NCBI GenBank assembly: GCA_022827345.1
Contig: JAJDTB010000032.1
Location: forward strand, 62,001 to 126,000
DNA from: Gemmatimonadota bacterium
GTDB taxonomy: Bacteria; Gemmatimonadota; Gemmatimonadetes; Longimicrobiales; Gaopeijiaceae
Direction of reading: 5' to 3'
DNA: 64,000 nt
Shown here: positions 1 to 64,000 of the stretch, piece after piece
Numbering within the stretch: position 1 is the first letter of the stretch
How the letters are laid out: each line of letters starts with the position of its first letter
Notes under the pieces: generated by a model
What the model saw: only the letters and a program-made list of their open reading frames with translations
Told to the model about the DNA's origin: nothing
Database searches by the model: none
Position numbers and translations under genes: made by a program

Positions 1-2665
1 CCGTGTAGATACCGGGGTCCACCCAGCTCTCGTACAGTCCGAGCTCGATGAGCTCATCGGCGGAGCCCCCGACCAGTTCGCCCGCGCGGTATTCGAGCAG
101 ATCGGCCCCGACCCGCCGCGCGAGGAGCTCCATGGAGCCGCCCTCCTCCCGGTAGGCTTCGGAAATCTGCGCGACCACGCGCTCCGCCAACGCCCTGGCC
201 GTGCGCTCCGATGCTCCCGACAGCGTTCGGTAGGCCAGCGTCCCGAAAACCACGTTGGAGAGGATGAAGAAACCGAAAAGCGTCCAGGTAACCCGTGCAC
301 GGAACGAAGTGAAGAGGCTCTTCCAGTCGATCGGCACCGAGAAGGGGAACCCGAGGATCCACAGGCTCAGCACCCACAGAAGTGAAACGGCCGCCACGCT
401 GAAGACCAGCAGCAGGATGCCGCGGGCGAACATGACCGACGGGTTGGGGATACTGATCGTGTACGAGACCGTGTAGGGGCCGTCCGGATACTGCGCGACG
501 GTCTGGCCCATCCACCCTTCGGCATTCCGGCTCCATTCGACCCGGCGCTCTCCGGACCCCGCACCTCCGCCGGAGGAGCGGACCAGCGTCAGGAACTCCT
601 GGTTCCCCCCTTCCTCCACGGCTGCGAACAGGGGACCCAGCGACGACGGCGCCGCGATCGTGCGGCGGGGGGGCACGGTGCCCGTTACAACCCGTCCGTC
701 GGCCAGCGGCACCACGATGAGGTGGCGCACGTTGACCTCGCCCAGCAGATGGTGCTCCCTCCTCCCCGCGCTGCGGATCGAGGGCAACAACTCACCAACC
801 ACGGGGGACAACTCGCCCTTTACACCGAGCCGCAACTCCTGCTGAGGCACGTCCTGTTCCGACCAGAGGGTGACGAGAATCGGCGACCCCTGGGCCGAAA
901 GACCGCTGGACACCCAACTCCGGTACATCATCTCCACGGCACCCGCGCCGGCCTGATGAAGTGAATCGACCTGATCCGCAAACCTCTCCAGAAGTCCGTC
1001 CACATCCGGCTCGGGTCCCGCACCCAGCCGGCTCATCTGCTCTTCGGCGATGGTCATGCGTGCCTGCGTGCGCATTGACCACGTGAAGGGGAGAGCCGCC
1101 GTCGCGGCGAGCCAGAAGGCGCAGTACCAGCGCAGGTATGAGACGCCCTCCGAGGGTGCCAGCCCGCGAGCGATGAGAGTGGCCGGCAGCGCCCACAGCA
1201 TCACCAGGCCCGCCGGGACTTCCGGGCCGATCCGGACTCCGGCCGCAACCGCGGCTCCAAGACCGGCGGCCACGGCCATCCCGACCAGGACAAGGCCCGG
1301 CCCGGCGCCCTGGGGTGCGCGTGACCGAATCGCCAGCGCCGCTGCCGCCACCAGCGTCAGGAGCAGCGTCGCGGTGACCTGGAAGGCGGCCCAGTTCAGG
1401 TCGCTGGTCCCGAGAAGCTGTGGCGACGCGTTGTCGCTGAGCCAGCTAAGGACCAGCGGGTAGCTCACCGCAACCACCAGGGGCAGAATCCAGGTCCCCC
1501 TGCGCGGTCTCCACCGGGGGATTGCCAGGATGGCGATGGGAGCGGCGGCCACGCACAGGAAGAAGACTCTGCCCAGCGTGATTCGGGAGGGCTCGCTCAG
1601 GTAGCCTTGAGCCATCCCGGCGAGTCCGGGCGCCGTGATGATGCTCTCGAAGGGAAGCACAGCCGCCGCGGCCACAAGGCCCGCCATCGAGTACGCCATC
1701 CCGGCGCGACCGCCGCCGAAGGATTGAAGGAGCCATGCCAGCGCCCACATGGCCGCTACGATTCTGATCCACAGCGCCCGCCGGGCCGCCGCGCGCACCG
1801 CTGGATCGGGCTCGACGATCGTGATGCTCAACAGGGTCTCGTCGGGCCAACCCAGGTCGAACACGCCGGGGCCCATGAGCCGGTCGGACCGGTCGATCCG
1901 CATCCGTTCTCCGGAATCGGCGGCAAAACGGGTCGCAAAGTCACCGAGCCCGGACGCAAACGGCTCGGGGAGATCGGATCCCATGAGGGATGCAATGACT
2001 GCCGTCTCCCCCGCCCCGGATACCGGCGCGGAGAAGTACAGGTACGAGAACAGCGGAGTGCCCGAGTAGGCATACCGGCTCGTTCCGAGAGTGATTGATT
2101 CCGGTACGCGGCCGTGATGGCTGCCTTCCCAGGCAACGAGCGCGCCGTCGGCCGCGTACACGGCCGCGGCCGTCATGCCGGACTCGTCCAGGACGACGCG
2201 CAGCGAATCGCGAAGGGATGACGGCGACAGCCCCTGCCCCGCCAGCCTCGACACCTCCGCGACCGACGTGTCCCCATTCTCGACGAGGGCATCGAACTCG
2301 AGGCTGACGCGCTCGGCCACGGAAGCGCGCCTCTGCTCCCAGTAGCCGGGCCAATCATCCGTAAGCCGCCGGCCCGCGGCATCGGCATGAAATCCGACCA
2401 CAACGCCTGCGGCCAGCAGGACCAGGGCGGCAGACTGGCGCGCGACACGGCGCGTCGTGGCGGCGGACAGGGCCACGCAGACCGACGCCGCAACCAGGAT
2501 CAGCGGCGAATCGAAGCGGGTCCACAGGAGCAGGCACAGGAAACCGAACCAGATCGGCAGTCCGGCAGAGATCCGGCTGACGGCGAAGGTCGACGGATCG
2601 TCGGGCGGCTGGTGCGGATCCACGCTTTCCCCTGCCGGCATCGCATCGCCCCTTTCCTTTGCCAT
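1..2665 (-). CDS. Large multi-pass membrane sensor protein, N-terminal 888 residues, truncated by window edge
   Basis: An open frame runs without a stop from an ATG at 2663-2665 to the left edge, so its C-terminus lies outside the window. The translation begins MAKERGDAMPAGESVDPH. Hydrophobic segments lie near residues 35-62 and 70-85, then an extracytoplasmic region to about 280, then a block of roughly eight more hydrophobic segments. A second soluble region follows, then another membrane segment near 760-780, and finally FRARVTWTLFGFFILSN with a new extracytoplasmic start (YRAGELVGGSADELIELGLY). This layout suits the input half of a sensor histidine kinase whose HAMP and kinase domains would follow. 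That function is inferred, because no kinase motif is inside the window. In-frame stops upstream of the ATG make this the first available start; the Shine-Dalgarno is weak (AAGG). Confidence 0.75.
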   Translation of the reverse strand, partial: MAKERGDAMPAGESVDPHQPPDDPSTFAVSRISAGLPIWFGFLCLLLWTRFDSPLILVAASVCVALSAATTRRVARQSAALVLLAAGVVVGFHADAAGRRLTDDWPGYWEQRRASVAERVSLEFDALVENGDTSVAEVSRLAGQGLSPSSLRDSLRVVLDESGMTAAAVYAADGALVAWEGSHHGRVPESITLGTSRYAYSGTPLFSYLYFSAPVSGAGETAVIASLMGSDLPEPFASGLGDFATRFAADSGERMRIDRSDRLMGPGVFDLGWPDETLLSITIVEPDPAVRAAARRALWIRIVAAMWALAWLLQSFGGGRAGMAYSMAGLVAAAAVLPFESIITAPGLAGMAQGYLSEPSRITLGRVFFLCVAAAPIAILAIPRWRPRRGTWILPLVVAVSYPLVLSWLSDNASPQLLGTSDLNWAAFQVTATLLLTLVAAAALAIRSRAPQGAGPGLVLVGMAVAAGLGAAVAAGVRIGPEVPAGLVMLWALPATLIARGLAPSEGVSYLRWYCAFWLAATAALPFTWSMRTQARMTIAEEQMSRLGAGPEPDVDGLLERFADQVDSLHQAGAGAVEMMYRSWVSSGLSAQGSPILVTLWSEQDVPQQELRLGVKGELSPVVGELLPSIRSAGRREHHLLGEVNVRHLIVVPLADGRVVTGTVPPRRTIAAPSSLGPLFAAVEEGGNQEFLTLVRSSGGGAGSGERRVEWSRNAEGWMGQTVAQYPDGPYTVSYTISIPNPSVMFARGILLLVFSVAAVSLLWVLSLWILGFPFSVPIDWKSLFTSFRARVTWTLFGFFILSNVVFGTLAYRTLSGASERTARALAERVVAQISEAYREEGGSMELLARRVGADLLEYRAGELVGGSADELIELGLYESWVDPGIYT

Positions 2666-2678
2666 TACCTTAATCCTA

Positions 2679-3407
2679 ATGGATCAAAGCATCTCCTTGT
2701 CATCCGCCGCCTCGCCGGTGCGGCCGTCCGTCCGACTCGGCGGGGCGTGCCTGCTGGCGCTGACGCTCCTGTCTCCCCCCCCCGCATCGGGGCAGCTCGT
2801 GGACAGCGGCGTATTCCGGCTGTACCTCGACGGGCGGGAGGCGGGCACGGAGGAGTTCACCATCCATCGGCGCGGGACGGGCGGCGCCCAGGAGACGCTC
2901 GCCATGGGAACGGTCACGATGCGGAGCGGGCGTATTTTCAAGACCCTGCTGCAGGTACAGGGCCCCGGCATGGTCCTGGCCGAGTACCAGGTGTCGGTCA
3001 CCGGCGCGGACACGGCGGAAGTCAGACTGGTGCGTGCGGGGAACCGCCTGCGCCGAACGGTCGTCGCTCCCGGCGGCGAGCGGGTCAGGGAATTCAGGAC
3101 GCGACCCGCCACGGTCATCTTCGAGGACGGCGTCGCGCACCACTATTTCGTGCTCGGGGCCTTCCTCGGGGCGGGCGCCGCCGGAACGACGCTGAACGCA
3201 TTCACACCACTGGCCGACGAACCCGAGTCCACCGCGCTGCTGCAGGCCGGCCCCGAGTTGCTCGAGTCGGGAGGAGCCACGGTCGAGACCACGCAGGTGC
3301 GCCTGGGGAGCGAAGAGGATGCAGGTGCGGCCTGGTTCGACGGCAGCGGCCGGCTCGTGCGCGTCTCCCTGCCCGCAAGGGGGTTCCTCGCGGTTCGGGT
3401 GCCCTGA
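2679..3407 (+). CDS. Exported protein of unknown function
   Basis: A 242-residue protein with an N-terminal signal: a polar start, then LGGACLLALTLLSPPPASG, with likely cleavage before QLVDSGVFRLY. The mature part is rich in beta-strand-like stretches (VFRLYLDGREAGTEEFTIH, GTVTMRSGRIFKTLLQV) and has no catalytic motif I recognise. It resembles the loosely defined exported domains of unknown function common in Bacteroidota and Gemmatimonadota, but I cannot name the family. The ATG at 2679 has no Shine-Dalgarno; a GTG at 2719 would give a shorter signal. The start lies 13 bp from the divergent sensor gene, so the two promoters must overlap coding sequence or the messages are leaderless. Confidence 0.7.
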   Translation: MDQSISLSSAASPVRPSVRLGGACLLALTLLSPPPASGQLVDSGVFRLYLDGREAGTEEFTIHRRGTGGAQETLAMGTVTMRSGRIFKTLLQVQGPGMVLAEYQVSVTGADTAEVRLVRAGNRLRRTVVAPGGERVREFRTRPATVIFEDGVAHHYFVLGAFLGAGAAGTTLNAFTPLADEPESTALLQAGPELLESGGATVETTQVRLGSEEDAGAAWFDGSGRLVRVSLPARGFLAVRVP

Positions 3408-3526
3408 CTGAAGATGACCGATTCCTGACGCGTAGTTGGAAACTGTTCTGGACACCGGCGCGTAGGGGCAGCGGGATCCCGGGAACCCACCGTCCCCTTG
3501 CATGGCATCACTGAGAGGAACAAACA

Positions 3527-5080
3527 GTGCTACATCCGATATTGACGGTCGGCTGCACCTCCGTACAGCGGCCCCGCGGCCGGAGGAAGGTCTCCATGGC
3601 TGCGGTCCTTCTGCTGCTCGGTGCGACGGCAACGTCCGCCGCCGCGCAGGACCAGGTGCCCGCGTCGCTGTCGCTGGACGAAGCCCTGCGGCTCGCGCTC
3701 CGCAACAATCCGCGCCTGATGGCCGCGCGCAACGACGTCGCGGTGGCGGACTGGAACCTGAACGCCGCCTACGGCTCGTGGCTTCCGTCCGCCTCGATCA
3801 ACTCCAGCGTCTCCTGGCAGGGGGCCGGCGAGCAGCGTTTCGGGAGCATCACGGCCGACCAGCTCGGGTTTCAGGACCAGCCTTCGTTCCTGTTCAGTTC
3901 GTACAGCGCGGGAATCAACTATTCCGTCAGCGGCCGCACCCTCATGGCCCCCGGACAGGCCAGGCGAAGCCGCGACGCGACGCTGGCCCAGGTGCGATCC
4001 GAGGAAGCGGTGCTGCGCCTGAACGTCACCAGGGCCTACCTCGAAGCGGTGCGCCAGGCCGAAGGTCTGAGCCTGGCCGAGCAGGAACTCGAGAGGGCGC
4101 GGTTCAACTTCCGGCTGGCGCAGGGACGCCAGGAGGTGGGGTCGGGGAACGCGATCGACGTCCAGCAGGCCGAGGTGAATGTCGGACGAGCCGAAATCAC
4201 GTTGATCCAGGCGGAGACCGGGGTCCGCACATCGCGCATCAGGCTGCTGCAGCAAATCGGGGTCACTCTGGCTGCCGAGCCGGCACTGGAAACCACCTTC
4301 GCGGTCACGGAACCGCTGTGGACGGCTGATGATCTGTACGCCATCGCCGCCGGAGGCAATCCGGGCCTGCAGGCGCTGAGAGCCCGGGAGGAGTCCTCGC
4401 GCTACGGCGTTCGCATCGCGCGCTCCGCGTACTTCCCGACCGTGTCGCTGTCGGCGGGACTCAGCGGGTTCACCCGCCAGGCCAGCAGCACCGCCGGACA
4501 GGAGGCCCAGGCCATCGCCGCCGGGCTCGCCCGGATTCAGCAGTGCGAGACGCTGAACGGCCTCGTTTCCCTGCTGCCCACGCCCCCTCCCCCGCAGGAC
4601 TGTTCCACGCTGGGGACGCCCGAGTCCGCCCTCGAGGCGATTCGGGCGGGGAACGACGCTTTCCCGTTCAACTTCACCAGGCAGCCGCCATCGGTCGGGC
4701 TCACGATCTCGATTCCCGTTTTTCAGGGTCTTGGCCGGCAGCGAGAGCTGGAGAGTGCCCGGGCGCTGTTGAACGACACCAGATACCAGGTCGTCGAACA
4801 GGAGTTGGCGTTGCGCGCCGATATCGAGTCCCGCATCGCCATCGTGCAAACGGCCTACGAGAGCGCCCTGATCGAGGAGCGCAACCAGGCACTCGCCGAC
4901 GAGCAGCTCCGCCTCGCGCAGGAACAGTACCGGCTGGGACTGTCCAACTTCATCGCGCTGGTCGAGGCAGAGACGGTGAAGGCTCGGGCGGATCGCGAGC
5001 GCGTTCTGTCCATCTTTACCTATCATGACGCAGTCGCCGACCTCGAGGCGGTTGTCGGCACCCCCTTGAGGAACCCGTAA
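3527..5080 (+). CDS. TolC-family outer-membrane efflux channel
   Basis: A 517-residue protein of TolC size. A GTG start at 3527 follows GAGAGGAA by six bases; an internal ATG at 3596 lacks such a site. The signal peptide ends near ATATSAAAQ (residue 41). The mature protein starts with SLDEALRLALRNNPRL, the first TolC repeat, and contains long alternating helical segments with many Gln and Glu residues (QAEGLSLAEQELERARFN, EQELALRADIESRIAIVQ). The second repeat ends at ADLEAVVGTPLRNP. TolC trimers form the outer-membrane and periplasmic conduit of tripartite exporters. The adaptor starts 7 bp downstream and two permeases follow, so this is a dedicated exporter operon. Confidence 0.93.
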   Translation: MLHPILTVGCTSVQRPRGRRKVSMAAVLLLLGATATSAAAQDQVPASLSLDEALRLALRNNPRLMAARNDVAVADWNLNAAYGSWLPSASINSSVSWQGAGEQRFGSITADQLGFQDQPSFLFSSYSAGINYSVSGRTLMAPGQARRSRDATLAQVRSEEAVLRLNVTRAYLEAVRQAEGLSLAEQELERARFNFRLAQGRQEVGSGNAIDVQQAEVNVGRAEITLIQAETGVRTSRIRLLQQIGVTLAAEPALETTFAVTEPLWTADDLYAIAAGGNPGLQALRAREESSRYGVRIARSAYFPTVSLSAGLSGFTRQASSTAGQEAQAIAAGLARIQQCETLNGLVSLLPTPPPPQDCSTLGTPESALEAIRAGNDAFPFNFTRQPPSVGLTISIPVFQGLGRQRELESARALLNDTRYQVVEQELALRADIESRIAIVQTAYESALIEERNQALADEQLRLAQEQYRLGLSNFIALVEAETVKARADRERVLSIFTYHDAVADLEAVVGTPLRNP

Positions 5081-5087
5081 GGATATC

Positions 5088-6374
5088 ATGCGAACACCAA
5101 TCAAGATCATCATCGGGGTGACAATCGTCGCCCTTCTCACCGTAGCTGTCGTGCTTGCCAGCGGAAGCGGCCGGCCCCGGGGCACGGAGGTCCGGGTCGA
5201 GGCGGTCGAAACCCGGGACCTTGTGGCGACCGTCACGGCAAGCGGCAACGTCCGGGCACGCCGCAAGGTGGACATCAGCTCGGACATCTCGGCCCGGGTT
5301 TCCCAGCTCCTGGTGCAGGAGGGCGAAGACGTGGCGCAGGGCCAGGTTCTGCTGCGCCTCGACCCGAGCCGCTACCAGGCGGCGCTCGATCGGAGCCAGG
5401 CGAATCTCAGCCAGGCCCAGGCGGGGGTCGCGCAGGCGAGGGCGAACCTCATTCGGGCCGAGCGCCAGGCCGAGCGCATGGCCTCTCTCCGCGCGCGGGA
5501 CTCGTTGCTTGTGAGCCGCCAGGATGTGGAAAACGCCGAAACGGACCTCGAGGTGCAGCAGTCGTTGCTCGACGCCGCGGCCTTCGGCGTGAACCAGTCC
5601 CGGGCGGCGGTGGAGGAGGCTCGGGACCAGGTGTCCAAGACGATCATCCGTGCGCCCATCTCCGGCCGCGTCACGCGCTTGAACGTCGAAGAGGGCGAAA
5701 CGGTGATCGTGGGCACGATGAACAATCCCGGGAGCCTGATTCTGACGGTGTCGGATCTTTCCGTCATGGAGGTCGTGCTGGAGGTCGACGAGACCGATGT
5801 GCCGGAGATCGCGCTGGGCGACAGCGCGTCGGTCGAACTGGACGCCTTCCCGGACCTCGTCTTTCCGGGGACTGTAACCGAGATCGGAAACAGCGCGATC
5901 CGGCCGCCCTCGCAGGCCGCCGGTTCGGGCCAGACCCCGACCATCGACTTCGAGGTCGTCGTCACGCTCGCGGATCCGGGCGCGGCACTGCGGCCCGATC
6001 TTTCGGCAACTGCCGAGGTCGTGACCGACACGCGTGCCAACCAGCTCGCGATCCCCATCATCGCGCTCACGCTGCGCGAGGAGGATGCGGTTGACGTGGG
6101 CGACAACGGGGATGACCCGGCGTCGCGGAATTCGGGGGAGGCAACTCAGCAGGCGATCGAGGGGGTGTTCGTGGTGCGGGACGGGATCGCCGTGTTCACT
6201 CCCGTGACCATCGGAATCGCCGGACAGGAGTACTTCGAGGTCCTCTCGGGGCTGAGCGCGGGTGACAGCGTCGTGAGCGGACCCTACCAGGTTGTCCGCA
6301 CGCTGGAAGACAGTTCGGCCGTCCACGCAGACGACTCCGCGGATCCGGACGAGATCCAGGGCGGCGCGGACTGA
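5088..6374 (+). CDS. Periplasmic adaptor (membrane-fusion) protein, HlyD/MacA-like
   Basis: A 428-residue protein, with AAGGA seven bases or so upstream of the ATG. A single N-terminal membrane anchor (residues 6-25, IKIIIGVTIVALLTVAVVLA) is followed by the barrel-sandwich half-motif VTASGNVRARRKVDISSD. A coiled-coil hairpin with repeated AQAGVAQARANLIRAERQAE follows, then the second half-motif IIRAPISGRVTRLNVEEGE. A beta-barrel and a membrane-proximal domain complete it. Adaptors of this type link an inner-membrane ABC transporter of the MacB kind to TolC. The flanking TolC and FtsX-type permease genes agree with MacA rather than an RND adaptor. The substrate cannot be read from sequence. 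Confidence 0.92.
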   Translation: MRTPIKIIIGVTIVALLTVAVVLASGSGRPRGTEVRVEAVETRDLVATVTASGNVRARRKVDISSDISARVSQLLVQEGEDVAQGQVLLRLDPSRYQAALDRSQANLSQAQAGVAQARANLIRAERQAERMASLRARDSLLVSRQDVENAETDLEVQQSLLDAAAFGVNQSRAAVEEARDQVSKTIIRAPISGRVTRLNVEEGETVIVGTMNNPGSLILTVSDLSVMEVVLEVDETDVPEIALGDSASVELDAFPDLVFPGTVTEIGNSAIRPPSQAAGSGQTPTIDFEVVVTLADPGAALRPDLSATAEVVTDTRANQLAIPIIALTLREEDAVDVGDNGDDPASRNSGEATQQAIEGVFVVRDGIAVFTPVTIGIAGQEYFEVLSGLSAGDSVVSGPYQVVRTLEDSSAVHADDSADPDEIQGGAD

Positions 6375-6383
6375 CCTGCATCG

Positions 6384-7625
6384 ATGCAATTCCTTGAAGG
6401 AGTGAGGCTGGCCTGGGAGCAGATCCGCACCCAGAGGCTGAAGAGTTTCTTCACGTTGCTCGGGGTGATCGTCGGAGTCATGTTCCTCATCGTCGTGGTG
6501 AGCATCGTGGAGGGGATGGACCGGTACATTCGGGACACCCTCACCGACAGGATGTTCGGGGTCAACACCGTCACCGTCAGGCGCAACCCCCGGACCCCGG
6601 TCAACACGTCGCAGGAGCAGCGCCGGGCCTGGGCGCGGGCCCCGCGGCTGACCTTCGACGATCTCGACCACCTGCGCGAGCGCGTCCGGCAACCCGCCGC
6701 CGTGTCGCCAGAAAGCGATGCATCCGGCGCACTGGAGTCGGACCTCGGACGACGGGTCGAGAATGTGAGGATCGTCGGCGCCTCGGCCGAGATCTTCGAC
6801 ATCCGCAATTGGAACGTCGAGCGCGGCCGGGCCTTTACCCGTCAGGAAGCCGAGCAGGGCGTCCCCGTCGTCGTGCTCGGGAAGTCCACCGCCGACGTGC
6901 TCTTCGAGGCGATCGACCCGATCGGCAGGCGGGTGCGTATCCGGGGATTCCCCTACAGAGTCGTCGGAGTGCTCGCGGAGCAGGGCTCCTTCCTCGGCAG
7001 GTCGCTCGACAATCTGGTGGTGGGTCCCGTCTATTCGGCTTTGGGTAACCTGACCGCGCCGAGGGGACGGATCGGGCAGATCGTCTTCAAGGCCGGGGCT
7101 CCCGAACTGGTGATCCCGCTCCGGGACGAAGTGGTGGAGGTCATGCGATTGCGACGCCGGCTCGGACCGGCAGAACTCAACAACTTCGCCGCCGAGACCA
7201 CCGAGTCCGCGCTCAACTTCTGGGCACAGATCAGCCGGATTCTGTTCCTCGCGCTCCCCGGCCTGGTCGGCATTTCCCTGGTGGTGGGCGGGATCGTGAT
7301 CATGAACATCATGCTGGTCTCGGTCATGGAGCGAACACGGGAAATCGGGATTCGCAAGGCGCTGGGGGCCCGGCGCGCGGATATTCTCGCCCAGGTCCTG
7401 ATCGAGAGCGCCACGCTGTCGGGGATCGGGGCGCTCTTCGGAGTCGCGATCGGCGTGGCGATTGCGTTACTCGTGGGTGCCGTTTCGCCCCTTCCGGCTG
7501 CCGTGGCCCCCCGATGGATCATGCTCGGCGTGTCGCTCGGAGTCGTGGTCGGGATCGTCTCGGGAGTGTATCCCGCGTCCAGGGCCGCAAGGCTCGATCC
7601 AGTCGACGCATTGAGGTACGAATGA
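6384..7625 (+). CDS. MacB-type ABC transporter permease, FtsX fold (first of two)
   Basis: A 413-residue protein with the MacB permease plan: one membrane helix at residues 20-45 (FFTLLGVIVGVMFLIVVVSI), a periplasmic MacB core domain to about 270, then three helices at the end with the typical VMERTREIGIRKALGARR cytoplasmic loop. It ends in DPVDALRYE, a usual FtsX-family tail. No Walker A or ABC signature is present, so the ATPase is a separate protein. It starts 9 bp after the adaptor and overlaps the next permease by four bases (ATGA), which suggests the two form a heterodimer. Confidence 0.92.
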   Translation: MQFLEGVRLAWEQIRTQRLKSFFTLLGVIVGVMFLIVVVSIVEGMDRYIRDTLTDRMFGVNTVTVRRNPRTPVNTSQEQRRAWARAPRLTFDDLDHLRERVRQPAAVSPESDASGALESDLGRRVENVRIVGASAEIFDIRNWNVERGRAFTRQEAEQGVPVVVLGKSTADVLFEAIDPIGRRVRIRGFPYRVVGVLAEQGSFLGRSLDNLVVGPVYSALGNLTAPRGRIGQIVFKAGAPELVIPLRDEVVEVMRLRRRLGPAELNNFAAETTESALNFWAQISRILFLALPGLVGISLVVGGIVIMNIMLVSVMERTREIGIRKALGARRADILAQVLIESATLSGIGALFGVAIGVAIALLVGAVSPLPAAVAPRWIMLGVSLGVVVGIVSGVYPASRAARLDPVDALRYE

Positions 7626-8941
7626 GCAGGCAAGCGGCGGGCAGGCGGTCGATGGACCTCGATGCGGGCCAGCCCTCGGCCAAGCGGATCATCGTCGACG
7701 GATCACGTGTGGCTATCGGAGCACTGCGCGGCAACTGGGCGCGAACGCTCCTGGCCATCCTCGGTGTGGGAGTCGGAGCCGGCGTGGTCGTGACGGTTGC
7801 CGCCATGATCACCGGAATCCGCACCGAGGTCATGGAACTCTTCGACGCATCGGGTCCGGACAACTTCACAGTGATGCCCTTCGACTTTTCCGATGCCAGG
7901 ATCGCCTTCGACGGATCGGGAAGACCTCCCTGGTGGGACCGTCCCGAGATCAGCGACAGGGAAATCCGGAGGATGCAGTCCCTGCCCGGCGTGGCCGAGC
8001 TGATCGCATTCTTCGATTTCGGCGCGGCGATACGCTTCGAATCGACGTGGGTGACCAATCTGTCCTGGCGCGGCGTCTCTTCCACCTGGACCACTTCCCA
8101 GCCGGGCGACTTCGTGTCGGGCCGGAACTTCACTCCCACCGAAGTGAACCAGGCACGTGCAGTGATGGTGATCTCGAACGAGGTCGCAGAGGCCGTCTTT
8201 GGCGAGATCGATCCCGTGGGCAAACGCGTGCGGGTAAACGCCGGCCGGCGGGCGGCCAACGAGTTGTTCACCGTAATCGGTGTCTACGAACCGTTGGACA
8301 ATGTCTTCGGTGAGGTAAGCGAGAACTTTGCCGTGGTGCCCTTCACCGCGGCCGACAAGCGGCTCAAGGCCAGGGATCGCTGGACCTTCATGATGGTGGA
8401 TATCGTGCCGCGGGAAGGGTTCACGTCGCAGGAAGCGGAGGACCAGGTGATCTCGGCACTCCGGTCCATGCGGGGCCTCGGCCCAGGCGAGGAAAACAGC
8501 TTCGCCATCATCCGCGCCGAGCAGATCGTCGAGATCTTCAATCAGTTGACCGGCATGTTCTTCATCGTCATCGTCGGCCTCTCCTCGGTGGGGATGCTCG
8601 TGGGCGGAATCGGCGTGATCGGCATCATGCTGATCTCGGTGACGGAGCGGACGCGGGAGATCGGGATACGCAAGGCGATCGGCGCCACTCGGCAGGAGAT
8701 CAAGTGGCAGTTCCTGATCGAGGCCTCGATGCTCACCGGCCTGGGAGCGATCGCCGGCCTCCTTGTGGGCTGGGGGGCGTCGGAAACGCTCGCGGCCATT
8801 TCGCCGTTGCCAGCCAGGATCCCGCTCTGGTCCGTGGCCGCCGCGATCGTGCTGGCGACGCTCACCGGGATTCTGTTCGGAATGCTCCCCGCCCTGCGCG
8901 CATCCCGGCTCGACCCGGTGGAAGCGCTCCGATACGAGTGA
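7622..8941 (+). CDS. MacB-type ABC transporter permease, FtsX fold (second of two)
   Basis: A 439-residue paralogue of the preceding permease. The start is the ATG inside the ATGA overlap. The order of parts is the same: a first helix (TLLAILGVGVGAGVVVTVAA), a MacB core domain, and three C-terminal helices with VTERTREIGIRKAIGATRQE before the last pair. It ends in LDPVEALRYE. It has a longer cytoplasmic N-terminus (about 35 residues) than its partner. Two different permeases plus adaptor and TolC are present, but no ATP-binding subunit is encoded anywhere between 3527 and 9680, so the nucleotide-binding protein must come from elsewhere in the genome. Confidence 0.92.
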   Translation: MSRQAAGRRSMDLDAGQPSAKRIIVDGSRVAIGALRGNWARTLLAILGVGVGAGVVVTVAAMITGIRTEVMELFDASGPDNFTVMPFDFSDARIAFDGSGRPPWWDRPEISDREIRRMQSLPGVAELIAFFDFGAAIRFESTWVTNLSWRGVSSTWTTSQPGDFVSGRNFTPTEVNQARAVMVISNEVAEAVFGEIDPVGKRVRVNAGRRAANELFTVIGVYEPLDNVFGEVSENFAVVPFTAADKRLKARDRWTFMMVDIVPREGFTSQEAEDQVISALRSMRGLGPGEENSFAIIRAEQIVEIFNQLTGMFFIVIVGLSSVGMLVGGIGVIGIMLISVTERTREIGIRKAIGATRQEIKWQFLIEASMLTGLGAIAGLLVGWGASETLAAISPLPARIPLWSVAAAIVLATLTGILFGMLPALRASRLDPVEALRYE

Positions 8942-8954
8942 GCCCGCACACCTC

Positions 8955-9680
8955 ATGATCGAGCCGCTCGATGTGTTGGCGGTGATGGCTCACCCCGACG
9001 ACGCCGAGATCTTCTGCGGCGGGGCGTTGATCAAGTCGGCGGAGGCCGGGGAGCGGACCGGGGTGCTCGACCTCACGGCCGGCGAGGCCGGGTCGCAGGG
9101 GACCGTCGAGACGCGGGCCCGGGAAGCGTCGGAAGCGGCCGCGGTAATGGGGCTGGCCGATCGCCGTTGCGCCGGCCTCGCCGATTCAGGGCTGGTGAAC
9201 GATCAAGCGTCGAGGATCGTGGTGGCGGCGATGATTCGAACGCTCAGGCCGCGGGTTGTCGTGACCCACTGGACCGAGGGACGACACCCGGACCATCGGG
9301 CGGCAGCGTGTCTGGCCCGTGACGCGAGCTTTCTGGCCGGACTGAAGAAGCTCCCGGCGCCCGGGGCCCCGCACCGGCCGGACAAGATCGTCTACGCCCT
9401 CGCCTTCCGCGAGGATCCCGTCAAACCGACCTTCGTCGTGGACATCACGGACCAGATGGAACGGAAGCTCGAAGCGCTCGCCGCCTACGGTTCCCAGTTC
9501 CGGGGCAAGAGCGGCATCGGAGAGGTGTACCCCGGCGGTGACCGACCGCTCTTCGACCAGATCCGCAGCGTCCACGCGACGTACGGCTCGCTGATCAGGC
9601 GGGGCTACGGAGAACCGTACTGGACGGAGGAGACCGTCGAGACCGCTTCCCTGGGTACGCTCTCGGTCGTGAGCTTCTGA
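8955..9680 (+). CDS. bshB1: LmbE/PIG-L family deacetylase, probable bacillithiol biosynthesis deacetylase BshB1
   Basis: A 241-residue protein with the zinc-binding AHPDDAE motif at residues 11-17 and a second metal and catalytic segment, GRHPDHRAA. In bacillithiol synthesis this enzyme removes the acetyl group from GlcNAc-malate. The text GVLDLTAGEAGSQGT and SGIGEVYPGGDRPLFDQIR near the end fit BshB1 better than mycothiol or glycolipid deacetylases, by family memory. Neither bshA nor bshC is in the window, so the pathway assignment is inferred. It begins 13 bp after the last permease and may be cotranscribed with it. A perfect 13-bp hairpin follows the stop. Confidence 0.82.
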   Translation: MIEPLDVLAVMAHPDDAEIFCGGALIKSAEAGERTGVLDLTAGEAGSQGTVETRAREASEAAAVMGLADRRCAGLADSGLVNDQASRIVVAAMIRTLRPRVVVTHWTEGRHPDHRAAACLARDASFLAGLKKLPAPGAPHRPDKIVYALAFREDPVKPTFVVDITDQMERKLEALAAYGSQFRGKSGIGEVYPGGDRPLFDQIRSVHATYGSLIRRGYGEPYWTEETVETASLGTLSVVSF

Positions 9681-9688
9681 TGGAGCGA

Positions 9689-9724
9689 CTGGCCGGCGGG
9701 GCCTGGTGCGACCCCGCCGGCCAG
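9689..9724. terminator. Strong GC hairpin between convergent transcription units
   Basis: Two 13-base arms (9689-9701 and 9712-9724) are perfect inverted complements around a ten-base loop. The hairpin starts 9 bases after the bshB1 stop and faces the end of the minus-strand peptide operon. Neither side carries a clear T-run, so it may block transcription or protect both 3' ends rather than act as a classical intrinsic terminator. Confidence 0.6.
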
Positions 9725-9785
9725 TCATGGGAGTCAGCGGCTGACAGAAGGCGATTTCATGGTCGCCTGCCCAGCTGTCGTCGTG

Positions 9786-10022
9786 TCAGAAGCCTGCCCA
9801 CCCGCAGCAATACCCTCCACCGCACGGCTTGTCTGTACAGAAATCCCAGAACCAGATGTGCTTTACCTGGCGCAGGCCGGTGAGTTGTGCTTCCGCGGGG
9901 ATCGGAGCCACGATGCCGCCGGTCGCAGGGGCGGTCATTCCCGCCACCATTGCGACAGCGAAGACTCTCCAGGCGATCGCAATCCGTCCGCCGCGTCCAC
10001 TGCTTGCATCCATCTTCTTCAT
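9786..10022 (-). CDS. Small exported four-cysteine peptide B
   Basis: A 78-residue precursor behind an excellent Shine-Dalgarno (GGAGGT six bases before the ATG). It has a basic N-terminus and a hydrophobic core, and a probable signal peptidase site at APIPAEAQ (residues 39-46). That leaves a mature peptide of about 32 residues carrying FWD (58-60) and cysteines 62, 67, 72 and 73. It is clearly related to the peptide encoded just upstream: both keep the VAP-x-PA-x-AQ cleavage region, FWD, and a C..C..CC pattern. I know no named family for it. The thioredoxin-like neighbour suggests that the cysteines form or exchange disulfides outside the cytoplasm. A secreted structural, signalling or antimicrobial role are all open. 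Confidence 0.72.
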   Translation of the reverse strand: MKKMDASSGRGGRIAIAWRVFAVAMVAGMTAPATGGIVAPIPAEAQLTGLRQVKHIWFWDFCTDKPCGGGYCCGWAGF

Positions 10023-10047
10023 TTTTCTACCTCCATTGTTGTCATGA

Positions 10048-10308
10048 TCAGTAGAGCGGGTCGGGTTCCCGCTCGCAGCAAAGCGCCCACTCCGGGAAGC
10101 AGGTCATCAGGCAGATCCGTATGTCCCAGAAGCCGAATTGCATCGGTGGAAACGGTTCCGGCATCTGCGCCTGGGCCTGGCTGGCCGGTACGGGCGCCAC
10201 TTCGGGCGCCGCTGGCGCACCCAGCGTGAACGCCAGGGCGATAGCTACCGCGCCCAGTTGCAGCAGGCGCGGTCGACGCCTGCCACGTGTGTCATTCCTT
10301 GTGAACAT
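10048..10308 (-). CDS. Small exported four-cysteine peptide A
   Basis: An 86-residue precursor with GGAG eight bases before the ATG. An Arg-rich N-terminus is followed by a hydrophobic stretch (LGAVAIALAFTLGAPAAP) and a probable cleavage near ASQAQAQ (residues 42-48). The mature part, about 38 residues, carries FWD at 60-62 and cysteines 66, 70, 77 and 78 (C-x3-C-x6-CC) and ends in EPDPLY. It is a diverged paralogue of the next gene (C-x4-C-x4-CC), which starts 25 bp downstream. Two tandem, individually translated copies with good ribosome sites argue for real genes rather than chance frames. Function unknown. Confidence 0.72.
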   Translation of the reverse strand: MFTRNDTRGRRRPRLLQLGAVAIALAFTLGAPAAPEVAPVPASQAQAQMPEPFPPMQFGFWDIRICLMTCFPEWALCCEREPDPLY

Positions 10309-10365
10309 GTTGATTGCTCCATTTGTGTCATTGGTGAATTCCGAATGCGCCGAGTGCGCAATCGA

Positions 10366-10923
10366 TCAAGATCCCGACTCCTCCGTCGGCCAATTCCGCG
10401 CCAATCGCGCGATGAGTTCCCGGGCGGTCAGCGAGTCGCGTCCCACACGCCCATTGTCGTCCAGCGGCCCTGACAGCACCGCGTGCACCCGGCCCTCCCT
10501 GCCCAGGAGGTAAAATGCGGGAATCGGTGCTGCCCCGAAGTCGCGCGCGTGCTCGCCGGGATGGCGCACCTCGACGCGTGCGGAAATCCGCTGCGCCTTC
10601 AGGAATCGGCCGACCATGTTCCCGTCTTGCACGCCCAGCTCGGAGACGGCCACCACGACGGTCTCGAAGGTGTCGCCAAGTTGCCGCTGAAGAGCCCGCA
10701 GCGAGCGGGCAGGCTCGGTGAGATCGCACCCCAGGCATGCTTCCGCGTCGATCACCCAGACCAGTGCGGGGCGGCTGCCTGAGACTCCCACACCGGTGAT
10801 TGCGTCTCCCGCGGCCAGCGCTGCCGGCGGCATTTGACTGCTCGGGCAAGCCGCCAGTGCCGCGACACAAGCCACTATCGTGCACAAGCGTGCGCCGGAG
10901 ACGGCCATGGCCCGCTCAAGCAT
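10366..10923 (-). CDS. Thioredoxin-fold lipoprotein with CxxC
   Basis: A 185-residue protein. The chosen ATG sits inside the stop of the upstream propeller gene (ATGCTTGA overlap). A lipoprotein signal ends at VAALAAC (Cys26). The mature part has a thioredoxin-like redox centre CLGC at residues 63-66, preceded by the strand ALVWVIDAEA, and a cis-proline segment APIPAFYLL (Pro135), both expected in thioredoxin, TlpA or ResA folds. It is thus a membrane-anchored thiol oxidoreductase of the cell envelope. Its position between a beta-propeller lipoprotein and two four-cysteine peptides makes those peptides its likely substrates; this is inferred from gene order. Confidence 0.8.
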   Translation of the reverse strand: MLERAMAVSGARLCTIVACVAALAACPSSQMPPAALAAGDAITGVGVSGSRPALVWVIDAEACLGCDLTEPARSLRALQRQLGDTFETVVVAVSELGVQDGNMVGRFLKAQRISARVEVRHPGEHARDFGAAPIPAFYLLGREGRVHAVLSGPLDDNGRVGRDSLTARELIARLARNWPTEESGS

Positions 10924-12154
10924 CGGTCTTGCGCCGTGCGACAAGCCAGTGGTTGGGCAGCACCGACTCCGGATCCTTGAAGTAGAACACGCCCTGATCG
11001 ACCGTGAGCAGCCGAGGCATGTTGGCGGCCTTCCAGACGGTCGCTCCCTCGGAGTCGATGATCAGAATGTCCCACACGGAACCGAATTCACGGGTCTGCA
11101 TGGACACCACCACCTTCTCGCCGCTATCCAGGACGAACGCCTTGTACACCTGCGTCAACGCGTCGAAGACGCGCTGGATCTCCCTTGGATCCGTCAACCC
11201 CCCGTTGCCGGCCGACAGTTCACCCATCGGTCGGGCAAGGGACAACGGCACGGCCGCGAGACGTTCCCCCGCAATGTCGAACTTGTACAGGGTGTCGGAG
11301 AGTGCCCAGACCGCCCAGATCGTGTCGCCGACCAACGTCGCATTCGCGGCGCTGAAGCTCACGGCGAAGGGGAGGGATGCTTCCGGTACGCCCATGGGCA
11401 GGAAACTGCGCTCGATCTCTCCGGATTCGCGATTCCAGATGTGCAGCAGTCGGGGCGGCCGCTCCGCAGGGTCGGCTCCCGCCAGGAGGAAACGTCCATC
11501 CCCCAGATCCTGCGCACTGAGGGCTCCGGGAACGGGAGATGGAATCACCTCGGGAGCAGGGTCGTTGTCGGCAGCGAAGAAGGTGATCCGCTGGGACATG
11601 ACGTCCGTGACGACAATCTCTCCACTACGGGTCCGGTGCGCCGTCATGGGAAAGAGGAACTCTCCCGGCCCCTCGCCCTTGGCTCCAAGAGTGCCCATCA
11701 GGGCTCCGTTCGTGCCGAACAGGTTCACCTGGGCTTCCATGGGCTCCGTGACCAGCAGCAGGCCGGTATCGTCCGATGTCACCATCGGTTGCACTACCAT
11801 GGCCTGATCATTCTCCTCAAGCACCAGCCGGTCCACGACTTCGAAGGCTTCCGCGAAGGTGGCCATGTCAACCGCCTCCTGGCCGGCCTCGCTTCCGGCT
11901 TGCGCATCCGACGCACCCGCGGAGTCGATCGCCGGGGAGTCATCGTCGGCGAAACCGCATGCCGTTGCCGAGGCGACGAGAATCGCAAGGAAGGTCCGTC
12001 CAGTGATTTCAATACATGGCAACCCGTAGCGGGTCGCCCAACCGGTCCTGGTTTGCTGGCGTCTTCGTACACGATTGCTCGTCACTTGCTGCTTGCTCCC
12101 TGGTTCGTCGTCGTGGATGGAGTTCTCGGCTCTTCTCTGAGCGCTTCGCCGCAT
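10916..12154 (-). CDS. 6-bladed beta-propeller lipoprotein
   Basis: The frame gives 412 residues from the ATG at 12154, which has GGAGG at ideal spacing. The hydrophobic lipoprotein signal (FLAILVASATAC, Cys66) lies late, so a GTG at 12085 or a TTG further on could be the true start. After an Asp/Glu/Ala-rich linker, propeller repeats follow, including GALMGTLGAKGEGPGEFLFP, the GxGPGEF turn typical of the 6-bladed/NHL-like propellers of Bacteroidota and Gemmatimonadota. Later blades repeat the pattern IVVTD, RITFF, LYKFD. Such propellers usually bind peptides, sugars or other ligands at the cell surface. It heads the operon with the thioredoxin-like lipoprotein and two cysteine peptides. Confidence 0.8.
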   Translation of the reverse strand: MRRSAQRRAENSIHDDEPGSKQQVTSNRVRRRQQTRTGWATRYGLPCIEITGRTFLAILVASATACGFADDDSPAIDSAGASDAQAGSEAGQEAVDMATFAEAFEVVDRLVLEENDQAMVVQPMVTSDDTGLLLVTEPMEAQVNLFGTNGALMGTLGAKGEGPGEFLFPMTAHRTRSGEIVVTDVMSQRITFFAADNDPAPEVIPSPVPGALSAQDLGDGRFLLAGADPAERPPRLLHIWNRESGEIERSFLPMGVPEASLPFAVSFSAANATLVGDTIWAVWALSDTLYKFDIAGERLAAVPLSLARPMGELSAGNGGLTDPREIQRVFDALTQVYKAFVLDSGEKVVVSMQTREFGSVWDILIIDSEGATVWKAANMPRLLTVDQGVFYFKDPESVLPNHWLVARRKTDA

Positions 12155-12238
12155 CGGCCGCCTCCGATAGCAGGGGAAGCCGAACGCGCACAAGGTAACC
12201 AGCCGTGGCGGGCGTTGGGATAGCTGGATGGGACAACT

Positions 12239-12267
12239 TTTCTAGCGGCACGAAGCCGATGCGTCAA
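12239..12267 (-). promoter_or_regulatory. Sigma70-like promoter of the propeller/peptide unit
   Basis: On the minus strand TTGACG (12267-12262) and TAGAAA (12244-12239) are separated by exactly 17 bases. This is among the best -35/-10 pairs I noticed. It lies about 30 bp past the phosphomannomutase stop and about 85 bp before the propeller ATG, so the propeller-thioredoxin-peptide genes can be transcribed independently of the nuo/phosphomannomutase series. Confidence 0.55.
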
Positions 12268-12294
12268 AGCCGGACGCGACGCCCTTGCGTCAGA

Positions 12295-13665
12295 TCAGAC
12301 CCGCACGCCCTGTCCCCGGAGCCAGGACTCCATCACGCCCCGGATCTCAAGCAGGCGCTCCTCGGAACGGGCTTCGTATCGCGCCACGACGACGGGCTGG
12401 GTGTTGGACGCCCGAATCAGGCCCCAGCCGTCGCCGAACAGGACGCGCACACCATCCACGGCCACGACCTCGTAGCGGGCGGCGAAGTGGACGCACGCGC
12501 GTTCCACCACTTCGAACTTCTCCTCCTCCGCAACCTCGATGCGCAGTTCGGGGGTGGAAACATACCCGGGCAGCTCCGCGGTCATCGCCGAAAGCGGCCG
12601 GCTCGACGAAGATAGGAGTTCGATCAGCCGGCAGGCCGCGTATGGAGCGTCGTCGAACCCGAGGTAGCGGTCCGCGAAACAGATGTGGCCGGACAGCTCT
12701 CCGGCGATGCGCGCACCCAGTTCCTTCATCTTTTCCTTGATGAGCGAATGACCTGTCTTCCACATGACGGGCACGCCGCCCGCGCGCGCGAAGACCTCGG
12801 GAAGCACCTGCGAGCACTTCACGTCGAACACGAGCTGCTCGCCCTCGCCCTCACGGCGCAGAAGGTCAAGGCCGAAGAGAAGAAGGAGGATGTCCCCCCG
12901 GACGATGGCGCCCTGGTCGTCCACCACGCCGATCCGGTCCGCGTCGCCGTCGAAGCCGATACCGACATCCGCCCCGTGGCGCCGGACCTCGGCGATGAGA
13001 TCCTGGACGTACTCGTCGACGGTGGGATCGGGATGATGATTCGGAAAGGTGCCGTCGGATTCGCAGTACAACGGAATCACCTCCGCGCCGATCGCTTCCA
13101 GCAACTCCACCGCGACCACCGAACCGGTCCCGTTGCCGCAATCGACCACCACCTTCATTGGGCGCGGGAGGTTGAAGAGCCCGGCCACCTGCTCCACGTA
13201 GGCCGGAAGCACGTCGCGGTTTTCCAGCCCGCCCTCGCCGGATGCGAAGTCGCCCTCGCGGATGCGGCGAAGAAGATCCTGGATCGCGTCGCCGTAAACG
13301 GACGAGCGGGCCATCGTCATCTTGATGCCGTTGTATTCGGCCGGGTTGTGCGACCCCGTGATCTGCACCGCGCCGTCGGCCGAGAAGCTGTACTCGCTGA
13401 AGTAGGCGACCGGTGTCGGGACGGTTCCGAGCGCGATCACATCGCAACCCGTCGATCGCAGTCCCTTCACCAGTCCGGCACCGAGCGGCGGTGAAGACGG
13501 GCGATTGTCATGGCCGACAACGACGCGCGGACGGGGCGACGATGAGCGTCGGCGCAGTTCGGAACCGTACGCAGCCCCCACGGCCCGCGCCAGGTCAGGG
13601 TCCAGATCCTCCCCGACGATGCCGCGGATGTCGTATTGCCGGAAGATGTGCTCCCGCAGTGACAT
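12295..13665 (-). CDS. Phosphomannomutase/phosphoglucomutase (alpha-D-phosphohexomutase)
   Basis: A 456-residue four-domain phosphohexomutase of AlgC/ManB length. The phosphoserine loop is ITGSHNPAEYNGIK (Ser105), the metal loop is GFDGDADRIGVVD, the sugar-binding loop GELSGHICF is present, and the C-terminal phosphate-binding stretch ends in RASNTQPVVVARYEA. The enzyme interconverts hexose 1- and 6-phosphates for polysaccharide and LPS precursors. The active-site loop reads TGSHNP where many family members have TASHNP; the serine is kept. It starts 24 bp after nuoN and is probably the last gene transcribed from the nuo promoter. Confidence 0.92.
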   Translation of the reverse strand: MSLREHIFRQYDIRGIVGEDLDPDLARAVGAAYGSELRRRSSSPRPRVVVGHDNRPSSPPLGAGLVKGLRSTGCDVIALGTVPTPVAYFSEYSFSADGAVQITGSHNPAEYNGIKMTMARSSVYGDAIQDLLRRIREGDFASGEGGLENRDVLPAYVEQVAGLFNLPRPMKVVVDCGNGTGSVVAVELLEAIGAEVIPLYCESDGTFPNHHPDPTVDEYVQDLIAEVRRHGADVGIGFDGDADRIGVVDDQGAIVRGDILLLLFGLDLLRREGEGEQLVFDVKCSQVLPEVFARAGGVPVMWKTGHSLIKEKMKELGARIAGELSGHICFADRYLGFDDAPYAACRLIELLSSSSRPLSAMTAELPGYVSTPELRIEVAEEEKFEVVERACVHFAARYEVVAVDGVRVLFGDGWGLIRASNTQPVVVARYEARSEERLLEIRGVMESWLRGQGVRV

Positions 13666-13689
13666 GGGCCGTTACCGCACGGGCGGGCG

Positions 13690-15204
13690 TCAGGGAGCCA
13701 GCGTTGCGGTCGCCCCGGCCATCACACCGCGCAGCCCCTCGGCCGAGCCGATGGCCAGATCGAGCACTGCTCCGGGGAAGATCCCCCCCAGCAGGATCAG
13801 GCCCACGCAGAGGACGAGCACAACATGGGTGGCGAGGGGGGGATCGGCCGCAGCCGCGACCGCCTCCGAGGTCTCGTCGCCCTCGCGCATCCACATGAAC
13901 CATGCCACCCGCAGGTAGTACCAGTACGAGACCACGGTGGTGAGCACGAGGACCACCGCAAGCACCCACAGCTGTGCCTCGGCCGCGCCGAGCAGAAGCT
14001 GGTACTTGGCGATGAACCCGGCCGTCCCGGGAAACCCGGCAAGGGAGAGGAGGAACACGGTCATGAAGACGCCCAGCGCCGGCCGGCGCCAGCCGAATCC
14101 GGCGTAGTCCTCGATCCTGTGGTTGCTCTCCGACTGGTCGCTTACCGTAATGACGATGGCGAAGGCGCCGATGTTCATCACCGTGTACACCAGCAGATAG
14201 AAGAGCAGCGCGGCGGTCGCCGTGTCGTTGGCGGCGATCACGGCGACCGCCAGGTAGCCGCCGTGGGCGATCGAGGAATAGGCGAGCATGCGCTTGACGC
14301 TTGACTGCGCAACGGCTACCACGTTGCCCGCGACCATCGTGATTGCGGCCAGCGACCAGAGGACGGTCCACCACTGGTCGTAGACGCCGGCGAGACCGAC
14401 CACGAACACCCGCAGAAATGCCACGAACGCGGCGGTCTTGACGGCCGCGGCCATGAACGCCGTCACCGGCGTGGGCGCCCCATCATACACGTCGGGGGTC
14501 CACATGTGGAATGGAACGAGCGCCACCTTGAAGCCGAAGCCGATCGCGAGCAGGGCCACCCCGGGAACCATCAGCACGTTCGCGGCATTGCCGGACTGGA
14601 TCGCGCCGGCGATCGAATGGATGTTCGTGCTCCCCGCCCCGCCGTAGACCAGCGCGATCCCGAAGAGGAGGAATCCGGTGGCGAAGGCGCCCAGCAGGAA
14701 GTACTTCAGGCCGGCCTCGGCGGATCGGCGGTCCCGCCGGTTGAACCCGACCAGCGCGTACACGCCGATCGACATGAGCTCGAGACCGAGGAAGATGATC
14801 ATCAGGTCGCGGGCGGCCCCCATGAACATCATCCCGATCGTCGCGAAGAGGATCAGCGAGTAGTACTCGCCCGCCTGGAGCTTCTGGCGGGTCACGTAGG
14901 ACAGGGAAATGACGATGGAGAGCGCCGCGCCAAGGATGAAGACCCAGTTGGCGAAAAGACGGAACCGGTCGACCGCGATCATCGCGGCGGCGCCCGCCTC
15001 GCTCACGCCCCAGTAGAGCCAGCCGTTGGCGACGGCCGCGAGCCCGAGGCCAGCCAGCGACATCCACCCGAGCTCCTGCCCGTGCCCGGGTTCGCGGCGG
15101 CGCGCCACGCCCATGATGAGCACCAGCATTCCCCAACAGGAGAGCACCACCTCGGGCAGGAGCGCCAGGACGTAGTGGAAGCTGGAGGAGTAGTCTAGGA
15201 TCAT
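13690..15204 (-). CDS. nuoN: NADH-quinone oxidoreductase subunit N
   Basis: A 504-residue antiporter-like subunit with about 14 membrane helices. It carries family hallmarks such as LGLELMSIGVYALVGF, with the conserved Glu, the lysine-bearing SVKRMLAYSSIAHGGYL, and FSLAGFPGTAGFIAKY-like text (SLAGFPGTAGFIAKYQLLL). It forms one of the three proton-pumping channels in the membrane arm of complex I. Its ATG overlaps the nuoM stop in an ATGA. It is the last subunit of the nuo operon. Confidence 0.96.
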   Translation of the reverse strand: MILDYSSSFHYVLALLPEVVLSCWGMLVLIMGVARRREPGHGQELGWMSLAGLGLAAVANGWLYWGVSEAGAAAMIAVDRFRLFANWVFILGAALSIVISLSYVTRQKLQAGEYYSLILFATIGMMFMGAARDLMIIFLGLELMSIGVYALVGFNRRDRRSAEAGLKYFLLGAFATGFLLFGIALVYGGAGSTNIHSIAGAIQSGNAANVLMVPGVALLAIGFGFKVALVPFHMWTPDVYDGAPTPVTAFMAAAVKTAAFVAFLRVFVVGLAGVYDQWWTVLWSLAAITMVAGNVVAVAQSSVKRMLAYSSIAHGGYLAVAVIAANDTATAALLFYLLVYTVMNIGAFAIVITVSDQSESNHRIEDYAGFGWRRPALGVFMTVFLLSLAGFPGTAGFIAKYQLLLGAAEAQLWVLAVVLVLTTVVSYWYYLRVAWFMWMREGDETSEAVAAAADPPLATHVVLVLCVGLILLGGIFPGAVLDLAIGSAEGLRGVMAGATATLAP

Positions 15205-16817
15205 CGGTCCTGGTCCTCCTCGTCTGCGGTGCCGGTCATGTGCCGGGAATCCGCCTCTTCAGCGACCCCCGGATCCGCAAGCATCCGCTCGGGCGCACCG
15301 CGCTGTGCGGCCGTGCGGGCAACCTCCACCCGTTCGAGCACGACTTGCACGCTCGGCTCCATGCGCTCGAGGAACGGCGTGGGATGTACCCCGACCCAGA
15401 TCATCAGCGCCACGAGTGGGCCCAGTACGACCATCTCGCGCCGCGACAGGTCGGCGAAGCTCCGGTTCTCGGGCTTGTCGAGCTTGTTGAAGAGGACGCG
15501 CTGCACCATCGGCAGCATGTAGTAGGCCGCGAAGATGACCCCGGTAGCGGCCACGATCGCCGTGACGGCGTGGGTCTCGAAGGTGCCGATCAGCGCCAGG
15601 AACTCGCCGATGAACCCGCTCGTGCCCGGAAGGCCGATCGAGGCGAGCGCGGTGATCACGAATGCCGTGGCGAACATCGGTGCCACGCGGCCGATGCCGC
15701 CGAAGTCCTCGATGAGGCGCGAGTGGCGGCGCTCGTACATCATGCCGAGCAGGAGGAAGAGCGCACCGGTCGAGACGCCGTGGCTGATCATGACCACCAG
15801 TCCGCCCTGCAGGCCGTTCACCGTCAGCGCAAAGACCCCGATCATCACGAAGCCCATGTGGGCGACGGAGGTGTACGCGACCAGCTTCTTCGCGTCGGGC
15901 TGCACCGCGGCCACCCAGGCGGCGTAGATGATTCCCGCCACGCCGAGCGTCAGCATGACGACGACCACCGTGGGGTGCTGGGAGGCCCCCGGGAAGAAGG
16001 GGAGCAGGAACCTGAGGAAGCCGTAGGTCCCCATCTTGAGGAGCAGCGAGGCCAGAATCACCGAACCCGGTGTGGGCGCCTCGACGTGGGCGTCCGGCAG
16101 CCAGGTATGCAGCGGAAAGATCGGAACCTTGATCCCGAAGGCCAGCGCGAATGCGGCGAAGAGCCACAACTGTTCGCGCATCGTAAGATCCGCGGCCAGG
16201 AAGGCTCCGTAGCTGAACGACCCCGTGCCGCTGCTGAAGTAGATGTAGAGGATCGCGACCAGCATGAGCAGCGATCCGACCGCCGTGTAGAGGAAGAATT
16301 TCACGGCGGCGTAGATCCTCCGTTCGCCGCCCCAGATGCCCACGATGAAGTACATCGGGATCAGCGTGAGCTCGAAGAAGACGTAGAAGAGGAAGATGTC
16401 GGTGGCCAGGAAGACCCCGGTCACTCCCGTTTGCAGGAGCAGCATCAGGGCGTAGAAGGCGCGGCGGCGTGTCTTGACGTACTCGAACGATCCGAGGATG
16501 GCGATGGGGGTGATCAGCGTCGTCAACAGGACCATGAAGACGGATATTCCGTCGAGGCCCAGCGCGTAGCTGACTCCCCACGACTCGATCCACGATGTGG
16601 ACGACTCCAGGGTGAAGCCGCCCGACCCCGCGTCGAAGGTCCACCAAAGCCCCATGCTCAACACGAAGATCGCGGCCGACCACCAGAAGGCGACGTTCTT
16701 CGCCCGCTCCCCGGCGGACGTCATTACGTGGACCAGTCCCAGGATCGGCAGCCACACCAGTGCGTGGAGGATCCAGCCTTCGTAGAGGATCTGGATCGAA
16801 GCGAGGGAATCCGTCAT
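15201..16817 (-). CDS. nuoM: NADH-quinone oxidoreductase subunit M
   Basis: A 538-residue antiporter-like subunit. Diagnostic stretches include FVFFELTLIPMYFIVGIWGG, with the channel glutamate, PLHTWLPDAHVEAPTPGSVI, DAKKLVAYTSVAHMGFV, and SIGLPGTSGFIGEFL. It forms the middle-distal proton channel of complex I. A hydrophilic tail of about 40 residues (AQRGAPERMLADPGVAEEADS) extends beyond the last helix and is longer than usual. It starts 7 bp after nuoL and overlaps nuoN by four bases. Confidence 0.96.
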   Translation of the reverse strand: MTDSLASIQILYEGWILHALVWLPILGLVHVMTSAGERAKNVAFWWSAAIFVLSMGLWWTFDAGSGGFTLESSTSWIESWGVSYALGLDGISVFMVLLTTLITPIAILGSFEYVKTRRRAFYALMLLLQTGVTGVFLATDIFLFYVFFELTLIPMYFIVGIWGGERRIYAAVKFFLYTAVGSLLMLVAILYIYFSSGTGSFSYGAFLAADLTMREQLWLFAAFALAFGIKVPIFPLHTWLPDAHVEAPTPGSVILASLLLKMGTYGFLRFLLPFFPGASQHPTVVVVMLTLGVAGIIYAAWVAAVQPDAKKLVAYTSVAHMGFVMIGVFALTVNGLQGGLVVMISHGVSTGALFLLLGMMYERRHSRLIEDFGGIGRVAPMFATAFVITALASIGLPGTSGFIGEFLALIGTFETHAVTAIVAATGVIFAAYYMLPMVQRVLFNKLDKPENRSFADLSRREMVVLGPLVALMIWVGVHPTPFLERMEPSVQVVLERVEVARTAAQRGAPERMLADPGVAEEADSRHMTGTADEEDQDR

Positions 16818-16824
16818 GTCGTCA

Positions 16825-18990
16825 TCACAGGAAGACCGCGGCGCCGAGAACGAGGAGGACCCCCAGCGTCAGCACGAAAGCGTAGGTGTTGGCCTGGCCG
16901 GTCTGGAACAGACTGCCGAACCACCCGGCCAGACGGGTGAAGTTGCCCACGGAGTTGACGAATCCGTCGATGATCACCGTGTCGATGAAGCTCCAGCACC
17001 AGCGCGACGCGGCCAGGACCGGCTGCACGATCGTCCGGTCGAAGATTTCGTCGAAGTACCACTTGTTGTACAGGACGCCGCGCAGGCCGGTGGGCGGCGT
17101 GGCGTCCGCGGCGGCGGTGAGCACTCGGCGCGGAGCCAGCTGCCGAACCGCGACCGCCACCACTGCCGCGGCCGCGAGCGTCGAGGCCAGCGCCCACGCG
17201 AGTTCGCCGCCGCCGAGCAGCGGGGCGTCGTGCGCGGCCTCGCCGAGCGCCGCCACCTGTATCGCCGCGGCGTCGTGCGTGATCGGTTCGAGCCAGTGGT
17301 GAAGCCATTCGGTCATGGGCAGCGCGCCGAAAAACCCCAGCGCGGATTCGCTGAGCGCCGGGGGCACGTTGACCCAGCCGCCGAAGACCGAGAGCACCGC
17401 GAGCACGATCAGCGGGACCGTCATGACCCGCGGCGCCTCGTGCAGGTGGGACCGGGCCCCATGTTCCAGCCGCGTCTGGCCGTGGAAGGTCATGACCATC
17501 AGCCGGGCCATGTAGAAGGCGGTCAGCATTGCGGTGACCAGGGCGACCACCCAGTACAGCGTATAGAGCCCCCCGAACGGGTTCGCTTCCGCGCCCGCCC
17601 ACGCCGCCGTGTACCAGATGATCTCGTCCTTGGAGAAGAAGCCCGCGAGCGGCCAGATCCCCGCGATGGCCAGCGTGGCGATCCACATCACCACCCAGGT
17701 GATGCGCATGCGGTCCTTCAGTCCTCCCATGTTGCGCATGTCCTGCGCGTCCTCGTGGCTGTCCACCTTGTGCAGCGCATGATGCATGGAGTGGATGACC
17801 GCGCCCGCGCCGAGGAAGAGCAGCGCCTTGAAGAAGGCGTGGGTCATGAGGTGGAAGATGGCGGCCGTAAAGGCGCCGACCCCCGCCCCGAGGAACATGA
17901 ATCCGAGCTGCGACACGGTCGAGTACGCCAGCACCTTCTTGATGTCGTTCTGCTGCAGCGCGATGGTGGCGGCGATCAGCGCGGTGAGCACGCCCACGCC
18001 GGCCACAACGGCCTGGCTGGTCGGCGCCAGCGCGTAGAGCACGCCCGAGCGCACCACCATGTAGACGCCCGCCGTGACCATGGTCGCCGCGTGGATGAGC
18101 GCGGAGACCGGCGTCGGGCCGGCCATGGCGTCGGGCAGCCAGACGTGCAGGGGGACCTGCGCGCTCTTTCCGGCCGCGCCGAGCATGAGCAGCAGCGTGA
18201 TGGCCGTGACGGTCGCGCCGCCGACCGCGAAATGCCCCTCGGCCCCGGCGAAGATCGGGACGAAGTCGAGCGTCCCGAACGCCTGGAAGAGCATGAACAT
18301 TGCGAGGAGGAAGCCGAAGTCGCCGATGCGGTTGACGATGAACGCCTTCTTGCCGGCATCGGACTTCTCGCGATCGGTAAACCAGTACCCGATCAGCAGG
18401 TAGCTGCACAGCCCGACGCCCTCCCAGCCGATGAACATCATCGCGTAGCCCGCGCCCATCACCAGCACGAGCATGAAGAAGACGAAGAGGTTCAGATAGG
18501 CGAAATACCGGGGATAGCCGACGTCGTCCTTCATGTAGCCCACGCTGAACACGTGGATCAGGAACCCGACGCCCGTCACGACCAGCATCATGACCATGGA
18601 CAGCTGGTCGAGCTGGATGGCGGCATCGACCTGGAGCGTGCTGGTGGAGATCCAGCTCCAGTAGCTGCGGATCACGGGCTCGTGCAGCTCCGCTCCGAAC
18701 ATTCCCACGAAGTTCCACGCCGCGAGCACGAAGGCGACCAGCATCACGCCCGGGCCGATCCAGGTGGGGAGCGTGTGGGTGAGGGGACGGCTGCCGCCCG
18801 CGAAGGGATCCCATTCGCGCCCTGCCCTGACCTCCGCCGACGACCACCCCGCGGCCCGCAACGCCAGGACGCTGTTGGCCACAAATCCCAGCAGCGGAAG
18901 CAGGATGATCAGTCCCGGGAGCACGGGCTCCCAGTGAGCAGCGTCCTGGGCCGGAACGCCGGACGTCAGCACCGATGCGACGGATCCCAT
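16825..18990 (-). CDS. nuoL: NADH-quinone oxidoreductase subunit L
   Basis: A 721-residue distal antiporter subunit with the long lateral amphipathic C-terminal helix region. Motifs include FIGWEGVGLCSYLLIGYWF with the channel Glu, PLHVWLPDAMAGPTPVSALIHAATMVTAGVY-type text, DIKKVLAYSTVSQLGFM, and a histidine-rich stretch near HSMHHALHK. The membrane arm's third proton channel and the piston-like helix belong to this subunit. It starts 4 bp after nuoK. The complementary strand is open over 732 codons here because of base composition, not because of a second gene. Confidence 0.96.
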   Translation of the reverse strand: MGSVASVLTSGVPAQDAAHWEPVLPGLIILLPLLGFVANSVLALRAAGWSSAEVRAGREWDPFAGGSRPLTHTLPTWIGPGVMLVAFVLAAWNFVGMFGAELHEPVIRSYWSWISTSTLQVDAAIQLDQLSMVMMLVVTGVGFLIHVFSVGYMKDDVGYPRYFAYLNLFVFFMLVLVMGAGYAMMFIGWEGVGLCSYLLIGYWFTDREKSDAGKKAFIVNRIGDFGFLLAMFMLFQAFGTLDFVPIFAGAEGHFAVGGATVTAITLLLMLGAAGKSAQVPLHVWLPDAMAGPTPVSALIHAATMVTAGVYMVVRSGVLYALAPTSQAVVAGVGVLTALIAATIALQQNDIKKVLAYSTVSQLGFMFLGAGVGAFTAAIFHLMTHAFFKALLFLGAGAVIHSMHHALHKVDSHEDAQDMRNMGGLKDRMRITWVVMWIATLAIAGIWPLAGFFSKDEIIWYTAAWAGAEANPFGGLYTLYWVVALVTAMLTAFYMARLMVMTFHGQTRLEHGARSHLHEAPRVMTVPLIVLAVLSVFGGWVNVPPALSESALGFFGALPMTEWLHHWLEPITHDAAAIQVAALGEAAHDAPLLGGGELAWALASTLAAAAVVAVAVRQLAPRRVLTAAADATPPTGLRGVLYNKWYFDEIFDRTIVQPVLAASRWCWSFIDTVIIDGFVNSVGNFTRLAGWFGSLFQTGQANTYAFVLTLGVLLVLGAAVFL

Positions 18991-18994
18991 CAGA

Positions 18995-19288
18995 TCACCA
19001 CTTCAGCAGGTTGAACTTGTCCACATCGACCGTCTTGTAGTGCCGGAAGATGGAGATGATGATGGCGAGGCCCACGGCCGCCTCGGCCGCCGCGACCGTC
19101 ATGACGAAGAAGACGAAGAGCTGGCCCTCGATCCCCGTGTACCGGGACAGCGCCACGAAGGCGAGGTTGACGGCGTTGAGCTGCAGTTCGATGCAGAGGA
19201 AGATGATGATCGCATTGCGGCGGATGATCACCCCGAGGGTGCCGATCACGAAGAGGACCGCGCTGAGCAGGAGTGCGTGGCTGAGCAT
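18995..19288 (-). CDS. nuoK: NADH-quinone oxidoreductase subunit K
   Basis: A 97-residue, three-helix subunit, homologous to MrpC. It has the two membrane glutamates expected in the family: [18 protein letters not shown] and [16 protein letters not shown]. These carry protons in the membrane arm next to subunits J and A. The start codon overlaps the nuoJ stop by one base (TGATG). Confidence 0.97.
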
Positions 19289-19830
19289 CAGGATTCCCCG
19301 GATCTGGAGCGGGGCTTGGCCAGCACGACCGCGGCGACGATGGCGACCAGCAGCAACAGGCCCATCAGCTCGAACGCCACGACATAGTCCGTGAAGAGGG
19401 GCTCCGCAATCACGCCCGCAACTCCCTGCTCCTGCACGGCCGCATCAAGGGCCGCGGCGACGGCGGCTCCGTCCTCACGGAACCCGGTGTCGCCTACGTC
19501 CAGGAACCCCTGGGCCAGAACCCCGAAGGTGAGTCCCACCACGACGAACCCCAGCAGCGACCAGAGCCCGAACCTGAGATCGGCGCGGTAGTCGTGGCCC
19601 AGGTTGAGGAGCATGATCACGAAGAGGAACAGGACCATGATCGCGCCGGCGTAGACCAGCACCTGAATCGCGGCCAGAAAATGCGCCTCGAAGAGCACGT
19701 AGATCCCGGCCACGCTGGCCAGGGTGGCGACCATGAAAAGCAGGCTCGCGATCGGCGTGCGGCTGATCACGACGCCGACGGCGCCGCCCAGGGCCACCAC
19801 GGCAAAGAGAATGAAGAAGATCTCTGTCAT
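19288..19830 (-). CDS. nuoJ: NADH-quinone oxidoreductase subunit J
   Basis: A 180-residue, five-helix subunit starting at [17 protein letters not shown]. The third helix carries the conserved [19 protein letters not shown], which includes the pi-bulge tyrosine region important for coupling. A soluble loop of about 40 residues before the last helix is acidic. The start overlaps nuoI in an ATGA; longer in-frame starts upstream run antisense-like through nuoI and are rejected. Confidence 0.96.
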
Positions 19831-20327
19831 TCGGAGCGCGAGTCGGAAGGGTCCCAGAGGAGCGTGGTCGGGTGGTCCTGCTCCATCAGGCGATCGAGGT
19901 CGTACACGAAGCGATCCCGCGAGTATTCCGCATTCTCGAAGTGCCGGCCGACATGAATCGCCTCGACCGGACAGACCTCCTGGCACATGCCGCAGAAGAT
20001 GCAGCGGAATTCGTCGATCTCGTAGACGATGGGGTAGCGATTGCCCTGATCGTCCTCGCCGCCGACGAGCCGGATGCAGTTGGCCGGGCACACCGTGGGG
20101 CAGAGGCCGCACGCCACGCACTTCGGCCGTCCGTCCGCGTGCACCTCCATGCGGTGCGTGCCGCGCCAGCGCGGGTGCAGGTCGGGCTGGTCCTCGGGGT
20201 ATTGCAGGGTGACCTTGGTCGGGTTCACCATGTGCTTGAAGGTGAGGCTCATCCCCTTCAGCGTCGCGCGCATGTACGACGTGCGCCCCACCTCCGGGCG
20301 CCGCATCACCTTGACCGAAATCGCCAT
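19827..20327 (-). CDS. nuoI: NADH-quinone oxidoreductase subunit I, 2x[4Fe-4S]
   Basis: A 166-residue ferredoxin-like subunit that binds clusters N6a and N6b. Its two motifs are CVACGLCPTVCP and CIFCGMCQEVCP, each followed by the paired-cluster proline. The start at MAISVKVMRRPEVG has GGAG upstream; earlier ATGs would run into nuoH. It transfers electrons from NuoG to cluster N2 in NuoB. Confidence 0.96.
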   Translation of the reverse strand: MAISVKVMRRPEVGRTSYMRATLKGMSLTFKHMVNPTKVTLQYPEDQPDLHPRWRGTHRMEVHADGRPKCVACGLCPTVCPANCIRLVGGEDDQGNRYPIVYEIDEFRCIFCGMCQEVCPVEAIHVGRHFENAEYSRDRFVYDLDRLMEQDHPTTLLWDPSDSRSE

Positions 20328-20343
20328 TCTTCTCCGCTCCCGT

Positions 20344-21645
20344 TCAGCTTGACGCGGCCGGACCGCCGGGGGATTTCGGCGCGGCGGGCACGTGCCGCCG
20401 AGCCACCTTGATCTTCCTGTGCGCACCCCCGATCACCCGGTCACGGTCCACGAAGAAGATGAACGCCAGGGTCGTTATCCCGCTGACCACGGTGAGCACC
20501 CCTCCGTACAGCAGACCGAAGGGCACTCCCAGCTGATCCAGAACCAGCATCGTGCCCGCCACCAGCATGATGTACCCGAGGGAGCCCGGCAGCATGATCT
20601 TCCAGCCGAGGTGCATCACCTGGTCGTAGCGGAAGCGCGGAAGCGTCCAGCGAATCCAGATGTACAGCAGCAGGAAGAACCCGGTCTTGACGCAGAACGC
20701 CCCCAGGGTGAGCAGGGTGATGAGGACGCTCGGCGTCGCCGGGATCGGCGCCCCGGCCGCGTCGAAGCCCCTGATCCACCCCGTTTCGTGGCGGAACATG
20801 TCGTCGCCCGTCCAGAAGGGGATGTCCCAACCGCCCAGGAAGAGCGTCGCCAGCAGTCCGGACGCCGTCACCACGTGCGCGTATTCGGCGATGAAGAACA
20901 TCGAGAACTTCATGGCGGAATACTCGGTGTGATACCCGGTGATCAGCTCCGATTCGGCCTCGGGCATGTCGAAGGGAAGACGGTTGGTCTCCGCCAGCGC
21001 CGAGATCAGAAAGAAGATGAACGCCAGGGACAGCGGCAGGATGAACCACATGCCGAGCTGCTGCTGCTGCCAGACCGCCTCCGTGAGGGTGACGTTGCCG
21101 ATCAGGAGCAGCACCGCGATCACGCTGAGTCCGAGCGCCACCTCGTAGGAGATCATCTGCGCCGAGGCGCGCAGTCCGCCGAGGAACGCGTACTTGTTGT
21201 TCGACGCCCACCCCGAGAGCACGATCCCGTACACCGCGAGCGACGAGAGCGCTAGGATGTACAGGATCCCGATGGGGACATCCGCCACGACCATGTCGAC
21301 GGTGCCGACCGGTGTGGGCAGCGGAGCCGCGAAGGGGATAACGGCGAACGTCACAACCGCCGGCATGATCGCCAGCGCGGGGCCCAGCACGAAGTAGAGC
21401 TTTGCCGCCGTGCCCGGCATCGTCTCTTCCTTGATGATGTTCTTGAGGCCGTCGGCGATGGGCTGCAGGAGGCCGAAGGGTCCCACGCGGTTGGGGCCGA
21501 GGCGGTCCTGGATGAAGGCGGACACCCGCCGCTCGGCGAGCGTCATGTACGCGACCACCACCATGACGACGGTGAAGACCGCGAGGACCTTGATCGCGCC
21601 GATCGTGACGAACCAGAACGTCGAGAGCTCGTTCATCTCATGCAT
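20344..21645 (-). CDS. nuoH: NADH-quinone oxidoreductase subunit H
   Basis: A 433-residue, eight-helix subunit that lines the quinone chamber. Hallmarks are [18 protein letters not shown] near the start, the acidic loop [20 protein letters not shown]-like text ([19 protein letters not shown]), and [19 protein letters not shown]-like text near the end. It is longer than the usual 320-340 residues because of a loop around the [17 protein letters not shown] segment and a basic C-terminal tail ([18 protein letters not shown]). It overlaps the nuoG stop by eight bases (ATGCATGA). Confidence 0.95.
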
Positions 21646-23242
21646 GCGCGGCCTCCAGAGCGGCTCCCGCGCTGCCGACGCCCTCCCAGATGAGCCCGCC
21701 GAACGCGGCATGCCGCTGGACGATCGAGGCAAACGCGTCCGCCGCGCTCACCGGCCTGTCGCCGCCGGTCAGCGCCGCGGCCAGCGTGCCCAGCACCAGC
21801 CACGCCGGCTGTGCCGTCCCCGGCCCGCGCAGTCCCTGCCGGAAGCGCTGCACCCTGCCCTGTGCGTTGACGAAGGTCCCTTCCTCTTCGGCGAACGTGG
21901 TGAGCGGAAGCACGAAATCCGCGTTTCGCGCGGCCGGAGAGTCGAAGGTGCCGAGGTAGACGAAGAGACCGGCCTTCGCGCCGAAGCTCTCGTCCTGGTC
22001 GGCGAGTTCGTCCCCCACGACAATCAGCACGCCGTCATGGTCCGCCGCCTCTTCGAGGCCGCCGGTCCCGTCGTCGTCACCGACGCGCGTGAAGCCGAGG
22101 ATGCCCGCGCCGTCCACGTTCGGTGCCAGGTCGCGCCTCCGAACCAGAATCGGGAATCCGGGCAGCGGGTCCTCGTCTTCGGCACGCCGTGCACGGAAGA
22201 CGCCGGCCTGCAGCGTGCCCGCCTGCTCGGCCAGGGCACGCAGCGCGTCAAGCGCCTCGTTGGAGGAGAACGCCGATCCCACAACCCGGACCGAAGCCCC
22301 CTCGGCCTCGGCCAGACGTTCGAACAGCGCGTGAAGCGCGTGCTGCCAGTCCGACGCGCGACGCTTGTCGCCGCGTCCCACCGCGGGTGCCTCGAGGCGC
22401 CCGGGCCGGTTCAGCCACTCGTAGTTCGCGCGTCCGTAGTCACACATCCAGTGGCCGTTGACTTCCGGGTTCTCCCGGGGCTTCAGCCGCTGCACGAGGT
22501 TGTCGCGGGTGTGCAGGTCGATGTTGCAGCCCTGCGAGCAGTTGGGACAGACCGACTCGGTGTGGTCGAGGTCCCACGCCCGCGCCTTGTGCAGGAAGTC
22601 CTTCGAAACCAGCGCGCCCACCGGGCAGATGTCCACGATGTTGCCCGCGAAGGAAGCTCCGTCGAGCCCGCTCTCGAAGAAGGTGTCGATCACCGCGCGG
22701 TCGCCCCGCTCGACCACCGTCAGCCGGCCGTCGCGCGCGACCTCGTCCATGAAGCGCACGCAGCGGGTGCACATCACGCAGCGGTCGCCGTAGTACAGCA
22801 CGTCGCCGCCGAAGTCGTCGCGGCCGAATACGCGCTTGGGTTCGCGGCCCCGCCCGTGCTCGCGGCCCTCGTTGAAGACGTAGTCCTGCAATTTGCACTC
22901 GCCCGACATGTCACAGATGGGACAGTCGAGCGGATGGTTCACCAGGTAGAACTCGAGCACGCCCTGGCGCATCCGTCTGGCCTGCGCGCTCTCGGTGTGC
23001 ACCACCTGGCCGTCCTGGGCCATCGTCACGCACGACGGCTGCAGCTTCGGCGCACCCTCGACCTCGACCAGGCAGATCCGGCACTGTGCCGGCGCGGAGA
23101 GCCCGGGGTGATAGCAGTAGTGCGGCACCTCGACCCCGAGCGTCTCGGCGGCGTGGAGCAGCGACGTCCCCTTCGGCACCGTGACCTCGTGCCCGTCGAT
23201 CGTCAGCGTGACCGTGTCGGCTTTGCGACCGTTATCCGCCAT
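21638..23242 (-). CDS. nuoG: NADH-quinone oxidoreductase subunit G, short form
   Basis: A 534-residue subunit. In order it has a [2Fe-2S] ferredoxin domain ([18 protein letters not shown]), the His-Cys3 N5 site ([18 protein letters not shown]), the N4 site ([10 protein letters not shown] and CPVGAL), and an extra four-cysteine site, CPNCSQGCN plus WMCDYG, which matches the N7 cluster seen in some bacterial enzymes. The molybdopterin-like domain after residue 240 is only about 290 residues, against roughly 450-650 in Thermus or Escherichia. The chosen ATG at 23242 (MADNGRKAD) follows GAGGAAGAG. Confidence 0.94.
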
Positions 23243-23317
23243 GGCTCTTCCTCGCATGCTTCAGTCGGTCGCCGCTCCTGCGCGGCAGGGGTTCCGGATG
23301 CCGGGTGCACGGGCGCA

Positions 23318-24610
<1,293 letters not shown>

Positions 24611-24637
24611 GGTGTCGTTCCCGGTGTCGCTTCCGCC

Positions 24638-25297
24638 CTAGCCGGCGGCGAGTTCGTCGGTCAGTCGCTTGAGAATGTTCGGCACATCCCGCGCCGAGAC
24701 GTCCTCGAAGTATCGCTCGTTGATCTGCACGCAGGTGGGGAATCCGCACGCCGCGAGGCACTCCGCCTCGACAACGGTGAAGTTCCCGTCATCGGATGTA
24801 TCTCCGAGCTCGGTGCCGGTGTGCTCGAGGAAGGCCGCGAGCACTTCGTCGGCGCCGCAGATGTTGCAGGAGATGTTGGTGCAGACCTGTATGAGAAAGC
24901 GCCCCACGGGACGCTTGTTGTACATCGTGTAGAAGGTGGCGACCCCGCGCACGTACGCACTGCTGAGTCCGAGCAGCGACGCCACCTCGTCCATCGTCTC
25001 CGGGGATATGTGCCCGCGCAGCTCCTGGGCCAGGTTCAGCGCGGGCAGAAGCGCCGCCATCGCCGTGGGATAACGGCTCCTGATCTTCTCGTAGCGCTCT
25101 TTGTGACGTCCCTCGAAGAGCGGGGCATAGGGGTCCCGCTCGACCAGCATGAAGGGGTACGATGCCGAGGTGCTCGGATGTCTCCCTTCCGGGGGCCGCT
25201 CACCTGCATACGCGGCTCCGCGCACGTCGTCCTCGCTGAGGTCGAACTCGCCGGTATTGCCGGCCCAGCCGGGGTTGCGGAAGGGGGCGTCGCTCAT
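24638..25297 (-). CDS. nuoE: NADH-quinone oxidoreductase subunit E, [2Fe-2S]
   Basis: A 219-residue subunit. The thioredoxin-like [2Fe-2S] domain has CTNISC (C-x4-C) and CLAAC (C-x3-C), ligands of cluster N1a. A helical N-domain (HISPETMDEVASLLGLS) precedes it. About 60 extra residues at the N-terminus are acidic and unlike the core; they may be a lineage feature. The ATG overlaps the nuoD stop (ATGA). Confidence 0.94.
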   Translation of the reverse strand: MSDAPFRNPGWAGNTGEFDLSEDDVRGAAYAGERPPEGRHPSTSASYPFMLVERDPYAPLFEGRHKERYEKIRSRYPTAMAALLPALNLAQELRGHISPETMDEVASLLGLSSAYVRGVATFYTMYNKRPVGRFLIQVCTNISCNICGADEVLAAFLEHTGTELGDTSDDGNFTVVEAECLAACGFPTCVQINERYFEDVSARDVPNILKRLTDELAAG

Positions 25298-26571
25298 CGG
25301 TCGATCTCCCCCAGGACGATGTCCAGGCTGGCGTTGATCATGATCAGATCGGCCATCAGGTGACCCTCCGACAGCCTGGGGATGGCCGACAGGTTTACGA
25401 ACGAGGGCGGCCTGATCCGCCAGCGCACCGGCTTCGGCCCCCCGTCGCCCACGACGTACATCCCCAGCTCCCCCTTCGAGCCCTCGACGGAGAACCAGCA
25501 ATCCTCGGCCGGTGCGGGGATGCCCTCGGTGATGAGCTTGAAGTGGTGGATCATCGACTCCATGTCCGACATGCAGTCCGTCTTTGACGGAAGACTGATC
25601 CGGGGGTCCTCCACATCCATCGGGCCGGCCGGAAGCCTGTCGAGCGCCTGGTGCAGGATGCGGGTGCTCTGGCGCATCTCTTCCATGCGGACCAGGTAGC
25701 GGTCGTAGCAGTCGCCGTGACAGCCGATCGGGACCTCGAAGTCGTAGCTCTCGTAGTCGTAGTACGGCCGGTCCTTGCGCACATCGTAGGGGACGCCGCT
25801 GGCCCTGAGGTTGGCGCCGGTAAGGCCGCAGTTGACCGCTTCGTCCGCCGATATCGCCCCGATTCCCTGGGTGCGTCCGATGTGGATCGCGTTGTGCTTC
25901 AGCAGGCCGTCGATCTCGTCGAGGGTGGCCGGGAGGTTGTTGGCGAATTCCCTCACCCCGTCCGTCCAACCCTCGGGCAGATCGGCCATCATTCCGCCGA
26001 TGCGGGTCGCCGACGTGGTGATGCGCGCCCCCGTCAGCGCCTCGTGCAGCTTGTAGACCTTTTCGCGCTGCTGGAAGGCGTACAGGAAGGGGGTGAACGC
26101 CCCCACGTCGATCGACCACGTCCCCAGCCAGAGAAGGTGCGAGAAGATGCGGTCCATCTCCATGCAGACGACGCGAGCCACCCGGCAGCGGTCGGTAACC
26201 TCTATTCCCATCAGCTTCTCGACGGCCATCACATACGCGCAGTTGTAGATCAGGGGCGCGAGGTAGTCCATGCGGTCCGTGAGCGGAACGACCTGGTTCC
26301 AGGTGCGGTACTCGCCGAGTTTTTCGAAGGAGGAGTGGAGGTAGCCGAGCCGCGGATCCACCCTCACGACGGTCTCCCCGTCGAGCTCGACCACAAGACG
26401 CAGGACGCCGTGGGTGGCCGGGTGCTGGGGGCCGACGTTGACGAGCATGGTGTCGGCGCCCAGTTCGGGCTCGGGGGCGTCGAAGGGCTCGGTGGGACTC
26501 GCCACCAGGGTGCCGCCCGGGCCCATCTCGGGGTTGCGGGCAACCTCGAACTCGACGGTCCTAGTCGACAT
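25294..26571 (-). CDS. nuoD: NADH-quinone oxidoreductase subunit D
   Basis: A 425-residue 49-kDa-type subunit that shapes the quinone site. Signatures are VGPQHPATHGVLRL at the start of the core, YNCAYVMAVEKLMGI, and the C-terminus DIVLGEIDR. The hydrogenase-derived fold no longer has nickel-binding cysteines, as expected. An N-terminal extension of about 40 residues precedes the core. The start MSTRTVEFE overlaps the end of nuoC by 11 bases; nuoC and nuoD are separate genes here. Confidence 0.95.
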   Translation of the reverse strand: MSTRTVEFEVARNPEMGPGGTLVASPTEPFDAPEPELGADTMLVNVGPQHPATHGVLRLVVELDGETVVRVDPRLGYLHSSFEKLGEYRTWNQVVPLTDRMDYLAPLIYNCAYVMAVEKLMGIEVTDRCRVARVVCMEMDRIFSHLLWLGTWSIDVGAFTPFLYAFQQREKVYKLHEALTGARITTSATRIGGMMADLPEGWTDGVREFANNLPATLDEIDGLLKHNAIHIGRTQGIGAISADEAVNCGLTGANLRASGVPYDVRKDRPYYDYESYDFEVPIGCHGDCYDRYLVRMEEMRQSTRILHQALDRLPAGPMDVEDPRISLPSKTDCMSDMESMIHHFKLITEGIPAPAEDCWFSVEGSKGELGMYVVGDGGPKPVRWRIRPPSFVNLSAIPRLSEGHLMADLIMINASLDIVLGEIDR

Positions 26572-27265
26572 CGTCCGCCTCCTCGGCGTCCCCGCCCGCA
26601 TCTTCCGCGACCAGCTGCGGCACACGGCCGCCGATCTCCCCCGGCATGTAGTAGTCCTCCGGATCCTGCGTCAGCGCCCTGCGGGTCTGCTCGGCACGCG
26701 AAAAACGGCCGCGCAGGGGGAAGTCCTTTCGCAGCGGGTGCCCCTCGGCATAGTTGTCCGGCATGAGGATCCGGCGCAGGTCCGGATGCCCCGTGAAGTG
26801 AACGCCGAAGAGGTCGTACACCTCGCGCTCCAGCCAGTTGGCGCCGACCCAGATCCCCGTCACCGTGTCGATCTCGAGAGAGTCCAGAGGCAACTCGCAC
26901 TTGACCCGCAGGGCCGCGCGGTGCGGAATGGACCAGAGCTGGTATACGACTTCGATCGGCCGTCCGCCCCCGTGATCCACCGCCGTGACATCGGCGAGGT
27001 GGTCGTACTGCTGCCCGGGGCTCTCGTGCAGCCACCCGAGCATCTCGACCAGGCGGGCGGAGTCGACGTAGACGACATCCTGGTCGCCGGCGCACACTTC
27101 GTTGCGGAGCACCCCATCCGGAAACTGTTCGCGCAACGCGTCGACCGACGGGTTGCAGGGCGGCACGGCCGCGGTTTCCGAGGCTGCGGCGGGGGCGTCG
27201 ACGGCGCCGGCGCCGCCCGCGGCGAGGTCGAAGAACGACCCTGGAGGTGCCTTGGACCGCGTCAA
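26561..27265 (-). CDS. nuoC: NADH-quinone oxidoreductase subunit C
   Basis: The 30-kDa subunit, 234 residues from a TTG at 27265 that follows GGAG by eight bases. The core carries VGANWLEREVYDLFGVHFTGHPDLRRIL and YAEGHPLRKDFPLRG, the family signature. Longer forms from ATGs at 27343 or 27352 would overlap the nuoB end by 35-44 bases and add a basic stretch without conserved residues, so I prefer the TTG but am not certain. A Gly/Ala-rich lead and an acidic tail (AGGDAEEADDVD) flank the core. Confidence 0.9.
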   Translation of the reverse strand: MTRSKAPPGSFFDLAAGGAGAVDAPAAASETAAVPPCNPSVDALREQFPDGVLRNEVCAGDQDVVYVDSARLVEMLGWLHESPGQQYDHLADVTAVDHGGGRPIEVVYQLWSIPHRAALRVKCELPLDSLEIDTVTGIWVGANWLEREVYDLFGVHFTGHPDLRRILMPDNYAEGHPLRKDFPLRGRFSRAEQTRRALTQDPEDYYMPGEIGGRVPQLVAEDAGGDAEEADDVD

Positions 27266-27308
27266 GTCGCGTGCTCCGGGCAGGCGGGAACCGCGTGCGG
27301 GAAGCGGG

Positions 27309-27962
27309 TCACGGCAGCCGGTCCTCGGAGCGCCCGACGGCATCCGTCGCAACCAGGCCGCTCACCCGGTTCTGGTGGGTCGAATTCCCGAAGGGCCCGG
27401 TCAGGTCGGTCACTTCCCGGTCGTCCGCGCGGGGACGCCCGGCCGCGAGCGGGTCCTCGGCGCGGAGATCGGCGTGATTGGCCAGGCTCTCGCCGCGGAT
27501 CTTCTCCTGCACCATCATCAGCCCGTAGATCAACCCCTCGGGCCTCGGCGGGCAGCCGGGGATGTAGACGTCGACAGGGACGATCGTGTCGATCCCCTGC
27601 ACCATCGAATACACGTCGAAGACGCCCCCCGACGAAGCGCACGCGCCCATCGAGATGCACCACTTCGGCTGCATCATCTGGTCCCAGATCCGACGGAGCA
27701 CCGGAGCCAGCTTGTACGGCACCCGGCCGGCGCAGATCAGCACGTCCGCCTGGCGCGGGCTGAAGGACATCCGTTCCATGCCGAAGCGGGCGAGGTCGAA
27801 GTTGCTGGCGGCCGAGGCCATCATTTCGATCGCGCAGCAGGCGGTGCCGAACGGCATGGGCCACAGCGAATTGCGCCGCGCCCAGTTCACCACGAAATCC
27901 AGTCGCGTGGTCAGGAAGGCGGGGCTGCCGGAGCCCAGCATTCCAGGGGTGTCTACTCCCAT
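27309..27962 (-). CDS. nuoB: NADH-quinone oxidoreductase subunit B, cluster N2
   Basis: A 217-residue subunit. It has the tandem-cysteine motif [18 protein letters not shown] and PGCPPRPE, together supplying the four ligands of [4Fe-4S] cluster N2, which reduces quinone. The start MGVDTPG overlaps the nuoA end by about ten bases and follows AAAGGCGG. Roughly 45 residues beyond the usual C-terminus are polar and poorly conserved in look ([16 protein letters not shown]). Confidence 0.95.
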
Positions 27963-28309
27963 TCCAAACCGCCTTTCTTCCATTCGTAGACCAGTCCCAC
28001 GGCCAGCACGACCACGAAGAGGAACACGGCTACGAAGGGGCCCCACCCGAGTTCGCGGACCCGCACGGCCCAGGGCACCAGAAAGATCGTCTCGAGGTCG
28101 AAGACGATGAAACTGATCGCCACCATGTAGAACTTGATCGAGAAGCGCGCCCGGGTGTCTCCCAGGGGGATCATGCCCGACTCGTAGGGCATCGCCTTCT
28201 GGGGCGTGGGGCGCCGGGGGTTGAGGATGTGCGAAGCGACCGCCATCCCGACGGCGTTCAGGACCGTCACGCCCAGGATGATCAGGAGCGGTATGTAGGA
28301 CTTCGCCAT
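27953..28309 (-). CDS. nuoA: NADH-quinone oxidoreductase subunit A
   Basis: A 118-residue, three-helix subunit and the first gene of the nuo operon. The loop carries the conserved [21 protein letters not shown], and the second helix the [13 protein letters not shown] stretch with its conserved acidic pair. The loop glycine-serine text (YESGM) replaces the more common YECG. The promoter and a palindrome lie 85-150 bp upstream. Confidence 0.96.
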
Positions 28310-28393
28310 TCTACCCAGTGTCCCCCGGTGGGCTCCGCGCCCTTCAGGAAATTCACTCCCCAGGTGCGCTCGCCGCTCCCCCCCGAAGAGCTT

Positions 28394-28407
28394 GTGAAAG
28401 TTTTCAC
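28394..28407. promoter_or_regulatory. Operator-like palindrome in the nuo leader
   Basis: GTGAAAGTTTTCAC: two perfect six-base arms around a two-base centre. On the minus strand it starts about 21 bases past the proposed -10, so just downstream of the likely transcript start, a common place for a repressor site. The binding protein is unknown. Confidence 0.4.
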
Positions 28408-28428
28408 GAACTCCGGAATCAACGCTGA

Positions 28429-28457
28429 AAGATACGGGCGCGTCGACGGAGATTCAA
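28429..28457 (-). promoter_or_regulatory. Candidate promoter of the nuo operon
   Basis: On the minus strand TTGAAT (28457-28452) and TATCTT (28434-28429) are spaced by 17 bases, each matching the sigma70 consensus at four positions. A transcript from here would have a leader of about 115 bases and contain the palindrome at 28394-28407. Confidence 0.4.
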
Positions 28458-28671
28458 GTTCGGTCTCGTCCCGCGGCACATGAGGGCGAACGGCCGTTTG
28501 TACGGCGGGTCCCGTGGAGCAGCGGCGTACTTGGCACCCAATCGCGCCTTGGGCTACCTTGGCGATGCCCTACAGCGGCCGAGCCTCAGCCCGTGCCCTG
28601 CCCCCGGGACCCCCGCGCCGGCATGCAGACGCGCCGCCCGATCATCCTCGACACCGCCTGCAAGACACCAC

Positions 28672-29226
28672 ATGCCCGTCAAGAACGACCGCTGGATCCG
28701 CAAGATGGCCCTTGAGCAGGGCATGATCGAGCCCTTCGAGCCCGGCCAGGTCAGAAACGGAAGCATCTCCTACGGACTCTCGTCCTTCGGCTACGACATC
28801 CGGGTCGCGCCCGAGTTCAAGGTGTTCACCAACGTGCACAACCTGGTGGTCGACCCCAAGGATTTCGACGAGCGCTCCTTCGTGAACGTCAAGGACGCGG
28901 ACTGCATCATTCCACCCAATTCCTTCGCGCTCGCCCGCACCGTGGAGCATTTCCGCATCCCGCGGGACGTGCTCGTCCTGTGCGTCGGCAAGAGCACCTA
29001 CGCCCGGTGCGGGATCATCGTCAACGTGACGCCGCTGGAGCCCACCTGGGAGGGGTACCTGACGCTCGAGATCTCCAACACCACCCCCCTGCCCGCCCGA
29101 ATCTACGGGGACGAGGGCATCGCCCAGCTGGTGTTCTTTCAGGGGGACGAGCCGCCCGAGACCACCTACGCCGACCGGGAAGGCAAGTACCAGGGCCAGG
29201 TGGGGGTGACGCTGCCGCGGCTGTAG
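28672..29226 (+). CDS. dcd: dCTP deaminase
   Basis: A 184-residue enzyme of the dUTPase fold that converts dCTP to dUTP for thymidylate synthesis. Core text includes [16 protein letters not shown], the [31 protein letters not shown] block with the catalytic Glu region, and the C-terminal [11 protein letters not shown] lid. The ATG at 28672 marks the start of homology-like text. No Shine-Dalgarno is visible, and the frame is open upstream without conserved content. It stands alone, facing the FKBP gene tail to tail. Confidence 0.93.
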
Positions 29227-29287
29227 CCCGAGGCCGGGGCCACGGCACGACTTGCGAAGCGCCCCCCGGGCGGACCCGGCAACCGAC

Positions 29288-29851
29288 CTACGGTTCCGCC
29301 GCGGTCAACTCCAGGACATACACCAGTACCGCATTGCCGGGCACGCGGCCGTCCGGCGATCCCCTGGCGCCGAAGGCCAGCTGCGGCGGGATGACGAGCT
29401 GGCGTTCTCCCCCGACGCGCATGTCTTCGAGGCCGACGTCCCAGCCGGCGATGGTCTGTCCGCTGCCGATCAGATAGTAGACCTCCCCGTCGAACGGGCT
29501 GACGAAGGCTCCGGGCGAGAATTCGTTGATCGGGTACATGCCCTGGTCGACAGCGGTCCCGTCGTGGAGCCAGCCCTGATAGTTGAACCTCACACCGCGC
29601 TGCTGCCCGACGCGTTCGCCCCCTCCCACCACGAGATCGCGCACATAGAGGCCCGAAGGGAGAAGCGTCATCTGGCGGAGGTCGACGCCCAGCGACGGGG
29701 CAAAGACCAGGCTCTCGATATCCGGGGGACCGGGGTCGACGGGTCCGTTGTCGCCGCCGCAGGCGAACGAGCCTGCCAGGAGCGCCATCGCCGGAAGCGC
29801 GACGCCCCGCAATCCGGCCAGCCGACGGCCCGAGAGCCCGGAGCGGTTCAC
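29288..29851 (-). CDS. FKBP-type peptidyl-prolyl isomerase lipoprotein
   Basis: A 187-residue protein from a GTG at 29851; an ATG at 29911 would add 20 polar residues. The lipoprotein signal ends LLAGSFAC. The mature part has a short N-domain, then an FKBP domain: VRFNYQGWLHDGTAVDQG, YYLIGSGQTIAGWDVGLEDMRVGGERQLVIPPQLAFG, and VPGNAVLVYVLELTAAEP. These keep the FKBP core (VIxGWxxGLxxM-like text and the IPPxLAYG-like turn). It probably helps folding of envelope proteins outside the inner membrane. Confidence 0.88.
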   Translation of the reverse strand: MNRSGLSGRRLAGLRGVALPAMALLAGSFACGGDNGPVDPGPPDIESLVFAPSLGVDLRQMTLLPSGLYVRDLVVGGGERVGQQRGVRFNYQGWLHDGTAVDQGMYPINEFSPGAFVSPFDGEVYYLIGSGQTIAGWDVGLEDMRVGGERQLVIPPQLAFGARGSPDGRVPGNAVLVYVLELTAAEP

Positions 29852-30132
29852 GAAGGCCCGCTCGCGTCGTGGGCAATCCGGCCGCCCGGCATCGTCAGCC
29901 CGACCCCGCACCCGAACACGGCAAGGGCCAGCACCGGCGGGGCGAGATGCAGGCGGGAGCGGCGCGCAACGGTTCGGGAGCGTATCATTGGTTGTCCGAG
30001 TTCATGCGGCTCGGGTCGGTGTTACACCGGATTCAGGTGGGTGCCGCCTTCGGATGGAGGCGGCAAGGTAGACTGGAAAGAGTCACGCTGTGCGGCAAGC
30101 CGCGGGAGCGGCGCACCGCGGGGAGAAGCGAA

Positions 30133-30903
30133 ATGAGAAGGCTGCTCGGAAGTTGCGCGCTGGGAACCGCGCTGCTGGTCCTCATCGGGGGTTGGACGGG
30201 GCCGCGGCCCGACGACGAAATGGCGGAGGCGCTGGTCGACGGCTGGATCGAGGCCCTTGGCGGGATGGAGACCTACTGGAAGCTGCGCAGCGCCCGCTAC
30301 ACGCTCACGACCGAGATCTGGGACCCCGAGAGCGGCCGACTCCGCCGCGCCCGGCCGCGCTACGTGACCCTCGCCAAGCTCGAGACCGGCGAGGTTGCGC
30401 GCATCGAGCGCTGGGAGGGGAACGACTTCATCCAGCACGGCTACGATGGCGTGCAGGAGTGGGCCGTGATGAACGGCGAGCCCCTCGGGCCCGGAGACAT
30501 GGACTACGACCAGGCGCGCTACGTGTCCGGCGATGTCCACTACTGGATCGGCCTGCCCTTCAAGCTCAGGGATCCCGGGGTCTTCCTGCACTACGACGGC
30601 ACTGACGGGGACGGTCGCCACCAGGTGCGCGTGACCTTCGGAGAGGGCGTCGGAGACCACAGCGACACCTGGTACTATGCCTTCGAGGACGGCCGCGCGA
30701 TGCCGGTCTCGATCGGATACCGCGAGGATGGACGGCAGAACATCAGCCGGACGTATTGGGAGGATGTTCGGGAGGTGGACGGCTACATCTTCACCGGCCG
30801 GCGCGTGCACATCAACGCCGACGGCAAGGTGTGGAAGGTTCTGGTGACGTCCGACTTCGAACTGAACCCGGAGATTGATCCGGCGGTCTTCAGTCGGCCG
30901 TAG
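30133..30903 (+). CDS. Exported protein, LolA-like fold suspected
   Basis: A 256-residue protein with GGGAGAAG before its ATG and a signal segment (LLGSCALGTALLVLIGGW). The mature part starts with EALVDGWIEALGGMETYWKLRSARYTLTTEIWDP and continues as alternating strands of about ten residues, ending KVWKVLVTSDFELNPEIDPAVFSRP. That ending (FELNPxIDPAxFxxP) is typical of outer-membrane lipoprotein-sorting or carrier-like half-barrel proteins, by memory of the fold. No catalytic motif is visible. It faces mdh tail to tail with a 16-bp gap. Confidence 0.75.
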   Translation: MRRLLGSCALGTALLVLIGGWTGPRPDDEMAEALVDGWIEALGGMETYWKLRSARYTLTTEIWDPESGRLRRARPRYVTLAKLETGEVARIERWEGNDFIQHGYDGVQEWAVMNGEPLGPGDMDYDQARYVSGDVHYWIGLPFKLRDPGVFLHYDGTDGDGRHQVRVTFGEGVGDHSDTWYYAFEDGRAMPVSIGYREDGRQNISRTYWEDVREVDGYIFTGRRVHINADGKVWKVLVTSDFELNPEIDPAVFSRP

Positions 30904-30919
30904 AGGCCTCCGGCCCCGG

Positions 30920-31846
30920 TCAGAGGCTTGCCATCACCCGGCGCACGTGGTCGGCGCTGCCGGCCAGCGCCGCGCTTTCGGCCTCCGTCAGGTCGACTTC
31001 GACGACTTCCTGGAGCCCGCCCGCCCCCAGCTTGCAGGGCACGCCCAGGTAGATCCCCTCCTGGCCGTATTCGCCCTCGAGATAAGCGGCCGCGGGAAGG
31101 ATCCGGCGCTTGTTCTTCACGATGGACTCGGCCATCTGTACCGCCGCGGCTGAAGGCGCGTAATAGGCGCTCCCGGTCTTCAGGAACCTGACGATCTCCG
31201 CGCCCCCGTTGCGGGTGCGCTCGATGATTGCGTCGAGCCGGTCCTGCGCGATCAGGCGTGAGACCGGGATGCCGCTCACTGCCGTGTACGACACCAGCGG
31301 CACCATCGTGTCGCCGTGCCCGCCGAGGACCATCGCCTGGATGTCCTCCACGCTCACGTCCAGCTCCATGGCGATGAAGGAGCGGAAGCGGGCGGTATCG
31401 AGGACGCCCGCCATCCCGATCACCCGCTCGCGCGGGAACCCGGTCGTCTCCTTGGCGACGTAGGCCATGACGTCCAGCGGGTTGGAGACCACGATGACCA
31501 CCGCGTCGGGCGCGACCCGGGCAATTTCGCTGCTCACCGAGCGCACGATCGCGGCGTTGGTGCGCAGCAGGTCGTCGCGGCTCATCCCCGGCTTGCGCGC
31601 GATCCCGGCCGTGACGATGAAGAGGTCCGACCCCGCGGCCGGTTCATAGTCGTTCGCGCCGACGACCATCGTGTCGAAACCCTCGACCGGCGCGCTCTCC
31701 CACTGGTCGAGCGCCTTCCCCTGCGGAATCCCGTCGAGGATGTCGATGAGCACGACCTCTTCGCACAACTCCTTCTCGGCGAGACGCTGGGCACAGACCT
31801 CGCCCACATGTCCCGCGCCGACCACCGTGATCTTCCTGGCAGACAT
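30920..31846 (-). CDS. mdh: Malate dehydrogenase, LDH-like type
   Basis: A 308-residue enzyme, with the Rossmann motif [13 protein letters not shown] at the start, the substrate loop [16 protein letters not shown] (catalytic arginines), [13 protein letters not shown], and the catalytic His in [13 protein letters not shown]. The length and the ARKPGMSR loop indicate the LDH-like malate dehydrogenase rather than lactate dehydrogenase. It oxidises malate to oxaloacetate in the TCA cycle; icd, another TCA gene, is 27 kb away. It is transcribed after moaA with a 91-bp gap. Confidence 0.94.
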
Positions 31847-31937
31847 CAGTGCACTGCTCCATGGCTGTTGATGTGGACTGGCAAAGGCTCCGGGATGGCC
31901 CGGACGACAAGGAATCTGTCAGATGCAGGGAGTCCTG

Positions 31938-32960
31938 TCATCCACCCGTTTGCGAAAGCGCGATGAGTCCCCCGGATCCGGCCGACGATCCCTGGACGAG
32001 GAGGTGCTTCTCGGGCTTGATCCGCAGCGTCTCCTCGATCAGCGGCCGCAAGTCCTCCCGGCGCCTGAGCGCGTCGCGCAGCGGGGTCTGGATGGTCCCG
32101 AAAAGGCAGGGGCGCAGCTGGCCGTCGGCGGTGAGGCGCATGCGGTTGCAGCGGCTGCAGAAGTTGTGGCTCATGGGGGTGATGACGCCGATCGTGCCGC
32201 GTGCTCCGGGGAAGCTGAAGTATGTGGCGGGACCGTTGCCGGGCGGACCCGGGACCGGCTCCAGCGCGTGCACCTCGGAGACGGCGGCGAGCGCTTCGTC
32301 GCAGGAGAGGAAGTTCGACGCGCTCAGTTCCAGGTTCGACTCGGTCGGCATGACCTCGATGAAGCGCACGTGGAGGGGGCGCTGGCGGGAGAGTTCGGCG
32401 AAGTCCGCGACCTCGTCGTCGTTCTCGCCCCGCATGAGCACCACGTTGATCTTGATGGGGTCGAAACCGATCGCTTCGGCCGCGTCGAGGCCCTGCAGCA
32501 CCCTGGCCAGCGTGCCGGGGCGGCGGGCGATGGCGTCGGCCCGGTCCGGTCGCAGCGTATCCAGGGAGATGTTCACCCGGGTGACTCCGGCGTCCCTGAG
32601 GCTGCGGGCCATGGGTGCGAGCAGGACGGCGTTGGTCGAGAGCGCGATGTCCTCGATGCCCGGAATTGACGAAAGGAGCGCCACCAGGCGGGGCAGATCC
32701 TTGCGGACCAGGGGCTCGCCCCCGGTCAGCCGGAGCCGCTTCAGCCCCATCTCCGCCATCACCCTCACGACCTCGGCGATCTCCTCGTAATCCAGGATCT
32801 CGTCGCGCCGGAGCCACGGCAGCCCCTCCTCGGGCATGCAATACACGCAGCGCAGATTGCATTTGTCGGTGACCGAAATGCGCAAGTACTCGATGCGGCG
32901 GCCGAAGCCGTCGACCATCTCGCGGGTCATCGCCGCTGCGCCGTTGCGAGTCGGGAGCAC
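31938..32960 (-). CDS. moaA: GTP 3',8-cyclase (molybdenum cofactor biosynthesis)
   Basis: A 340-residue radical SAM enzyme that, with MoaC, turns GTP into cyclic pyranopterin. The SAM cluster is CNLRCVYC, followed by LRLTGGEPLVRKDLP; the second, substrate-binding cluster is CSRCNRMRLTADGQLRPC. The C-terminus ends GSGGLIALSQTGG, the activating Gly-Gly tail expected of MoaA. A GTG at 32960 is used here, 2 bases beyond the moaE stop; an ATG at 32930 is an alternative. Confidence 0.95.
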   Translation of the reverse strand: MLPTRNGAAAMTREMVDGFGRRIEYLRISVTDKCNLRCVYCMPEEGLPWLRRDEILDYEEIAEVVRVMAEMGLKRLRLTGGEPLVRKDLPRLVALLSSIPGIEDIALSTNAVLLAPMARSLRDAGVTRVNISLDTLRPDRADAIARRPGTLARVLQGLDAAEAIGFDPIKINVVLMRGENDDEVADFAELSRQRPLHVRFIEVMPTESNLELSASNFLSCDEALAAVSEVHALEPVPGPPGNGPATYFSFPGARGTIGVITPMSHNFCSRCNRMRLTADGQLRPCLFGTIQTPLRDALRRREDLRPLIEETLRIKPEKHLLVQGSSAGSGGLIALSQTGG

Positions 32961-32964
32961 GCTC

Positions 32965-33411
32965 TCAGCTCACTTTTCCGCACTGCGCCGCCGGGACGCG
33001 TCCCTCCAGCCACTCCGCGTCGCGGTCGAGATAGTGCTCCCGCTTCCAGACCGGCAGCCGCTTCTTGATCTCCTCGATCACGTACCTGGCCGCATCGAAC
33101 GCCTCCGCGCGGTGCGGGGTCGAGGCGGCGATCGCCACGCTGACCTCGCCTATGGCCAGCGTCCCCAGTCGATGGACGGCGGCGATGCGGTCGCTTCCGG
33201 CGCGCCCGGCGGCTTCTTCCACGATCGCGGCCAACTGTTCGCGCGCCATTTCCCCGTATCCCTCGTAGTCCATCCCGGACACGGGCCGCGCGTCGTTGTG
33301 GTTGCGGACGATCCCCAGAAACAGGGCGACCGCGCCGTCCTCGGGATCGCCGACGCGTTCCAGGACGCGGGCGGTATCGATGGGGTCGGAGGTGACGTCG
33401 CTCCAGATCAT
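32965..33411 (-). CDS. moaE: Molybdopterin synthase catalytic subunit
   Basis: A 148-residue MoaE. It has GAVALFLGIVRNHNDARPV, the R-x-HN segment near the active site, MDYEGYGEMAREQL, HRLGTLAIGEVSVAIAASTPHR, and the catalytic lysines in YVIEEIKKRLPVWKREHY. It uses the thiocarboxylated MoaD tail to add sulfur to cyclic pyranopterin. It lies between moaD (3-bp gap) and moaA. Confidence 0.95.
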   Translation of the reverse strand: MIWSDVTSDPIDTARVLERVGDPEDGAVALFLGIVRNHNDARPVSGMDYEGYGEMAREQLAAIVEEAAGRAGSDRIAAVHRLGTLAIGEVSVAIAASTPHRAEAFDAARYVIEEIKKRLPVWKREHYLDRDAEWLEGRVPAAQCGKVS

Positions 33412-33414
33412 CGT

Positions 33415-33660
33415 TCAGCCACCCGCCACGGGAGGAATCAACGCGACCTCATCGCCCTCCGCGAGCACCGTGGCACCATTCGCGTAGCGGCGATTGACGG
33501 CGACGGCCGCGCGTTCCGGCAACGACGCCCATCCACCACCCCGGCAGCGCAACGCCTCCAGCAGGGCGCCGACGGTCGAATTCGCGGGAAGGGACACTAC
33601 CGTGTTGTCGGAGCCGGCGAGATCACGGTGCGCGGCGAAGAGAAGTACGGTGACATCCAC
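33415..33660 (-). CDS. moaD: Molybdopterin synthase sulfur carrier subunit
   Basis: An 81-residue ubiquitin-like protein that ends in the essential Gly-Gly (VALIPPVAGG). The N-terminal strand is MDVTVLLFAAHRDLAG, and VAVNRRYANGATVLAEGDEVALIPPV precedes the tail, as in MoaD. It carries the sulfur used by MoaE, encoded immediately downstream. Confidence 0.93.
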   Translation of the reverse strand: MDVTVLLFAAHRDLAGSDNTVVSLPANSTVGALLEALRCRGGGWASLPERAAVAVNRRYANGATVLAEGDEVALIPPVAGG

Positions 33661-33675
33661 CTGGCGCCTCCAGGA

Positions 33676-34026
33676 TCAGCGCGGAAAACCGTGGCCCCCG
33701 CCGGCACCCGGATAGGAGCCCGGCTCCGGCGACTCCATCCGGTCCAATCGGGCCACCCGCATCCTAAGGTGCTTCGAGGGCTTGAAAACGGGTGCCGATC
33801 GCGCTGGAACCCTCACCGGTTCGCCGGTCCTGGGATTGCGGGCCAGACGGGCCTTGCGATGACGCACCTTGAAGGTGCCGAATCCCCGAATCTCGATATT
33901 CTGACCGGTCGCGAGCGCCTGCTTCACCGCGTTCAGGAACCCGTCCACCACCAGGGCGCAGTCTCTCTTTGTGACTCCGGGGCCGATTGCGTCTGCGACC
34001 TGCTCAACGAGGTCAGCCTTTGTCAT
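33676..34026 (-). CDS. HU/IHF-family DNA-binding protein
   Basis: A 116-residue histone-like protein. The dimerisation helices begin MTKADLVEQVADAIGPGVTKRD, and the DNA arm includes IEIRGFGTFKVRHRKARLARNPRTGE, with the tip proline in RNPRTGEPV. It binds and bends DNA as a dimer. After the usual 90 residues there is a tail rich in Gly and Pro (MESPEPGSYPGAGGGHGFPR). Its stop is only 15 bp from moaD, so it may share a transcript with the moa genes, which is not a usual partnership. Confidence 0.92.
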   Translation of the reverse strand: MTKADLVEQVADAIGPGVTKRDCALVVDGFLNAVKQALATGQNIEIRGFGTFKVRHRKARLARNPRTGEPVRVPARSAPVFKPSKHLRMRVARLDRMESPEPGSYPGAGGGHGFPR

Positions 34027-34132
34027 CGCCCCCTCCGGAATCGGTGCGCGGCAGCATGTCAGGTGTGGACAGGTAAGTAATCGGGCCAGCCATTCGCAGT
34101 CAAGTAGCGAGTAGTGGTTTCGGCGGTCGTTT

Positions 34133-35299
34133 CTAGCCGTCCCGCGACCCTCGGCGCGCCGCCATCAGGGCGACGAAATCGTCAAACAGATAACTGCTGT
34201 CGTGCGGGCCGGGCGCCGCCTCCGGATGATACTGCACGGCCATGACGGGGAGTGACCGGTGCGAGATCCCCGCGACGGTGCCGTCGTACAGGTTCGTGTG
34301 GGTGATTCTCAGTTCCGGCGCACCGGAAACGTCGTATTCACCACCCGGCCTGACGGCGAATCCGTGGTTCTGCGACGTGATCTCCACCGTACTGAGATCG
34401 TGGTTCTTCACCGGGTGATTGCCGCCGTGGTGTCCGAAGGGAAGCTTGAACGTCTCTCCACCGAAGGCGCGGGCGATCAACTGGTGTCCCAGGCAGATTC
34501 CGAAGACGGGGATCCCGCGCGACGCCACCTCCAGAATGGTCTCTCCGGCCTGCTCCACGGCAGCGGGGTCGCCCGGTCCATTGGAGATGAAGAGCCCGTC
34601 CGGCCGAAGCCCCAACACCTCCTCCGTTCCGGCCCTGGCGGGAAGCACCGTGACTCGGCACCCCCTCTCCGAGAGCAGGCGGGGAGAGCTCGACTTCACG
34701 CCAAAATCGAACGCGGCTACGTGGTATGTTTCGTCTCCCACGGCTCCGACGACATACGGATCGCTGGTCGACACGCCGCACGCGAGCTCCAGTCCCTCCA
34801 TTTCGGGGTGGTCGAGCACCTCCGCAAGCAATTCCGCGGTGGGCACTTCGATCCTGGCGATTCCCCCGCGCATGGCGCCCCGATCGCGGATGTGACGCGT
34901 CAGCGCCCTGGTGTCCACATCCTGGATCCCCGTCACGCCGTGGGCGGCCAGGTACTCTCCCACGGTACCCCGGCTGCGCCAGGAACTGGGCATTCTCGCC
35001 GCCTCCCGCACGATGAAGCCCGACACCTGCGGTCGCGTGGACTCGACATCCAGGGCGTTGGTCCCGTAGTTGCCGATCAGCGGGTAGGTCATTGCCACGA
35101 GCTGACCCGCGTAGGACGGATCGGTCAGGATTTCCTGGTAGCCGGTCATCGAGGTGTTGAAGACCACCTCGCCGATTGCCGGACCCGGAGAACCGAGTGC
35201 CGTACCTTCGAAGCGGCGCCCATCCTCCAGGAGCAGGTAGGCGGAGGCCGGACTCCGGCTGCCGGATGAGGGGTCCGTGTTGTCCGTGCGTTTGATCAT
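34133..35299 (-). CDS. carA: Carbamoyl-phosphate synthase small subunit
   Basis: A 388-residue glutamine amidotransferase subunit. The N-domain has AIGEVVFNTSMTGYQEILTDPSYAGQLVAMTYPLIGNYG, and the triad lies in the C-domain: Cys in FGICLGHQLIARAFGG, His and Glu in AVQYHPEAAPGPHDSSYLFD. It supplies ammonia to CarB for arginine and pyrimidine synthesis. carB is not next to it. The ATG at 35299 is preferred to a TTG one codon earlier. The RNase H homologue starts 71 bp away on the other strand. Confidence 0.95.
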   Translation of the reverse strand: MIKRTDNTDPSSGSRSPASAYLLLEDGRRFEGTALGSPGPAIGEVVFNTSMTGYQEILTDPSYAGQLVAMTYPLIGNYGTNALDVESTRPQVSGFIVREAARMPSSWRSRGTVGEYLAAHGVTGIQDVDTRALTRHIRDRGAMRGGIARIEVPTAELLAEVLDHPEMEGLELACGVSTSDPYVVGAVGDETYHVAAFDFGVKSSSPRLLSERGCRVTVLPARAGTEEVLGLRPDGLFISNGPGDPAAVEQAGETILEVASRGIPVFGICLGHQLIARAFGGETFKLPFGHHGGNHPVKNHDLSTVEITSQNHGFAVRPGGEYDVSGAPELRITHTNLYDGTVAGISHRSLPVMAVQYHPEAAPGPHDSSYLFDDFVALMAARRGSRDG

Positions 35300-35370
35300 C
35301 AAGTGAATCTAGTGGAGCCGCTATCTTCCGTGGAGACCGTTGCCTCGTGTCGCACCAGCAAGGGGAGCGA

Positions 35371-35955
35371 ATGTCAAAGCAATTGCCGGATGTCCACATT
35401 CATGCGGACGAGTCCTGCCTGGGAAACCAGTTCAAGGGACGGGACCGGCCCGGTGGGGCGGCGGCGCTGCTGGAGTACTGGACCGGCTCGGAGTGGAAGC
35501 GGCGCGATGTGTGGTCCTCGGACCCGTCCACGACGAACAACCGCATGGCGCTGACGAGCGCGATCCTGCCGCTCGGAGCGCTGCGCGAGCCCTGCCGGGT
35601 GCGTTTCGTGTCGGATTCCCAGTACCTGGTCAAGGGAGCCTCGCAGTGGATGCCGGGGTGGAAGCGGCGGGGGTGGAAGAGAAAGGGCGGCCCGATCGAG
35701 AACCTCGGCCTCTGGCGCGACCTGGATCGCATCGCGTCGGGGCACGTGGTGACGTGGCGGTGGGTGAAGGGCCATGCCGGCGATCCGCGGAACGAATACG
35801 TGGACCATCTGGCGCAGCGCGCCGCCACCGAGCTCTCCGCCGCGAGGAAGCCGGTGCCGTCGGGGTTCGAGGACTGGCTCGAGAGCGAACGCGAGGCCGG
35901 GCGCTACCTCGACTGCTTCGAGTTCGCCGCTCCGGGATCGTCGACGGAGCCGTAG
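35371..35955 (+). CDS. RNase HI-family protein with one catalytic residue replaced
   Basis: A 194-residue protein with AGGGGAGCGA directly before the ATG. It has the RNase HI pattern: Asp13 (HIHADESCLGN), the NNRM helix at 56-59, Asp82 (SDSQYLVKG), a basic Trp-rich handle (WMPGWKRRGWKRKGG), His135 (KGHAGDP) and Asp145 (NEYVDHLA). The glutamate that normally follows NNRM (E48 of the E. coli enzyme) is alanine here (NNRMALTSAI, residue 60). A neighbouring glutamate, Glu14, may substitute; this is inference. A C-terminal tail follows the domain. The last 52 bases overlap the convergent lipB gene. Confidence 0.88.
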   Translation: MSKQLPDVHIHADESCLGNQFKGRDRPGGAAALLEYWTGSEWKRRDVWSSDPSTTNNRMALTSAILPLGALREPCRVRFVSDSQYLVKGASQWMPGWKRRGWKRKGGPIENLGLWRDLDRIASGHVVTWRWVKGHAGDPRNEYVDHLAQRAATELSAARKPVPSGFEDWLESEREAGRYLDCFEFAAPGSSTEP

Positions 35956-36608
35956 CCGAAGACCTCCCTCAGCGCCTGGACGACGGCGGGCGCGGTTTCC
36001 CGGGGCGTCACGGTGCGGCCGAGGAGGCGGCTGACGCTCGTGACCGGGCGGCCGCTCAGGCCACAGGGCACGATGGTGTCGAAGAAGGAGAGGTCGGTGT
36101 CCGTATTGAGGGCGAAGCCGTGAGAGGTGATCCACCCGGACGAGACCCGGATCCCGATGGCCGCGACCTTGGCGTCGTCGACCCACACGCCGGTGGCGCT
36201 GTCGTCGCGCCGTCCCGTGATCGCGAAGGCGCTCAGCGTCCCGAGGAGGACGTCTTCGAGGCTGCGCAGATAGAGGTGGAGGTCCTTCCGGTCGGGCTTG
36301 AGGTCGAGGATCGGATAGGCGACGAGCTGTCCCGGACCGTGGTAGGTCACATCGCCCCCGCGCCCCGTCTCGAAGAGCCCGATGCCGCGAGCGGCAAGCT
36401 CGGGTTCGGAGAGCAGTACATGGTCCCGATGCGCGGACGATCCCAGGGTGATGACGTGCGGGTGTTCGAGCAGCAGCAGGGTATCCGGCACATCCCCGCG
36501 CCGGCGCCGCTCGACGAGTTCCGCCTGCATGGCCAGCGCATCGGCGTATTCGACGCGTCCCGGGTAGCGCACCGCGAGGGTGCGGTCTGCCCACACAGCT
36601 CCTGCCAA
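35904..36608 (-). CDS. lipB: Lipoyl(octanoyl) transferase
   Basis: A 234-residue LipB. It starts at a TTG with GGAGG five bases upstream. Motifs: LEHPHVITLGSSAHRDHVL, ETGRGGDVTYHGPGQLVAYPI, and the Lys/Cys dyad in AKVAAIGIRVSSGWITSHG and VPCGLSGRPVTS. It moves octanoate from acyl carrier protein to the lipoyl lysine of dehydrogenase E2 subunits. The E2 gene lies directly upstream (17-bp gap), which gives the enzyme its substrate in the same transcript. Its 3' end overlaps the RNase H homologue on the other strand. Confidence 0.94.
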   Translation of the reverse strand: MAGAVWADRTLAVRYPGRVEYADALAMQAELVERRRRGDVPDTLLLLEHPHVITLGSSAHRDHVLLSEPELAARGIGLFETGRGGDVTYHGPGQLVAYPILDLKPDRKDLHLYLRSLEDVLLGTLSAFAITGRRDDSATGVWVDDAKVAAIGIRVSSGWITSHGFALNTDTDLSFFDTIVPCGLSGRPVTSVSRLLGRTVTPRETAPAVVQALREVFGYGSVDDPGAANSKQSR

Positions 36609-36624
36609 CGTCGCCTCCGCCGCG

Positions 36625-38136
36625 TCAGGCGTCCTCGGGGAATTCCTCCAGGAGCTCCTTCAGCTGCGACAGGAAGCGCGCCGAGTCCGCCCCGTCCACA
36701 AGCCTGTGGTCGTAGCCGAGCGAGAAGTACGACCGCTTGCGCACGGCGACCGTGTCCTGGCCGGTGGCCGGGTCGCTGACCACGACCACGCGCTTGTCGA
36801 TCGACCCCGTGCCGAGGATGGCCGACGTGCCCTTGGGGATGACGGGCATCCCGACCATCGTCCCGAGCACGCCCGGGTTCGTGATGGTGAACGTGGCGCC
36901 CTGAATCTCCGATGGCGAGAGCTGTCTGGATTTGGCGCGCGTCGCGAGGTCGACGATCCGCCGGGCCGTGCCGACAAGGCTCAGGTCGTCGGCATCGTGA
37001 ATCACCGGGACGATCAGCCCGGGGTTGAGATCGACCGCCATCCCGAGGTTCACGGCACCCCGGTACACGATGTTGTTGCCGGAGAGCGTGCCGTTGACCA
37101 TGGGGAAGTCGCGGAGGATGCGGGAACAGGCCCAGGCCACGAACGCGGTGTAGGAAACGCGCGCCCCGCGCTCGGCCCACCGTGCCTTCTTCTCCCGCCG
37201 AATGCGGTCCACCGCCGAAAAGTCGATCTCGATGATGGAGTGGACGTGGGGAGAGATGCGCTTCGCCAGGACCATGTGCTCCGCGGTGAGGCGCCGCATC
37301 TTGTCCATCGTTTCGACCCGGTCGCCATCCCGGACCGGGTAGGTCGGGTGCTCGACTTCCGTGTGGAAGCGCTTCCACAGGTCGCCGGGGGCCGCGCTGG
37401 GCGCGGTGGGGCGCCTGGGCGGAGTCGGCGGCGGCGAGGGAGCGGGCGCGGTGGGAACCACCGCCGCGGGGGCCGGGGTCCGTGTGGCGGGCGCGGGGGT
37501 CGGTGCGGCGCCCGCCGGTTCCGGAGCCGCGGCCTGTGCGGCTGCCGCACCACCCTCGATGAAACCGAGGATGTCCTGCTTGGTCACCCGGCCCTGGTGC
37601 CCCGTGCCCGCAACCGCGGAGATATCCACGCCCGCTTCCTGGGCGATGCGGCGGACCACCGGTGTGGAGCGGGTGCGAAGGCGTTCCTCGCTGGTGGCCG
37701 TGCACGCAACTTCGTCGGACTCGTCCGCGGGGCGTGCCGTTGCGGTGGCCGCGACGGGCGGTTCAGCCGGCTCGGCGCGTGGGGGGGATGTCGGCATGGA
37801 CGGGGAGGCCACCGCCGGTTCTCCTGCAGACGCCCCGTCGCTCGACGATTCGGACTCGGCCTCCGCCGGAGGTGGCGCGGCGAGGGAAGGCGACCCTCCT
37901 TCTTCGATGTAGGCGACGATCGTTCCCACCTCGACCGTCTCGCCCTCGGGCACGACGATCTCGGCCAGGACACCAGCCGACGGGGATGGAATCTCTGCAT
38001 CGACCTTGTCGGTCGATATCTCCAGGATCGCTTCATCGCGCTCCACGGCGTCGCCGGGGGCCTTTAGCCATTTGGAAACCGTACCCTCGGCGATGGACTC
38101 GCCCATCTGGGGCATCGGGACTTCGATTCGGGACAC
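36625..38136 (-). CDS. 2-oxo acid dehydrogenase E2 acyltransferase
   Basis: A 503-residue protein from a GTG start. It has one lipoyl domain with the modified lysine in LEISTDKVDAEIPSP (about residue 43), a long Ala/Pro/Glu linker, a peripheral-subunit-binding domain (RIAQEAGVDISAVAGTGHQGRVTKQDIL), a second Ala/Pro linker, and the catalytic domain ending with the active-site motif GYDHRLVDGADSARFL. It transfers acyl groups from lipoate to CoA and forms the core of the complex. E1alpha and E1beta lie upstream. Which 2-oxo acid is used (pyruvate, branched-chain or 2-oxoglutarate) cannot be told, but the E1alpha/E1beta pairing excludes a single-chain 2-oxoglutarate E1. Confidence 0.93.
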   Translation of the reverse strand: MSRIEVPMPQMGESIAEGTVSKWLKAPGDAVERDEAILEISTDKVDAEIPSPSAGVLAEIVVPEGETVEVGTIVAYIEEGGSPSLAAPPPAEAESESSSDGASAGEPAVASPSMPTSPPRAEPAEPPVAATATARPADESDEVACTATSEERLRTRSTPVVRRIAQEAGVDISAVAGTGHQGRVTKQDILGFIEGGAAAAQAAAPEPAGAAPTPAPATRTPAPAAVVPTAPAPSPPPTPPRRPTAPSAAPGDLWKRFHTEVEHPTYPVRDGDRVETMDKMRRLTAEHMVLAKRISPHVHSIIEIDFSAVDRIRREKKARWAERGARVSYTAFVAWACSRILRDFPMVNGTLSGNNIVYRGAVNLGMAVDLNPGLIVPVIHDADDLSLVGTARRIVDLATRAKSRQLSPSEIQGATFTITNPGVLGTMVGMPVIPKGTSAILGTGSIDKRVVVVSDPATGQDTVAVRKRSYFSLGYDHRLVDGADSARFLSQLKELLEEFPEDA

Positions 38137-38247
38137 TGGCGCTTCTCCCCATTCTCGGTTCCGTCGCCGGACGCAGGTCGCGGATCCTCCTTCGCCTGGC
38201 GATTCGTCTTTCTGTTATGCCTTCGCTATGCGGATGGTCGGCCGCAT

Positions 38248-39259
<1,012 letters not shown>

Positions 39260-39270
<11 letters not shown>

Positions 39271-40234
39271 CGGACGCTCCAGAGGGCGCCGTGCCCGCGA
39301 GTCCATCCGGGCGCGGCGATTTCATTCTTGTCCAGGGACGAATGGAAGGGGTATCGGTCCTCACGGCCGCCAGAGCCTCTTCGGGGTCCGGATCCGGTTC
39401 CTTGCCGATCCTGCCGAGTGCGTGATCCACCCCGGCCGCGGCCGCGCGTTCGATCGATTCAAGGTCGCCTCCCGTGCGGTCGCCTTCCGCCAGCGCCCAC
39501 TCCGTGAAGGCGTCGAGCGAGGCCTGAAGATCCACATCGGTGCGGGGCGCGAGCGCGATCAGCGACGGCCCCTCGCCGGCAACCGCGCGGCGCCGTGCCC
39601 CCGCCACCGACTCGAAGACGTCGATGAGCGGTTCGCCTCCGAACCACAGCAACCCAACGCCGTAGCCGCGGGCCACGCCCTCGATCTCCGCGCGGTCACG
39701 CCGACCGCGCCTCGGGGGCGGCGCCAGCACCACGATGACCGGAGCGCGCTGAGCCGCGGCGAAGTTCATCCCCTCGTGCCAGGCCCCGGTTTCGATCGCG
39801 CTCCGCCGCTCGAAGACCAGCGCCGCGCGATCCTGGCCCCTCTGCGCGAATGCCAGCGCGGCGCCGGCCAGCACCTGGGTCATGGTACCGCGTGCCCCAT
39901 CCCAGCCGATCAGCCCCCGCCGCAGATCAGTCCAGCTCGTCCCGCCCGCCCTCGCGGAGGCAGGGCTCGTCCCCTTGCGCGTCACGTGGCGCAGGAATTC
40001 GAGCGGCGTGGCACCAAACGCCAGCGCCGGCCCCGGCGACATCGGGCCCGGGCAGCAGAGATCTCCCCTTCCGTCCACGGTCTGCCGCATCGCCCGGGCG
40101 ATGACGATCGCCCTTACATCGATGGAGGTTGCGGCCCTGGGACGGCGGGAAGGCGGCATTCGACGCAGGCTCTCCTCGAGCAAGCGTCCCTGAAACCCCT
40201 GATAGAGCAGATCCTCGACCGCATCTCCGCTCAT
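39260..40234 (-). CDS. Degenerate 2-oxo acid dehydrogenase E1 alpha-like subunit
   Basis: A 324-residue protein from MSGDAVEDLLYQG. Its alignment with E1alpha is clear (LAGAALAFAQRGQDRAALVF, TGAWHEGMNFAAAQRAPVIVVL). The thiamine-diphosphate motif is lost: the GDG expected at residues 142-144 is ERR, and the asparagine pair expected near 171-173 is APP. The tyrosine-arginine-glycine-histidine segment that normally contacts the cofactor also reads PGPMSPGPALAFGA. The frame is intact and tightly packed between secG and E1beta, so it is not a decaying pseudogene. It may be structural or regulatory, or the complex may use another alpha chain. Confidence 0.8.
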
Positions 40235-40262
40235 GGGCCTGCCACCCGCCCGTCGCAGGCCC

Positions 40263-40703
40263 TCAGGCGCCAGCGGCGTCGGACGGCTCGCCTGCGTCAG
40301 GGGGAGGCTCGGCCGGCGGAACCTCCTCACCGGGGGGAACCTCCTCGCCGGGGGGCACGTCCTCACCCGCCGGCGGGAGCAACTCGAGCGTCGGGGAAGC
40401 TTCCGGCAACACCGGCTGCGGGGTCGACGCCGCCGGATTCGCTATGCCTTCCAGGACCGAGGTAGGAGTCGTCGAGCGGGAGGACATGATGGCCAGCACC
40501 AGCGAAAGAACCATGAACGCGGTGCCTGCGATCCACGTCGCCCGCGTAAGGAGCGTTGTGGCCTGGCGGCCGCCGAGAACATCGGTGGCGGCCGCGCCGC
40601 CCCCCATGGCGGCCAGTCCGCCGCCCTTCCCCGCCTGAAGAAGAATGACCACGCCGAGGAACACCCCGTCGAGGACCAGAACAGTCAGTAGGAATCCGTA
40701 CAT
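40263..40703 (-). CDS. secG: Preprotein translocase subunit SecG
   Basis: A 146-residue protein. Two membrane helices enclose the family loop VILLQAGKGGGLAAMGGG. This SecYEG accessory assists export. The C-terminal 70 residues are a Pro/Glu-rich tail with imperfect hexapeptide repeats PPGEEV, coded by 18-base repeats at 40317-40370, far longer than in usual SecG (about 75-110 residues). It follows tpiA, as in many bacteria. Confidence 0.92.
   Translation of the reverse strand: MYGFLLTVLVLDGVFLGVVILLQAGKGGGLAAMGGGAAATDVLGGRQATTLLTRATWIAGTAFMVLSLVLAIMSSRSTTPTSVLEGIANPAASTPQPVLPEASPTLELLPPAGEDVPPGEEVPPGEEVPPAEPPPDAGEPSDAAGA
40317..40370. repeat. Three 18-bp tandem repeats in the secG tail
   Basis: Three imperfect 18-base units (40317-40334, 40335-40352, 40353-40370) code on the minus strand for DVPPGE/EVPPGE-like hexapeptides. 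They keep the frame, so copy-number change would alter only the length of the acidic tail. Confidence 0.7.
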
Positions 40704-40808
40704 TTCACTTCTGCATCGTTAGACATCGAACAGCTTTGCGCCCCGGAAGCTGCCCCGGGCGGTCCCACCTGTCAACCTTGATTTCGCAGGATCCGCACGG
40801 CGCGCCGG

Positions 40809-41534
40809 TCAGGCCGCCGCCGCTTCGACGATGCGAGCGAATACCCGCGCATCGAGGCTCGCGCCGCCAACCAGCACGCCGTCGACGTCCGGCGCCGACA
40901 TCAGTGCGGCCGCGTTCGTCGGCTTCACGCTTCCCCCGTACAGAATCGGGCAGTCCCCCAGCGCACCCAGCGCCGAGCGGACGATTGCGTGGGCCTCGGA
41001 CGCGTCGGCGGGAGTGGCGGTTTCGCCCGTTCCGATGGCCCACACCGGCTCGTATGCGACCAGGTACCGGTCGCACCGCCCCAGCGACGCCGCGAAGGCA
41101 GCCACCTGCCGCCGCAGCACCTGTTCGAGTTGGCCTGCCTTCCGCTCCTCCAGCAGTTCGCCGACGCAGACCACCGGAACGAGTCCGGCCCGGGCCGCGG
41201 CCTCCACCTTCAGCCCCACTTCCCTGTCGGTCTCGCCGAAGACGTGCCTGCGCTCGGAGTGTCCTATCAATGCGAGCGAGGCACCCGCGCCCTTCGCCAT
41301 CCCGGCGGACGTCTCGCCGGTGAAGGCGCCGGACTCCTCCCAGTGAATGTTCTGGACCCCCAATTCGACCGGAATGCGCACGCTCTCCCGCGCCGCCTCC
41401 AGCGACACGTCCGGCGGGAAGAACGCGACCCGCACCGCACCAGGCGGGACGTCGGGGTTGAAGGCGGAGAAGAACTGCCGCGTCGCCCGCGGCCCGTGGT
41501 GCATTTTCCAGTTTCCCGCAACGACCTTGGTCAT
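40809..41534 (-). CDS. tpiA: Triosephosphate isomerase
   Basis: A 241-residue TIM barrel. It has the catalytic residues: Lys in GNWKMH, His in IGHSERRHVFGET, Glu in VAYEPVWAIGTGETA, and the phosphate-binding ILYGGSVKPTNA and GVLVGGASL. It interconverts dihydroxyacetone phosphate and glyceraldehyde 3-phosphate. It follows pgk by 17 bp in a glycolytic series with gap. Confidence 0.96.
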   Translation of the reverse strand: MTKVVAGNWKMHHGPRATRQFFSAFNPDVPPGAVRVAFFPPDVSLEAARESVRIPVELGVQNIHWEESGAFTGETSAGMAKGAGASLALIGHSERRHVFGETDREVGLKVEAAARAGLVPVVCVGELLEERKAGQLEQVLRRQVAAFAASLGRCDRYLVAYEPVWAIGTGETATPADASEAHAIVRSALGALGDCPILYGGSVKPTNAAALMSAPDVDGVLVGGASLDARVFARIVEAAAA

Positions 41535-41551
41535 CGATTAGTCTGCCTGTG

Positions 41552-42772
41552 TCATCCTTGTTCCCCGGGATGGAGGTCGCAGAGCGCATCCAATCCCGGC
41601 AGTGCCCTGCCGGCCAGCAGCGCGAGCGACGCCCCGCCACCAGTTGAAACATGACTGATCCGGGCGGCAACCCCCGTTGCCCGGACGGCCGCGGCCGAAT
41701 CGCCGCCCCCGACGATCACGGTGGCACCCCCGTCGGCGGCTTCCGCGGCGGCGTGCGCCACCCCTCGGGTGCCTTCCGCCAGGCTGGCCAGCTCGCACAC
41801 GCCCATCGGGCCGTTCCACACGACAGTGGCCGCTTCCCGCAGGCGGCTCCGGAACATCTCCACGGTCACTGGCCCGATGTCACCGATCACCTCTTCGGGC
41901 GCGATGTCGCCGCGATCGACGAATCGCACCTCGGCGCGCGGATCGATGGACGCTGCGACCGCACAGTCGACGGGCAGCACCAGGCGCGCACCGGCGACCT
42001 CCATGAGTCGCCTGGCTACGCCCGCCTTTTCGGGTTCGACGAGGGAGGCCCCCGTTTCCAATCCCATCGCGAGAAAGAACGTGTTGGCCATGGCGCCGCC
42101 CACCAGAAGCGCGTCCACCCGGGGCAGCAGCGCGTCGATCACGTCGATCTTGCCGGAGATCTTCGCGCCCCCTATGACTGCGAGGAACGGGCGGCGGGGC
42201 TTCTCCAACGCTCCGCCCAGCGCGGCCAATTCGCGCGCGACGAGAAATCCCGCCACCGCCTCGCCGCCATTCCTCCTGACCGCCCGCGGGAGTCCCGCAG
42301 TGGAGGCGTGAGCGCGGTGTGACGTGCCGAAGGCGTCTAGTACGAAGTGGTCCGCCCAGGCTGCCCAATCCCGGGCCAGCGAGGCATCATTGGCAGTTTC
42401 GCCCGGGTCGAAACGGGTGTTTTCCAGGACAGCCACCGTACCCGGCTGCATATCCGACACGGCTTCGTGGACGCGCGGCCCACGGGTGTGGGCGCAGAAT
42501 CGGACTTCGGCACCCACCATCCTGCCCACGCAGCGCGCGACGGGTTCGAGGGTCAGTTCCGGACGCACTCTCCCTCCCGGCCGGCCCAGATGGGAGAGGA
42601 CGACCACTTTCGCTCGCGCCTCCGTGAGGTGCCGCAGCGTCGGGACGGTGCGCTCGATCCGTGTCGCGTCGGCGACCTTGCCGTCGCTTAGCGGCACGTT
42701 GAGGTCGGCCCTGAGCGCCACCACCGTGCCGGCGAGCGCGTCAGCGGTCAGATCGCCCAGGGTCTTCTTCAC
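41552..42772 (-). CDS. pgk: Phosphoglycerate kinase
   Basis: A 406-residue enzyme from a GTG start (MKKTLGDLTA). Motifs: ALRADLNVPLSDGKV, VVLSHLGRPGGRVRPELTLEPVA, FLAVIGGAKISGKIDVIDAL, WNGPMGVCELASLAEGT and the nucleotide-binding VIVGGGDSAAAVRATG. It makes ATP from 1,3-bisphosphoglycerate. It lies 71 bp after the TonB-domain gene and belongs functionally with gap and tpiA, from which gap is separated by the sigma factor pair. Confidence 0.96.
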   Translation of the reverse strand: MKKTLGDLTADALAGTVVALRADLNVPLSDGKVADATRIERTVPTLRHLTEARAKVVVLSHLGRPGGRVRPELTLEPVARCVGRMVGAEVRFCAHTRGPRVHEAVSDMQPGTVAVLENTRFDPGETANDASLARDWAAWADHFVLDAFGTSHRAHASTAGLPRAVRRNGGEAVAGFLVARELAALGGALEKPRRPFLAVIGGAKISGKIDVIDALLPRVDALLVGGAMANTFFLAMGLETGASLVEPEKAGVARRLMEVAGARLVLPVDCAVAASIDPRAEVRFVDRGDIAPEEVIGDIGPVTVEMFRSRLREAATVVWNGPMGVCELASLAEGTRGVAHAAAEAADGGATVIVGGGDSAAAVRATGVAARISHVSTGGGASLALLAGRALPGLDALCDLHPGEQG

Positions 42773-42843
42773 GGGACTGCTCGCGCGCCTCGCCGCAGGG
42801 GAATGAACTCCGGCAACACCCTGGCTGTGATCTGCAACCGGGG

Positions 42844-43626
42844 TCAGTTGCTCAGAGCAATGTGAAATCCCCCACCCTCGGAATCGGACTCGGCCCGTTC
42901 GGCGCCGCCAGGCTGGAAGCGAATCGAGAACGAAACCCAGGTCCCTACCGGATCGCCAAGCCGGGTCGCGGGCGCGAAGCTGAGGGATTGGGTGGCCCGG
43001 AGTGCGGCCAGATCGAGTTCACGCACCCCCGAAGTGCTTTCGATCTGCGGAAACTCCACCGCGCCGTCCGCGCGTACCCACATGAGGAGCCCTACCCTGC
43101 CCCCGATCCCCCTCCGCTGCAGGAGCGCGGGGTACTCATGCGCCACCGTCAGGCGGGCCCCATCGCGGTCGAGGAGCGCAGGGAGCGTTGCCGGCACCGG
43201 CGTCCGGATGGGGCGCTCCTCGAGATTCGCCAGCATCGCCGGCCGCTCCGACTCGCGTGGCGAGGCGACGACCGGAGGCGGTTGCCGCACCACCGGCGGA
43301 TTCGTCCGCACCACGGTCGTAGGAGCGTCAGGAGATAGCGCCACGGAGCCGGGTTCCAGCAGCCCCAGGATCGCGGCGCGCGCGCCCGGGAATGCAAGCG
43401 ATCCCGTCAAGACCAGCAGCACCGTCGCGGCTACCTGGATCAACCGCCGGCTCGGGCGCCGCGACCAGTGCCTGTCTCGCAGCCGTGCAAACTCCCTCGT
43501 CAGTTCGGCGCGCAATTCGGAGGCATACGACTCCCGCTCCTCGATCACGATCTGTCGCAGATCGCGGTCCAGCCGCCGGAGATCGCGATCCTCGAGGTCG
43601 CGCCCCTGTCGTCTGTTTCCGAACAT
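42844..43626 (-). CDS. Membrane-anchored TonB C-terminal-domain protein, possible anti-sigma partner
   Basis: A 260-residue protein. A charged cytoplasmic N-domain of about 58 residues (RDLEDRDLRRLDRDLRQIV) precedes one membrane helix (LIQVAATVLLVLTGSLAFPG). A Pro-rich periplasmic linker and a C-terminal TonB-like domain follow (GGRVGLLMWVRADGAVEFPQIESTSGVRELDLAALRATQSLSFAPA). The start lies on the base after the sigma factor stop (TAGATG), which suggests coupled translation and a partner role. The N-domain lacks the HxxxCxxC zinc motif of many anti-sigma factors, so that role is inferred from position alone. Confidence 0.8.
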   Translation of the reverse strand: MFGNRRQGRDLEDRDLRRLDRDLRQIVIEERESYASELRAELTREFARLRDRHWSRRPSRRLIQVAATVLLVLTGSLAFPGARAAILGLLEPGSVALSPDAPTTVVRTNPPVVRQPPPVVASPRESERPAMLANLEERPIRTPVPATLPALLDRDGARLTVAHEYPALLQRRGIGGRVGLLMWVRADGAVEFPQIESTSGVRELDLAALRATQSLSFAPATRLGDPVGTWVSFSIRFQPGGAERAESDSEGGGFHIALSN

Positions 43627-44250
43627 CTAATCCTCCTCCCCGGCCCGGGACTCCGCGATCGCCGCCCTCAGGCGGTTCAAGGCACGGTGCACCCTCACGG
43701 CGACCGCATTGGCGCTGATCTTCAGCGTCTCCGCGATCTCCATGTTTCCGAGCCCGGCGCCATATCGCAGCGACAGCACTTCCTGATCCGCGGCCCGCAA
43801 CGTCGCGGCCGCGTTGAGCAGCCTCTGCACCTGTTCCTCGCGCAGCATCCTCTCTTCCTGCGAAGGAGCCCGGGATACCAGGTCCGGCGCGCGGTCGAGC
43901 GAGATGTGGAGCGAACCCCGGCGCTGCAGGGCGCGCAAGTGATCGGTGGTCGCGTTGCGGGCGATCCGCAGGAGCCAGGTTCTGGGCGCGGACCGGCGGG
44001 GATCGTACCGCCTGAGCGAGCGGAGTGCCTTCATGAAGACCTCCGAGGTCAGATCCTCGGCGGCATCGCGGCTTGCCACTCGAAAGCGCACGTACCGGTA
44101 GACGGACTCACGGTGGTCCCTGAACCAGGCCTCGAAGTCCGGAGGAAGCTCTCCGGGCATCGCGCGCGGCCGCCGGCTCACCTGCCCGGATGCCGGAGAG
44201 GCCCGGCCCGAGGAGGCCACTACTTCAACGGAATCACTCATCATGCTCAC
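43627..44250 (-). CDS. RNA polymerase sigma factor, ECF type
   Basis: A 207-residue sigma factor with region 2 (YRYVRFRVASRDAAEDLTSEVFMKALRSLRRYDP) and region 4 (DQEVLSLRYGAGLGNMEIAETLKISANAVAVRVHRALNRLRAAI), joined by a short linker. No region 3 is present, as expected for the extracytoplasmic-function group. An unusual polar N-terminal stretch of about 35 residues precedes region 2. It sits between gap and pgk and is followed directly by the TonB-domain membrane protein, its likely regulator. Confidence 0.94.
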   Translation of the reverse strand: MSMMSDSVEVVASSGRASPASGQVSRRPRAMPGELPPDFEAWFRDHRESVYRYVRFRVASRDAAEDLTSEVFMKALRSLRRYDPRRSAPRTWLLRIARNATTDHLRALQRRGSLHISLDRAPDLVSRAPSQEERMLREEQVQRLLNAAATLRAADQEVLSLRYGAGLGNMEIAETLKISANAVAVRVHRALNRLRAAIAESRAGEED

Positions 44251-44322
44251 ACATACGCATCATGCGGCGTCCGCTTTCCGGTGCAGCCGGCCGTCACCAC
44301 GTCAGGCGCCGCCGAACGCAGG

Positions 44323-45345
44323 TCATACCCTGGCAGGAAGTCGCTGCCCAACATACTCGACGAGGTCGACGACGCGCGAGGAGTACCCCCACTCGTTGTC
44401 GTACCAGGCCAACACCTTGACCATGCGGCCGTCCATGACCGCGGTGCTCAGCGCGTCGACCACCGAGCTTGCCGGCTCTCCGGTAAAGTCGGCGGAGACG
44501 AGCGGCTGCTCCTCCACCCGCAGGATTCCGGCGAGATCGGAAGCGGCCGCGCCGCGCAGCGCATCGTTGACGGTCTGCTCATCGACATCGGTCTCGACCT
44601 CCGCCACGAGGTCCACGACGGACACATCCGGAGTCGGCACGCGAATGGCCATGCCGTCCAGCTTGCCCTCCAGCTCCGGCAGTACGAGCGAAATGGCCCT
44701 GGCGGCCCCGGTCGTGGTCGGAATCATGCTGACCGCCGCCGCCCGCGCCCTGCGCAGATCCTTGTGGGGACCGTCGAGAACCGCCTGCCCGGACGTATAG
44801 GCGTGAATCGTGGTCATGAGGCCGCGCACGAATCCGAAGCGTTCGGTGAGCACCTTGGCAACCGGTGCCAGGCAGTTGGTCGTGCAGCTGGCGTTGGAGA
44901 TGATGTCGTGGGCGTCGGGATCGTACAGTTCATGGTTCACGCCGAGGACAATGGTGATATCCTCGTCCTTGGCCGGCGCGGAGACCACCACCTTCGCGGC
45001 GCCCGCTTCCAGATGCTTCGAAGCCAGTTCGCGGGTGCGGAAACGCCCGGTCGATTCCACCACCACATCCACGCCAAGTTCCCGCCACGGGAGGTCGGCC
45101 GGATCCGGCTCGGAAAGGACGCGGATCTCGTCTCCGTCCACCACCAGACCGTCGTCAGTGACCTCCACCGTACCGGGATAGGCCCCGTGGACCGAATCGT
45201 ACTTCAAGAGGTGCGCGAGGGTGGCGCTGCTGGTGAGGTCATTGATGGCAACGAAGTCCAGGTTGCTGTCCGGCGACTGCTTGGCCGCTCTGAGGACGTT
45301 CCGGCCAATTCGGCCAAAGCCGTTGATTGCGACTCGGATTGACAT
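44323..45345 (-). CDS. gap: Glyceraldehyde-3-phosphate dehydrogenase
   Basis: A 340-residue enzyme starting [20 protein letters not shown]. The NAD fold comes first, then the catalytic cysteine in [15 protein letters not shown], the base histidine in [10 protein letters not shown], and the C-terminal [17 protein letters not shown]. It produces 1,3-bisphosphoglycerate from glyceraldehyde 3-phosphate. It starts 34 bp after comF and is followed by the sigma factor after 72 bp, with pgk and tpiA beyond. Confidence 0.96.
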
Positions 45346-45379
45346 GCTTGGGACGGGCTCCCGGCGCGGCGTGCGCGGT

Positions 45380-46144
45380 TCAGAGGTCGAGTGAGATGGG
45401 GACGGTTCGCGAGAACGCGTAGGCGACAACAGTCGCGGGCTCAGCGGGACCGAGGGCCTGAACTGCCGCAAGGAGCGTCGCACCGGTGGTGATCACGTCG
45501 TCCACCAGAAGAATCCGACGGTCCCGGACCCGATCCGCAAAGCCCTCCGCCATCACGAAGGCACCTCTCACATTAGCCCGTCGCTGCATCGGATTCAAGG
45601 CCGTCTGAGTGCCCTCCTGGCGACGCCGCCGGAGGCACGGGAGCACCGGCTTGTCCAGTGATCTTCCCAGCGCGGAGGCAATGACCTCTGCCTGGTTGTA
45701 GCCGCGTCTGCGAAGATTGCGGACCGATGTCGGAATCGGAACGATGACCTCGGCCTGCCGGGCATTCCGCGGCGCGCGGCGCGCCATCTCGTCTCCCATG
45801 AAGTCGCCCACGCCGCGCCACCCCTGGTACTTCAGGGCGTGTACCAGCTCGCGGGCCGGCGACTCGAGGAGGGATGCGGCACCGGCACGGGCCAGCTGGT
45901 CGGGCCAGTCCGCACAATCCAGGCACGAGGGCGCCTCGCCCGTGCCCATCGGGGCGCCGCACCGCGGACAGGAGGGCTCGGGCACCCGGGGCAGGGCCAG
46001 CCGGCAGTTTCGGCACACGGGTCCTTCACCGGCCCGCACCTCCTCTCCGGCGGCACCCCCGCACCCCGCGCACGCCGGCGGCAGCACAAACTCGACGATC
46101 CCCGCAAGGAGCCCACGCTCGCCGGTTCCCGCGGCCGCCCTCAT
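45380..46144 (-). CDS. comF: ComF-family phosphoribosyltransferase-like protein
   Basis: A 254-residue ComF. An N-terminal zinc-ribbon region has paired cysteines ([38 protein letters not shown]), and the PRTase domain carries the phosphoribosyl-pyrophosphate loop [14 protein letters not shown] after [15 protein letters not shown]. In competent bacteria ComF aids DNA uptake; elsewhere its role is unclear. It overlaps aroE by four bases (ATGA). Confidence 0.92.
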
Positions 46145-46968
46145 CTCGGGTCCAGCGCCCGCGCCATCACCCCCCTCGGGGGCGGCATGCCGAACCACCG
46201 CGCGTAGGCCGCTTCCGCCTGCCGCACCAGCATCTCGCGCCCGTCGACGGCGCTGATGCCCAGGCCGCGCGCCGCGCGGCAAAGAGGTGTCGGCCCGCGC
46301 CCGTACACGAGGTCGATGACGCGGCGCGGCACCCGGCCCAGGGTGGCCAGGTCGATGGGCGTGCGGCGTCCGTGAAGCCCGGCCGAGGTCGCATTCACCA
46401 CGATGGCCGGGGTCAGGCCCGCGCAGTCGACGACCGTCGAGACCCGATCGTCTCCGAAGTGACGCGCGAGTGCGGCCGCCCGTTCGGCGGTGCGGTTCCA
46501 GAGCCGTATCCGGGACGCGCGCCCCGAGTCGAGAAGGGCGAACAGGACGGCCCGGGCAGCGCCTCCCGCTCCCAGCACCAGCGCCTCCGGTGGCTCCCGT
46601 TGCCCGGCCAAACAGGAATCCCACGTTCCCCGGAACCCCTCGACATCGGTATTGTCGCCCCACACCTCCCCGTCGCGGGCCCAGAAGGTGTTGCAGGCTC
46701 CGGTAGCGGAGACCGCGGCCGAGCATCGATCGAGGAATGGCAGTACCCGTTCCTTGTGAGGCACGGTGACATTCCCGCCGCCCCCGCCGAGCGCCAGCTC
46801 CCGCATGGCCGGTCCGCACTCCTCGGCGGAGACCCGCCGCGCGACATAGCGGGCGTTGAGGCCCGCGGCGCAAAAGGCGGCGTTGTGGATCCGCGGCGAC
46901 AGGCTGTGAGCGACCGGATCGCCCAGCACTGCATAGGTCGCCGCTGCAGCGCCGCCCTTGCGCTTCAT
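46141..46968 (-). CDS. aroE: Shikimate dehydrogenase
   Basis: A 275-residue enzyme. The substrate domain has AVLGDPVAHSLSPRIHNAAF and GGNVTVPHKERVLPF with the catalytic lysine, then GDNTDVEGF with the catalytic aspartate. The NADP domain has VLGAGGAARAVLFALLDSG and LWNRTAERAAALA. It reduces 3-dehydroshikimate in aromatic amino-acid synthesis. It overlaps the phosphatase stop by one base. Confidence 0.95.
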   Translation of the reverse strand: MKRKGGAAAATYAVLGDPVAHSLSPRIHNAAFCAAGLNARYVARRVSAEECGPAMRELALGGGGGNVTVPHKERVLPFLDRCSAAVSATGACNTFWARDGEVWGDNTDVEGFRGTWDSCLAGQREPPEALVLGAGGAARAVLFALLDSGRASRIRLWNRTAERAAALARHFGDDRVSTVVDCAGLTPAIVVNATSAGLHGRRTPIDLATLGRVPRRVIDLVYGRGPTPLCRAARGLGISAVDGREMLVRQAEAAYARWFGMPPPRGVMARALDPR

Positions 46969-47450
46969 CAACCTGGAATTGCCGCGGTATCCGTCACGTC
47001 CAGGACCGCCCGCACCAGCCTGTCCAGCCGGTTCAGCGTCGCTTCGTATTCCTTGCGCGACCCCCCGAACGGATCCTCTACGGCGCCGCTTTCTCCGGCC
47101 ATCTCGGTCAGCAGCCGGGCACTCCCCGCTGCACCGAGCTCCTCGGCCCGCCGGACGTGGTGTCCGTCCATGCAGAGAAGCAGTCCCGACGACGCCACAA
47201 CCTCCCGGGTCAGCAGCATGCTCACATGGGACTCGAGGTTCAGTCCGATGGACGCGGCCGCCTCCATTGCCCCGTCGCTCGCCGGGGCACCGGGCCACGC
47301 GGCGGTTCCCGCCGAGCCCACGGTGACCCCTTGCAGCCGTCCGTCCGCAATGATCTGGCGCGCAAGCGCTTCCGCCATTGGTGACCGGCAGGTATTGCCG
47401 GTGCAGACGAAGGTGATATGGAAGTTCTCGGCGGTATCCATCGCTCGCAT
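46968..47450 (-). CDS. Low-molecular-weight phosphatase, YwlE-like (possible protein-arginine phosphatase)
   Basis: A 160-residue protein. The phosphate loop CTGNTCRSPMAEA begins near residue 16, and the acid is in EDPFGGSRKEYE. The threonine after CTGN is the residue that in Bacillus YwlE favours phospho-arginine over phospho-tyrosine; ordinary tyrosine phosphatases have Ile or Leu there. In Bacillus, ywlE also lies by the Sua5 gene, as here. The arginine specificity is inferred from that residue and the synteny. The start could also be the ATG at 47441. Confidence 0.88.
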   Translation of the reverse strand: MRAMDTAENFHITFVCTGNTCRSPMAEALARQIIADGRLQGVTVGSAGTAAWPGAPASDGAMEAAASIGLNLESHVSMLLTREVVASSGLLLCMDGHHVRRAEELGAAGSARLLTEMAGESGAVEDPFGGSRKEYEATLNRLDRLVRAVLDVTDTAAIPG

Positions 47451-47470
47451 GCGGTTGAACTCTTCGGCCT

Positions 47471-48079
47471 CTACTGCGGAATGTCCGTGACCTCCCTCAA
47501 TTGTAGCACATCGATCCGGCCCTCCCGGATCAGCTTCGGACCGCCGGGCGCCAGGCGCAGCAGCGTCGACGTTGGTCCACCGGGGAGCGGACCCGCGTCG
47601 ATCGTGAAGGGGTCCACACCGCACTCGCGGGCGGAGGCGCGGGCGTCCCGGGCGGTGCGGGCAGGCGGGAGTCCGGGCCGGTTGGCCGAACTCGATGTGA
47701 CGGGCCGGCCGCATCGCCGCAGAAGGTCAAGGGTCCCTTCGTGACCGGGGACACGCACCGCTACCGACCCGTCGAGGGCCTTTGCACCAGGATGGAAGAT
47801 TCCCTCATGGTCGTCGAGAACGAGCGTCAGCGGGCCGGGCCAGAACGCTTGGGCCAGGGCGTGACCGAGGTCGCCGAGGAGGGAGTCGACGGTCGCGGCA
47901 CTGGGTATCAGCACCACAAAACCACCTTTCGGGCGTCCCTTCACGCGTTGCAGGGTGCGAAGGGGAGCATCCAGCAGCAGCCCACCGAACCCATAGACGG
48001 ACTCGGTCGGGTGAATGATGATCTCGCCCCGGTCGAGCCGCCGGATAGCGGATTCAAGTATGACTTCAGGTAATGTCAT
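47471..48079 (-). CDS. L-threonylcarbamoyladenylate synthase (Sua5/YrdC/TsaC family)
   Basis: A 202-residue YrdC-domain protein that makes the intermediate for t6A37 of tRNAs reading ANN codons. Signatures: IIIHPTESVYGFGGLLLDAPLRTLQRVKGRPKGGFVVLIP, FWPGPLTLVLDDHEG, VAVRVPGHEGT and VTSSSANRPGLPPART. It overlaps ispD by four bases (ATGA). The short form without the Sua5 C-domain makes TsaC the closest name. Confidence 0.92.
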   Translation of the reverse strand: MTLPEVILESAIRRLDRGEIIIHPTESVYGFGGLLLDAPLRTLQRVKGRPKGGFVVLIPSAATVDSLLGDLGHALAQAFWPGPLTLVLDDHEGIFHPGAKALDGSVAVRVPGHEGTLDLLRRCGRPVTSSSANRPGLPPARTARDARASARECGVDPFTIDAGPLPGGPTSTLLRLAPGGPKLIREGRIDVLQLREVTDIPQ

Positions 48080-48792
48080 ACAAGTCCTTGTTCTATAAGA
48101 TATTCAGCTATTTGTACGTCTTCCGGACGGGTAATCTTGAGGTTTGTGGCCGATGCTTCCACCATGCGGATCTCGGTACCGAGTCCTTCGATCATCGAAG
48201 CGTCGTCGGTCGGCGGCGGCCCTCCAGCGCGGGAGTGCGCCAACCCGGTCCGGAACAGGTCCCGCGGGAAGACCTGAGGCGTTTGGGCATACCACAACGC
48301 ATGACGCGCCGGAGTCTCCACGATCGCTCCATTCCGGGCTACCCGCTTCACCGTGTCGACCGCGGGTATCCCGGCAACCGCCCCGATACCCGTGGCTGCA
48401 AGCCGGATGCACGCGTCGATCGCCGCGGGTGGCGGGAAAGGGCGGGCCGCGTCGTGCACTGCAACCAGCGTTGCGTCCGATTTCAGGCTCTCGAACGCAT
48501 TGGCCACCGACTCGAAACGGTTCCCGCCGCCGCGAGCCGTGCGCACACGATCATCCCGACCCAGACGGCCGCCCAGGTCCCCGCCATCCATGGCCACCAC
48601 GACCTCGACCACATCCTCGCGAGCCAGGAACGGAGTGACTGCCCATTCCAGCACGGACCTGCCCCGCAATTCGATGAGCGGCTTGCGCACGCCGCCCATC
48701 CGGACCCCGATCCCCGCGGCCGGGACGAGCACGGCCACCGTCGCGGCCCCCCGGGAACCGGATTCGCCAGCGCGCCGGGGCGCCACCGTCAC
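48076..48792 (-). CDS. ispD: 2-C-methyl-D-erythritol 4-phosphate cytidylyltransferase
   Basis: A 238-residue enzyme of the MEP isoprenoid pathway, from a GTG start. The nucleotide-binding loop is VPAAGIGVRMGGVRKPLIEL, then VAVHDAARPFPPPAAI, VDTVKRV and QTPQVFPRDLFR, with the DDASMIEGLG metal and substrate region. It couples CTP to methylerythritol phosphate. Its start is 19 bp from the dnaB stop. Confidence 0.93.
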   Translation of the reverse strand: MTVAPRRAGESGSRGAATVAVLVPAAGIGVRMGGVRKPLIELRGRSVLEWAVTPFLAREDVVEVVVAMDGGDLGGRLGRDDRVRTARGGGNRFESVANAFESLKSDATLVAVHDAARPFPPPAAIDACIRLAATGIGAVAGIPAVDTVKRVARNGAIVETPARHALWYAQTPQVFPRDLFRTGLAHSRAGGPPPTDDASMIEGLGTEIRMVEASATNLKITRPEDVQIAEYLIEQGLV

Positions 48793-48811
48793 GGGATGCC
48801 GGCCCCGGCAG

Positions 48812-50218
48812 TCAGCCGACGGCTTCGGCCGGCTCCGGTCCTCGCGACACCGACTCGAACAGCGTGAAGTTCTTGCGGAAGAACAGCTCGACCGTGCCGG
48901 TGGGTCCGTTCCGCTGCTTCGCCACGATGAGTTCCGCCTTGCCCTCGAGCGAATTGCCGTCCTTGTCGGTCGGCCCGAGATAGTACTCGGGGCGGTAGAG
49001 GAACATGACCAGGTCCGCGTCCTGTTCGATGGAGCCGCTTTCGCGAAGGTCGGAGAGTTGCGGGCGCCGATCGGTCCGCTGTTCGGGCGCCCGGCTCAAC
49101 TGGCTGAGAGCAATGAGCGGAATCTCGAGTTCGCGGGCAAGCGCCTTCAGGCCGCGCGAGATCTCGGAGACCTCCTGTACGCGGTTTTCCTTCCTGGCCC
49201 CCCCGGTCATCAACTGCATGTAGTCTACGATCAGCAGGCCGAGTTCCTTCGTCTCCGCCTTGAGACGCCGCGCCTTGCCCTTCATCTCCAGCACGTTGCC
49301 GGTCGCGGAGTCGTCGATCCATATCTGCGCGGTGTTGAGAAGCCCGGCCGCCCGTGCAAGCTGCTGCATCTCATTGGGCTCCAATCGGCCGCGCCTCAGC
49401 CTCTGCGCGTCAACCCGCCCCTCGGCGCACAGCAAACGCTGGACGATCTGCTCCCTCGACATCTCCAGACTGAAGATCCCTACGGGAATACCCAACTCGA
49501 TCGCCACCGTCTGGGCCACGTTCAGGACCCACGATGTCTTGCCCATCGAGGGACGGCCGGCCACGATCGCCAGGTCTCCGGCCTGCAGCCCGGTGGTCAT
49601 CCGGTCGAGATCCGCGAATCCCGTGGCCACCCCGGAGACTTCGCCGACGGTTTCCTGCAGCTTGTCGATGTGCTCGAAGGTCGACCAGAGCACTTCCTTG
49701 ATCCAGACGAATCCGTCCCTTCCCCGCGACTGCGAAACGTTGAATACACGCTGCTCCGCCAGATCCAGGATTTCGTGGACGGGCCGCTCGCCCGGTTCGT
49801 AGACGTCGCGAACGATCTCCTGTCCCGCGTCGATCAGCCGGCGCAGAAGGGCTCTCTCCTGAACGAGGCCCGCGTGGTATTCGATGTTCGCCGCGGTGGG
49901 AACCGCGTCCAGGAGTGACGCGAGGTATTCCCATCCACCGCAACTCTCCAGTTCGCCCACCGCCTTCAGGTCCTCGGATACGGTGATCGCGTCGATGGCT
50001 CGGCTCCGTTCGAAAAGCCGCGTCATCGCCCGGAACAGACGGCGGTGAGCCTCGCGGTAGAACATCGAGTCGTCCACGATGTCGACCACGCGGGCCATCG
50101 CGCCCTCGTCGATCAGAACGCCGCCGAGCACCGCCGCTTCCGCCTCGGGTGAGAAGGGTGGCTGACGGTCGTACCGGGGAGCCTCCGGAGCCGACTGGAG
50201 TGGAATGGGTTCGCTCAC
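48812..50218 (-). CDS. dnaB: Replicative DNA helicase
   Basis: A 468-residue DnaB from a GTG with GAGGAAGA upstream. The N-terminal dimerisation domain has PEAEAAVLGGVLID and EYLASLLDAVPTAANIEYHA. The RecA-like domain has the Walker A VAGRPSMGKTSWVLNVAQ, Walker B LLIVDYMQLMTG, and the sensor region LIALSQLSRAPEQRTDRRPQLSDLRESGSIEQDAD. It unwinds DNA at the fork. A longer frame upstream is the antisense-like overlap with the glycosylase gene and is rejected. Confidence 0.96.
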   Translation of the reverse strand: MSEPIPLQSAPEAPRYDRQPPFSPEAEAAVLGGVLIDEGAMARVVDIVDDSMFYREAHRRLFRAMTRLFERSRAIDAITVSEDLKAVGELESCGGWEYLASLLDAVPTAANIEYHAGLVQERALLRRLIDAGQEIVRDVYEPGERPVHEILDLAEQRVFNVSQSRGRDGFVWIKEVLWSTFEHIDKLQETVGEVSGVATGFADLDRMTTGLQAGDLAIVAGRPSMGKTSWVLNVAQTVAIELGIPVGIFSLEMSREQIVQRLLCAEGRVDAQRLRRGRLEPNEMQQLARAAGLLNTAQIWIDDSATGNVLEMKGKARRLKAETKELGLLIVDYMQLMTGGARKENRVQEVSEISRGLKALARELEIPLIALSQLSRAPEQRTDRRPQLSDLRESGSIEQDADLVMFLYRPEYYLGPTDKDGNSLEGKAELIVAKQRNGPTGTVELFFRKNFTLFESVSRGPEPAEAVG

Positions 50219-50262
50219 TTGGTTCTTCCTCGGCAGGCCCCCGGGGGTGCGGGTTGCGGCGG

Positions 50263-51093
50263 TCAGGCTTCGTCCATCACCTGGCAGAGTAGCTGCAGGT
50301 CGTCCCAGCAGAGCCGGTTCCAGCCGGGATTCCGCAGGAGGGCCGCCGGGTGATAGGTCACGACGAGGGGGACGCCCTGGTAACTGTACACCTTGCCCCG
50401 CAGCTTGCCTAGTGGCCGGTTGGTGCCGGTCAGCCACTGCGCGGCAAAGGAGCCCACGGCCAGGAGCACCTCGGGGGCCACCAGTTCGATCTGACCCTTG
50501 AGAAGGGGTGCGCAGGCCTCGATCTCGTCCGGCAGCGGATTCCGGTTTCCGGGTGGCCTGCACTTGAGCACGTTGCAGATGTAGACCGAGTCCCGCCGCG
50601 ACAGGCTGACGGAAGCCAGCATCAGATCGAGGAGCTTGCCCGCCTGGCCCACGAACGGGAGCCCGGTGGCGTCCTCGCGTGCCCCGGGCGCTTCCCCGAC
50701 GACCATCAGCCGCGCCGCCGGGTTGCCGTCGGAAAAGACGACGTGGCGGCGCCCTTCGGACAGGCGGCAGCGGACGCAGGCAAGCGCGGTTTCACGCAGC
50801 GCCGCGTAGTCCGGAGACGGAGGACTGTCGGGGCTGATGGAGGCCGAACCCGCGGGCGGCGGGACGGGACCACGCGAAGCCGGCCCCGCTGCCTCGGTGG
50901 GCGAGCCCCGGCGGCCACCGGCATGGGCTCTCCCCCCGCGTCGGGGAGCCGGCACCGGGGAATGCGCCGCGAGCCGAGACCTCAGCGAGGCCAGCAACTC
51001 CCCGGGCTCGGACTGATCCGGTACCACACCGGGCTCCCCTATTCTCCTGCGCTGGTCCAGGTAGGCGGCCAGCCGGTCGGCGGGGGAACTCAC
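50263..51093 (-). CDS. Type 4 uracil-DNA glycosylase (iron-sulfur)
   Basis: A 276-residue protein starting at a GTG in a GTGA overlap with the coaBC stop. The N-terminal 95 residues are low-complexity (Pro/Gly/Arg). The domain starts with CVRCRLSEGRRHVVFSDGNP, then motif 1 MVVGEAPGAREDATGLPFVGQAGKLLD, YICNVLKCRPPGNRNPLPDEIEAC, and HPAALLRNPGW. The four cysteines match the [4Fe-4S] site of family 4 glycosylases. It removes uracil from DNA. The position beside dnaB may reflect replication-linked repair. Confidence 0.92.
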   Translation of the reverse strand: MSSPADRLAAYLDQRRRIGEPGVVPDQSEPGELLASLRSRLAAHSPVPAPRRGGRAHAGGRRGSPTEAAGPASRGPVPPPAGSASISPDSPPSPDYAALRETALACVRCRLSEGRRHVVFSDGNPAARLMVVGEAPGAREDATGLPFVGQAGKLLDLMLASVSLSRRDSVYICNVLKCRPPGNRNPLPDEIEACAPLLKGQIELVAPEVLLAVGSFAAQWLTGTNRPLGKLRGKVYSYQGVPLVVTYHPAALLRNPGWNRLCWDDLQLLCQVMDEA

Positions 51094-52427
51094 CCCGCCC
51101 CACCCCGGCCCAGCCGCGCCTCGATCACCTCCAGGATCTCCCACGCGACTGCGAACTTGGCCATCATGGGCATCTCGCGGGGCGGCTCCCCCCGGGCAAG
51201 GATCGTCACGCGATTGGTATCGGCCTCGAAGCCCGACCCCGGCTCTCCGGCCCGGTTGGCCACGATCAGGTCGAATCCTTTTGCCGCCAACTTCCTCTCG
51301 GCGCGGGCCAGCATATCGTCCGTCTCAAGCGCGAAGCCGACCGCAACGCTTCCCGCCTTCATCTTCCCCGCCGACTCGGCCGCGATGTCCGGGTTGGCCA
51401 CGAGATCGATGGCGGTTTCGTCACCGATCGCCTCGCGCTTCATCTTCTCCGGCGAGGGTGACCGTGGCCGGTAGTCGGCGACGGCGGCCGCGTGAATCGC
51501 AACATCGGCCGCGTCCACCCTGTCGATCACGGCCTTGCGCATCTCCCGCGCCGTTTCCACCCCAATCAGGTCGACCCCACAGGGCGGGTCCACCGCCGAC
51601 GGTCCCGAGACGAGCGTCACATCCGCGCCCTTCAACCAAGCCGCCCGCGCCAGCGCATACCCCATCTTGCCGGACGAACGGTTGCCGACATAGCGCACCG
51701 CGTCGACCGGCTCCCGCGTGCCGGAGGCGGTAACGAGCACCCGTGCTCCCGACAGCGCCCCTCCGGCCCCCACAGCCCTGCCGACCGCGTCCACGATCTC
51801 CGCCGGTTCGGCCATCCTGCCCGGGCCGCTCCCCTCACTCGCGGCCAGGCGCCCGTCCGCGGGGCCGACACGATGATGGCCCAGGCCGTCCTCGAGAAGC
51901 GCCAGATTGGCGGCGGTCCGGGGATGCGCGAACATGCGGTCGTTCATCGCGGGGGCGATCACGACGGGCGCGTCCGTCGCCACCAGCACCGTGGTCAGGA
52001 GATCGCTGGCCCGCCCGGCCGCCGCCCGCGCAATGAAGTCGGCCGTCGCCGGCGCGACGCACACGCAGTCCGCACCCCGGGCAAGGGAGATGTGCAGGGC
52101 GGCGCCCCCAGCGGCAAAGATGTCGGTCAGAGGGCCGCGCCCGGTCACCCCCTCGAAAGACAGCGGGGCGACGAACTTCCTTGCCGATTCGGTGAGGACC
52201 ACATCGACGGCAGCCCCCAGCAGGGTCAGATCACGGGCGACCTGAACGGCCTTGTACGCCGCAATACCCCCACAAACGCCAAGGACCACCTTGCGGCCCG
52301 CCCACGGCGGCCCCGGCGATCGCAGGTCGGCACCGGAGCACTGGTCCGCACCACGGCGCGCGATCGGACCCGCCGGCTGTTGGGCGGCGGGGCCCGGAGC
52401 ATCGGAACCGGGGCCGCCGGGTGTCAT
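51090..52427 (-). CDS. coaBC: Bifunctional phosphopantothenoylcysteine decarboxylase/synthetase
   Basis: A 445-residue fusion for two CoA steps. CoaC domain: LGVCGGIAAYKAVQVARDL, the histidine in ALHISLARGADCVCVAPATADF, and PVVIAPAMNDRMFAHPRT. CoaB domain: VLVTASGTREPVDAVRYVGNRSSGKMGYALARA, ADVAIHAAAVADYRP, and the lysine-rich EKMKREA. An N-terminal run of about 40 Pro/Gly/Ala residues precedes the core, so a start nearer the core is possible. It follows rpoZ by 7 bp. Confidence 0.94.
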   Translation of the reverse strand: MTPGGPGSDAPGPAAQQPAGPIARRGADQCSGADLRSPGPPWAGRKVVLGVCGGIAAYKAVQVARDLTLLGAAVDVVLTESARKFVAPLSFEGVTGRGPLTDIFAAGGAALHISLARGADCVCVAPATADFIARAAAGRASDLLTTVLVATDAPVVIAPAMNDRMFAHPRTAANLALLEDGLGHHRVGPADGRLAASEGSGPGRMAEPAEIVDAVGRAVGAGGALSGARVLVTASGTREPVDAVRYVGNRSSGKMGYALARAAWLKGADVTLVSGPSAVDPPCGVDLIGVETAREMRKAVIDRVDAADVAIHAAAVADYRPRSPSPEKMKREAIGDETAIDLVANPDIAAESAGKMKAGSVAVGFALETDDMLARAERKLAAKGFDLIVANRAGEPGSGFEADTNRVTILARGEPPREMPMMAKFAVAWEILEVIEARLGRGGAG

Positions 52428-52434
52428 GCCGGGG

Positions 52435-52653
52435 TTATTCCGCTTCGGGACGGCGACGCCTCACGAGGCGGTATTCGACCTGACCCGAGGTGATCGCCTC
52501 GAGGGCACGGGTGGACAGCTTCTTCTCGTGCTCCATGGCGAGCGCTTCCGTGGGAAGCAGGTTCAACTCCCGCGCGTACTTGGCCGCCACCAGCACACCC
52601 AGATACTTGCTCTGATTGTTCTCGGCGATTTCGTCGGGGGTGAATACTCTCAT
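52435..52653 (-). CDS. rpoZ: RNA polymerase omega subunit
   Basis: A 72-residue protein. The sequence EIAENNQSKYLGVLVAAKYARELN aligns with the omega core, which normally reads NRFELVxxAxxRAxQL, and LSTRALEAITSGQVEYRLV is the typical end. It stabilises the beta-prime subunit. It lies between gmk and coaBC, the same order as in many bacteria (gmk-rpoZ-coaBC). Confidence 0.9.
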   Translation of the reverse strand: MRVFTPDEIAENNQSKYLGVLVAAKYARELNLLPTEALAMEHEKKLSTRALEAITSGQVEYRLVRRRRPEAE

Positions 52654-52662
52654 CTGTTCTCC

Positions 52663-53331
52663 CTAGTGGGCCATGCCGGCGTCGCAAGCTCCTTCGAGGC
52701 GCGCGATCTCCGCGCGCGCACCGGCGACCAGCTTCATTACCAATGCATCCGGCTCTCCCTCGCAACCGCGGCCACTCGCAGCTTCGCGGGTGAGGGCCAA
52801 CACCTGCTCGACAGCCAGATCCAGATCCTCGTTTACAATGAACTCCCTGAAGGATGAAGCCGCCCGCAACTCCGCAAGCGCCGTGCGAAGGCGGCGCAGG
52901 ATCTGCAGGGGCGATTCCGTCCCCCTTTCCACCAGGCGCCCGATCCATCGCCGGGGTCCCGGAGGAAGAATGAAGATAACCAAGGCCGACGGAGCGTGCT
53001 CGATAACCTGCGCCGCTCCCTGAACGTCGATGTCCAGCACGGGAACCGGACCGGGTTCGCCCCCCGTGGAGAGGTTGCCGATGGGTGTACCGTAGTACTC
53101 GCCGTGCACCTCCGCCCACTCGATCAGCCCCCCGGCGCCGACCATGGCCTCGAACTCGCCGCGCGTCACGAATTGGTATTCCCTGCCCGTGCGCTCGCCT
53201 GCCCTCGGCCGCCGCGTGGTCGCCGATACGGAAAGCACGAACCGGTCCGGATGGTCGCGCACGAGCCGCTCTGCAATTGTAGTCTTGCCGGCGCCCGACG
53301 GGCCTACCAGGACGATGACTTCCGCCCTCAC
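52663..53331 (-). CDS. gmk: Guanylate kinase
   Basis: A 222-residue enzyme from a GTG that overlaps the yicC stop (GTGA). Walker A is VLVGPSGAGKTTIAERL, and the GMP-binding region SVSATTRRPRAGERTGREYQFV is followed by IEWAEVHGEYYGTP. It phosphorylates GMP to GDP. The last 25 residues (KLVAGARAEIARLEGACD) are longer than usual. Confidence 0.95.
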   Translation of the reverse strand: MRAEVIVLVGPSGAGKTTIAERLVRDHPDRFVLSVSATTRRPRAGERTGREYQFVTRGEFEAMVGAGGLIEWAEVHGEYYGTPIGNLSTGGEPGPVPVLDIDVQGAAQVIEHAPSALVIFILPPGPRRWIGRLVERGTESPLQILRRLRTALAELRAASSFREFIVNEDLDLAVEQVLALTREAASGRGCEGEPDALVMKLVAGARAEIARLEGACDAGMAH

Positions 53332-54230
53332 TCCACGTTCTCCAGCTGTTCCCGCAGCCGCTCCAACTCTTCCTTGATCGCGATCGCGGACGCCGTTATC
53401 GCGGGATCGTTGGCCTTCGCACCCAGCGTATTCGCTTCCCTGTGCATCTCCTGGACCACGAACCCCAGCCGCTTGCCCGTCTTGCGCTCACCCCGCTCCC
53501 CACGTCCAGCGAGGCTCTCGAGAAAGAGCGTGACATGGGAACGGAGCCGCTCCAGCTCCTCCGCGATGTCCCACTTCTCCGCGAGATAGGCGATCTCGCG
53601 CGCCAGACGGTCCTCGTCCACCTCGACCGCCTCGGTGAGTTCCGCGACGCGCTCCCGCAGGCGGTCCCTCTCGCGCAGAAGCCGCTCGGGCGCCCTGGCC
53701 TCGGCCGCCTCGACCTCACCGGCGATCGCGGCGACGCTGGCCCGCAGGACCTCCTCGAGCCGGCGACCTTCGCTTTCGCGCATCGCGACGACCCCTGCCA
53801 GCGCCCCGTCGATGCACTCGCCCAGCCCCGCTTCGTCCCCTCCGGCGTCCTCGCCGGGCACGCCCCGGGACCGCAGCACACCCGGCAATCCCGCGAGCGT
53901 GTTGATGTCCAGGCGTCCCCCCACATCCAGTGCATCGCCCGCGCTGGTCAGCAGCTCCACGTACCGGCGCGCCCGCTCCATGTCGAGCCCGGGCAGCGCC
54001 GCATCCTCTTCCGCCGCGTCCCCGCATGTGACCGTTACGGACACCGCCCCGCGGGCCAGCGTCCCGCGCACCGATTCCATGACCTGTGGCCGCAGGCCTT
54101 CCCATCCCCGGGGGAGGCTCGCGGAAACGCTCAGGTGACGGTGGTTCACCGTCCGGATCTCGGCGCGCAGGATCCTGCCGTCGGACAGCTCCACCTCCGC
54201 CGCCCCGTAGCCGGTCATGCTCCGAATCAT
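53328..54230 (-). CDS. yicC: YicC-family endoribonuclease
   Basis: A 300-residue YicC with the N-terminal signature MIRSMTGYGAAEVEL and TVNHRHLSVSASLPRG, and the C-terminal DUF1732-like end GFVVQEMHREANTLGAKANDPAI. Members of the family act on RNA in stress conditions. It precedes gmk with a four-base overlap, a widely seen pair. Confidence 0.93.
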   Translation of the reverse strand: MIRSMTGYGAAEVELSDGRILRAEIRTVNHRHLSVSASLPRGWEGLRPQVMESVRGTLARGAVSVTVTCGDAAEEDAALPGLDMERARRYVELLTSAGDALDVGGRLDINTLAGLPGVLRSRGVPGEDAGGDEAGLGECIDGALAGVVAMRESEGRRLEEVLRASVAAIAGEVEAAEARAPERLLRERDRLRERVAELTEAVEVDEDRLAREIAYLAEKWDIAEELERLRSHVTLFLESLAGRGERGERKTGKRLGFVVQEMHREANTLGAKANDPAITASAIAIKEELERLREQLENVE

Positions 54231-54243
54231 GGTGTCTCCACCG

Positions 54244-56235
54244 CTAGTTCCAGAATGTCCAGCGCACCCCGTAGAAGCTCCTGGTCCCGGCCAGAAGTCT
54301 CCCCGGAACGTCCTGGTTGTTGCGCCTCAGGGTGAGGTTCTCGACGGTCGCGAAGATGTTGACGGTCAGGAAGCGCATCTGCAGCCGAAAGTACCAGTTC
54401 TGGTAGAAGGGGACGATGTCCGGCACCAGTTCCGGCTCGTCGTCGACGGCGTAGGGGTGGACCGCGCCAACCGGCCGCATGCCTTCGACTTCGTCCGGGT
54501 CGGGCGCCACGCCCAGCGGCACATTCATCGGCGAGCGGCCCTGCGCCCCCAGATCCACCCAGAGTTCGAAGTTGCCGCTTTCGCGGAAGACCCTGTGGAA
54601 GGAGAGACTGCCGCGATAGATGTGGTCGGGGAAGTACACCGCATCCATGGAGTCGGCGGGTTCCCAGAGCTGCACCTCACCCACGAAGTCGAGACCGCGG
54701 GGCCAGAGCGGGACTCTACCCGTGAGTTCCCATCCCTGTCGGCGCGGCTGCGACAGGACAAGCCCGCCGCGGTCGAAGAGAAGCTGGGTGGGCCAGACGG
54801 AGTCGGCTTCGGCCGACACTCGCGCTCCGGAGAGTGCGATGGCGCGCCATCCCGCGCGGACGCCGATTCGCGTCCCGCTGCGCTCGGTGAACCGGCTGGC
54901 CGGCCCCACCTCCATCGAGTCGGGATCTTCCCCGGTCATCATGGTGGTGTCTTCGGGTTCCTCGGGCGGCAGCGGGTTCAGGTACGGCACCGAACGTGAA
55001 CCCCCGCCCCGCTCGGCGAACAGCGCCACCTGCGGGATCGGAGTGATCCAGGCACCCAGGTCGTATCCGCCGCCGACGGACTCGTCCCAGGACTCGCGCC
55101 TGACGCGGGCGTTGACGCCCCCCCATCGCTCCGAGACAACCGACACCTCCGCCGACAACTCGCGGTCGGCGATGCCCTGGCCGTCGTTGAACCGTGCAGT
55201 CGCGCGTCCCCACACCGGCCCTCCGGAGGCTGACAAGCGGGCGCCGTACTGTCCGCGCGACTCCGCCAGGAAGGGGAAGGCCGCAACGCTGTCACCCGTC
55301 GACACCGAGCCGCTTGTACCCCACGCCTCGGTCAGGATCCCGTCAGCAGGAGCCCACATGCCCTGCAGGGTCCAATCGGAGCGGCTCACGGACCCCGGAG
55401 ACCCCGTGAACACATCCCGGTCGGCCGCCATGCGCCGCGTCTCGAATCGGATCCCCGCGGCGTCCCCGCGGTGGAGGCTGTAGCGGAACCAGACGCCCGT
55501 GACCGCGCCCGGCATCTCCCGTCCCTTCGTATCCAGCCGTTCGATCGCTACGGAAGCCTTGCCAATGACGACCCGCGGAAAGGAGAACGTGGCCCTGAGC
55601 AGGTTGGTGTCGAGGTCGCCGGTCCCGGCTTCGATGAGTGTGAGCGCCTCGGGGGAGGTGTGCTCATAGCGGAAGAGGTGGACCTCCAGCGCACCCGGGC
55701 GGCGAACGACCCGCACCCGCTGGAGTCCGGAGACGGGGATGCGCGACAGGTCGGGCACGGCGCCTTCCAGCGGAAGGTGCTCGACGCCGTCATGGTACAC
55801 CCGGATCCCGCCGCCCGAATGTCCGATGGGAAAGACCGCCACGGCGGCTCCGAAATCGCCGCTGCGGACCGTCAGCAGGCCGGGGATATCGCTCAGCAAT
55901 TCCCACAGCGTCTGGCCGCGCGCGCTCATCAGCTGGTCGCGGTTCCACTCCCAGACCCCCGTGAGGTTCCCCGCCGGCGTGGGATCGGGCAGGGCGGGAA
56001 GGACGGGCGGAGGGGGCAGGCTGTCCACATCGACCGAATCGGCCGCGAGTGAATCGGCCGCCGGGGAGTCCGCCGCGAGCGAGTCCGCCGCGAGCGAGTC
56101 CGCCATCGCCGCCGAGTCCTGGGCCAGCGAATCCGGCGGGACCTGCAGCGTATCGGGGGGTTCCTGCGCGCCAGCCGGCGACGCGGCGAGCGCCAGAGCC
56201 AATCCACATGCGGGCGCGAGCCCCCATCCCCTCAC
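54244..56235 (-). CDS. Outer-membrane beta-barrel protein with TonB plug domain
   Basis: A 663-residue protein from a GTG at 56235, which gives a clean signal peptide (GLAPACGLALALAASPAGAQ). A low-complexity ADSLA repeat and Pro-rich segment follows (residues 25-75). Then comes a plug-like domain: LWELLSDIPGLLTVRSGDFGAA, GGIRVYHDGVEHLPLEGAV, LSRIPVSGLQRVRVVRRPG. The rest is about 25 alternating strands with aromatic girdles and ends YGVRWTFWN, as outer-membrane barrels do, though with asparagine last. It resembles a small TonB-dependent receptor. No TonB box is obvious. Ligand unknown. Confidence 0.78.
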   Translation of the reverse strand: MRGWGLAPACGLALALAASPAGAQEPPDTLQVPPDSLAQDSAAMADSLAADSLAADSPAADSLAADSVDVDSLPPPPVLPALPDPTPAGNLTGVWEWNRDQLMSARGQTLWELLSDIPGLLTVRSGDFGAAVAVFPIGHSGGGIRVYHDGVEHLPLEGAVPDLSRIPVSGLQRVRVVRRPGALEVHLFRYEHTSPEALTLIEAGTGDLDTNLLRATFSFPRVVIGKASVAIERLDTKGREMPGAVTGVWFRYSLHRGDAAGIRFETRRMAADRDVFTGSPGSVSRSDWTLQGMWAPADGILTEAWGTSGSVSTGDSVAAFPFLAESRGQYGARLSASGGPVWGRATARFNDGQGIADRELSAEVSVVSERWGGVNARVRRESWDESVGGGYDLGAWITPIPQVALFAERGGGSRSVPYLNPLPPEEPEDTTMMTGEDPDSMEVGPASRFTERSGTRIGVRAGWRAIALSGARVSAEADSVWPTQLLFDRGGLVLSQPRRQGWELTGRVPLWPRGLDFVGEVQLWEPADSMDAVYFPDHIYRGSLSFHRVFRESGNFELWVDLGAQGRSPMNVPLGVAPDPDEVEGMRPVGAVHPYAVDDEPELVPDIVPFYQNWYFRLQMRFLTVNIFATVENLTLRRNNQDVPGRLLAGTRSFYGVRWTFWN
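56042..56101. repeat. Four 15-bp tandem repeats in the outer-membrane protein gene
   Basis: Four 15-base units (56042-56056, 56057-56071, 56072-56086, 56087-56101); the last two are identical. They code on the minus strand for (L)AADS units just after the signal peptide. Fifteen-base units keep the reading frame, so the tract could vary in length. Confidence 0.75.
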
Positions 56236-56240
56236 GTGTT

Positions 56241-57743
56241 TCAGAATCCGGCCCTCGCACGCACCCATTCGAGGAGCAGGCGGCAGGGCGTGCCGTTGGG
56301 TCCGTCCCTCAGATAGGACTTCTTCGTCTTGCCATATGCCGTTCCGGCGATGTCCAGATGGGCCCAAGGCACACCCCCGACGAATTCGGAGAGGAAGCAG
56401 GCGGCCGTTATCGTACCCGCGGGACGCCCGCCGACGTTCTTCAGATCTGCGACATCGCTCTTCAGTTGCTTCCGGTACTCCTCGTCGAGCGGGAGCGGCC
56501 AGCAGGGCTGCCCCGCGCGGTCACCGGCGCTCTGCACCTCCGCAACGAGGTCTTCGTCGCTGCCGAGGACCGCCGAGCGGTGATGACCCAGTGCGATGAC
56601 GCATGCGCCGGTCAGCGTGGCGCAGTCCACGATCGCAGCGGGATTCCACTCGGCCGCGTAGTCGAGCGCGTCGGCCAGGATCAGCCGGCCCTCCGCATCC
56701 GTGTTGATCACCTCGATCGACTTGCCCGCTCGGCTGAAGACCACGTCGCCCGGCTTCGTCGCCGACCCGTTCAGCAGGTTCTCGGAGCTGGGGACGACGC
56801 CGATCACATTCGCGGGGATGCCCAGTCGCCCGATCGCCAGCATCGCGCCCAGAACGGCCGCGCCTCCGGACATGTCGTACTTCATGTCCTCCATGCCCTT
56901 CGCCGGCTTGATCGAAATGCCGCCCGCGTCGAAGGTCAGTCCCTTACCCACCAACACCAGCGGCGCGGTTGCCGGATCGCCTCCGTCATGGCGGAGCACG
57001 ATCAGCCGCGGCTCCTCGTCCGAGCCCTGCGCCACCGAGAGAAGCGCCCCCATCCCCTCCGCCTCCATCTCGGCCGGGCCGAGAACCTCGATCCGCAACC
57101 CGGCGTCGTCCGCGATGCCCACGGCCTCGGCCGCGAGCTGCGTGGGGGTGGCGACGTTCCCCGGCCTCGCCTGCAGCGTGCGGGCCCGATTCTCACCCGC
57201 CGCGAATGCCTGCCCGACCTCGACGGCCCGGTCGAGCCCCTGCGACGGCTTGGCCACCACCACCGCAGACTCGACCCGCGGCGGCCAATCCTCCGACTCG
57301 GTTCCCGCCGCGGGTGCGGACCTCAGTTCATCGAACCGCCAGGACGCCAGCACCAGCCCTTCCGCCGCGGCCTGAAACCACCTCGGATCGACCTCGGAAC
57401 CCAGCTGCGAGAGACACAGCGCCAGCGACTCCAGGCGCGACGCCTCGGCGCTCCGGACAGCCCGGCCAGCCGCCGCACGCACCTTCTCGCCGGTGAGTCC
57501 GTCCAGGGGACCGACCCCCGCGAACATCACGCGTTCGGGCCCGCGGCTCCCGCGCCGATACCCGAGAAACCGGTCCCGCTCCCGGCCCTGGAAGTCCCCT
57601 GACGACACAGCCCGGCTCAGCACGCCGCCCACTCCCCGGCTGAGCCCCGCCAACTCCTTGAAATCCAGCTCCGACGGGACCAGCACGACCATCAGCGGCG
57701 TCTCGACCTGTTCCGGCGCCCCCGTGAATGTCTCCAGCCGCAT
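56241..57743 (-). CDS. pepA: Leucyl aminopeptidase (M17)
   Basis: A 500-residue two-zinc aminopeptidase. The metal and catalytic core reads LVGKGLTFDAGGISIKPAKGMEDMKYDMSGGAAVLGAM, then INTDAEGRLILADAL and ATLTGACVIALGHH. The N-domain starts MRLETFTGAPEQVE. It trims N-terminal residues from peptides. The outer-membrane protein starts 5 bp past its stop. Confidence 0.95.
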   Translation of the reverse strand: MRLETFTGAPEQVETPLMVVLVPSELDFKELAGLSRGVGGVLSRAVSSGDFQGRERDRFLGYRRGSRGPERVMFAGVGPLDGLTGEKVRAAAGRAVRSAEASRLESLALCLSQLGSEVDPRWFQAAAEGLVLASWRFDELRSAPAAGTESEDWPPRVESAVVVAKPSQGLDRAVEVGQAFAAGENRARTLQARPGNVATPTQLAAEAVGIADDAGLRIEVLGPAEMEAEGMGALLSVAQGSDEEPRLIVLRHDGGDPATAPLVLVGKGLTFDAGGISIKPAKGMEDMKYDMSGGAAVLGAMLAIGRLGIPANVIGVVPSSENLLNGSATKPGDVVFSRAGKSIEVINTDAEGRLILADALDYAAEWNPAAIVDCATLTGACVIALGHHRSAVLGSDEDLVAEVQSAGDRAGQPCWPLPLDEEYRKQLKSDVADLKNVGGRPAGTITAACFLSEFVGGVPWAHLDIAGTAYGKTKKSYLRDGPNGTPCRLLLEWVRARAGF

Positions 57744-57768
57744 CGTGCGCTGTCCGTCCCCGCCTCGG

Positions 57769-59004
<1,236 letters not shown>

Positions 59005-59044
59005 GCGGTTTGCCTCCGGGTAGCGGGTGAACCTGTGAATGTAG

Positions 59045-59091
59045 CAGATTCGTTGACAGCGATTTGCCTGAATCCGACACGGAATCTGTCA
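59045..59091. promoter_or_regulatory. Inverted repeats between icd and the Fic-fold gene
   Basis: CAGATTC (59045-59051) pairs with GAATCTG (59082-59088), and TGACAG (59054-59059) pairs with CTGTCA (59086-59091). The arms lie in the shared upstream region of two divergent genes, where an operator would be expected. The spacing is long, so folding as an operator is uncertain. Confidence 0.3.
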
Positions 59092-59119
59092 GGGGCGGCG
59101 AGAGGGGGCAATCGAGGCC

Positions 59120-60118
59120 TTGATACCGCAGTCGTCATACATCCGGTACCGGCGCCATTGGGGGATCTCGCCGAGGACCCGCTACCAGCTTGGCGAGTGC
59201 GATGCGCTGGTCTCCGCGATCCGGGCGAGCCCGGTGCCGCCGTCGGTTCAAGCCCGGTTGATCGACTTGGACAGGTCGGATGAGGCGCGAGCCGTGATGA
59301 AACTCGCCGGGATCGAGCGCAGAGAGCCCCTGGGCGTGGAATTGCTGCCCCGCCTGCACCGTCTGGCCGGCGGGGGCCCGGAGGAGGATGGGGTGGCCGG
59401 CGTGGGCGCATTCCGCACCGGTCCCGCGCGGGCAGACTATCCGGCGCCGGGCGCCGAGCAGGTCCCGGAACTGACCGCGGGCCTCTTCAGCTGGCTCGAC
59501 CGCGACTTCCCCCCGGCCGTTGAGGGCGGCAATCTCGGCAGCGCGGTGATCCGCGCCCTCGTCACCCATGTATACCTGCTGTGGATCCGCCCCTTCGCCG
59601 AAGAAAACGGTCGCACGGCCCGCCTTGCCGAGGCCTGCGTCCTGCTCGATGCCGGCTACCCGGCCGTCGCCGCCCGGATCCCGGGCGCCTTCTACGCCGC
59701 CTCGCGGCCCGAGTACCTGCGCCGACTGCAGCTGGCTGCGCGGGAGCGTTCGCTCACTTCGTTCATCTCGTACGCCGTCGACGGTCTGCGGGGCGGGCTG
59801 CACGACCTCCATGACGCTATGCGGCGCGCCCACTTCGCGAGCGCCTGGCGCGGCTTCGTCCTCGATCGCCTCGAGCGGCACCCCCGTCGCAAGCGGACGG
59901 TCTTGCGGCGGCGGCGCGACCTCATGCTCGCGCTTCCGCTCGACGGCACCCGTGACATCGAGGAAATCGCCCGGCTCGACCAGCGCACCGCACAACTGTA
60001 TTCCGGGCTGTCGCAGCGGACGCTCCGCCGCGACCTCGACTTCCTGGTGCGGACGGGGCTTGTCAGCGTGACGCGCGGTCGGTTCGCCGTGAACACCGAT
60101 CCGCTGCGGCTGCGGTAA
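59120..60118 (+). CDS. Fic-fold protein with altered active site and C-terminal winged helix
   Basis: A 332-residue protein from a TTG start. The Fic core is recognised by ALVTHVYLLWIRPFAEENGR followed by TARLAEACVLLDAGYP. The usual motif HPFxDGNGRxxR reads RPFAEENGRTAR (157-168): the catalytic histidine is arginine and the first glycine is glutamate, while Asn163, Gly164 and both later arginines remain. The last 80 residues look like a helix-turn-helix or winged domain (RTLRRDLDFLVRTGLVSVTRGRF). Fic proteins usually transfer AMP to hydroxyls; without the histidine this one may bind a nucleotide or a partner but not catalyse. The start codon is weakly supported. Confidence 0.8.
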   Translation: MIPQSSYIRYRRHWGISPRTRYQLGECDALVSAIRASPVPPSVQARLIDLDRSDEARAVMKLAGIERREPLGVELLPRLHRLAGGGPEEDGVAGVGAFRTGPARADYPAPGAEQVPELTAGLFSWLDRDFPPAVEGGNLGSAVIRALVTHVYLLWIRPFAEENGRTARLAEACVLLDAGYPAVAARIPGAFYAASRPEYLRRLQLAARERSLTSFISYAVDGLRGGLHDLHDAMRRAHFASAWRGFVLDRLERHPRRKRTVLRRRRDLMLALPLDGTRDIEEIARLDQRTAQLYSGLSQRTLRRDLDFLVRTGLVSVTRGRFAVNTDPLRLR

Positions 60119-60198
60119 GTTGCGGGACGGGCGCGCGTACGTTTACCGTGAAGTGGGCCAGTGCCTGCCCATACACCGCCAATGACAGGAGTTGCCTG

Positions 60199-60660
60199 AT
60201 GAGGAACCGACGCGACGATCTACGAAACATCGCCCTGATCCTGGGCGCCGGAGCCGTGGGAGTGATCGGCACCGTGATGGTGACGCAGGCGTCGAAGGGA
60301 CCGGGCCCGGAGCTGGAACGGATTGAGGTGAGGCGCCAGGCGGTGATCGAGGCCCGCGAGATGGCGGTCACCGGCACCGCGAAGCAGTCCGGGCAGGGCA
60401 TGACCATTCGGGTCCGCGGGTCGGAGGGTGCAGCGCTGCTCCGCGCCGAGCCGATCATCTACATCGACGGCGTCCGCGTGGACCGCCCCCGGGACGAGGC
60501 CATCAAGCTGCTGGACCCCGACCGGATCGACCGGATCGAGGTTGTCAAGGGGGACGCCGCAAGGCTGAAATACGGAAGCGAGGCCCGGGACGGCGTGATC
60601 CAGATCTTCACGAAGTCTTCCGAAGAGACGTCCAAAGAGGAAGACGGCAGCGGACGCTGA
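60199..60660 (+). CDS. Membrane-anchored stand-alone TonB-plug-like protein
   Basis: A 153-residue protein, with AGGAG seven bases before the ATG. One helix (IALILGAGAVGVIGTVMV) anchors it. After a linker the sequence EPIIYIDGVRVDRPRDEAIKLLDPDRIDRIEVVKG followed by DAARLKYGSEARDGVIQIFTK is a typical plug-domain core (YIDGV, IERIEVLKG, YG..A..GVI.I.TK). No barrel follows; the chain ends with a charged tail. Such plug-like domains also occur attached to M56 peptidases in Bacteroidota, but none is here. Function unknown. Confidence 0.8.
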   Translation: MRNRRDDLRNIALILGAGAVGVIGTVMVTQASKGPGPELERIEVRRQAVIEAREMAVTGTAKQSGQGMTIRVRGSEGAALLRAEPIIYIDGVRVDRPRDEAIKLLDPDRIDRIEVVKGDAARLKYGSEARDGVIQIFTKSSEETSKEEDGSGR

Positions 60661-60689
60661 CCCCAGCCGGGAGTACGGCCAGACGGTTC

Positions 60690-60751
60690 CCCAAGCTCCC
60701 GGCCCTTGGCTCCGCGGCCCTCAGTTGATCGGCCGTCAGCTTCCCGGCCCC

Positions 60752-60770
<19 letters not shown>
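60690..60770. repeat. Degenerate short direct repeats before the VOC gene end
   Basis: Several copies of a CAGCT(C/T)CCCGGCC-like unit with variable spacing occur here, the last ones inside the C-terminal codons and stop region of the minus-strand VOC gene. The tract is GC-rich and irregular; no clear mobile element is present. Confidence 0.4.
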
Positions 60771-61135
<365 letters not shown>

Positions 61136-61615
61136 GTGGGATGCCTGCGTAATGGGGGGATTGATCGCGGTCGGCCGCTGGTGGGCCAGCATTGTATGAG
61201 CCGCGCCGGCTTGCCGAAAGCGGGCGGCGCGCAGACCGTTCATCGATGAACCGCGTTCTGGCCCTCGACTACGGTCTGCGCCGCATCGGCGTGGCCCTGA
61301 GCGATGCCTCCGGGACGCTCGCCACGCCGCTCACGACCCTCAAGCGGCGGGCCGGCAAGCGTCCTCCAATCGCCGCCATCCTGGGCCTGGTCGACGATCA
61401 CGGCGCGGAGGCGCTGGTCGTCGGGCTTCCCCTCGATGAGCGGGGAGGCGAGAATGAATGGACCGCAGAGGTGAGAGCTTTCGGCCGGCAAATCGAGAAA
61501 CGAAGCGGACTTCCGATGTTCTTCATGGACGAGCGGTATTCCTCGGTGGAGGCGGAAGCCCGCATTCGGTCGATCGGGTTGCCGCGCAGGGCAAGAGAGA
61601 ACAAGGCCAGGATCG

Positions 61616-62698
<1,083 letters not shown>

Positions 62699-62727
62699 CG
62701 GCGCCCGGCGATCGGGAGCGACCTCGG

Positions 62728-63390
62728 ATGCGCGCACCAACCACCCCGCCGGCCGCGCTCGCACGCCGACTTCGCCTGGTGGTGATCACCGACCGGCGTC
62801 TGGCCGGCCCCGGCGGAGTCGCCGCGGTCGCGGATGAGGCACTGCGCGCCGGTGCCCCCGCCGTGCAGCTGCGCGAAAAGCACCTGCCGCCGCGAGATGT
62901 ACTCCCCCTCGCACGGCACCTCCGCGACCTGACGCGCACCGCCGGAGCCCTGCTCTTCATCAACGACCGTATCGATCTCGCACTCGCCGTCGGCGCCGAT
63001 GGCGTCCACCTCGGACCTTGCGACCTCCCTCTGCAGGCGGCCCGCCGATTCGCCCCGCCCGGCTTCCTGATCGGCTATTCCGCCGACGACCCTGCCACCG
63101 CCCGGGAGGCGGTCGCCCATGGCGCCGACTACATCGGTTGCGGCACGGTGTACGCCACCCGTACCAAAGCCGACGCAGGGGCCGCCATCGGTGTCTCCCG
63201 CCTCGCCGAGGTGGCCCGCTCCGTCGACGCGCCGGTGGTGGGCATCGGGGGCATCACCGCCGAGCGGGCCGCGGAGGTCTTCGCCGCGGGAGCCGCCGGG
63301 TGCGCCGCAGTGGGCGCCGTGATGGCCGATCCGCACCCGGGCCGCACCGTCCGCGCCTTCCTGCGCGCAGTGCCTTCCAGGTATTCATAG
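62728..63390 (+). CDS. thiE: Thiamine-phosphate synthase
   Basis: A 220-residue TIM barrel with GGGAG upstream of its ATG. Motifs: VVITDRRLAGPGG, AVQLREKHLPPRDVL, LFINDRIDLALAVGADGVHLGPCDLPL, GADYIGCGTVYATRTKADAG and VVGIGGITAERAAEVFAAGA. It joins the pyrimidine and thiazole halves of thiamine. It ends 11 bases before the rrn terminator hairpin, which it faces. Confidence 0.92.
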   Translation: MRAPTTPPAALARRLRLVVITDRRLAGPGGVAAVADEALRAGAPAVQLREKHLPPRDVLPLARHLRDLTRTAGALLFINDRIDLALAVGADGVHLGPCDLPLQAARRFAPPGFLIGYSADDPATAREAVAHGADYIGCGTVYATRTKADAGAAIGVSRLAEVARSVDAPVVGIGGITAERAAEVFAAGAAGCAAVGAVMADPHPGRTVRAFLRAVPSRYS

Positions 63391-63391
63391 C

Positions 63392-63441
63392 ACAAAAACA
63401 TGAACGCCCTGCCCGGAATACTGCATCCGGACAGGGCGTTC
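63392..63441 (-). terminator. Rho-independent terminator of the rRNA operon
   Basis: Perfect ten-base arms (63402-63411 and 63432-63441) extended by a CCGG/CCGG pair around a ten-base loop. Read on the minus strand, the stem is followed by TGTTTTTGTG. It lies 9 bases beyond the 5S end and abuts the thiE stop, so it may also stop transcription from thiE. Confidence 0.85.
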
Positions 63442-63449
63442 GCAAAGCA

Positions 63450-63567
<118 letters not shown>

Positions 63568-63636
63568 AACGTTCAAGGGCAGAAGGAAGAACCGAACCTA
63601 GGTAAACATGTGTTGAAAATTCGTGGAGGAGGATGC

Positions 63637-64000
<364 letters not shown>

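What the first reader, a model, noticed from the sequence alone, without database searches (positions are those of the whole stretch)
9786..10308. Two tandem paralogous exported peptides with a conserved FWD..C..C..CC core
Two small minus-strand frames each have a good ribosome site, a signal peptide ending in a VAP-x-PA-x-AQ cleavage region, FWD, and exactly four cysteines (C66, C70, C77, C78; and C62, C67, C72, C73). Spacings differ (C-x3-C-x6-CC and C-x4-C-x4-CC), so they have diverged while the pattern was kept. I recognise no named family. They look like secreted disulfide-bonded peptides of about 30-40 residues, which may be signals, toxins, antimicrobials or surface components.
Basis: partly seen in the sequence, partly recalled or inferred. 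Interest (0 to 1): 0.72.

Follow-up and report, generated by a model that had tools for sequence, protein, structure and literature searches.

The report
Exported cysteine peptides with propeller-thioredoxin partners
Two small exported peptides with four fixed cysteines belong to an unnamed peptide family that, across the bacterial phylum Gemmatimonadota, is almost always encoded beside a predicted envelope-anchored propeller protein and usually a thioredoxin-like protein, and the set is gained and lost together, so it is probably one undescribed working unit.

Summary
The two frames are real genes and part of something larger. In the window they close a minus-strand, operon-like cassette: six-bladed propeller lipoprotein (DUF5128-type), TlpA/ResA-like lipoprotein (C-L-x-C), PEP1, PEP2. 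I aligned 35 peptides: all four cysteines are invariant, the 'FWD' is not. PEP1-type copies always have C-x3-C and PEP2-type copies C-x4-C (8/8 genomes), so this is an old, maintained tandem pair. Close pairs show dN/dS of about 0.3-0.4. The motif scan gave 47 peptide ORFs in 854 kb, at propeller loci wherever checked, against 0 in 2.56 Mb of simulated sequence. Peptide, propeller and thioredoxin are linked in 29 catalogued cassettes over several families of Gemmatimonadota, in different gene orders. Propeller and thioredoxin trees agree (Mantel r 0.92), one genome fuses them, and the closest relative has lost the whole cassette, leaving a 102-bp scar. No sequence family searched covers the peptides. 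Best reading: secreted, probably two-disulfide peptides, oxidised or guarded by the thioredoxin-like lipoprotein and bound by the propeller. The output (signal, antagonist or surface part) is unknown. Closest analogue, from memory: Bacteroides NVEALA peptides with BF3164 propellers; NVEALA membership was tested and not met.

The parts
10916..12193 (-). PROP: six-bladed (NHL/DUF5128-type) beta-propeller, predicted lipoprotein (FLAILVASATAC/GFAD); ORF 425 aa as listed, true start probably closer to the lipobox
   Evidence: Pfam DUF5128 E=2.3e-5, over cut-off; profile matches solved NHL propellers to E=2.8e-35; lipobox scan
10366..10944 (-). TRX: TlpA/ResA-like thioredoxin-fold protein with C-L-G-C site, predicted lipoprotein (VAALAAC/PSS); overlaps the end of PROP by 29 nt
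   Evidence: profile matches ResA E=9e-5; AF2 model pLDDT 73, Foldseek best hits are TlpA/ResA/YkuV-type proteins; lipobox
10048..10308 (-). PEP1: exported four-cysteine peptide, C-x3-C type (86 aa)
10051..10167 (-). PEP1 predicted mature part (39 aa, QMPEP...DPLY) if cut after A45-Q-A47
   Evidence: sequence inspection; inference
9786..10022 (-). PEP2: exported four-cysteine peptide, C-x4-C type (78 aa)
9789..9887 (-). PEP2 predicted mature part (33 aa, QLTGL...WAGF) if cut after A43-E-A45
   Evidence: sequence inspection; inference
9687..9727 (.). Strong hairpin between the convergent cassette and PIG-L gene, likely a shared transcript end
   Evidence: -42.6 kcal/mol for 9680-9732, z -6.8
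12295..13665 (-). Flank: phosphomannomutase/phosphoglucomutase-like gene (not part of the cassette; marks the site)
   Evidence: same neighbour in most same-genus loci; named from its sequence by inspection
8955..9680 (+). Flank: PIG-L deacetylase (not part of the cassette; marks the site)
   Evidence: Pfam PIG-L E=2.4e-26; present in 23/23 genomes of the genus

Best explanation
PEP1 and PEP2 are small Sec-exported peptides whose four cysteines most likely form two disulfides. They work as a unit with two envelope lipoproteins encoded in the same operon: a TlpA/ResA-like thiol-disulfide protein that makes, corrects or protects the peptides' disulfides, and a six-bladed propeller that is their cognate binding partner (receptor or scaffold). 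The tandem peptides are old, separately maintained variants, as expected if one partner accommodates more than one ligand. Shown: real conserved genes, invariant cysteines, purifying selection, tight linkage, joint gain and loss, a natural PROP-TRX fusion, a thioredoxin-type fold. Inferred: signal cleavage, lipid anchoring, disulfides, and direct PROP-peptide contact. Unknown: the biological output.
For: 35 peptides with all four Cys invariant; paralogue-specific spacing kept in 8/8 genomes; dN/dS about 0.3-0.4 in close pairs, mature part more conserved than the leader in most wider comparisons; 29 catalogued cassettes with PROP and TRX, and peptide ORFs at each, gene order variable between clades; same-genus genomes have PROP and TRX together (15) or lack both as strong orthologues (8) while PIG-L is in 23/23; nearest relative G009 lost the cassette, keeping 102 bp of TRX end plus the PEP1 ribosome site; PROP/TRX trees congruent, Mantel r 0.92, p 1e-4; PROP-TRX fusion ORF in G013; in two genomes first found by the peptide profile alone, G259 and G399, the peptides also sit beside propeller genes.
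Against: No experiment; disulfides unproven; the peptide AF2 model is poor (pLDDT 53). TRX lost its first active-site Cys in 3 of 29 cassettes (Tyr or Gly; second Cys 29/29), which argues against a plain two-cysteine oxidase in those. Some peptide-propeller pairs have no detected TRX (L169/L170, L203, L209, L085), so TRX is not obligatory. Linkage does not prove binding. G259 keeps a peptide beside a truncated PROP/TRX remnant.
Confidence: 0.55

Rival explanations
1. The peptides are small structural subunits of an envelope complex with the propeller, like the disulfide-rich small subunit of methylamine dehydrogenase beside its propeller subunit, whose folding needs the thioredoxin-like MauD (analogy from memory). 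They are never released as ligands.
For: Same three kinds of part (propeller, cysteine-rich small protein, thioredoxin-like helper); joint loss and fusion of PROP and TRX; C-terminal tails often ending in a hydrophobic residue.
Against: No cofactor-making gene recognised in the loci seen; peptides vary in number (1-3) and little beyond the Cys is conserved, unusual for a catalytic subunit.
Confidence: 0.2
2. The peptides are secreted antagonists (bacteriocin-like) or kin-recognition signals, with PROP as the matching immunity protein or receptor.
For: Tandem diversified peptides, patchy presence within a genus, and cassettes that may have moved between families (G001b/G013b/G019b group with f4 sequences in both trees); other propeller paralogues paired with peptides of different cysteine frameworks.
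Against: The cassette sits at one conserved chromosomal site through most of the genus; PEP1 mature part is acidic; no PADLOC match; no dedicated exporter.
Confidence: 0.2
3. The peptides bind a metal or thiol-reactive compound through the C-x3/4-C...CC cluster and pass it to the propeller or TRX protein.
For: Four invariant cysteines; TlpA/ResA-type partner.
Against: No transporter or metal regulator was seen to recur next to the cassettes; no conserved His, Asp or Glu near the Cys.
Confidence: 0.05

Closest known systems
NVEALA peptides with BF3164-type six-bladed propeller lipoproteins in Bacteroidales (Pfam PF14055; pairing recalled from memory)
   Same: Small exported peptides with an EA-type cleavage-like motif and C-terminal cysteines, beside a six-bladed propeller of the DUF5128-like kind.
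   Different: No peptide here matches NVEALA in Pfam scans and nothing in the window's genome passes the NVEALA cut-off; here a TlpA/ResA-like lipoprotein is usually part of the set and the cysteine frame is C-x3/4-C-x3-9-CC.
TlpA/ResA/StoA thiol-disulfide oxidoreductases
   Same: TRX fold and profile similarity.
   Different: C-L-x-C without the usual preceding Trp or internal Pro, first Cys sometimes absent, linked to peptides and a propeller.
Methylamine dehydrogenase small subunit plus propeller subunit plus MauD (from memory)
   Same: Propeller, disulfide-rich small protein and thioredoxin-like helper encoded together.
   Different: Analogy of parts only; no sequence match seen. Peptides here have 4 Cys, vary in number, and no cofactor-maturation genes were recognised.
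NHL-repeat propellers (TRIM-NHL, Brat, peptidyl-glycine alpha-amidating enzyme)
   Same: PROP profile matches them.
   Different: Generic fold match; no C-terminal Gly (amidation substrate) is conserved in the peptides.

Membership tests
NVEALA (PF14055) | Profile score above the curated cut-off | tested here: not met
   No NVEALA match in Pfam scans of the 2 window peptides or 35 homologues; no match over the cut-off in the whole genome, while one control genome passes it
NVEALA/BF3164 pairs | Peptide gene adjacent to a six-bladed propeller lipoprotein | tested here: met
   says 'works like', not 'is a member'. The BF3164 pairing itself is from memory
DUF5128 six-bladed propeller (PF17170) | Profile score above the curated cut-off | tested here: met
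   24.2 bits against 22.9
TlpA/ResA-like thioredoxin fold | Thioredoxin fold by profile and structure | tested here: met
TlpA/ResA-like thioredoxin fold | C-x-x-C active site | tested here: inconclusive
   26 of 29 have both Cys; 3 have lost the first
Leader-conserved RiPPs | Conserved leader, variable core, modifying enzyme nearby | tested here: not met
   Mature part is more conserved than, or similar to, the leader in most pairs; no modifying enzyme recognised in the gene tables
Known anti-phage defence systems | PADLOC profile match | tested here: not met
Two-disulfide secreted peptide | Disulfides formed in the mature peptide | not testable with these tools
   Needs mass spectrometry

The most novel reading that the evidence does not exclude
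A transferable peptide-plus-receptor module of Gram-negative bacteria: exported disulfide peptides, their own disulfide catalyst and a cognate propeller receptor in one operon, with further propeller paralogues in the same genome paired with peptides of other cysteine frameworks, forming a repertoire of private peptide-receptor channels.
Probability: 0.25. Interest if true: 0.8.

Novelty: new variant of a known kind. Interest (0 to 1): 0.62.

Why it matters
Genes this short are easily skipped by annotation, and this family has no name in the libraries searched. The cassette gives a testable handle on two neglected things at once: what the many DUF5128-type propellers of Gemmatimonadota do (47 matches in this genome), and what their small exported cysteine peptides are for. 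If the Bacteroides analogy holds, peptide-propeller pairing would be a strategy used in more than one phylum.

Tried and rejected
Pfam, NCBIfam, PHROGs, PADLOC and PDB sequence searches for the peptides: nothing meaningful (weak hits such as PorA 0.18 or DUF6520 0.015 over 35 queries are at chance level). AF2 of PEP1 with 8 sequences: pLDDT 53, not used. A 14-sequence TRX alignment was too diverse for a contig scan; five sequences found 6 loci with organism names. Paper searches for NVEALA, DUF5128 and similar terms found nothing relevant. Dismissed: chance ORFs, pseudogenes, leader-conserved RiPP, typical cationic antimicrobial for PEP1 (charge -4). Not done: homology test against actual NVEALA proteins (no Bacteroides sequences could be fetched), co-folding of PROP with a peptide, Ka/Ks of PROP and TRX.

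Full report
What is there. The minus strand carries, in transcription order, a propeller gene (PROP, 12193-10916), a thioredoxin-like gene (TRX, 10944-10366, overlapping PROP by 29 nt), PEP1 (10308-10048, 57 nt downstream) and PEP2 (10022-9786, 25 nt downstream), closed by a strong hairpin at about 9727-9687 before the convergent PIG-L gene. PROP passes the Pfam cut-off for DUF5128 and its profile matches solved NHL propellers. TRX has no Pfam match, but its profile matches ResA (E about 1e-4) and its AF2 model (pLDDT 73) is closest to TlpA/ResA-like proteins. A lipobox scan is positive for 20/28 PROP and 21/29 TRX sequences; most of the others also show an A/G-C end after a hydrophobic run. 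Lipid anchoring is a prediction.

The peptides are a family. The TRX protein was searched in 98 related genomes and its surroundings scanned for small ORFs. Nearly every same-genus hit is followed by one to three small signal-bearing ORFs ending in C-x3/4-C-x(n)-CC. Later searches added other families of the order and class. In 35 aligned peptides the four Cys are invariant, a Pro at the end of the hydrophobic core is near-invariant and little else is fixed. 'FWD' is not conserved. Eight genomes carry both a PEP1-type and a PEP2-type gene; C1-C2 spacing is 3 in all PEP1-type and 4 in all PEP2-type copies. A third type (CLPxxC...CCDxFxPPG) occurs in G001, G004, G016 and G019.

Selection and chance. 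NG86 on close pairs: G018/G006 dN 0.12, dS 0.41; G001/G016 0.19/0.59; G016/G004 0.20/0.61; PEP3-type G016/G019 0.10/0.31. PEP2-type pairs are weaker (0.23-0.31 against 0.39-0.56). Short sequences make these rough, but the frames are maintained. The mature part is more conserved than the leader in most wider comparisons (for example G001/G017: leader pN 0.55, mature 0.23). The motif scan found 47 ORFs in 854 kb (a few from overlapping loci) and 0 in 2.56 Mb of Markov sequence. The fetched set is enriched for cassettes by design, so the count is not a genome-wide rate. The control shows that such ORFs are not chance products of GC-rich DNA.

A unit. (i) Within the genus, PIG-L is in 23/23 genomes; strong TRX and PROP orthologues co-occur in the same 15 genomes, and the other eight lack TRX and have at most weak PROP matches. 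(ii) In G009, the closest relative by PIG-L (95%), the mutase gene and PIG-L are neighbours, with a 102-bp remnant of the TRX end and PEP1 ribosome site between them: the cassette was deleted. (iii) Gene order changes (peptides first in f4, G243 and other loci) while linkage stays. (iv) PROP and TRX trees agree over 29 cassettes, including second cassettes in G001, G013 and G019, which group with f4 sequences in both (Mantel r 0.92, p 1e-4). This suggests transfer or old duplication as a set; shared vertical descent also contributes to r. (v) G013 has PROP and TRX as one ORF (L035:7615-9351). (vi) A search with the peptide profile alone found two loci not used in building it: G259 (beside a truncated PROP/TRX remnant) and G399 (two tandem peptides between two propeller genes). 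G130, at similar E-value, was a false hit.

Mechanism. The likeliest reading is an exported peptide with two disulfides, a dedicated thiol-disulfide lipoprotein and a propeller binding partner. TRX keeps the second Cys of C-L-x-C in 29/29 and the first in 26/29, so in some lineages it may bind or shield a thiol rather than catalyse a full oxidation cycle. Peptide-propeller pairs with other cysteine frameworks or with no TRX found (L169/L170, L209, L085, L203) suggest that peptide-propeller is the core and TRX an addition. The output (signal, antagonist, structural part) is not settled by sequence.

Known relatives. From memory the nearest system is the NVEALA peptide/BF3164 propeller pair of Bacteroidales. 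NVEALA membership was tested and not met; the functional analogy stands as a lead. The open-access library holds no paper with NVEALA or DUF5128. Related loci with names are MAGs labelled Gemmatimonadota/Gemmatimonadetes, one Longimicrobiales.

Noticed in passing
whole genome G000: 47 matches to the DUF5128 six-bladed propeller in one 4.8-Mb genome, often two or more in a row: a large unexplained expansion.
   Followed up: partly
L086:211-5788 (G000:C34): A second, different set in the same genome: exported Cys-rich peptide (95 aa), a 767-aa protein starting with a carboxypeptidase-regulatory-like repeat, a propeller, and a short protein with SSSCGWSNLP that looks thioredoxin-like.
   Followed up: partly
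L085:5215-6689 (G000:C41) and L209:6824-8337 (G000:C24): Two further exported four-Cys peptides with other cysteine frameworks directly beside propeller genes.
   Followed up: partly
L104:3419-6618 (G239): Two exported peptides with C-x3-C pairs between a TRX-like and a propeller gene, followed by ABC transporter genes.
   Followed up: no
L202:3858-4133 (G259): PROP N-terminus joined in frame to the TRX C-terminus by an apparent internal deletion, peptide retained: decay, or an assembly error.
   Followed up: no
L036:8564-12321 (G021): A fragment of the PIG-L gene plus an intact copy, with an integrase/transposase-like ORF between them next to the cassette.
   Followed up: no
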